NCBI GenBank assembly: GCA_012271025.1
Contig: JAAXHF010000365.1
Location: 1-28,415 of the forward strand
Length of the DNA: 28,415 bases
Origin: Deltaproteobacteria bacterium
GTDB taxonomy: Bacteria; Desulfobacterota_B; Binatia; Bin18
Direction of reading: 5' to 3'
The notes beneath the pieces were generated by a model that had not been told where the DNA came from, searched no databases, and worked only from the letters and a program-made list of their open reading frames with translations. This document shows, piece after piece, positions 1 to 28,415 of this stretch. How positions within the stretch are numbered: position 1 is the stretch's first letter; every line of letters starts with the position of its first letter. A program made the position numbers and the translations under genes.

Positions 1-942
1 ATCTGCCAGCGCGGCCGGTTTCTGAAACCCGACCTGTCGGTGTGTTCGGGCCAGACCGACACCGGTTGTGCCCAGTGCTTCAGCCATGTGCTCGATCCCA
101 GGCTGTCCCGGCTGCACGGCCTGCTGAAACCGCTGCTCAGCCAGACCTCCTGGCTCAGGGCGCAGCTGCGGCGGCTGAACGCCGCGCGCGCCGCGTCGCG
201 GGCGGTCTCGCCCGCAGCCCAAGGTCAAATCCGGGCGCGCATGGCTCACGTCCGCAAGCTGTGCGAGTCGGTCGCGCTGTTTCTGGCGCCGTCGCGTTTC
301 CTGCGCCAGCAGTTTGTGGTGTTTGGCATACCGGAAGAGCAAATCGTCTTCCACGAGTGCGGCCTGCAAACGACCCACCTCCGAGCCGCTGAAAAAACCG
401 CCCCAAAAGAACGTCTGAGCTTTGGCTATATCGGAGTCGTAGACCCGGTCAAAGGCGTCGATCTGCTGGTCGAAGCCTTCCAGAGCCTGCCCCAGGCCGA
501 CCTGCGTATCTACGGCGGGGAGGCCGCGTATGCGCCGTATCCGAACGAGCGGCGCTTTCGCTCGCAGCTGGCCAACTCGCCCCATATTCGCTACATGGGC
601 CGCTATGACAACCAAGAACTCGGCCGCATTCTGGCCGACATTGATGTCGTAGTCGTGCCCTCGATCTGGTATGAGAATGCCCCGCTCGTCATTCGGGAAG
701 CCTTCCTGGCTCGGACTCCGGTGATTACCGCCGACTTTGGCGGGATGCGCGAGTGGGTCCGGGACGGGGTGGACGGCCTGTTGTTTCAGGCCCGTGATGT
801 GGCCGACCTGCGCCGCCAGATTGCCCGTTGCATCACGGAACCGGACCTGGTGCCCCGGCTCTCGCAGGCGTTTCCGGCCGTCCGCTCGATTGCCGAAGAC
901 GCCGCGCTGCTCGCCCAACACTACCGGCGTCTGGTGCAGTGA
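1..942 (+). CDS. Family 4 glycosyltransferase, 5'-truncated
   Basis: The frame is open from base 1, so the gene starts before the window; the first visible start-like codon (GTG at 40) lies inside the N-terminal domain. The visible part has a cysteine-containing segment (CSGQTD...CAQC), a stretch ending LAPSRFLRQQF, and then a GT-B C-terminal domain beginning SFGYIGVVDPVKGVDLL. The nucleotide-sugar binding region ENAPLVIREAF carries the spaced glutamates of GT4 enzymes, followed by GGMREWV and DGVDGLLF. GT4 enzymes move a sugar from a nucleotide donor to a growing glycan on the cytoplasmic side of the membrane. Neighbouring GT2 enzymes, a priming phosphotransferase and an O-antigen ligase suggest it builds a surface polysaccharide repeat unit. 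Sugar and linkage cannot be read from the sequence. Confidence 0.9.
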   Translation: MCQRGRFLKPDLSVCSGQTDTGCAQCFSHVLDPRLSRLHGLLKPLLSQTSWLRAQLRRLNAARAASRAVSPAAQGQIRARMAHVRKLCESVALFLAPSRFLRQQFVVFGIPEEQIVFHECGLQTTHLRAAEKTAPKERLSFGYIGVVDPVKGVDLLVEAFQSLPQADLRIYGGEAAYAPYPNERRFRSQLANSPHIRYMGRYDNQELGRILADIDVVVVPSIWYENAPLVIREAFLARTPVITADFGGMREWVRDGVDGLLFQARDVADLRRQIARCITEPDLVPRLSQAFPAVRSIAEDAALLAQHYRRLVQ

Positions 943-1000
943 CGAACCGCTGTGCCAAACCGCTGAGAATAACGCTATATCGTAGGAGGTCTTTCCTCGG

Positions 1001-1006
1001 TATAAT
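1001..1006 (+). promoter_or_regulatory. Candidate -10 box (TATAAT)
   Basis: A perfect TATAAT lies 23 bases before the ATG of the small gene at 1029, in an AT-richer gap after the GT4 gene. No good -35 hexamer is seen 16 to 18 bases upstream, so this is a partial promoter match only. It would give a leader of about 15 bases. Confidence 0.35.
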
Positions 1007-1028
1007 TCGGGCGGAACAGGGGAGCATC

Positions 1029-1241
1029 ATGGACACACTGAGCGCCGAATTCCTGGCCATCATCACTGCCGCTCTCGCCCTGGGCGGGCTCGTGACGGCA
1101 CAGACCCACGCCATCCGGACCGATCTCCGTGAGGCGCAGCGAGAACGGGCCGACCTCGCGCAGCGGGTGGCGCGTCTGGAAGGCGTGCTGGCAACCCCGC
1201 AGGCCATCCTCCTCGACCGCACCGATAAGGACGCTGCCTAA
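1029..1241 (+). CDS. Small membrane-anchored coiled-coil protein (hypothetical)
   Basis: This is a 70-residue protein. ATG 1029 is chosen because GGGGAG lies just upstream and a TATAAT box precedes it; the longer open frame upstream runs back into the GT4 gene. Residues about 6-22 are hydrophobic (FLAIITAALALGGLVTA), consistent with one membrane helix. Residues about 28-52 are a charged heptad-like stretch (TDLREAQRERADLAQRV) ending ARLEGVL, which predicts a short coiled coil. Small proteins of this layout (N-terminal helix plus coiled coil ending ARLEGLL) occur widely as uncharacterised genes. No function is assigned. Its position inside a polysaccharide cluster may be incidental, because it seems to have its own promoter. 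Confidence 0.65.
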   Translation: MDTLSAEFLAIITAALALGGLVTAQTHAIRTDLREAQRERADLAQRVARLEGVLATPQAILLDRTDKDAA

Positions 1242-1315
1242 ACGTCCCACGCACGGTCATGGGTTCGGCGCTGCATCATGCCTCGTGATCTCTCGTCAAT
1301 ACCTTCTCCCTCGCG

Positions 1316-2278
1316 ATGATCGAGAAAACCCTCTCCCTCGCCATTCCGTGTCGGGCCGATGAGCCGGGTCTGGGCAGCACCCTCGATAGCCTGTTGGCGG
1401 CCTGCCGGTCGCCCGCGCTGCCGTCCGCCTGCCTGCGGGAAATCCTGATCTGCCTGAACGGCGTGAGCGCCGACCGGCCGTCTCCGCCGCTGCACGCGGT
1501 GCGCGAGTTCTGTACCCGCCACGCCATCACTCTTGACGAAATTGACCTGGCCTCGGCGCAGGAACGATCTCCCCACGCCGCCGCTGGGCTGCGGTGTGTC
1601 GTCCTGGTGGCGGGCTGGCGCGGCAAGCCCAGGGCCATGAACGCCCTGTGGCGCTGGGCGCGCGGCGACCTGCTGGCGTTCTGCGACGCCGATGTCCGGG
1701 TGGCGCCTGACGCCCTGGCCCGGCTGTACGCGCAGCTGCAAAACGACGCCCGGGCGCGGCTGGTGGCGGCGCGGGAAGTCCCGGTCGTGGACGCCCAGGC
1801 CAGCCTGTGGAGCCGGATAGGGGCGCTGCCGTACCGGTTCGACTTCGGCAATGCCGGCGGCCGCCTGTTCATGATCCGCACCGACGCCCTGATCTCCCCA
1901 CTGCCCGAAGATCTGCTGCTGGAAGACGCCTGGCTGACGGTGGCGGTCGGCAAGTCTCACGTCCGCAAGCATATGCAGGCCCAGGTGTTCTTTGTCCCGC
2001 CCCAGACCTGGAACGATTATTTTGCCGAGCGGGTGCGGACCGAGGCGGGCAAGATACAGCTCCGGCGTCAGCACGCCGCCCTGCTCGAACACGGCCCGGT
2101 CGCCGCCTATCCGTGGGCCGAGTTTGTGCGTCGGATGACGTGGCCTGAGTACGGGCTGGCACTGGTCGCCCTGGCTATCCGTGGCCTGGCCAGGCTGTGG
2201 GCCTGGGGACGCCTCAGGCGGGGCGGTTTCTACCGGCTGTACCGTCCTTTTCGGTCAACCAAGCGCTGGACGGGGTAA
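1316..2278 (+). CDS. Family 2 glycosyltransferase
   Basis: A 320-residue GT-A fold enzyme. The N-terminus SLAIPCRADEPGLGSTLDSL is the nucleotide-binding start of GT2 enzymes. GKPRAMNALWRWARGDLL and FCDADVRV supply the conserved region and the DxD-type metal/UDP site (about residues 122-125). LLLEDAWLTV resembles the ED motif of processive and related GT2 enzymes. A hydrophobic stretch near the C-terminus (YGLALVALAIRGLARLWAW) may associate with the membrane. ATG 1316 gives a complete domain, but no clear ribosome binding site precedes it. The next GT2 gene begins two bases after the stop, so the two are co-transcribed. It probably adds one sugar of the surface glycan; donor and acceptor are unknown. 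Confidence 0.88.
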   Translation: MIEKTLSLAIPCRADEPGLGSTLDSLLAACRSPALPSACLREILICLNGVSADRPSPPLHAVREFCTRHAITLDEIDLASAQERSPHAAAGLRCVVLVAGWRGKPRAMNALWRWARGDLLAFCDADVRVAPDALARLYAQLQNDARARLVAAREVPVVDAQASLWSRIGALPYRFDFGNAGGRLFMIRTDALISPLPEDLLLEDAWLTVAVGKSHVRKHMQAQVFFVPPQTWNDYFAERVRTEAGKIQLRRQHAALLEHGPVAAYPWAEFVRRMTWPEYGLALVALAIRGLARLWAWGRLRRGGFYRLYRPFRSTKRWTG

Positions 2279-2280
2279 GC

Positions 2281-3102
2281 GTGAAAGTCTCGATCATCAT
2301 CCTGACCTGGAATTCGGCATCCGAGATCGTGGCCTGCCTGGCCTCGCTGACCGAGGGCGTAACGCTCAGCCACGAGGTGATTGTGGTGGATAACGGCTCG
2401 CAGGACCAGACCTGTCGCCTGGTGCAACACACCTGTCCCAGGGCGCGGCTGGTGCGCAACCCCCACAACCGGGGGGTTGCTCCGGCTCGCAACCAGGGCA
2501 TACGCTTGGCGGCTGGAGAGTATGTCGTGATCCTGGACGACGATACCGTGGTTGAGCCGGGGGCGCTGGACCGCCTGGTCGCCTATATGGACGCCCGGCC
2601 CAAGGTCGGGCTGTGCGGTCCGCGCCTGACCACGGCCGAGGGAGACTTGCAGCTGTCGTGCCGGCGTTTTCCGACCCTGGTCGACAAGCTGGTCCGGCGG
2701 CTGCCGGCGGCCCGGCGGCTGACGCGGGCGGTGGACATGGCGGACTGGGACCACCGGACGGTTCGGGCCGTGGATTATGTGATCGGCGCCTGCCAGGTCA
2801 TTCGGCGCCGGGTCCTGCACGAGGTGGGGCTGTTTGACGAGCGCATCTTCTATGGCCCGGAGGACATCGACCTGTGTCTGCGGCTGCAACAGGCCGGCTG
2901 GCGGGTGGTGTACAACCCGGCTGCGGTCGTCGTGCATAAGGAGCGGCGGGTGACCCGCTCGCTGCGGTCCGGCCTGACCTGGAAGCACGGGCTGGGGCTG
3001 GGCTACTTTTTCTGGAAGCACGGCTACCTGCTGTCCCGCCGCCGGCTGTACGCGCGGCTGGCCGCCTCCCGCCGGGCCGCAGCGTCAGGGGCGGGCGGGT
3101 GA
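2281..3102 (+). CDS. Family 2 glycosyltransferase, rhamnosyltransferase-like
   Basis: A 273-residue protein. GTG 2281 is chosen because the GT2 core starts immediately (VKVSIIILTWNSASEIV); an upstream ATG in frame would overlap the previous gene by 82 bases. Motifs are VIVVDNGSQDQT, the DxD-type site VILDDDTVVEPGALDRL, and FYGPEDIDLCLRLQQAGW with the catalytic-type ED, followed by VVVHKERRVTRS. This arrangement is typical of the WcaA/rhamnosyltransferase-like GT2 subgroup. The stop overlaps the start of the following phosphotransferase gene (GTGA), indicating translational coupling. Rhamnose specificity is only an inference from the subgroup. Confidence 0.9.
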   Translation: MKVSIIILTWNSASEIVACLASLTEGVTLSHEVIVVDNGSQDQTCRLVQHTCPRARLVRNPHNRGVAPARNQGIRLAAGEYVVILDDDTVVEPGALDRLVAYMDARPKVGLCGPRLTTAEGDLQLSCRRFPTLVDKLVRRLPAARRLTRAVDMADWDHRTVRAVDYVIGACQVIRRRVLHEVGLFDERIFYGPEDIDLCLRLQQAGWRVVYNPAAVVVHKERRVTRSLRSGLTWKHGLGLGYFFWKHGYLLSRRRLYARLAASRRAAASGAGG

Positions 3103-4565
3103 GAAACTACACGCTCCGACACCAGGCCTTTCTGCTCGGGCTGGTGCTGGCCGACCTGGTGTGTGTCGGCGGGGCGTATGGGGCGGCCTTTGCCCTGCGC
3201 CTGACCCTGCCCCTGCCGTTCACGACCGATTTGCTGTCGGCCGAGCGTCTCGTCGAGGTGTCGCACCCCCTGCTGTTTCTGCTGGCCACCCAGGGGCTGG
3301 TGCTGTACTTCTTCAGCCTGTATGACCTGCACGTCTTGCAGCCGCGGGGCCGGGTCATGCCCCGCGCCCTGGCCGCCACCGGCTTGCAGCTGCTGCTGAC
3401 CACGGCCTGGTATTTTTTTCGGGGCGAGGTCTTTTTCCCCCGCTCGGTCCTGGTGCTGTTCTGGCTCTTCAACGCGCTGATGATCGGCCTGCTGCGTCTC
3501 GGCCTGCTGCGTCGGCTGGGCCGGGCTCATCCCGTGCAGATTCTGCTGGTCGGCGCCCCCGGGGAGATGCGTCCCTTTCTGGAGGTCTTGCGGACTGTGC
3601 GCCCGCTGCCCGCGCTGCGCGTCATCGGGCTGGTGGGGCTGAGCGGGCTGGACGGCCTGCCCGCCCGGCACGAGGACGCCGTCGGATTGGAAGAGTTCGG
3701 CCTGCCCTGGCTGGGAGACGCCACCGAGCTTGAGCGCATTGTCCAGGACCGTCCGGTCGATGATATCATCCTGCTGGCCTCGACGACCTGGAAAGATACC
3801 CTTGTGGAGCGCCTGCTTAGTGTGCCGGCCGGGCAGACCGACAACGCCTCCGTGTCGCCGTATCACGACACCGGGCGCCCGCGGGTTCTGGTCGTACCCT
3901 CGGTCTACGACATTCTGGTCGGACGGCTGACCTCGGTACGCCTGCACGACGTGCCCCTGGTCGAGGCGATCAAAGAGCCGCACCACAGTCCGGCCTTCCT
4001 GCTCAAGGCCGCGCTCGACCGCGGTATTGCGGCGCTGTTGCTGGTCTTAAGCCTGCCCGTCCTGGGGCTTGCCGCAGCCGGCATTGCCGCGACCTCGCCG
4101 GGACCGGTCGTGTACCGTCAGCGACGGGTCGGCAGAGGCGGCGCGGAATTCACCCTGTACAAACTGCGGACCATGGTGGATGGGGCCGAGGAACGCACCG
4201 GCCCGGTGCTGGCCAGCTCCAGCGATCCGCGGACCACCCGGCTCGGCCGTTTCCTGCGCGAGAGCCGCATCGACGAACTTCCCCAGCTGTGGAATGTGCT
4301 GAACGGCAGCATGAGTCTGGTCGGACCCCGCCCCGAGCGGCCGGAGTTTGCCCATGAATTCCTGCACAGCGTCCCGGGCTATGCCGAGCGCTTGCAGGTC
4401 AAACCCGGCCTGACCGGTCTGGCCCAGATCAACGGCGAGTATCACACCAGCCCGGAGTACAAGCTCAAGTACGATCTGGCCTATATGTATAACTACTCGG
4501 TGTGGCTCGACCTGCGGATCCTGAGCGATACGGTCAAGATCGTCCTGTCCCGGCGGGGTGTGTGA
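3099..4565 (+). CDS. Polyprenyl-phosphate sugar phosphotransferase (priming enzyme of glycan assembly)
   Basis: A 488-residue protein of the WcaJ/WbaP-type exopolysaccharide phosphotransferase family, which transfers sugar-1-phosphate from a UDP-sugar to undecaprenyl phosphate. The N-terminal third has several membrane segments (from about residue 8 to 140). A CoA-binding-like soluble region follows (VQILLVGAPGEMRPF, then EELERIV-type and VDDIILLAS). The catalytic C-terminal domain begins after a membrane segment near 310-335 (IAALLLVLSLPVLGLAAAG). It contains PGPVVYRQRRVGRGG, FTLYKLRTMV, RFLRESRIDELPQLWNVL, SLVGPRPERPEF and VKPGLTGLAQI, all hallmark motifs. GTG start overlaps the preceding gene by four bases. 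It should initiate the repeat unit extended by the neighbouring glycosyltransferases. Confidence 0.95.
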   Translation: MRNYTLRHQAFLLGLVLADLVCVGGAYGAAFALRLTLPLPFTTDLLSAERLVEVSHPLLFLLATQGLVLYFFSLYDLHVLQPRGRVMPRALAATGLQLLLTTAWYFFRGEVFFPRSVLVLFWLFNALMIGLLRLGLLRRLGRAHPVQILLVGAPGEMRPFLEVLRTVRPLPALRVIGLVGLSGLDGLPARHEDAVGLEEFGLPWLGDATELERIVQDRPVDDIILLASTTWKDTLVERLLSVPAGQTDNASVSPYHDTGRPRVLVVPSVYDILVGRLTSVRLHDVPLVEAIKEPHHSPAFLLKAALDRGIAALLLVLSLPVLGLAAAGIAATSPGPVVYRQRRVGRGGAEFTLYKLRTMVDGAEERTGPVLASSSDPRTTRLGRFLRESRIDELPQLWNVLNGSMSLVGPRPERPEFAHEFLHSVPGYAERLQVKPGLTGLAQINGEYHTSPEYKLKYDLAYMYNYSVWLDLRILSDTVKIVLSRRGV

Positions 4566-4574
4566 GGGGACAGG

Positions 4575-5819
4575 GTGCGAGACGGCGCAGGCGTGGGCTG
4601 GGAAGAGCGATGGGGGCGCGTTCTTTCCGCCGTTTTGGGGCTGTTCTTTATCGGTCTGTGCACCTCGGTGGCGATCCAGCAGACCCTGCTCGGCCTGCTG
4701 CTGGGCCTTGGCGCGTATCACTGCTGGCGGACGCGTCGTGTCCCGTTCACCCCGCTCGACCCGGCCCTGGGGCTGTTCTTCGGCGCACTGCTGGTGTCGA
4801 GTCTGCTGGGTCCCGACCCGCTGCATTCCCTGTCCGCGTATCGCAAGCTGTGGCTGGTCGGCGCCTTTTTTGTCGCGTACGTCTTGGTCGACAGCCGCCG
4901 CTCCGCACAACGGCTGCTCGGGCTCGTAGTCATAACGGCCGCCGGGCTGGCCGCCTACGGTATTGTCCAGCACTACACCGGCCTCGATCTGGCGCGTCAG
5001 CTGGTCGGCAAACCGGCCCGGCTCGACCCTGTCTGGCTGGGCGACGGAACCGGCTTTCGGACTGCCGGGCTTTTTCCGTCGGGCATCACCTACGCCCACA
5101 ACCTGCTGTTTCCGCTGTGCCTGGTCACGGCCCTGCTGTGTGGCCCGGCGTACAGCCGGTGGAAGCGGGCCGGGCTGTGGTGTGGCTGGGGGCTGATGGT
5201 GTTTGCCCTGCTGTTCTCCCTGACTCGGGGGGTGTGGCTCGCCTATGGCTGTGTGCTCCTGGGCTGCGGTGTGGTGCGAGGCCGCCGGGCGTGGCCGGGT
5301 GTGGCCGGGGGGATCGTCCTGTGCGGGCTGTTGCTGCTCGGTGCCGGGGAGGGGGTGCGGGAGCGGGTCGCCCAGGTTTTTGATCTGAACGCGGCCACCA
5401 ACCTGGCCCGCAGCCGGATCTGGCAGGCCAATATCGACATGATTGCCGACCGGCCGCTGTTCGGCTGGGGCTACGGCAACTACAAGCGCTTTCGGGAGCC
5501 CTACTACGCCCCCTATCCTGAGGCCGACACCGACGCCCACGCCCATAACACCTTTTTGCAACTCTGGGTTGACGGCGGCTGGCTGGGACTCGTCGCCTTT
5601 CTGACCCTGATGGCGGTGATTCTGGGCAGGGGCTGGCGGATCTATGCCGGACTGTCGGTCGAGCCCCTCAAGAGCTATGCCCTGGGCATTGTGCTCGGCC
5701 TTGTCGGCTTTCTCATCGGCGGGCTGACGCAGCACAATTTCGGGGATGCCGAGGTGGTGATTGTGCTGTGGGCGCTGGTCGGCGTGCTGCTGGGCCTGGA
5801 GCGGTGGGGCGGGGAGTGA
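4575..5819 (+). CDS. O-antigen ligase / polymerase family membrane protein
   Basis: A 414-residue polytopic membrane protein of the Wzy_C (O-antigen ligase WaaL-like) family. Many hydrophobic segments are visible, with a large periplasmic loop between about 270 and 335. The family signature region is present: ARSRIWQANIDMIADRPLFG, then GWGYGNYKRF and DAHAHNTFLQLWVDGGWLGL, with the conserved histidines. The GTG at 4575 follows AGGGGACAGG, 9 bases after the phosphotransferase stop. WaaL-type enzymes join undecaprenyl-linked glycan to lipid A core, while Wzy polymerises repeat units; sequence alone does not separate these here. It is the last gene of the polysaccharide run and is followed by an AT-rich inverted repeat. 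Confidence 0.9.
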   Translation: MRDGAGVGWEERWGRVLSAVLGLFFIGLCTSVAIQQTLLGLLLGLGAYHCWRTRRVPFTPLDPALGLFFGALLVSSLLGPDPLHSLSAYRKLWLVGAFFVAYVLVDSRRSAQRLLGLVVITAAGLAAYGIVQHYTGLDLARQLVGKPARLDPVWLGDGTGFRTAGLFPSGITYAHNLLFPLCLVTALLCGPAYSRWKRAGLWCGWGLMVFALLFSLTRGVWLAYGCVLLGCGVVRGRRAWPGVAGGIVLCGLLLLGAGEGVRERVAQVFDLNAATNLARSRIWQANIDMIADRPLFGWGYGNYKRFREPYYAPYPEADTDAHAHNTFLQLWVDGGWLGLVAFLTLMAVILGRGWRIYAGLSVEPLKSYALGIVLGLVGFLIGGLTQHNFGDAEVVIVLWALVGVLLGLERWGGE

Positions 5820-5833
5820 AGAAAACGCAAAAG

Positions 5834-5923
5834 TCAAAAGTCAAAACGCAAATGGCAAAGATAGGAAACACAGGTCCCACCTTTCTCACCTTCAACATTT
5901 GACTTTTGCGTTTTGACTTTTGA
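5834..5923. repeat. 19-bp perfect inverted repeat built of AAAAGTC-type heptamers
   Basis: Arms TCAAAAGTCAAAACGCAAA (5834-5852) and its exact reverse complement (5905-5923) enclose a 52-base loop. Both arms are made of AAAAGTC/AAAACGC heptamer units and are strikingly AT-rich in a GC-rich region. Further partial units continue on both sides (5825-5833 and 5924-5932). The repeat fills most of the 175-base gap between the O-antigen ligase and the ABC transporter genes. It could terminate transcription, but there is no classical U-tract. A related heptamer array sits at 26027. Confidence 0.85.
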
Positions 5924-5994
5924 GCTTTGACTTGTCTTCACCTCCGTCCCCTTGCCGCTGGTGGTACGCGTCGGTATGGTGAACCAATCCTGTC

Positions 5995-7734
5995 ATGTAC
6001 CGTCTCTGGCCGTATATCTTTCGTTACCGCTACCGGTATCTGCGCGGTATCCTGTGCCTGTTGGTGACCGCCAGCCTGGCGATGTCCATTCCGCTGCTGC
6101 TCAAACGCGCGGTGGAAGGCATCGAGCAGGGGCTGCCCTTTTTCGATATCAGCCTGTCGGTGGCGGCCATCATCGGGGTGGCCCTGATTCTGAGCGTGGT
6201 CCGCGCCTTTTCGCGTTTTCTGATCTTCAATGTCGGCCGCGACATTGAGTACGAGCTGCGCAACGATCTGTTCGCCCATGTCCAGCAGCTGTCGCTGCGC
6301 TACTACCAGCGTAACTTTACCGGCGACCTGATGTCCCGGTTCGTGAACGACGTGAACGCGGTTCGGCTGCTGTTGGGGCTGGGCATTCTGAACGTGCTGA
6401 ACACCCCCCTCTACTATGTGTACGCGCTGTCGGCCATGATCGCCATGGATCCCGGCCTGACCCTGGTCGCCCTGGCTCCCTACCCACTGATGATCGTCTT
6501 TGTCCGGGCCATGAGCCGTCAGCTCATGGCTCGCACCCTGCGCGTCCAGGAGGGCCTGGCCGACCTCTCGACCCGGGTCCAGGAGGGCGCCAGCGGCATG
6601 CATGTGGTGCGCGCCTATGTGTGCGAGGAGTGGCAGAACGCCGAGTTCGCCAGCCTGAACGCCCGTTTCAAGGCCGACAGCATCGCCCTGTCCCGGGTCC
6701 GGGGGCTGTTTCCGCCGCTGATGAAAAGCGTGTCCGGCCTCGGCCTGCTGGTCATCCTGTGGTACGGCGGGTCTCAGGTCATTGCCGGCCGGCTGAGCCT
6801 GGGCGATCTGGTCGCCTTCATGGGCTATCTGCACCTGCTGGCCTGGCCGACCATGGCGCTCGGCTGGCTGGTGTCTATCTTGCAACGGGGACGGGCCGCC
6901 CTGCAGCGCCTGGACAGCGTCTTCCGCGTCGAGCCCGAGATTGTCGGCGGTCCGGACGACACACCGGATCGGGCGTTCAGGGGCGATATCGGCTTCCAGC
7001 ATGTCGATTTCGCCTACCACAGCCCGGACAATGGGCATCAGGTGCTGCGCGATATCACCTTTACCGTGCCGGCCGGCTCCACGGTCGCGCTGGTCGGTCG
7101 GATGGGCTCGGGAAAAAGCAGCCTGGTTCATCTGCTGCCGCGCCTGTTCGACGTCAGTGACGGCTCGATCACCATCGGCGGCAGGGATATTCGGACCTTC
7201 TCGCTGGCCGCCCTGCGCCGCGGCATCGGCTTTGTGCCCCAGGACCCGTTTCTGTTTTCGACCCGCATCAAGGACAACATCGCCTTTGGCATGCCGACGG
7301 TTGACCTCGACCAGGTCCAGTGGGCGGCCGAGGTGGCCAGCATCGGCCACGAGATCGAGGAGCTGCCCAAGGGCTATGACACGGTCGTCGGTGAGCGCGG
7401 GATTACCCTGTCCGGCGGCCAGAAACAACGCGCGACCCTGGCCCGCGCCCTGATGGCCGATCCTCCGATCCTGGTCCTTGACGACGCGCTGTCGAGTGTC
7501 GATGCCCAGACCGAGCAGGCCATTCTGCACGCCCTGCGCGACTCGACCCGGGAGAAGACGGTCATTCTGATTTCGCACCGCATCTCTGCGGTCCGGGAGG
7601 CCGACCTGATTGTCGTGCTTGACGATGGCCGGATTGCCGAGACCGGCACCCACGCGGACCTGGTCGTCCGCAACGGGCTCTACGCCGAACTCTTTCATCA
7701 GCAGGCGCTCGAACAGGAACTGGCGGAATTCTGA
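5995..7734 (+). CDS. ABC exporter half-transporter, degenerate-site subunit (TMD-NBD)
   Basis: A 579-residue type IV ABC exporter subunit with six membrane helices in about residues 15-300 and an ATPase domain from about 325. Visible motifs are Walker A GRMGSGKSS (near 368), Q-loop FVPQDPFLF, signature LSGGQKQR (near 473), Walker B ILVLDDALSSVD (near 490), D-loop and H-loop LISHR. The residue after the Walker B aspartate is Asp, not the catalytic Glu. This is the classic mark of the inactive half-site in heterodimeric exporters such as TM287/288, BmrCD and LmrCD. The next gene encodes the partner and overlaps by one base (TGATG). The substrate is unknown; a lipid, lipid-linked glycan or drug is possible, and adjacency to the polysaccharide genes is only suggestive. 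Confidence 0.93.
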   Translation: MYRLWPYIFRYRYRYLRGILCLLVTASLAMSIPLLLKRAVEGIEQGLPFFDISLSVAAIIGVALILSVVRAFSRFLIFNVGRDIEYELRNDLFAHVQQLSLRYYQRNFTGDLMSRFVNDVNAVRLLLGLGILNVLNTPLYYVYALSAMIAMDPGLTLVALAPYPLMIVFVRAMSRQLMARTLRVQEGLADLSTRVQEGASGMHVVRAYVCEEWQNAEFASLNARFKADSIALSRVRGLFPPLMKSVSGLGLLVILWYGGSQVIAGRLSLGDLVAFMGYLHLLAWPTMALGWLVSILQRGRAALQRLDSVFRVEPEIVGGPDDTPDRAFRGDIGFQHVDFAYHSPDNGHQVLRDITFTVPAGSTVALVGRMGSGKSSLVHLLPRLFDVSDGSITIGGRDIRTFSLAALRRGIGFVPQDPFLFSTRIKDNIAFGMPTVDLDQVQWAAEVASIGHEIEELPKGYDTVVGERGITLSGGQKQRATLARALMADPPILVLDDALSSVDAQTEQAILHALRDSTREKTVILISHRISAVREADLIVVLDDGRIAETGTHADLVVRNGLYAELFHQQALEQELAEF

Positions 7735-9560
7735 TGGACACCCAGCGCGAGGTAGAACTCGGCAAAACCTACGACCTGACCCTGCTGCGGCGGCTGTGGC
7801 ACTACGTCCGCCCCTACCGGACGCGGTTTCTGCTGGCCCTGGTGTGTCTGCCGCTGACCTCGGCCTGTGTGCTGGCTCAGCCCTACCTGTTGAAGCTGGC
7901 CGTTGACCGCTACATGGCCAACCACGACGCCGAGGGCCTGGCCGTGGTCGGCCTGCTGTTTGCCGGCGTCCTGGTCGGTGAATTCATCTTCTTCTATACC
8001 CAGTTTCACGCCACCATGCTCATGGCCCAGCACAGCCTGGCCGACCTCCGCCGCGACCTGTTCGCCCATCTGCTGGAACTGCCGGCCAGCTTTTTTGAGC
8101 GCACCCCGGTCGGCCGCCTGGTCACCCGCCTGACGACCGATGTGGACGCCATTAATGAAGCCTTCTCGGCCGGCACCCTGACCATCTTCATGGACGTGCT
8201 GACCATGGTCGGCATCGTGACCATCATGCTGATGCTCGACGCCCGCCTGGCCCTGGTCGCCCTGCTCCTGGTGCCGCCCCTGCTGGTGGCGCTCAATTTT
8301 TTTCGGGTGCGGACCCGACGCAACTATCGGGCGATTCGGGAACGCCTGGCGCGGATCAACGCGTTTTTGCAGGAAACCATTTCCGGCGTCATGGTTGCCC
8401 ACCTGTTTGCCCAGGAAAAAAAGCTGTTCGCCGAGTTTGTCCAGCGCAACCGCGACTACCGTGACACCAACCATCTGTCGAATATCTATGACGCCACCCT
8501 CTTCTCGCTGGTCGAGGCGATCAGCTCCATCTCGATTGCCCTGATGCTGTGGTACGGCGCGGGTCAGGTCAGCAGCGGGATCGTTGCCCTGGGCACCCTG
8601 GTCGCCTTTGTCGATTACATCCAGAAACTGTTTGTGCCGATGCGCGAGTTCAGCACCAAGTACACCACCCTGCAGTCGGCCCTGAGCGCGATTGAGCGGG
8701 TGTTCCAGCTCCTGGATACGCCGGTGACGATTACCTCGCCCGACACGCCCCGCCGACCCCAACAGGTGCGCGGCCGGATTGAGTTTGAGCACGTCTGGTT
8801 TGCCTATACTGACGAGGACTGGGTGCTGCGCGACGTGTCTTTTACGCTTGAGCCCGGCGAGAAAGTCGCCCTGGTCGGCGCCACCGGCTCGGGCAAGACG
8901 ACGCTCAGCAAGCTGCTGAGCCGCTTTTACGATGTCCAGCGGGGACGCATTCTGGTTGACGGGGTCGATATCCGGGAATGGGACCTCAAGGTCTTGCGGC
9001 GCCACATCGGCACGGTCCTCCAGGACGTGTTCCTGTTCGTCGGCGATGTCGCCACCAATATCAGCCTGGGACGGACCGATATTGCGCCGGCCGCGCTGGA
9101 GCAGGCCGCCAAGGCGGTCCACGCCGACGGGTTTGTCCGCCAGCTGCCCGAGGGCTATGCCGAGCAGCTCTACGAGCGCGGCTCCAATCTGTCGGCCGGC
9201 CAGCGTCAGCTGCTGTCCTTTGCCCGAGCCCTGGCCTACGACCCGGCTGTGCTGTTCATGGACGAGGCCACCTCGAGCGTTGACCCGGAGACCGAGCTGC
9301 TCATTCAGTACGCCCTGGTCAAGCTGATGGAGAGCCGGACAACTCTGGTCGTCGCCCACCGTTTTTCGACCATTCAGAACGTGGACCGCATCCTGGTCAT
9401 GCACAAAGGCCAGCTGCGCGAGACGGGCAGCCACCAGGAGTTGATGCGGCTGGGCGGCATCTACTGGCATCTGTACCAGCTCCAGTACGCCGGCAACGAG
9501 ACCCCACAGGCGGCGCCTTCGGCCCAGGCAAACGGGCTGCTGGGCGGGCACCGGGGGTGA
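7734..9560 (+). CDS. ABC exporter half-transporter, catalytic-site subunit (TMD-NBD)
   Basis: A 608-residue partner of the preceding half-transporter. The membrane domain covers about 25-330. The ATPase domain has Walker A GATGSGKTT (near 382), Q-loop TVLQDVFLF, signature LSAGQRQ (near 486), Walker B AVLFMDEATSSVD (near 505) with the catalytic Glu intact, and H-loop VVAHR. Its signature has Ala in place of the usual second Gly. Since each signature faces the partner's Walker motifs, the degenerate site would combine the first subunit's Asp Walker B with this LSAGQ. The start overlaps the previous stop, and the end overlaps the GTG of the next gene, so all three are coupled. A 25-residue Ala/Gln/Gly-rich tail ends the protein. 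Confidence 0.94.
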   Translation: MDTQREVELGKTYDLTLLRRLWHYVRPYRTRFLLALVCLPLTSACVLAQPYLLKLAVDRYMANHDAEGLAVVGLLFAGVLVGEFIFFYTQFHATMLMAQHSLADLRRDLFAHLLELPASFFERTPVGRLVTRLTTDVDAINEAFSAGTLTIFMDVLTMVGIVTIMLMLDARLALVALLLVPPLLVALNFFRVRTRRNYRAIRERLARINAFLQETISGVMVAHLFAQEKKLFAEFVQRNRDYRDTNHLSNIYDATLFSLVEAISSISIALMLWYGAGQVSSGIVALGTLVAFVDYIQKLFVPMREFSTKYTTLQSALSAIERVFQLLDTPVTITSPDTPRRPQQVRGRIEFEHVWFAYTDEDWVLRDVSFTLEPGEKVALVGATGSGKTTLSKLLSRFYDVQRGRILVDGVDIREWDLKVLRRHIGTVLQDVFLFVGDVATNISLGRTDIAPAALEQAAKAVHADGFVRQLPEGYAEQLYERGSNLSAGQRQLLSFARALAYDPAVLFMDEATSSVDPETELLIQYALVKLMESRTTLVVAHRFSTIQNVDRILVMHKGQLRETGSHQELMRLGGIYWHLYQLQYAGNETPQAAPSAQANGLLGGHRG

Positions 9561-10648
9561 GGCTCATGGGAGCGCCCTGGGTCTGGCTGGTGTGGCTCAG
9601 CCTGCTGTCGGCCTGCTCGCCGGTGTATGTTCTCAGGGTCGGCTATGAAGAGGCCAGAATCCTGTGGCACCGCCGTCCGATCAGCGACATCCTGCGGCGG
9701 CCCGATCTCGATCCTGCGGTGCGGGACAAGCTGCGCCTCGTCCTGCGTGTCCGGGCCTTTGCCGAGCACGAACTCGGCTTCCGCGTCGGCGGCAGCTACG
9801 CCAGCCTGACCGAGGTCAGCCGTCCGCCGCTCGTCCATGTGCTGACCGCCGCGCCGCAGACCAGCCTTGAGCCGTATACGTGGTGGTTCCCGATTGTCGG
9901 TCGGGTGGCCTACAAGGGCTATTTCAACCGGGCGCTGGCCCGGGCAGAAGCGCGCCGCCTCGAAGCCCGGGGTTACGATACCGCCATCCGCACCGCCTCG
10001 GCCTTCAGTACCCTGGGCTGGTTTGACGACCCGTTGCTGCCGCACCTGCTGGACTATGACGCGGAAACGCTGGCCAACGTGATTTTTCACGAATTGTTTC
10101 ACTCCACGTTTTATCTGGCCGGCCACACCGCGTTTAACGAGTCCCTGGCCAATTTTGCCGGCCATCGGGCCGCGATTGTCTTTTTTCGCCAGGAGTACGG
10201 CCCACACGACGATGTCACCCGCCGGGCCGAGGCGCGCTGGCGCCGGGAGTTGGAGCTGTCGGCGTGTGTGGCGCGGGCGGCCGCGCGTTTGGAGGCGCTG
10301 TACGCCTCGGCCCTGGCCGAGTCCGACAAGCTCAGCCGGCGCGAAGGGCTGTTCGCCCAGTTCCAGGCCGAGTATCGGGCCCTGGTCGGGCCGGAGCACG
10401 CCCGTACCAGTCTTGCCTCGGGCAAACTCAACAACGCCGTGCTGCTCAATCAGCTCGTCTATATGCGGGAGCTGGAGGTGTTTGAGCGGATCTACCAGAA
10501 CGGAAAGGATCTGCCTGCCGCGCTGGCGGCCATGACCGAGGCGGCCGAGAGATCGGACGAGCCGTTCGGCGGCGTCAGAGCCCTGCTCGAACTCGCCCGG
10601 CCGCCCGTGTTCCTCCCGTCTCGGCCTGACGCCGCCGTGGCCGGCTGA
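9557..10648 (+). CDS. Lipoprotein zinc aminopeptidase (PF10023-like)
   Basis: A 363-residue protein resembling the bacterial predicted aminopeptidase family PF10023. The N-terminus is a lipoprotein signal: a hydrophobic run (WVWLVWLSLL) followed by lipobox LSAC, so it is probably anchored to a membrane on the periplasmic side. The gluzincin motif HELFH occurs at about residues 178-182 and the third zinc ligand is likely Glu195 in FNESLANF. Other family features are WWFPIVGRVAYKGYF and GWFDDPLL. GTG 9557 overlaps the ABC gene stop (GTGA); ATG 9566 is an alternative start three codons in. The natural substrate of this family is not known to me. It ends 3 bases before a convergent gene. Confidence 0.87.
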   Translation: MRLMGAPWVWLVWLSLLSACSPVYVLRVGYEEARILWHRRPISDILRRPDLDPAVRDKLRLVLRVRAFAEHELGFRVGGSYASLTEVSRPPLVHVLTAAPQTSLEPYTWWFPIVGRVAYKGYFNRALARAEARRLEARGYDTAIRTASAFSTLGWFDDPLLPHLLDYDAETLANVIFHELFHSTFYLAGHTAFNESLANFAGHRAAIVFFRQEYGPHDDVTRRAEARWRRELELSACVARAAARLEALYASALAESDKLSRREGLFAQFQAEYRALVGPEHARTSLASGKLNNAVLLNQLVYMRELEVFERIYQNGKDLPAALAAMTEAAERSDEPFGGVRALLELARPPVFLPSRPDAAVAG

Positions 10649-10651
10649 CGC

Positions 10652-11293
10652 TCAGGCGCGACCTCCTCCGCCTTGCTGCTGCTCGAGGAACTCCACTGCG
10701 GCGTGGGCGACCGCGCTTTCGTGTCCCCAGAAAAAATGATCTACCCCGGGCAGCGTCACCAGCTTTTTGGGAGCGGGCATGTTTTCGATCAGCTCCTGGA
10801 GTCCGGGAATGGGGGAGAAGTTATCATTATCCCCACTGACCAGCAGCGTCGGTTTGTTGGCCGTCAGCAGAAACGAGGGATCGCGAAAACCGATCGGCAG
10901 GGCCACGCCGATCAGCGTATGCACCCGCTCGTCCTCAGCCCCGGCCCGCAGCCCGACGACCGAGCCGAACGAGTAGCCGGCGACCACCACGGTCGAGACC
11001 GGCTGACGCGCGAGCAGGGCGGTAACGGCCGCCTTCACGTCCTCGATCTCCGCCTCTCCCTCGCCGTGGCTGCCGCCGCTCTGACCCACCCCGCGGAAAT
11101 TGAAGCGCAGGGTGGCGATGCCGGCTTCCTGAAACGCCAGGGTCAGGGCCGAGACCACATTGTTGCGCATCTCTCCGCCGTACTGGGGATGGGGGTGGCA
11201 GATCACCGCGCCGATGGACGGGGAGGCGGACGGCGCTGAAAACAGGCCCTCCAGGCTGATATCGCCAACCGCAAACGTCATATGCTCTTCCAT
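10652..11293 (-). CDS. Alpha/beta hydrolase, dienelactone-hydrolase-like
   Basis: A 213-residue single-domain alpha/beta hydrolase. ATG 11293 is chosen because a strong AGGAGG lies five bases upstream; a longer frame begins at 11314 without a better site. Motifs are the strand/oxyanion segment VICHPHPQYGGEM, FNFRGVGQS, nucleophile elbow GYSFGS (Ser108), an acidic residue in SGDNDNF and a histidine in GVDHFFWG. The family (often called alpha/beta superfamily or OsmC-adjacent hydrolases) acts on esters or small acyl compounds, but substrates are mostly unknown. It is transcribed divergently from the Mut7-C gene and convergently with the peptidase gene. A Gln/Gly-rich tail ends the protein. Confidence 0.88.
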   Translation of the reverse strand: MEEHMTFAVGDISLEGLFSAPSASPSIGAVICHPHPQYGGEMRNNVVSALTLAFQEAGIATLRFNFRGVGQSGGSHGEGEAEIEDVKAAVTALLARQPVSTVVVAGYSFGSVVGLRAGAEDERVHTLIGVALPIGFRDPSFLLTANKPTLLVSGDNDNFSPIPGLQELIENMPAPKKLVTLPGVDHFFWGHESAVAHAAVEFLEQQQGGGGRA

Positions 11294-11307
11294 ACATCCT
11301 CCTATGC

Positions 11308-11337
11308 TTGTCATCGCCTGCTTCTTGCCCTAAGAAT
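11308..11337 (+). promoter_or_regulatory. Candidate sigma70-type promoter for the Mut7-C/selenoprotein pair
   Basis: TTGTCA (11308-11313) is five of six to the -35 consensus, and TAAGAAT (11331-11337) is a weak -10 match at about 17 bases. A transcript would begin near 11343, giving a short leader before ATG 11371. The same stretch holds a TTCTT...AAGAA inverted repeat. Confidence 0.3.
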
Positions 11338-11370
11338 GAACTCGCCAACACAGTCCGGTCACCGTCTCGT

Positions 11371-11886
11371 ATGCCACAAGCCACGCCTGCCGAGCAAACA
11401 GCGCCTGTCACGTTTCTTGCAGACCGAACGGTCGGCAAACTGGCCCGCTGGCTGCGCATCCTGGGCTATGACACGCGCTACCTGCCCCAGCTCTCACCGG
11501 CCGGTCTGGTGCGCGAGGGCCGTCGTCAGGGCCGGGTCATTCTGACCCGCAACACCCGCATTCGCCGCTTCAGGGACGCACCGACGTTCGTGTTTATCGA
11601 GCACGACCGTTTTCGAGACCAGCTCAAGCAGGTGGTGACGACACTCAAGCTCGACCCCGTCGCCAGGCTGCTGAGCCTGTGCGTGGCCTGCAACCAGCCC
11701 CTTGAGGTGGTGGCTAAAGACAGCGTCCAGACCAAGGTGCCGGCGTATACGTGGCAGACCCAGACCACCTTTCACCGCTGTCCGCGCTGTCGGCGGATAT
11801 ACTGGGGGGCGACGCATCGAGAGCATATCCGGGCCGAGCTGAGGCAGCTCGGCTTGGTCGAGCGGGAAGACCGGCCCGAAGGCTGA
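11371..11886 (+). CDS. Mut7-C RNase-fold domain protein with zinc ribbon
   Basis: A 171-residue protein matching the Mut7-C (PF01927) PIN-like family. The N-terminus has VTFLADRTVGKLARWLRILGYDTRYL, with the acidic residue and the KLARWLR helix that define the family, then ILTRNTRI. The C-terminus holds two CxxC knuckles, CVACNQ and CPRCRRIYW, forming a zinc ribbon, followed by HREHIR. ATG 11371 is chosen because the domain starts soon after; an upstream frame to 11308 overlaps the divergent promoter. Members are presumed ribonucleases from the fold, but biochemical roles are poorly known. The putative selenoprotein gene begins six bases after the stop, so they share a transcript. Confidence 0.88.
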   Translation: MPQATPAEQTAPVTFLADRTVGKLARWLRILGYDTRYLPQLSPAGLVREGRRQGRVILTRNTRIRRFRDAPTFVFIEHDRFRDQLKQVVTTLKLDPVARLLSLCVACNQPLEVVAKDSVQTKVPAYTWQTQTTFHRCPRCRRIYWGATHREHIRAELRQLGLVEREDRPEG

Positions 11887-11892
11887 GGACAC

Positions 11893-12264
11893 ATGGCTGA
11901 GTACTGGCTGTTGTGGGACGGCGGCTGAGGTTTATGACGCCGCCTCGTCGCCTGGGTCAAGCGACACGATACGGCCGATATCATCCGCGCCGTGGCCTAC
12001 CAGGACGCGCCGTGGCCGCCGATGACGGATGAGCTGGCCGAGCGCTGCCAGCGCGCCGTGCAGGTCATTACGCCCGCCGGACAGACCCTGGCCGCCGGCC
12101 GGGCGAGCGTGTGTGTGCTGGGTCTGGTCGGCTATCCGCGGCTGGCCCGCCTGGCCGCCCGGCCACCTTTCATCTGGGCAGTCGAGTTGGGCTACTGGAT
12201 GGTCGCCCGCAACCGGCGGTTTGTGAGCCGGCTGGTAGCGCGGATAGGCCGACGAAGCGGGTGA
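11893..12264 (+). CDS. Putative selenoprotein: DCC-family (DUF393) thiol-disulfide oxidoreductase with UxxU
   Basis: Reading from ATG 11893 (GAGG five bases upstream) gives 123 codons in one frame, interrupted only by TGA at codon 12 (11926-11928) and codon 15 (11935-11937). The protein begins MAEYWLLWDGG, then U-G-L-U, then RRLVAWVKRHDTADI, and later AYQDAPWPPM, RAVQVITPAGQ and AVELGYWMVARNRRFVSRL. This is the DCC-family pattern, whose defining motif is DxxCxxC followed by Arg. Both TGA codons fall exactly on the two redox cysteines, giving D9-x-x-U12-x-x-U15. A SECIS-like hairpin lies just downstream. The length is normal for the family. DCC proteins are thioredoxin-like and poorly characterised; I infer a diselenide/selenol redox site. 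A doubly mutated pseudogene is the main alternative and seems unlikely. It follows the Mut7-C gene by six bases. Confidence 0.85.
11945..11969 (+). promoter_or_regulatory. Candidate bacterial SECIS hairpin
   Basis: GTCGC (11947-11951) pairs perfectly with GCGAC (11961-11965) around the nine-base loop CTGGGTCAA. A two-base bulge then allows TC/GA to extend the stem (11945-11946 with 11968-11969). The loop contains GGUC (11955-11958), the element recognised by SelB in the E. coli fdhF SECIS. It lies 17 bases after the second UGA and 26 after the first; fdhF has 18. One hairpin could therefore serve both codons. No folding program was run. Confidence 0.65.
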
Positions 12265-12332
12265 GAAGCCTGCCTTGCATGCCGCCACTCAAGCCCCCCG
12301 GCACGAACCGATACGACTGCAAATCCGTGATA

Positions 12333-12355
12333 GAGCCCGCGTCCAGACGGGGCTC
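12333..12355. terminator. Candidate hairpin terminator between convergent genes
   Basis: GAGCCC (12333-12338) pairs with GGGCTC (12350-12355), and CGTC pairs with GACG inside it, separated by a one-base bulge, giving a stem of about nine to ten pairs. It sits directly after the stop of the minus-strand cadherin-repeat gene and about 70 bases past the selenoprotein stop. No run of T follows on either strand, so it is a weak or Rho-assisted terminator at best. Confidence 0.4.
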
Positions 12356-12357
12356 CG

Positions 12358-14346
12358 TCACTGTCCGGTCCGAGCCGGTGCGTTGTCCGCAGGCGCCAGG
12401 ACGAAGTTCTGGTTGGCCTGCTGCCAGACCAGGCGGACCGCTTCGCCTGGGCTCGGAAAGTCCGCAACGAGCGTCTCACCCGTGACGCCCTGCAGAAACT
12501 CCTCACCCAAGGTGGTCACGGTAAAGGTCGCCCGCCCGAACGGAACTCCATCGGCCACGGCGCGCACGGTAAACATGGCGTCGTCTCTGGGCGGGGCTGC
12601 GTTGAGGAGTAGCAGGTTCCAGTTGAACAACAGGCCGAAGCCGTTATCCGTGTCGTCGCAGGCCTCCTCCGTGTCGGCCCGGTCGGTGCCGTAGGCGGCT
12701 TCCAGGCGGTGGGTGGCGTTTATGCCGTCGATCTCCAGTTCGACTGTGTCGGCCTCACACACCCAGCCGGACAACAGGCTGATACCGCTCTGGAACGATC
12801 CCGCCTCGGGATTCTCCAGCGCACCCCGCACAAAAGTGACTTCTAAGTTGTACGCCCCGGTCGCGCCCCCCTGCCCCTGGAGGTCGAGGACGACTGAGCC
12901 TGCCTGCACGGGGGCGTCGAGACGGTCAGCCTGCCGACTGCCACGCGTGGGACCGGACGCCAAAGGCACGCCGTTCTGCCAGATCGTGCCGCGGAGTGGC
13001 GCGCCGCCAAAGGTGTCCACAAAAACGAGGCCCCGCCCCGGGACGGTCACGGCCTGCTCTACGGTGTGAATCCCGGCAGTGGCGCGCACGCTCACCGCAT
13101 AGACGTTGTTGCTGCCCGCGTCGGCGGGTCTCTCGTAGTCGGGGATGTTCACGAAGCGCAGGACGCCGCCGCTCATGGTGAAGTCGCCCCGGTCGGTTCC
13201 GGCCAGAGACCACGTGGGCGACACGCCCTCCGGGTCACTGACGCTGTATTCTGCAACCGACCCAGTGCCGCTCTCGGCATACGACGAGACACGGAACAAC
13301 TCTGTCAGCGTGTGCACTTCATCTACGGGGGTGACGGTGACAGTGACGCCCAGTGTCGCGGGACGGGTGTCCCCATCAGAGGCTTCCACAGTCACTTCAT
13401 AGACATTGTTGTCGTCAGCGTCGGCGGGTTGCTCATAGTCGGGGGCGGCATTGAAACTCAGGACGCCGTTGCTGATGGTGAAGGCGCCGCTGTCCGTTCC
13501 ACTCAGCGACCAGGTGAGCGACTGCTCGCCTTCCGGGTCGGTGGCGGTGTAGGTGGCGACCGGGAGCAGACCGTTCTCAGCATATTCGACACTGTCTTTG
13601 CCGGTCAGCGTGGGCGATTCATCCACATTGGTGACGGTGATGGAATCGGAGTCGGCGGAGGGGTCAGTGGCCGTCACGGGGTCGGTGGCCGTCACGATGA
13701 CGGCGTAGCGGTCCTTGGTCTCGTAGTCGAGCGCCGTCCCGGCTGCCACCGACAGTTGACCGGTACTGGTGTTGATATCGAACGATCCGGCGTCGGCGCC
13801 CGAAAGCGTGTAGGTCAGCGTCGGGTCGTTGGGGTCGCTAGCCGCGACCGGGGAGCCGACGTTCGTACCGGCTGCCGCATTCTCATCGACGCTCCGGGTG
13901 GTGGCGGCTCCTTCCGGGAAGTAGGGCGCGTCGCCTGAGGGCGTCTCGGTGACCGTGTCTGACCAGACACCGGCGCCCTGGTCGTTGACCGCCCGCACCT
14001 GTACGTCGTACTCCGTGCTGTCGGTCAGGCCGGAGATGGTGTAGGACAGGCTGCCGGAAGTCCAGGCGTTATCTTCCACAGTCCAGTTGGCGTCGTCCGT
14101 CTCGTCGGCGGCGGTCTCAATGTAGCGCACATCGTAGGCTTCGATGGCTGATCCGCCGGTATCGGATGGCGCGGTCCAGGTGACGCCAAGGGTGAAGCCG
14201 AGAGAGCTGCTGCGGCCCGCCACAACCGAGCTGATGGTGGGGGCGCCGGGTACGGTCTGTGCCCAGACTTCACCGGAAACCGGCAGCAGCCAACACAGTC
14301 CCCACACTGCCGTCCGCAGCAGTGTTCTCCCCACGTCCGAGATCAT
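12358..14346 (-). CDS. Secreted FN3/cadherin-repeat protein
   Basis: A 662-residue exported protein. Residues 1-30 form a signal peptide ending VWAQ. About 31-137 is a fibronectin type III domain (VPGAPTISSVV...YDVRYIE...STEYDVQVRAVND). Three cadherin-like Ig repeats follow (about 140-440), with RSVDENAAAGTNVG, LDYETKDRYAVIVTATD, and twice-repeated PDYE[QR]PADA with NNVYxVxVxA. The last ~180 residues include SFQSGISLLSGWVCEADTVE, YGTDRADTEEACDDTDNGFG, FTVTTLGEEFLQGV and VWQQANQNFVLAP. I recall this as a recurrent C-terminal module of large secreted proteins in marine proteobacteria-like genomes. The start lies 16 bases after the stop of the upstream secreted gene. Cell-surface adhesion or structural function is inferred; no catalytic motif is seen. 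Confidence 0.88.
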   Translation of the reverse strand: MISDVGRTLLRTAVWGLCWLLPVSGEVWAQTVPGAPTISSVVAGRSSSLGFTLGVTWTAPSDTGGSAIEAYDVRYIETAADETDDANWTVEDNAWTSGSLSYTISGLTDSTEYDVQVRAVNDQGAGVWSDTVTETPSGDAPYFPEGAATTRSVDENAAAGTNVGSPVAASDPNDPTLTYTLSGADAGSFDINTSTGQLSVAAGTALDYETKDRYAVIVTATDPVTATDPSADSDSITVTNVDESPTLTGKDSVEYAENGLLPVATYTATDPEGEQSLTWSLSGTDSGAFTISNGVLSFNAAPDYEQPADADDNNVYEVTVEASDGDTRPATLGVTVTVTPVDEVHTLTELFRVSSYAESGTGSVAEYSVSDPEGVSPTWSLAGTDRGDFTMSGGVLRFVNIPDYERPADAGSNNVYAVSVRATAGIHTVEQAVTVPGRGLVFVDTFGGAPLRGTIWQNGVPLASGPTRGSRQADRLDAPVQAGSVVLDLQGQGGATGAYNLEVTFVRGALENPEAGSFQSGISLLSGWVCEADTVELEIDGINATHRLEAAYGTDRADTEEACDDTDNGFGLLFNWNLLLLNAAPPRDDAMFTVRAVADGVPFGRATFTVTTLGEEFLQGVTGETLVADFPSPGEAVRLVWQQANQNFVLAPADNAPARTGQ

Positions 14347-14362
14347 GTCTTGGGTCAGTCGC

Positions 14363-14974
14363 TCACTTTGTCGTGTGTTCTCTCCACCAGTTGGGGCTGG
14401 AAATGCGCACCCCGTCCTGCGCGGCCAGGGCGTTGGCCAACTCCAGGGACGGAAAGCCCGGCTCGGTCTCGACGAAGAAACTGTTGGCGGCGATATCCAA
14501 GGCCGACACTCGGTTCAGCTTGATCCGATTGCGAGCAAAAAAGGAATTTGTCCGTGCTCTGCTCCACTCCGCCTCCAGCACCAGCAGCACGCCACCGGGC
14601 AAGGTCATCAAGGTGCCCGAGGATTCGGACCGGAACACCGGGAGCCCGGTGCTTCTTCTGGAGCTGTCTTTGGTGACGATGTGCTCCCCGCTGCCTCTGG
14701 CGATGCTACCAGCCCCGCTCACCTCCAGGTCGGACTGCAAGCGTACCCGCACGGTGCGGTCGCCGTCTGCGTAGGTATAGACTCGCCCCTGGCCGCCTTG
14801 ACCGGAGTCGCCTCGCGCCTGGGGACTGGGCTGCTTGCGGACGAGAGAGCGCTTGTCTTTAGAAGATGGGTCCGTCGGCGCGAACTCGATCGTCTCATCC
14901 TGAGCCACCGCTGTCCCGCCTGCCGATATACCAACAGCGACTGCTATAACTCCGGCAATACACAATCTTCTCAT
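14363..14974 (-). CDS. Secreted protein resembling a subtilase N-terminal region, without the protease domain
   Basis: A 203-residue protein. ATG 14974 is chosen for the strong GGGGAGGTGATGAG before it and because a signal peptide (MRRLCIAGVIAVAVGISAGG...AVAQ) starts there. After a charged, low-complexity stretch (about 30-70) comes a beta-rich region with VYTYADGDRTVRVRL and later FFVETEPGFPSLELANALA followed by VRISSPNWWRE. From memory, that last segment closely resembles the pro-region just ahead of S8 (subtilisin-like) domains, where ELANALA...SPNWW marks the end of the propeptide. Here a stop follows at once and no Asp/His/Ser triad is present. It may be a free-standing inhibitor/chaperone-like domain or a remnant. 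It is co-transcribed with the cadherin-repeat gene 16 bases downstream. Confidence 0.75.
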   Translation of the reverse strand: MRRLCIAGVIAVAVGISAGGTAVAQDETIEFAPTDPSSKDKRSLVRKQPSPQARGDSGQGGQGRVYTYADGDRTVRVRLQSDLEVSGAGSIARGSGEHIVTKDSSRRSTGLPVFRSESSGTLMTLPGGVLLVLEAEWSRARTNSFFARNRIKLNRVSALDIAANSFFVETEPGFPSLELANALAAQDGVRISSPNWWREHTTK

Positions 14975-15133
14975 CTCATCACCTCCCCATGTCTGTCGCC
15001 TCGTCAGGGACAAGCGGTACTATCCCGAAATTCTGCTGCTTCTTTGCCTGAAGAATGAGGAAGATCGGAAACAGCCAGTTATATTATGCGCTGCTGAGCT
15101 TTGTCCGGCTCCGCTATCCAGCCCGGAGGCTGA

Positions 15134-15385
15134 TAGTGTCTCAGTTTGATTGAACCCCTCGGCTTTCGCTCTCGTACGGGGGACTTTGACTCCGCCTGCC
15201 GCAGTGTCTCGGTTCCGCTGAGAAAGGGTTCTATGACACGATTCTGCTGCTCTTATCCCTGCCAGAATTGGTAGGGAATAGAAAAATGATGCGGACGCCG
15301 AAAGCCATGGGCAGTCGACACCGGGAGGAGATTAATGAGGCGAGGCAGCCGTCGGCGAGGAGAAAAATTTCAAAGTGAGACACTA
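15134..15385. mobile_element. MITE-like element or insertion-sequence remnant
   Basis: Terminal inverted repeats of 16 bases, TAGTGTCTCAGTTTGA (15134-15149) and TCAAAGTGAGACACTA (15370-15385), match at 15 of 16 positions and bound a 252-bp segment. Both ends carry TA, which would fit the TA target duplication of IS630/Tc1-type elements, though TA could be part of the repeat. A third near-copy, AGTGTCTCGGTT, lies inside at 15203. No transposase is encoded; the only frame of note is about 30 codons (15286-15378). It fills most of the 432-base gap between the secreted protein gene and trmL. The family is not identified. Confidence 0.6.
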
Positions 15386-15406
15386 CCCAAAGGCTGTTCG
15401 GCTCAG

Positions 15407-15859
15407 TCAGGCGTGGCCGAGCTGGCGCAGGGCTTCATACAGGACGATGGCTGCGGCGTTGGACAGATTCAGGCTGCGGACGTGTCGGCCGGGCATGGGA
15501 ATGGTGTACAGGGAGGCGGCCAACTCGGTCCGAATGGATGGCGGCAGGCCGCGTGTCTCACTGCCGAACACGAGCAGGTCGTCGGGCCGATAGCGAACCC
15601 GGGTGTAGGGCTGGCTGGCCCGGGCCGAGAAAGCCAGCAGCCGTCCGGCGGGCCGCTGGTGGAGAAAGGCGGGCCAGTCGGTGTATGTCCGCAGCGTGAC
15701 ATACGGCCAGTAGTCGAGGCCGGCCCGCTTGAGATAGCGGTCTTCCAGGGAGAAGCCCAGGGGACCGACCAGATGAAAGCCGGTGTCTGTGGCCGCGCAC
15801 AGGCGTGCGGTGGTGCCGCTGTTGGGGGGAATCTGGGGCTCGACAAAGACGATGTGCAT
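15407..15859 (-). CDS. trmL: tRNA (cytidine/uridine-2'-O)-methyltransferase, SPOUT class
   Basis: A 150-residue TrmL-type enzyme, which methylates the 2'-OH of the wobble nucleotide 34 in certain leucine tRNAs using S-adenosylmethionine. Family motifs run the full length: IVFVEPQIPPNSGTTARLCA at the N-terminus, HLVGPLGFSLEDRYLKRAGLDYW, LVFGSETRGLP (SAM-binding knot) and IPMPGRHVRSLNLSNAAAIVLYE, the C-terminal trefoil-knot segment. Length is normal (about 150-160). It is the last gene of a minus-strand operon with dtd and a DUF1285 gene, 14 bases after the latter, so the operon has a tRNA-modification/quality theme. Confidence 0.93.
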   Translation of the reverse strand: MHIVFVEPQIPPNSGTTARLCAATDTGFHLVGPLGFSLEDRYLKRAGLDYWPYVTLRTYTDWPAFLHQRPAGRLLAFSARASQPYTRVRYRPDDLLVFGSETRGLPPSIRTELAASLYTIPMPGRHVRSLNLSNAAAIVLYEALRQLGHA

Positions 15860-15873
15860 AGACGCGGGGGAGG

Positions 15874-16353
15874 CTAGGGGTGGTCTTGGCCAAACGGGAT
15901 GGGGTAGGCGGCGTCGTTGAGGCGCAGGACAAAGCCGCCGGTCTCGGGTTCTTCCTGAATGTAGGCCGCCAGCTGATAGTAGGCCGGCCGGGTGAAACGG
16001 GCCAACTCGGCGTGGCCTTTGACCCGGCAGTAGACCGCGTTGTCCGGTCCGATATACAGCGTGTCCGGGCTGAGGGCCTCTTCGCTGGTGTCGTTCAGCC
16101 GGACTCTGAGGCCGTGGTCGAGATCGCCGTCGAGCGCGGTCACCACATACGGCGCATCGTCAATCTCGACGATGGCCGTGTCGCGGCCCAGCACGATCTG
16201 ATACCGGCCGTCTTCCGTCCGGCGCAGGTGCTGGCTGAACAAGCGGTTGATGCGGCGGTTTTCGATCCGCTCGTCATTGGCGTACCACCAGCCGTCTTTT
16301 CCAAAGCTAATCTTGCGGACGGAGTCGATGGCCCAAAATCCAGCTTTTGGCAT
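15874..16353 (-). CDS. DUF1285 family protein
   Basis: A 159-residue cytoplasmic protein with no signal peptide or membrane segment. It matches my recollection of the DUF1285 family: ISFGKDGWWYANDERIENRR at the start, LFSQHLRRTEDGRYQIVLGRD, VEIDDAPYVVTAL in the middle, and a C-terminal barrel-like half with LYIGPDNAVYCRVKGHAELARF and RPAYYQLAAYI. Family members are small two-domain proteins of unknown function. ATG 16353 lies 20 bases past the dtd TGA stop, and the gene ends 14 bases before trmL, so it belongs to that operon. No more specific role can be drawn. Confidence 0.8.
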   Translation of the reverse strand: MPKAGFWAIDSVRKISFGKDGWWYANDERIENRRINRLFSQHLRRTEDGRYQIVLGRDTAIVEIDDAPYVVTALDGDLDHGLRVRLNDTSEEALSPDTLYIGPDNAVYCRVKGHAELARFTRPAYYQLAAYIQEEPETGGFVLRLNDAAYPIPFGQDHP

Positions 16354-16373
16354 ACGCCCTCACCACTCGCGCC

Positions 16374-16841
16374 TCAGCCGTCGGCCCTGGCGCGGCGCTC
16401 GTCCGCGGTATCAAGGATGATCGTGACCGGACCGTCGTTGACCAGCTCGACCGCCATGTCGGCCTGAAAACGGCCGGTGGCAACCCGGATGTTCCGACTC
16501 CGGACGCGCTCGACAAAATACTAGTACAGCGGCAGCGCGGTCTCGACGCCGGCGGCGGCAATGAACGACGGCCGCCGGCCCTTGCGACAGTCGCCGTACA
16601 GGGTGAACTGCGACACGACCAGCAGCTCGCCGTCCACGTCGCGCAGGGAATGGTTGAATTTGCCGTCCTGGTCCGAAAAAATCCGCAGCCCGATGATTTT
16701 CTGGCTGAGATAGTCGGCCTCGGCCCGGGTGTCATCGGTGCGGATGCCCAGCAGGACGGCCAGGCCGTGACCGATCCGGCCGATGCACTCCCCGTCTACC
16801 GAAACCCGGGCGTGGCTCACCCGTTGAATGACCGCTCGCAT
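16374..16841 (-). pseudogene. dtd: D-aminoacyl-tRNA deacylase interrupted by one in-frame TAG
   Basis: Reading from ATG 16841 gives [18 protein letters not shown] and, after [21 protein letters not shown], a TAG at codon 107 (16523-16521). The same frame then continues for 48 codons with [30 protein letters not shown] and ends TGA at 16374. The flanks match DTD proteins without a gap; E. coli has LYDYFVER where this reads LY-stop-YFVER. Many relatives have Glu here, so a single GAG to TAG change would explain it. The lost part includes the NDGPVT segment with the Gly-cisPro motif essential for chiral discrimination. DTD removes D-amino acids from tRNA. TAG is used as a normal stop by other genes here. 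Point mutation, sequencing error or amber readthrough all remain possible. Confidence 0.88.
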
Positions 16842-16924
16842 TGATCCCACTGTTAGCCGACTCCCGGCCACGTGACAAGCGCGTCCGCCTGGCGTCGGCC
16901 TGGGCTGTCGGCTATGATCCCGGC

Positions 16925-17695
16925 ATGTACCCGGTTCTCCTGAGTCTCGGCCCGGTGACCGTCTACAGCTACGGGGTGATGATGGCGCTCGGCTTTGTGG
17001 CGGCCGGCTGGGTGATCAGAAAAGAGCTGCTCGACCAGGGTCGCAACCCCGAGCTGGCCTCGAGTTTGGTGCTGTGGGCGGCCGTGGGCGGTCTGATCGG
17101 CGCGCGTCTGCTGTTCATTGTCGATGCCTGGTCGGCATTTGTGGCCGATCCGTGGGCGCTGGTGCTGACCGGCGCCGGATTCATCTGGTACGGCGGTCTG
17201 CTGGGCGGCATCGCCGGGGTGAGCCTGTGTATCCGGCGCTATCGGCTGCCCTGGCTGCGGACGATGGACATGGTCGCGCCGGCCATTGCGCTGGGCCACG
17301 GGATCGGCCGGATTGGCTGCCATCTGGCCGGCGATGGCGACTGGGGACCGCCGACCGGTTTGCCCTGGGGCGTGGTGTACAGCGAGGCGGTTGTCGGCTG
17401 GCCCCATCCGCCGGGAGTGGCCGTCCATCCCACCTCGCTGTACGAGTGCGCCGCCTACGTCCTCATCTTCGCCTTTTTGCGCCAGCGCCGCACCGCGCCG
17501 CATCAGCCCGGCGCCCTGTTCTGGGGCTATCTGGTCCTGGCCGGGCTGGCGCGTTTCGGGCTGGAGTTTGTCCGCGTCAACCCCGAACTCGCGTTTGGCC
17601 TGTCCATGGCCCAGGTGCTGAGTATTCCGCTGGTTGGCCTGGGCGCTGCGCTGCTGCTCAGACCCGCCGGCCTGCGTCAGGAGCACGCCGGATGA
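16925..17695 (+). CDS. lgt: Prolipoprotein diacylglyceryl transferase
   Basis: A 256-residue polytopic inner-membrane enzyme that moves diacylglycerol from phosphatidylglycerol to the lipobox cysteine of prolipoproteins. Start ATG 16925 ([20 protein letters not shown]) aligns with the usual N-terminus; an in-frame ATG at 16841 is too early and overlaps dtd. Signature regions are [10 protein letters not shown], the catalytic-region segment [20 protein letters not shown], and [15 protein letters not shown]-like LEFVRVNPE. The dtd gene diverges from the same 83-base gap. The lipoprotein aminopeptidase at 9557 is a likely client. The stop overlaps the ATG of the TlpA-like gene. Confidence 0.96.
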
Positions 17696-18258
17696 GAAAG
17701 TGGCTGGCCCTCGGTCTGGTCGCGTTGGGGTGTGGCTTTGTGCTGCTGACCCTGACTCCCTCCGGGCCGACCTTGCCCAGGGCGGCTGCGGATTTCGTAT
17801 TGCCTGACATGCAGGGCCAGGTCGTGCGTCTGTCGCAGCTGAAGGGCAAGGTCGTGTTTCTCAACGTGTGGACGACCTGGTGTCCGCCGTGCCGGAAAGA
17901 AATGCCGACCATGCAGGCGCTGTACCGTCAACTCCAGGACCAGGACTTCATGCTGCTGGCCGTCAGCCAGGACGTGGATGGCCGCAAGACCGTACTGTCG
18001 TATCTGGAGGAGGGCGGCTATACCTTTCCGGTCTTGTTGGACGTGCGGGGAGAAGTCGGCAAGAAGTATGGGGTGACCGGCTACCCGGAGACCTTTCTGA
18101 TTGATCGCCAGGGCATGATTGTGCATCACCATATCGGCTATAACAACTGGGCCAGTCCCGAGTCGCTGGCCGCCGTCCGGGGGCTGATTGAGCGTGGGGT
18201 ATGGACCCCACCGGCGGGCGGTGACGTGCCCGGCGAACAGATGCCGCTGCGGCCCTAG
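17692..18258 (+). CDS. TlpA/ResA-like membrane-anchored thioredoxin
   Basis: A 188-residue thiol-disulfide oxidoreductase. A single N-terminal membrane anchor or uncleaved signal (WLALGLVALGCGFVLLTL, residues 4-21) places the domain in the periplasm. The redoxin domain begins near 33 (ADFVLPDMQGQVVRLSQLKG), followed by VVFLNVWTTWCPPCRKEMPT with active-site Cys64 and Cys67, and the cis-proline region GVTGYPETFLIDRQG. ATGA overlap with lgt couples translation. TlpA/ResA proteins reduce target disulfides, often for cytochrome c maturation; no ccm gene is in this window. A proline-rich tail ends the protein. Unlike the putative selenoprotein, this one uses ordinary cysteine codons. Confidence 0.92.
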   Translation: MRKWLALGLVALGCGFVLLTLTPSGPTLPRAAADFVLPDMQGQVVRLSQLKGKVVFLNVWTTWCPPCRKEMPTMQALYRQLQDQDFMLLAVSQDVDGRKTVLSYLEEGGYTFPVLLDVRGEVGKKYGVTGYPETFLIDRQGMIVHHHIGYNNWASPESLAAVRGLIERGVWTPPAGGDVPGEQMPLRP

Positions 18259-18270
18259 CCGCACGGAAAA

Positions 18271-18340
18271 TCCCCCTCACCCCAGCCCTCTCCCTCCAGG
18301 GGAGAGGGAGCAGGAAATTCCCTCCCCCCGGTGAGGGGGA
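18271..18340. repeat. Nested palindromic intergenic repeat (CCCTCACC...GGTGAGGG type)
   Basis: Outer arms TCCCCCTCACC (18271-18281) and GGTGAGGGGGA (18330-18340) are perfect complements. Inside, CCCTCTCCC (18286-18294) pairs with GGGAGAGGG (18300-18308). The purine- and pyrimidine-rich composition and form resemble a dispersed repeat seen between genes in many bacterial genomes. It lies 13 bases after the thioredoxin gene stop and could act as a Rho-independent-like stem, but there is no T run. Confidence 0.8.
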
Positions 18341-18406
18341 GGGCCAGGGAGGGGGGCGATGTGAACCCGAGACACTCCCCGGACCCTATACCGGTCGCCC
18401 GGCGGG

Positions 18407-18417
18407 TATGCTATAGT
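18407..18417 (+). promoter_or_regulatory. Candidate -10 region of the S41 peptidase gene
   Basis: Overlapping TATGCT (18407-18412) and TATAGT (18412-18417) lie about 62 bases before ATG 18479, past the nested palindrome. No convincing -35 is visible. A good ribosome binding site (GAGGAAGGGG) precedes the ATG. Confidence 0.3.
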
Positions 18418-18478
18418 GCCGAGTCTCAGTCTGTGACAGGCCCAGGAGTGGGAGGGCTGGACTGAGGAAGGGGCAACC

Positions 18479-19876
18479 ATGATGCATGATCGGCGCAAAA
18501 GAATCGCTATCAGCCTGTTCGTCTCAATTCTCGGTGTGGGAGCGGTGCTGCTCGGCAGCCACGGGCTTGACCGTGTTGCCGCAGTCGGACGCGAGGATTA
18601 CGAGGGCCTGGAGTCGTTTTCCAATGTGCTGGCCATCGTGCAGAGAAACTATGTCCAAGAGGTGAAAACCAACCAGCTGGTCGAGGGGGCGATCAACGGC
18701 ATGCTGAGCGCCCTCGATCCCCACAGCGCCTATCTGACCCCGGATTCGTATCGCGAGCTGCAAGTCGATACCGGCGGCAGTTTTGGCGGACTGGGCATCG
18801 AGATTACGCTGCGCGACGGGGTGCTGACCGTGGTCTCCCCGATTGAGGATACGCCGGCCTACCGCGCCGGGGTCAAGGCCGGGGACCAGATCATCAAGAT
18901 TGACGGAGAACTGACCAAGGATATGACCCTGCTTGAGGCAGTCAAGCGGATGCGCGGCCCGCAGGGCAGTCAGGTGACGATTTCCGTGCGGCGCGAAGGG
19001 GTGGCCCAGTTCATTGATATTGCGCTGACCCGCGAGGTGATCAAGATCAAGAGCGTCAAGTCAAAATTCCTGGAGCCGGGCTATGGCTATATCCGTCTGG
19101 TCCAGTTTCAGGATCGCACCACGGACGATCTTGAAAACGCCCTTGAGCGTTTCAGCCAGGACCAGCAGGAACTCAAGGGCGTGGTGCTCGACCTGCGCAG
19201 CAATCCCGGCGGCCTGCTGAGTCAGGCGGTCAAGGTGGCCGATGTGTTTCTCGACAGCGGGATGATCGTGTATACCAAAGGCCGGCTCGATAACCAGCAG
19301 CAGAAGTACCTCGCCCATCCCGGTGGCTATACCGACCTGCCCCTGATCGTGCTGGTCAATCAGGGCAGCGCGAGCGCGTCCGAGATTGTGGCCGGTGCGG
19401 TTCAGGACCACGGGCGGGCGGTGGTCCTGGGCACCAAGACTTTTGGCAAGGGCTCGGTCCAGACCATCCTGCCCCTGGAAGACGGCGCCGCCCTGCGCCT
19501 CACCACGGCCATGTACTACACGCCCAACGGCCGTTCGATCCAGGTCACCGGAGTAGAGCCCGACTACATTGTCGAGAATGTCCTGCCCGATCAGCTCGCT
19601 GCCACCCGTCAGAGCGGTATCCGAGAGGAAAATCTGCGCGGCCATTTTGACAACGCGGCGGACCGGGACACGGCGCCCGTCCAGATTCGGGAGGGAGCGC
19701 CGGATACGGACGCCCCCCCGCCCTCGACGACCGACGCCTCAGCGGCTCAGGAGGCGGCCGAGGACGCGATCCAGGAGGGTGAGCTGGGCAAAGACCCCCA
19801 GCTCGATAAAGCCCTCGAACTTCTCAAGTCCCGGCAGACGACACCACAGACCAGCGTTGCTGCAGTCCAGCCCTGA
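18479..19876 (+). CDS. ctpA: Carboxy-terminal processing protease, S41 family
   Basis: A 465-residue exported serine protease. An N-terminal hydrophobic segment (IAISLFVSILGVGAVLLG) follows MMHDRRKR and exports or anchors it in the periplasm. Next are the S41 N-terminal helical region (FSNVLAIVQRNYV, LSALDPHSAYL), a PDZ domain (about 95-175, starting GGLGIEITLRDG), and the catalytic domain with LRSNPGGLL, GSASASEIVAGA and GTKTFGKGSVQ. The Ser/Lys dyad is likely Ser299 and Lys324, 25 residues apart as in E. coli Prc (430/455). The last ~80 residues are low-complexity and acidic, then a short helix. CtpA enzymes trim or degrade periplasmic proteins from the C-terminus. GAGGAAGGGG before the ATG supports the start. 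Confidence 0.93.
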   Translation: MMHDRRKRIAISLFVSILGVGAVLLGSHGLDRVAAVGREDYEGLESFSNVLAIVQRNYVQEVKTNQLVEGAINGMLSALDPHSAYLTPDSYRELQVDTGGSFGGLGIEITLRDGVLTVVSPIEDTPAYRAGVKAGDQIIKIDGELTKDMTLLEAVKRMRGPQGSQVTISVRREGVAQFIDIALTREVIKIKSVKSKFLEPGYGYIRLVQFQDRTTDDLENALERFSQDQQELKGVVLDLRSNPGGLLSQAVKVADVFLDSGMIVYTKGRLDNQQQKYLAHPGGYTDLPLIVLVNQGSASASEIVAGAVQDHGRAVVLGTKTFGKGSVQTILPLEDGAALRLTTAMYYTPNGRSIQVTGVEPDYIVENVLPDQLAATRQSGIREENLRGHFDNAADRDTAPVQIREGAPDTDAPPPSTTDASAAQEAAEDAIQEGELGKDPQLDKALELLKSRQTTPQTSVAAVQP

Positions 19877-19924
19877 GACCGCCACGACGCCCTTTCACTG
19901 AATCACGCCGGCAGACTGGGAAGA

Positions 19925-20017
19925 ACCCACCCCGCCGCTGACGCGGCACCCCTCCGAGGAGGGGATGGGAGGCGGTGATTCCCCTCCTGGGAGGGGTGGC
20001 TGAAGGCCGGGGTGGGT
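19925..20017. repeat. Palindromic intergenic repeat with two inner hairpins
   Basis: Outer arms ACCCACCCCG (19925-19934) and CGGGGTGGGT (20008-20017) are perfect complements. Two short hairpins lie inside: CCCCTCC/GGAGGGG at 19949-19964 and again at 19981-19996. This three-way architecture resembles a common dispersed bacterial repeat. It occupies the gap between the S41 peptidase and xseA genes, and no coding sequence is seen there. Confidence 0.8.
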
Positions 20018-20065
20018 GCCTTGTTGCATCACACGTTGGCAAAGGGAGAGGCGCGGAAGGAGCGT

Positions 20066-20090
20066 AGGGGCGGGTTTCAAACCCGCCCCT
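20066..20090. repeat. 25-bp near-perfect palindrome (REP-like)
   Basis: AGGGGCGGGTTT (20066-20077) is followed by one base and its exact reverse complement (20079-20090). The form (GTAGGGGCGGGTTT...) is that of a REP-like repeat found in several phyla. It lies 53 bases upstream of the xseA ATG and could pair in the mRNA leader. Confidence 0.85.
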
Positions 20091-20142
20091 GCCGCTGCCC
20101 GGTCTTGTTTGAGCTTGGCCGTTTCTGGTACAAGTCCGGTCG

Positions 20143-21387
20143 ATGGCACCGCCCGCAACGTCCCGCAGCGTGGCTGACTGGCAGTCCCAGCCGCCCATCC
20201 TGTCTGTCTCCGAACTGACCACCCAAATCCGGGGGGTGTTGGAGGCCGACTTCGCCGAGGTGTGGGTGGCCGGCGAAATCTCGGGGCTGCGCAGCCCACC
20301 CTCGGGCCACAAGTATTTTACCCTCAAGGATAAGACCAGCCAGCTGCGCTGCGTCATGTTTCGAGGCCAGGCCGGCCGGCTGCGTTTTCGACCCGAAGAC
20401 GGTCTGGAGGTCATCATTCGGGGACGCATCGGGCTGTATCCGGCGCGCGGCGACATGCAGCTGTACGCCACGACTCTGGAGCCGCGCGGGGTCGGAGCGC
20501 AACAGCTGGCGCTTGAACAGCTGAAAGCCGCCCTGGCGGCCGAAGGGCTGTTTGCCGCCGAGCGCAAAAAACCCCTGCCGTTTTTTCCCCGTCGGGTAGG
20601 GGTGGTCACCGCCCAGACCGGGGCGGCCATTCACGATATTCTGACCATCCTGTATCAGCGTTGTCCCCACACCCACGTCCTGCTGCGGCCGACCAGAGTC
20701 CAGGGAGCCGGAGCCGGAGCCGAGATTGCGGCCGGCATCCAGGACCTGAATGCGCACGCCCAGGCCGAGGTCATCATTGTCGGGCGGGGTGGGGGCTCGC
20801 GCGAGGATCTGAACGCCTTTAATGAAGAGGTGGTAGCCCGGGCCATTGCCGCCTCCGAGGTGCCGGTGGTGGCGGCGGTGGGACACGAGATTGACCTCAG
20901 CATTGCCGACCTGGTGGCCGACCGTCGCGCCCCGACCCCGACTGCGGCGGCCGAAATGGTGATGCCGCGCTGGGACGAGTTGCAGACCCACATCGCCACC
21001 CAGGCGCGGAGCCTGGCCCTGGCCATGCAGCGCCACGTGACCCGCCGGCGTCAGGCGGTGCTGAGTCTGGGCCAGCGTATCCGCGACCCGCGCCACGACC
21101 TCGGTGTCCGACAGCGTCAGCTCCAGGCTCTGGCCGCCCGCCTGCGGGGTGGGTTTCAACGCCGGACCGAGCGCGCTCAGGCCCGGCTCCAGGAGCTGAG
21201 CACCGCTCTCGGCAGTCTCAGCCCCTTGGCCGTCTTGGGCCGGGGCTATAGTCTGACGCGGACGATTCCGGCCGGCACGGTCGTCGTCGACGCCGGGCAG
21301 CTCAGGCCGGGCGATCAGGTCCGCCTGATGTTTGCCGTCGGCGAGGCGATTGCCCGCATAGAGCAGACCCGGGAGGGGGACGAGTAG
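20143..21387 (+). CDS. xseA: Exodeoxyribonuclease VII large subunit
   Basis: A 414-residue subunit of exonuclease VII, which degrades single-stranded DNA from both ends to short oligonucleotides in complex with several XseB chains. The N-terminal OB-fold includes LSVSELTTQIRGVLEADF, VWVAGEISGL and GHKYFTLKDKTSQLRCVMF. The catalytic core has RRVGVVTAQTGAAIHDIL, the DxxIxxRGGGS-type motif VIIVGRGGGSREDLNAFN, and VVAAVGHEIDLSIADLVADRRAPTPTAAAE. A coiled-coil-rich region (about 290-365) and a C-terminal segment with VLGRGYSLTR follow. Length is normal. No ribosome binding site is clear before ATG 20143. xseB begins one base after its TAG stop. Confidence 0.95.
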   Translation: MAPPATSRSVADWQSQPPILSVSELTTQIRGVLEADFAEVWVAGEISGLRSPPSGHKYFTLKDKTSQLRCVMFRGQAGRLRFRPEDGLEVIIRGRIGLYPARGDMQLYATTLEPRGVGAQQLALEQLKAALAAEGLFAAERKKPLPFFPRRVGVVTAQTGAAIHDILTILYQRCPHTHVLLRPTRVQGAGAGAEIAAGIQDLNAHAQAEVIIVGRGGGSREDLNAFNEEVVARAIAASEVPVVAAVGHEIDLSIADLVADRRAPTPTAAAEMVMPRWDELQTHIATQARSLALAMQRHVTRRRQAVLSLGQRIRDPRHDLGVRQRQLQALAARLRGGFQRRTERAQARLQELSTALGSLSPLAVLGRGYSLTRTIPAGTVVVDAGQLRPGDQVRLMFAVGEAIARIEQTREGDE

Positions 21388-21388
21388 G

Positions 21389-21655
21389 GTGAAAGAGCCG
21401 CCACAAACGTTTGAGGCCGGGCTGCACGATCTGGAAGGGATTGTGGAGCGGATGGAAACCGGGGAGTTGTCGCTTGAGGACGCCCTGGGCGCTTTTGAGG
21501 AAGGGGTGGGGCTGGTCCGCCACCTGGGCGAGCAGCTGGCCGGGGTCGAGAAGCGCCTTGAGGTGCTCAGCCGCGATCAGGACGGCGTGTTCCAGCTCCA
21601 CAGCCTGCCGACCGAAGACGACGAAGAGAACCGGGAAGAGGACGGGGACGCGTGA
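21389..21655 (+). CDS. xseB: Exodeoxyribonuclease VII small subunit
   Basis: An 88-residue small subunit that binds the XseA coiled coil. The family core is clear: FEAGLHDLEGIVERMETGEL, then SLEDALGAFEEGVGLVRHL and a helix ending LEVLSRDQDG. The C-terminal tail is very acidic ([14 protein letters not shown]). GTG 21389 follows the xseA stop by one base, and the TGA overlaps the GTG of the prenyl synthase gene, so the three genes are coupled. Confidence 0.95.
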   Translation: MKEPPQTFEAGLHDLEGIVERMETGELSLEDALGAFEEGVGLVRHLGEQLAGVEKRLEVLSRDQDGVFQLHSLPTEDDEENREEDGDA

Positions 21656-22557
21656 ATCTGACCCGCTATATGAAGGAACGCCAGCGTCTGGTTGACCGGA
21701 CGCTCAGAGCGCTGCTGGCGCCGTCCAGCGGCAAGCCGCCCCGGACGCTGGACCGAGCCATGCGCTACAGTCTGTTTTCCGGCGGCAAGCGCATCCGTCC
21801 CATTCTGGCCCTGGCCAGCGCCGAGGCGCTCGGTGCCCGGCTTGAACCGGTCCTGCCGTTTGCCTGCGGCCTGGAGATGATCCACGCCTATTCCCTGGTC
21901 CACGACGATCTGCCGGCCATGGATGACGACGACCTGCGGCGCGGCAAGCCGACCAATCACGTGGTGTTTGGCGAGGGCATGGCCATCCTGGCCGGCGACG
22001 GGCTGCTGACCGAGGCGTTTCGGGTGATGGCCGAGGGCGCGCTGGCTGCCCCAAAGCGGGGACAGGCGGCGCTGCGGGCGCTGCACGAGGTGGCGGCTGC
22101 GGCCGGCGCCGGCGGCATGGTCGGCGGACAGGTGTTGGACCTTGAGGCCGAAGAGAAGAAGCCGACCCGGACTGTGGTCGAGGCGATTCATACCCGCAAG
22201 ACCGGGGCGATGATTCGGGCTGCGGTTCGGGTCGGCGGGCTGCTGGGCGGAGCCACCCCGCGCCAGTACGAGCGCCTGGACCAATATGGAACGGCGATCG
22301 GTCTGGCCTTTCAGGTGACCGACGACATTCTGGATATCGAGGGCGGCACGGAAAAAACCGGCAAACGCGAGGGCCGTGACGCCGAGCTGAACAAGGCCAC
22401 CTATCCGGCCGCCATCGGTCTCGACCGGTCCAAGCGCCTGGCGCGCCAGCTGCGCGAGGACGCGCTCTCGGCGCTCCAGCCCTTCGGGCCTGCGGCCGAG
22501 CCGCTGCGGCAGATCTGCCACCTGATCGTTGATCGCGCCGCGCCCGCCCAGACCTGA
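21652..22557 (+). CDS. ispA: Short-chain polyprenyl diphosphate synthase (farnesyl/geranylgeranyl type)
   Basis: A 301-residue class I isoprenoid synthase that condenses isopentenyl diphosphate with allylic diphosphates. Motifs are [18 protein letters not shown], first aspartate-rich region [23 protein letters not shown] (DDxxxxD, as in bacterial farnesyl diphosphate synthases), then [18 protein letters not shown] and second aspartate-rich motif [25 protein letters not shown] is also typical. GTG 21652 overlaps xseB by four bases. The xseA-xseB-ispA order is common in proteobacteria, where dxs often follows; here tlyA follows directly. The chain length of the product is inferred, not shown. 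Confidence 0.92.
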
Positions 22558-22582
22558 CCCACACCGCGTCTGTGCCCCTGTT

Positions 22583-23335
22583 GTGGCTGATCGCAAACAC
22601 CCCGCCCGCCGCGAACGCCTCGACGTGCTCACCGTTCAGCGCGGTCTGACCGCCAGCCGCGAGCAGGCCCGGCGGCTCATCATGGCTGGCGCCGTTGTCG
22701 TCAACGACCAGCGGGTTGATAAGCCGGCCACTCTGGTCGATAGTGCGGCTCAGGTCCGCATTAAAGACCACGCCCGCCCGCGCTACGTCAGCCGTGGCGG
22801 TCTCAAGCTGGAAGCCGCGCTGCGGGCCTTTCCCCTTGATGTTACGGGCCGGATCGCTCTCGATGTCGGCGCCTCGACCGGCGGGTTCACCGACTGCCTG
22901 CTGCAACACGGCGCGGCCCGGGTCTTTGCCGTTGATGTCGGCTATGGACAGTTGGCCTGGTCGCTGCGCCAGGACCCCCGGGTGGTGAATATCGAGCGTC
23001 AGAATATCCGTACGCTCGATGGGCTGAGCGCCCAGCCCAGCCTGAGCGTCATTGATGTCTCCTTCATCTCGCTCGCGACCGTTATCCCGGCGGTCCTCAA
23101 ACTGCTCGCTCCGGGCGGGCACGGCATCGCGCTGATTAAGCCTCAGTTCGAGGTCGGCAGGGGCAGGGTGGGGAAGGGCGGTATTGTTCGAGATCCAGCG
23201 CTGCACCGGGAGGTTGTCAGCCGCTTGCAGGTCCAGGCGGCGGACTGGGGCTTGATCCCCAAGGGTCTGATCGAATCGCCGCTGCGCGGGGCCAAGGGCA
23301 ATACGGAGTTTTTGTGGTACTGGCAGAAAAGGTGA
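22583..23335 (+). CDS. tlyA: TlyA-family rRNA 2'-O-methyltransferase
   Basis: A 250-residue protein with an N-terminal S4 RNA-binding domain ([23 protein letters not shown]) and a FtsJ-like methyltransferase domain ([52 protein letters not shown]). The SAM site and the catalytic Lys/Asp positions of the family are present. GTG 22583 is chosen as the first plausible start after the ispA stop; an open frame reaches 22529 but overlaps ispA. TlyA methylates ribose in 16S and/or 23S rRNA. No ribosome binding site is clear, so coupling to ispA is possible. Confidence 0.9.
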
Positions 23336-23470
23336 TCGATTCGCTCTCTCTTGTCGCCACGATCGTCTCATTCAGACCAACGGTGCAGCGCGGGCGACGG
23401 GAAAAAGCCTACCTCAATCGGGTGGGCTCATAGATCAATCAGACGTGCCTGTCGGTCGGCACATTCAGCA

Positions 23471-23662
23471 CTATTTGAGCACGGCGCGCACAATCTTCTT
23501 TTCGGTGTCGCGGTCGATGTTAAACGCCTTGTGGGTGCTGACACTGTGCATGATGACCTTGGCCTCTTCCTCTTTGTACTCCTGGCCGGTATCGGCGCAG
23601 TCGCCGCAGCTCCACTTGTCGGCGTCGATATTGCCGATTTCTCCTCCGATAACCTGTGGCAT
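23471..23662 (-). CDS. Small CxxC protein of unknown function
   Basis: A 63-residue protein. ATG 23662 is chosen because a perfect AGGAGG lies four bases upstream; the frame extends further upstream without such a site. It starts MPQVIGGEIGNIDADKW, carries a CGDCAD knuckle at about residues 19-24, then an acidic helix (EYKEEEAKVI) and a basic C-terminus (RDTEKKIVRAVLK). The single CxxC could bind a metal as a dimer or be redox active. I do not recognise the family. It is divergent from tenA and convergent with tlyA. The ribosome binding site and composition make a real gene likely. Confidence 0.65.
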   Translation of the reverse strand: MPQVIGGEIGNIDADKWSCGDCADTGQEYKEEEAKVIMHSVSTHKAFNIDRDTEKKIVRAVLK

Positions 23663-23856
23663 ACGCTCCTCCTGTACGGACATAGTCTGCCCTGTATATA
23701 GCCTGAATCGGTGGGGATGATCCAGAGGCGTGTGATGCGGCTGCCACGCCCCTGAGCCGCTCCTGCTTGCCGCTGTCAGGTGCCTCTGGTATAGGGGTCG
23801 CCGTATCCCGCGCTGAATCCCCCCTGGCCGAATTCGGCATTTCTTCCTGAGGCGGC

Positions 23857-24516
23857 ATGACACTAACACACCAACTGTACGAGGCTGCGGCCCCGGTCTG
23901 GCGCCAATCGCTGGCCCATCCTTTTGTGCGCTCGCTGGGCGACGGCTCGCTGCCCCTGGAAAATTTCCGCTTCTACATGCGCCAGGATTACGTCTTTCTG
24001 ATTGAATACAGCCGTCTGGTGGCCCTGGCTGCGGCCAAAGCGCCGAGCCTTGACACCATGGCCCGTTTTGCCACGCTGCTCGACGCCACGCTCAACCAGG
24101 AAATGGCCCTGCACCGTGAATTTGCGACCGAGTGCGGCATCACGGCCGAGGAGTTGGCCGCGACCGAAGCCGCGCCCACGACCCGGGCGTATACCAGCCA
24201 TCTGGTGCGGGTGGCCTCGCTCGGCGATCTGGCCGAGACGGTGACGGCCCTGCTGCCGTGCCAGTGGGGCTATGCCGAGATCGGCCAGACCCTGGTCCAG
24301 CGCGGCAAACCGGCCGACGCGCCGTTCTACGCCAAGTGGATCGAGATGTACGCGTCCGAAGAGTTCGCCTCCCTGGCCGCCTGGCTGCGCGCCCTGCTCG
24401 ACAGCTATGCCGGGAAAACCGACCCTGAGCGGCTGGTCGAGATCTTCTGTCGCAGTGCGCGCTACGAGTACCTGTTCTGGGATATGGCCTACCGCCTGGA
24501 GGAGTGGCCGGTCTGA
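23857..24516 (+). CDS. tenA: TenA/thiaminase II family protein
   Basis: A 219-residue all-helical protein of the TenA/PqqC fold, in which thiaminase II hydrolyses aminopyrimidines for thiamine salvage. Family features are WRQSLAHPFVRSLGDGSLPLENFRFYMRQDYVFL, LNQEMALHREF, and the active-site segment LLPCQWGYAEIG with Cys135, the same number as in B. subtilis TenA. The C-terminus ARYEYLFWDMAYRLEEWPV supplies the conserved acidic and aromatic residues. ATG 23857 follows GAGG. No TPP riboswitch is visible upstream, and no other thiamine gene is nearby, so involvement in thiamine salvage rests on the fold and Cys135 alone. Confidence 0.9.
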   Translation: MTLTHQLYEAAAPVWRQSLAHPFVRSLGDGSLPLENFRFYMRQDYVFLIEYSRLVALAAAKAPSLDTMARFATLLDATLNQEMALHREFATECGITAEELAATEAAPTTRAYTSHLVRVASLGDLAETVTALLPCQWGYAEIGQTLVQRGKPADAPFYAKWIEMYASEEFASLAAWLRALLDSYAGKTDPERLVEIFCRSARYEYLFWDMAYRLEEWPV

Positions 24517-24529
24517 GGCCGCGGGTCGC

Positions 24530-24558
24530 TTGACACCTTGGGTGGAGCCGGTTAAGAC
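24530..24558 (+). promoter_or_regulatory. Candidate promoter of the pyrC-carA-carB operon
   Basis: TTGACA (24530-24535) is a perfect -35 hexamer, and TAAGAC (24553-24558) is a weak -10 after 17 bases. It lies just beyond the tenA stop and about 180 bases upstream of pyrC, so a transcript would contain the terminator at 24628 in its leader. Confidence 0.4.
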
Positions 24559-24627
24559 AGGGTGACTTCTTGAGCCAGCCCCTGAGGTGAGGACGGGTGA
24601 GCACACTTGTTGGACTGTGACATGCAC

Positions 24628-24666
24628 AAAAGGGCCTCCTTGCACTGCCAAGGGGGCCTTTTTTTT
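24628..24666 (+). terminator. Intrinsic terminator upstream of pyrC (possible attenuator)
   Basis: AAAAGGGCCTCCTT (24628-24641) pairs with AAGGGGGCCTTTT (24650-24662) around an eight-base loop, with one bulge and one G-U pair, and eight T residues (24659-24666) form the 3' side and tail. It is the strongest intrinsic terminator in the window. It is 112 bases after tenA and 72 before the pyrC ATG. It may simply end tenA, or attenuate pyrC if the promoter at 24530 is used. Confidence 0.85.
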
Positions 24667-24737
24667 ACCGTTTTGTCCGTATCTCGGCCGCAGAACCGCA
24701 GCAGAGCGCATCTTCAGCATAGAAGGATAGCAGCCCG

Positions 24738-26060
24738 ATGAGAGTCGTCATTCGCAACGGCAACCTGATCGACCCGGCCAATCGTCTCAATGAACCGGCC
24801 GACCTGGTGATCGAGGACGGGCGTATCCGCAGCGTGGAGCCGCCGCAGCGCCTGGCCCAGCTGTCAGACCCGGACACGCTGGAGGTGGACGCCCGGGGCT
24901 GGATTGTCGCGCCCGGTTTTGTTGACCTGCACGTGCATTTTCGTGAGCCGGGCTATGAGTACAAAGAGACTGTGCGAACCGGCGCCCAGTCCGCAGTGGC
25001 GGGCGGGTTTACCACGGTCGCCTGCATGGCCAATACCAATCCGGTCAACGATAGCGCTGAGGTCACCCGCTATATTCTTGACAAAGCCCGCAGCGCAGAC
25101 CTGGCCCGGGTGCTGCCTATCGGCGCCCTGTCGGTCGGGCTCAGGGGCGAACGTCTGGCTCCGCTCGACCAGATGCGCGAGGCCGGGATTGTGGCCGTTT
25201 CCGATGACGGCCGGCCGGTGATGAACGCCGGGCTGATGCGCCGCGCCCTGGAGTGGTGCGCGGACCTGGGGCTGCCCATCAGCGTCCACGAGGAAGACCT
25301 CAACCTGGCTGCCGGGGGCAGCATGAACGAGGGGCCGACCGCTGCCCGGCTGGGACACAAAGGCGTGCCCAATGCGGCCGAAGAGGTGATGATTGCCCGA
25401 GACCTGGCCCTGGCCCGTCTGACCGGCGGACACGTCCATGTCGCGCACGTCAGTGCCCGTGGCTCGATTGATCTCATTCGTCAGGCCAAGAAAGACGGCC
25501 TGCCGGTCACCGCCGAGGTTGCCCCTCACCACTTCAGCCTGACCGAAGAGGCGGTTGAGGACTATCAGGCCGACGCCAAGATGGCGCCACCGCTACGTCA
25601 GGCGGCCGATGTCGAGGCCATGCGCGAGGGGCTGCGGGACGGCACGCTCGACGCGATTGCCACCGATCACGCGCCCCATCACCGTGACGATAAAGCCGGG
25701 GCATTCGAGGCTGCGGCCCACGGCGTGGTCGGCCTGGAGACCGCGCTGCCGCTGACCCTGGGGCTGGTCGAGACCGGCGTTTTGTCCGTGTCCGAGGCGG
25801 TGCGGAAGCTGAGCTGGAATCCGGCCCGGATCTTTGACCTGCCCTACGGCAGCCTGTCGGTCGGCGCGCCGGCCGATGTGGTGGTGTTCGATCCCAATCA
25901 GGCCTGGACCGTTGCCGCCGACGGGCTGCACTCGAAAAGCACCAACACGCCCTTTGTGGGCCAAAGCATGAAGGGCCGGGCGGTGCTGACCCTGGTCGGC
26001 GGACGGGTGGTGTATGATGGAAGGCAAGTCAAAGGTCAAAGGTCAAAAATAAACGTGTAG
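24738..26060 (+). CDS. pyrC: Dihydroorotase
   Basis: A 440-residue class I dihydroorotase, which cyclises carbamoyl aspartate to dihydroorotate in pyrimidine synthesis. Metal and substrate motifs are APGFVDLHVHFREPGYEYKE (HxH), MANTNPVNDS, VSDDGRPV, SVHEEDLN, VHVAHVSARGS and AIATDHAPHH with the catalytic Asp. The C-terminal beta segment includes STNTPFVGQSMKGRAVL. The start has AAGGA nine bases upstream. The last dozen residues (GRQVKGQRSKINV) are encoded by a GGTCAAA heptamer repeat, so the original terminus was probably near VVYDG. carA and carB follow; together they provide carbamoyl phosphate and consume its aspartate adduct. pyrB is not in the window. Confidence 0.95.
   Translation: MRVVIRNGNLIDPANRLNEPADLVIEDGRIRSVEPPQRLAQLSDPDTLEVDARGWIVAPGFVDLHVHFREPGYEYKETVRTGAQSAVAGGFTTVACMANTNPVNDSAEVTRYILDKARSADLARVLPIGALSVGLRGERLAPLDQMREAGIVAVSDDGRPVMNAGLMRRALEWCADLGLPISVHEEDLNLAAGGSMNEGPTAARLGHKGVPNAAEEVMIARDLALARLTGGHVHVAHVSARGSIDLIRQAKKDGLPVTAEVAPHHFSLTEEAVEDYQADAKMAPPLRQAADVEAMREGLRDGTLDAIATDHAPHHRDDKAGAFEAAAHGVVGLETALPLTLGLVETGVLSVSEAVRKLSWNPARIFDLPYGSLSVGAPADVVVFDPNQAWTVAADGLHSKSTNTPFVGQSMKGRAVLTLVGGRVVYDGRQVKGQRSKINV
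26027..26047 (+). repeat. Three tandem heptamers (AGTCAAA, GGTCAAA, GGTCAAA)
   Basis: Three successive seven-base units occupy 26027-26047 and continue with AAAAT. They lie within the pyrC 3' end and resemble the AAAAGTC heptamers at 5825-5932. They encode the atypical basic tail of PyrC before the TAG at 26058. Confidence 0.75.
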
Positions 26061-26110
26061 GGGCAGGGTCCCGTGCCTGCCCGGCGGAGCGGGTCCTGTG
26101 CCCGCGCGGT
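26058..26110. repeat. GTAGGGGCAGG-type palindromic repeat upstream of carA
   Basis: GGGCAGG (26061-26067) pairs with CCTGCCC (26076-26082). A near-repeat of GGGTCCCGTGCC as GGGTCCTGTGCC follows at 26091-26102. The form resembles dispersed GTAGGGGC repeats and fills the 63-base gap between pyrC and carA, with the first hairpin right at the pyrC stop. Confidence 0.6.
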
Positions 26111-26123
26111 GTATGACGCTGAT

Positions 26124-27251
26124 ATGAAAGCCCTGCTCGCCCTTGCAGACGGAACGGTCTTCCACGGCAGCGCCTTTGGCGCTGAGGGAGAAGCGGCCGG
26201 AGAAGTGGTGTTCAACACCGCGCTGAGCGGCTACCAGGAGATTCTGACCGATCCGTCCTACACGGGACAGATTGTCACCATGACCTGTCCCGAGATCGGC
26301 AATGTCGGCGTCAACCCCGAAGACGTGGAATCCCGCCGGCCGTTTGTTGAGGGCTTTGTGGTCAAAGAATACTGGCCCCGCCCGAGCAACTGGCGGGCCG
26401 AGCAGAGCCTGGCCGCGTATATGGCCGAGCACGCTATCGTCGGCATTCAGGGCATCGACACCCGTGCTCTGGTCCGCCACATCCGTGACCACGGCGCCCA
26501 GCAGGCCGTCATTTCGACTGTCGAGGCCGATCCCCAGCGGCTGGTGGCCCGAGCCCGGGTCGCACCCGGCCTGGAGGGCCGGGATCTGGTCAAACAGGTC
26601 ACCTGTGGCCAGCCCTACGACTGGTGGCAGGCGAGCTGGGAGCTGGGCTCGGGTTATCGCGACACACGGGAGACTGGGCAGTCCTTCTTTGTGGTGGCCT
26701 ACGATTACGGCATGAAGTTCAATATCCTGCGCCAACTCGTGGCGTCCGGCTGCCGGGTGCGGGTCGTGCCGGCCCAGACCCCGGCCGACGAGGTCCTGGC
26801 GCTGAAACCCGACGGCGTCTTCCTGTCAAACGGTCCGGGCGACCCCGATGCGGTACCGTACGCCAAACGCAATGTGGCGGCCCTGATCGGTCGGGTGCCG
26901 ATATTCGGCATCTGTCTGGGCCACCAGATCCTGGGGCTGGCCCTGGGCGGAACGACCTTCAAGCTCAAGTTCGGCCACCACGGCGGCAATCACCCGGTCA
27001 TGGACATGGCCACCCGCAAGGTTGAAATCACCTCCCAGAACCACGGCTTTTGTGTGGATATGGACTCGCTGAAGGGGCGGGCCGAGATCACCCACATCAA
27101 CCTCAACGATCAGACCGCAGAGGGCTTGAGCCACCTCCAGCATCCGCTCTTCTCCGTCCAGTACCATCCCGAGGCTTCCCCGGGGCCGCACGACGCCAGC
27201 TATCTGTTCGCCCGTTTCACCGCCCTGATGGACCGCTATAAAAGAGGATAG
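26124..27251 (+). CDS. carA: Carbamoyl-phosphate synthase small subunit (glutaminase)
   Basis: A 375-residue glutamine amidotransferase subunit that delivers ammonia to CarB. ATG 26124 ([22 protein letters not shown]) matches the family start; the frame is open back to 26073 through a repeat. The N-terminal domain includes [19 protein letters not shown] and [15 protein letters not shown]. The class I GATase domain has [11 protein letters not shown], the nucleophile Cys in [15 protein letters not shown], and the His/Glu of [14 protein letters not shown]. carB starts 11 bases after the stop. Length is normal (about 360-390). Confidence 0.96.
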
Positions 27252-27262
27252 ATGCGGTAGTC

Positions 27263-28415
27263 ATGCCCAAACGAACCGACCTCGACTCTATTCTGCTGAT
27301 TGGCTCCGGGCCGATTATTATCGGCCAGGCGTGTGAGTTCGATTACTCCGGCACCCAGGCCTGCAAGGCGCTCAAGTCCGAGGGCTATCGGGTCATTCTG
27401 GTCAACTCGAATCCGGCCACCATCATGACCGACCCCGAGTTTGCCGACCGGACCTATATCGAGCCGCTGCGACCCGAAGTCGTGGAGAAAATCATCGCCC
27501 ACGAGCGTCCCGACGCGCTGCTGCCGACCATTGGCGGGCAAACCGGCCTCAACCTGGCCATCGACCTGGCCGAGGCCGGGGTGCTCGACCGCTATGGGGT
27601 GGAATTGGTCGGCGCCAAGCTGCCGGCGATCAAAAAGGCCGAAGACCGCGATCTGTTCAAGGCCGCCATGCAGCGCATCGGGCTCGACCTGCCGCGCAGC
27701 GGTTATGCCCACTCCTACCAGGAGGCCCGGCAGGTCTTGGAGCGGCTCGGCCTGCCGCTGATCGTCCGCCCGTCACGAACCCTGGGCGGGGCCGGCGGCG
27801 GGATTGTCGAGTCAACGGACGACTTCCGACGCCTGGTTGAGTGGGGGCTGGACAACTCGCCGAGCACCGAGGTGCTGATCGAAGAGTCAATCGCCGGCTG
27901 GAAAGAGTTTGAGCTTGAGGTCATGCGCGACACCAGGGACAATGTCGTCATTATCTGCTCAATCGAAAACCTCGATCCCATGGGCGTCCACACCGGCGAC
28001 TCGATCACCGTTGCCCCGGCCCAGACCCTGACCGACAAGGAGTATCAGCTGATGCGGGACGCGGCCCTGCGGATTATCCGCGAGGTCGGGGTGGACACCG
28101 GCGGCTCGAACATCCAGTTTGCGGTCGATCCCGACAGCGGCCGGATGGTGGTCATTGAGATGAACCCGCGCGTCTCGCGCTCATCGGCCCTGGCCAGCAA
28201 GGCGACTGGCTTTCCGATTGCCAAGATTGCGGCCAAGCTGGCGGTCGGCTATACGCTCGACGAGATTCCGAACGACATCACACGCGAAACGCCGGCCAGT
28301 TTTGAACCCACGCTCGACTACGTCGTGGTCAAGATGCCGCGCTTTACCTTTGATAAATTTCCCCAGGCCGATAGCGCGCTGGGTCCCCAGATGAAGTCGG
28401 TCGGCGAGGCCATGG
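27263..28415 (+). CDS. carB: Carbamoyl-phosphate synthase large subunit, 3'-truncated
   Basis: The frame is open from ATG 27263 to the window end (384 codons plus one base), about a third of the usual ~1070 residues. It covers most of the N-terminal carboxyphosphate ATP-grasp domain. Motifs are [99 protein letters not shown] and the metal-site segment [20 protein letters not shown]. The ATP-loop has Arg in RPSRTLGG where E. coli has Phe (RPSFTMGG). It acts with CarA to make carbamoyl phosphate for arginine and pyrimidines. Confidence 0.96.

Follow-up and report, generated by a model that had tools for sequence, protein, structure and literature searches.

The stretch of DNA analysed here (28,415 nucleotides; hereafter referred to as the window) carries a putative selenoprotein gene of the DCC family, with selenocysteine (Sec) predicted at both positions of its active site (UxxU; Table 1). 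From the ATG at 11893 the frame runs to the stop TGA at 12262–12264, and its only internal stops are the TGAs at codons 12 and 15, which lie 9 nt apart. With Cys substituted at both TGAs, the protein matched the PF04134 (DCC1-like) model at 41.6 bits (curated cut-off, 27.8; E 3.4e-10), the only Pfam match at E up to 10. In the family alignment, each of the 25 rows had either Cys or TGA at columns 12 and 15; the DxxCxxC register is thus present as DxxUxxU and not in its strict Cys version. These results confirm from the window sequence the 123-codon frame with just two internal stops, both TGA, described in an earlier note on this DNA, and they uphold its assignment of the gene to the DCC (DUF393) family and its placement of the TGAs on the redox Cys positions of DxxCxxC. 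A PDB sequence search with the family profile returned nothing better than E 0.9, and Foldseek gave no match at E < 0.001, its best rows (PDI, mycoredoxin and GST) all being weak. An Rfam gathering scan of the window gave 0 matches, and ARAGORN found 0 tRNAs in it. Not every thioredoxin-like gene of the window uses Sec, since the AhpC/TSA family gene has a Cys-type WCPPC site.

Table 1. Features in and around the putative DCC-family selenoprotein gene (positions in the window)
Feature	Position	Strand	Remarks
Mut7-C RNase-domain gene (upstream neighbour)	11308..11886	+	ends 6 nt before the DCC start
DCC-family (PF04134) putative selenoprotein gene, UxxU active site	11893..12264	+	123 codons and a TGA stop
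First predicted Sec codon, TGA, codon 12	11926..11928	+	on the first Cys of DxxCxxC
Second predicted Sec codon, TGA, codon 15	11935..11937	+	on the second Cys of DxxCxxC
SECIS-type hairpin, stem 11946–11954 with 11958–11966, loop GGU 11955–11957	11946..11966	+	from covariation, synonymous-codon null and held-out model
Truncated ORF without the active site, GTG start 3′ of both TGAs	11992..12264	+	from standard ORF finding
Cadherin and fibronectin type III domain protein	12358–14346	-	adjoins the DCC gene
AhpC/TSA (redoxin) family gene	17692–18258		Cys-type WCPPC site

We collected relatives of the gene from other genomes (loci and genomes are given below as L and G numbers). The nearest genome, G001, has 32% of sampled 31-mers in common with the window, and its DCC gene, at 89% protein identity, has both TGAs. 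A one-genome-per-species scan yielded 6 loci. The UxxU loci among them belong to MAGs with the titles Candidatus Binatota, Armatimonadaceae, Myxococcales and Cyanobacteria, and the CxxC loci to Candidatus Binatia SKYG48 and to Chthonomonadaceae. With an E limit of 1e-3, 33 of 145 related genomes gave matches, many of which were distant DCC proteins of the Cys type. With the limit at 1e-15, matches came from 36 of 377 genomes of Myxococcota, 62 of 291 of Armatimonadota and 1 of 386 of Cyanobacteriota, the last being the already known L020 locus. This UxxU locus, in a MAG labelled Cyanobacteria (G148), reflects either transfer or misbinning. For the comparisons we took 30 of the 34 relatives' matches (L001 and L022–L050), 30 of the 36 from Myxococcota and 30 of the 63 from Armatimonadota, and added 4 more loci of the Armatimonadota search that were chosen for a visible TGA. 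Duplicates were left out (L022, L063, L091, L023 and L093, identical to L016, L019, L018, L017 and L021, respectively, and L124, identical to L020), and the counts do not include the distant DCC sequences below 90 bits (L037–L048 and L050), a site-less match (L036) or a locus giving no match (L049).

The 81 distinct sequences above 90 bits, the window included, comprise 23 UxxU, 5 CxxU, 1 UxxC and 52 CxxC forms; the resulting 29:52 ratio of Sec to Cys forms is not a frequency, since the loci are part of the matches and four were picked for TGA. The 29 Sec forms come from Myxococcota (18), Armatimonadota (6), Binatota (4, with the window) and the Cyanobacteria-labelled MAG (1). The first site is encoded by TGC in 46, TGA in 24 and TGT in 11 of the sequences, and the second by TGC in 32, TGA in 28 and TGT in 21; neither TAA, TAG nor any other codon occurs at either site in the 81 sequences. 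Within the 29 Sec-type genes TGA stands at the redox Cys sites only, and there is no further in-frame stop between codons -8 and +95 from the first site. An in-frame upstream ATG, GTG or TTG is present in 28 of the 29, L086 having none across 28 open codons. The active-site context, WDGx-U-G-[FL]-U, is kept across phyla in the part 5′ of the internal GTG. In the sole UxxC form (L123, G590) the C-terminal frame departs from the family, perhaps by a frameshift.

The pattern bears on the simplest alternative, a decaying DCC gene with two chance nonsense mutations. Standard ORF finding does give a truncated ORF, as it would in a pseudogene, but both TGAs are common to relatives in several phyla, the 81 sequences lack TAA and TAG at the sites, the 29 Sec-type genes are free of other stops, and the hairpin described below appears to be under selection. 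On the shared TGAs, the open frames and the selected hairpin we reject the pseudogene, to which we give practically no probability. The earlier note had judged a chance pair of nonsense mutations unlikely, and the recurrence of both TGAs in relatives of several phyla, in a gene that has not decayed, agrees with that judgement. TGA at the same sites, for which it had suggested looking in related genomes, is found at one or both of them in 28 Sec-type sequences beyond the window, that of G001 included; the further decay in close relatives that it had named as contrary evidence was not seen.

Relatives of the Mut7-C gene lie upstream of the DCC gene in the window, in L001 and L016 (all UxxU) and in seven CxxC Binatota loci (L024–L030). 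Since Mut7-C stands upstream of both UxxU and CxxC forms, the exchange of Sec and Cys seems to have occurred within one orthologous locus. No neighbour is a partner common to all phyla in the flanks, mostly of 1.5–3 kb: Mut7-C accompanies the gene in Binatota and DUF2071 in Armatimonadota. In the latter phylum, a same-strand gene family lies 3′ of the DCC gene in 19 loci, 18 of them Cys-type (L021, L092, L097, L100–L103, L105, L107, L110, L112–L119 and L122), and both of its tested members matched DUF2071. A quick maximum-likelihood tree, built without the two site columns, gave 12 Sec/Cys changes by parsimony, with many weak forks; the starred branches force only 2–3 such changes. One starred set joins the window, L001 and L016 (UxxU) with eight CxxC Binatota sequences, and another, of Myxococcota, joins three CxxU sequences with one UxxU sequence.

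The earlier note had reported a SECIS-like hairpin next door to the gene. A hairpin is present and comparatively supported, but it lies inside the gene, directly 3′ of the second TGA, and not beside it. In the window 7 of its 9 stem pairs form, the outermost (11946/11966) and an inner one (11952/11960) being C.A; the outermost pair is formed in only 11 of the 29 family members. As a quantitative assessment we counted paired cells in the fixed nine-pair stem and compared them with a null in which every codon was redrawn from the synonymous codons pooled over the same genes. Of the 261 cells in the 29 Sec forms, 220 are paired; the null gave 125.7 (sd 6.2), with a maximum of 145 in 2000 draws, and the protein sequence is therefore not the explanation of the pairing. 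At the same stem the 52 Cys forms pair in 185 of 468 cells (null 191.5). At least seven stem pairs form in 26 of the 29 Sec forms. When the 45 nt following the second site were folded by minimum free energy (MFE), 24 of 26 Sec forms had the stem, closed by a 3-nt loop, at a constant position (L120, L122 and L123 lie outside the 26). The exceptions were two CxxU forms: L067, whose MFE fold prefers another pairing, and L109 (G735), which is without the conserved hairpin and may have a different SECIS or an assembly error.

When the partner columns of the alignment were slid by 1–3 positions, pairing fell from 84.3% to 46% or less. Two-sided changes occurred at 6 of the 9 pairs (2 of 500 shuffles were as high) and in 21 cells, with a covariation score of 0.227 (each 0 of 500 shuffles), slid versions scoring at most 0.136; the count of further pair types was not unusual, being reached by 111 of 500 shuffles. 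RNAalifold chose the inner seven pairs, four with two-sided changes, with a small covariation term (-0.38). The 3′ arm contains AGG in 24 of the 29 Sec forms as against 1 of the 52 Cys forms, CGN otherwise prevailing for Arg in these genes. A covariance model for which we used 24 hairpins from outside Binatota, with L109 left out, scored the four Binatota hairpins at 29.6–40.5 bits (36.9 for that of the window, E 1.2e-9), scores that come partly from sequence also fixed by the protein; the next match in the 37,755 bases searched, which is the next best in the window, had 12.0 bits. Among 25 Cys-form loci the best score was 20.9 bits and the others were below 16. The best was that of L017, a CxxC locus of Binatia SKYG48 (positions 684–719, E 5e-4), where the match may be left over from an ancestor with Sec. 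Taken alone, the window hairpin is unremarkable: its folding stability is no better than that of shuffles (z -0.45 to 0.98), and 11.6% of resampled versions pair equally well. Its support is comparative, and it is by these comparisons that the hairpin is judged to be under selection in the TGA forms only.

In PMC13188914, most bacterial SECIS elements are described as having a loop of 3–9 nt with a G in its first two positions, an upper stem of 4–16 bp, a distance of 16–37 nt from UGA to loop and an MFE of at most -7.5 kcal/mol. In the window the start of the loop is 26 nt away from the first TGA and 17 nt from the second, and the 45 nt 3′ of the second TGA have an MFE of -14.0; a single hairpin thus fits this model for both codons. 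Four of the 5 CxxU forms, and the sole UxxC form (L123), have the stem in an unchanged position, so one hairpin appears able to serve either codon. The same facts can be turned towards a variant of the selenoprotein reading in which just one UGA is usefully decoded as Sec, the other mostly terminating translation or being read by another tRNA: there is one hairpin for two codons, and CxxU (5) and UxxC (1) forms exist. We consider this unlikely, as the TGA pair is retained in 23 sequences and the spacing between TGA and loop is in the accepted range for both.

Another alternative concerns the database entries. The active site is absent from 24 of 45 protein-database relatives, whose predicted proteins begin at the restart codon or later. 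Unrecognised Sec codons would give such entries, and some of the 24 may instead be contig-edge fragments or have other origins. The same entries would be produced if translation terminated at the TGAs and restarted downstream (at GTG 11992 in the window), so that a short leader and a C-terminal protein would be made separately. Between the window, L001 and L016, three close sequences of Binatota, the part 5′ of the internal GTG shows few changes (2 synonymous, and 3, 1 and 2 nonsynonymous), numbers too small for a dN/dS verdict and by themselves no proof that this part is translated. Against a restart, the part before the GTG keeps the WDGx-U-G-[FL]-U site across phyla, the distance from the first site to the next start codon varies between 6 and 46 codons (most commonly 22 or 32), the product would be without its redox site, and the hairpin appears to be selected in TGA forms only. 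On the conserved site, the variable next start and the TGA-linked hairpin we rejected the restart as very improbable. The finding points to a gene-calling error that strips the active site from database proteins.

We then surveyed the Sec machinery in the carrier genomes. The earlier note had proposed a search for this machinery, and it is present in close kin: the nearest relative, G001, has selB (383 bits), tRNA-Sec (72 bits) and selA, the last about 50 nt from the tRNA-Sec gene. G002, of the same genus and 87% complete, has selA and selB, with no match for tRNA-Sec; G133 (81% complete) has selA, with selB not found, and selB was likewise not found in G591. Counting selB over its cut-off and tRNA-Sec over its gathering score, with E-value limits that differed between searches (the later tRNA-Sec search being run with stricter filters), both were found in 24 of 28 Sec-form genomes, at least one in 27 and neither in 1 (G593). 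The corresponding numbers for 52 Cys-form genomes were 29, 32 and 20, respectively. For selB alone they were 25 of 28 against 32 of 52. Lineage accounts for part of the association between the Sec form and the machinery (Fisher p 4.5e-4), since the machinery also occurs in 32 of the 52 genomes with a Cys form; many of the latter genomes seem capable of decoding Sec. Among 14 named control genomes, selB was over the cut-off in 2, selA was found in 1, and tRNA-Sec was over the cut-off in 5 at E 1e-8 and in 3 at 1e-9. Because the controls match, the tRNA-Sec model is not fully specific and tRNA-Sec alone is weaker evidence. The genome with neither, G593, carries the CxxU locus L122, which has a good hairpin.

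The machinery also bears on a selenium-free reading of the open frame, in which UGA would code for an amino acid (Trp, Gly or Cys) throughout the genome or via a special tRNA. The open frame, and nothing more, speaks for such a reassignment; on the other side, the DCC gene and its upstream neighbour both end in TGA, TGA stands within the 29 genes at redox Cys sites only, the nearest kin have selA, selB and tRNA-Sec, and the hairpin appears to be selected in TGA forms only. We consider reassignment scarcely conceivable, and its genome-wide version was rejected on the use of TGA as a stop, the Sec machinery in kin and the TGA-linked hairpin.

The gene thus combines homology to a known family, cross-phylum exchange of TGA and Cys at both sites, a selected hairpin and Sec genes in nearly all carriers. 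Its product is very probably a functional DCC thiol-disulfide oxidoreductase with Sec in place of both redox Cys residues. We infer that Sec is inserted at both codons by one SECIS: SelB and Sec-tRNA-Sec, bound to the single hairpin 3′ of the second UGA, would decode both UGAs, each of which lies within the accepted distance of the hairpin loop. The first helix of the product would begin with a diselenide/diselenol pair (U-x-x-U), and its presumed redox function, based on diselenide chemistry, would be electron exchange with disulfides or oxidised targets. More broadly, it is likely that these genes make up an undescribed and widely spread selenoprotein family, in which one SECIS decodes two UGAs to give a diselenide site and in which UxxU, CxxU, UxxC and CxxC forms have been repeatedly exchanged in one protein group. 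Such a family, unlisted as far as the open-licence papers searched go, would add a UxxU member to the bacterial selenoproteome. Its relatives with zero, one or two Sec residues could serve as a test series for the decoding of two UGAs by a single SECIS and for the value of a diselenide. If the reading is true, they form a natural series in which to examine the service of two codons by one SelB-SECIS complex and the gain from two seleniums as compared with one or none.

Two Sec residues in a redox motif, as predicted for the window gene, reportedly occur in a published diselenide protein. That family is different from DCC, is mostly eukaryotic and uses a 3′-UTR SECIS. Among bacterial selenoproteins, a 2026 inventory of 119 families or subfamilies lists UxxU in its Table 1 (PMC13188914) for PF00578, NF041115 and FmdB (TIGR02605). 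PF04134 is absent from that table, and DCC, PF04134, COG3011, YuxK and DUF393 from the accompanying text; the main texts of PMC12013277, PMC9312934, PMC2398784, PMC1794560 and PMC5029168 contain no word beginning with DCC. The earlier note had raised the question whether DCC selenoproteins are already described; in the open-licence papers searched, we found no description of one. The Prx-like thiol:disulfide oxidoreductase selenoproteins (PF00578; UxxC and UxxU forms in the same table) have the bacterial UxxU motif in common with the window protein but belong to a different Pfam family, and the window protein gives no PF00578 match. The metal-binding protein NF041115 (a putative mercuric reductase) and the FmdB-family protein (TIGR02605) are likewise listed there as UxxU with two Sec residues but are different families by that listing, and even with E values of up to 10 allowed, the window protein matches no NCBIfam model. 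The closest known system is the Cys-type DCC/DUF393 protein (PF04134, YuxK), with which the window protein has in common the Pfam family, the DxxCxxC register and, in Binatota, the Mut7-C locus; it differs in its predicted Sec at both sites (at one or both in its relatives) and in the SECIS-type hairpin. It is well supported, on sequence comparison, that the window gene represents a Sec variant of this known oxidoreductase family and, as far as the open-licence literature goes, an unlisted selenoprotein family.
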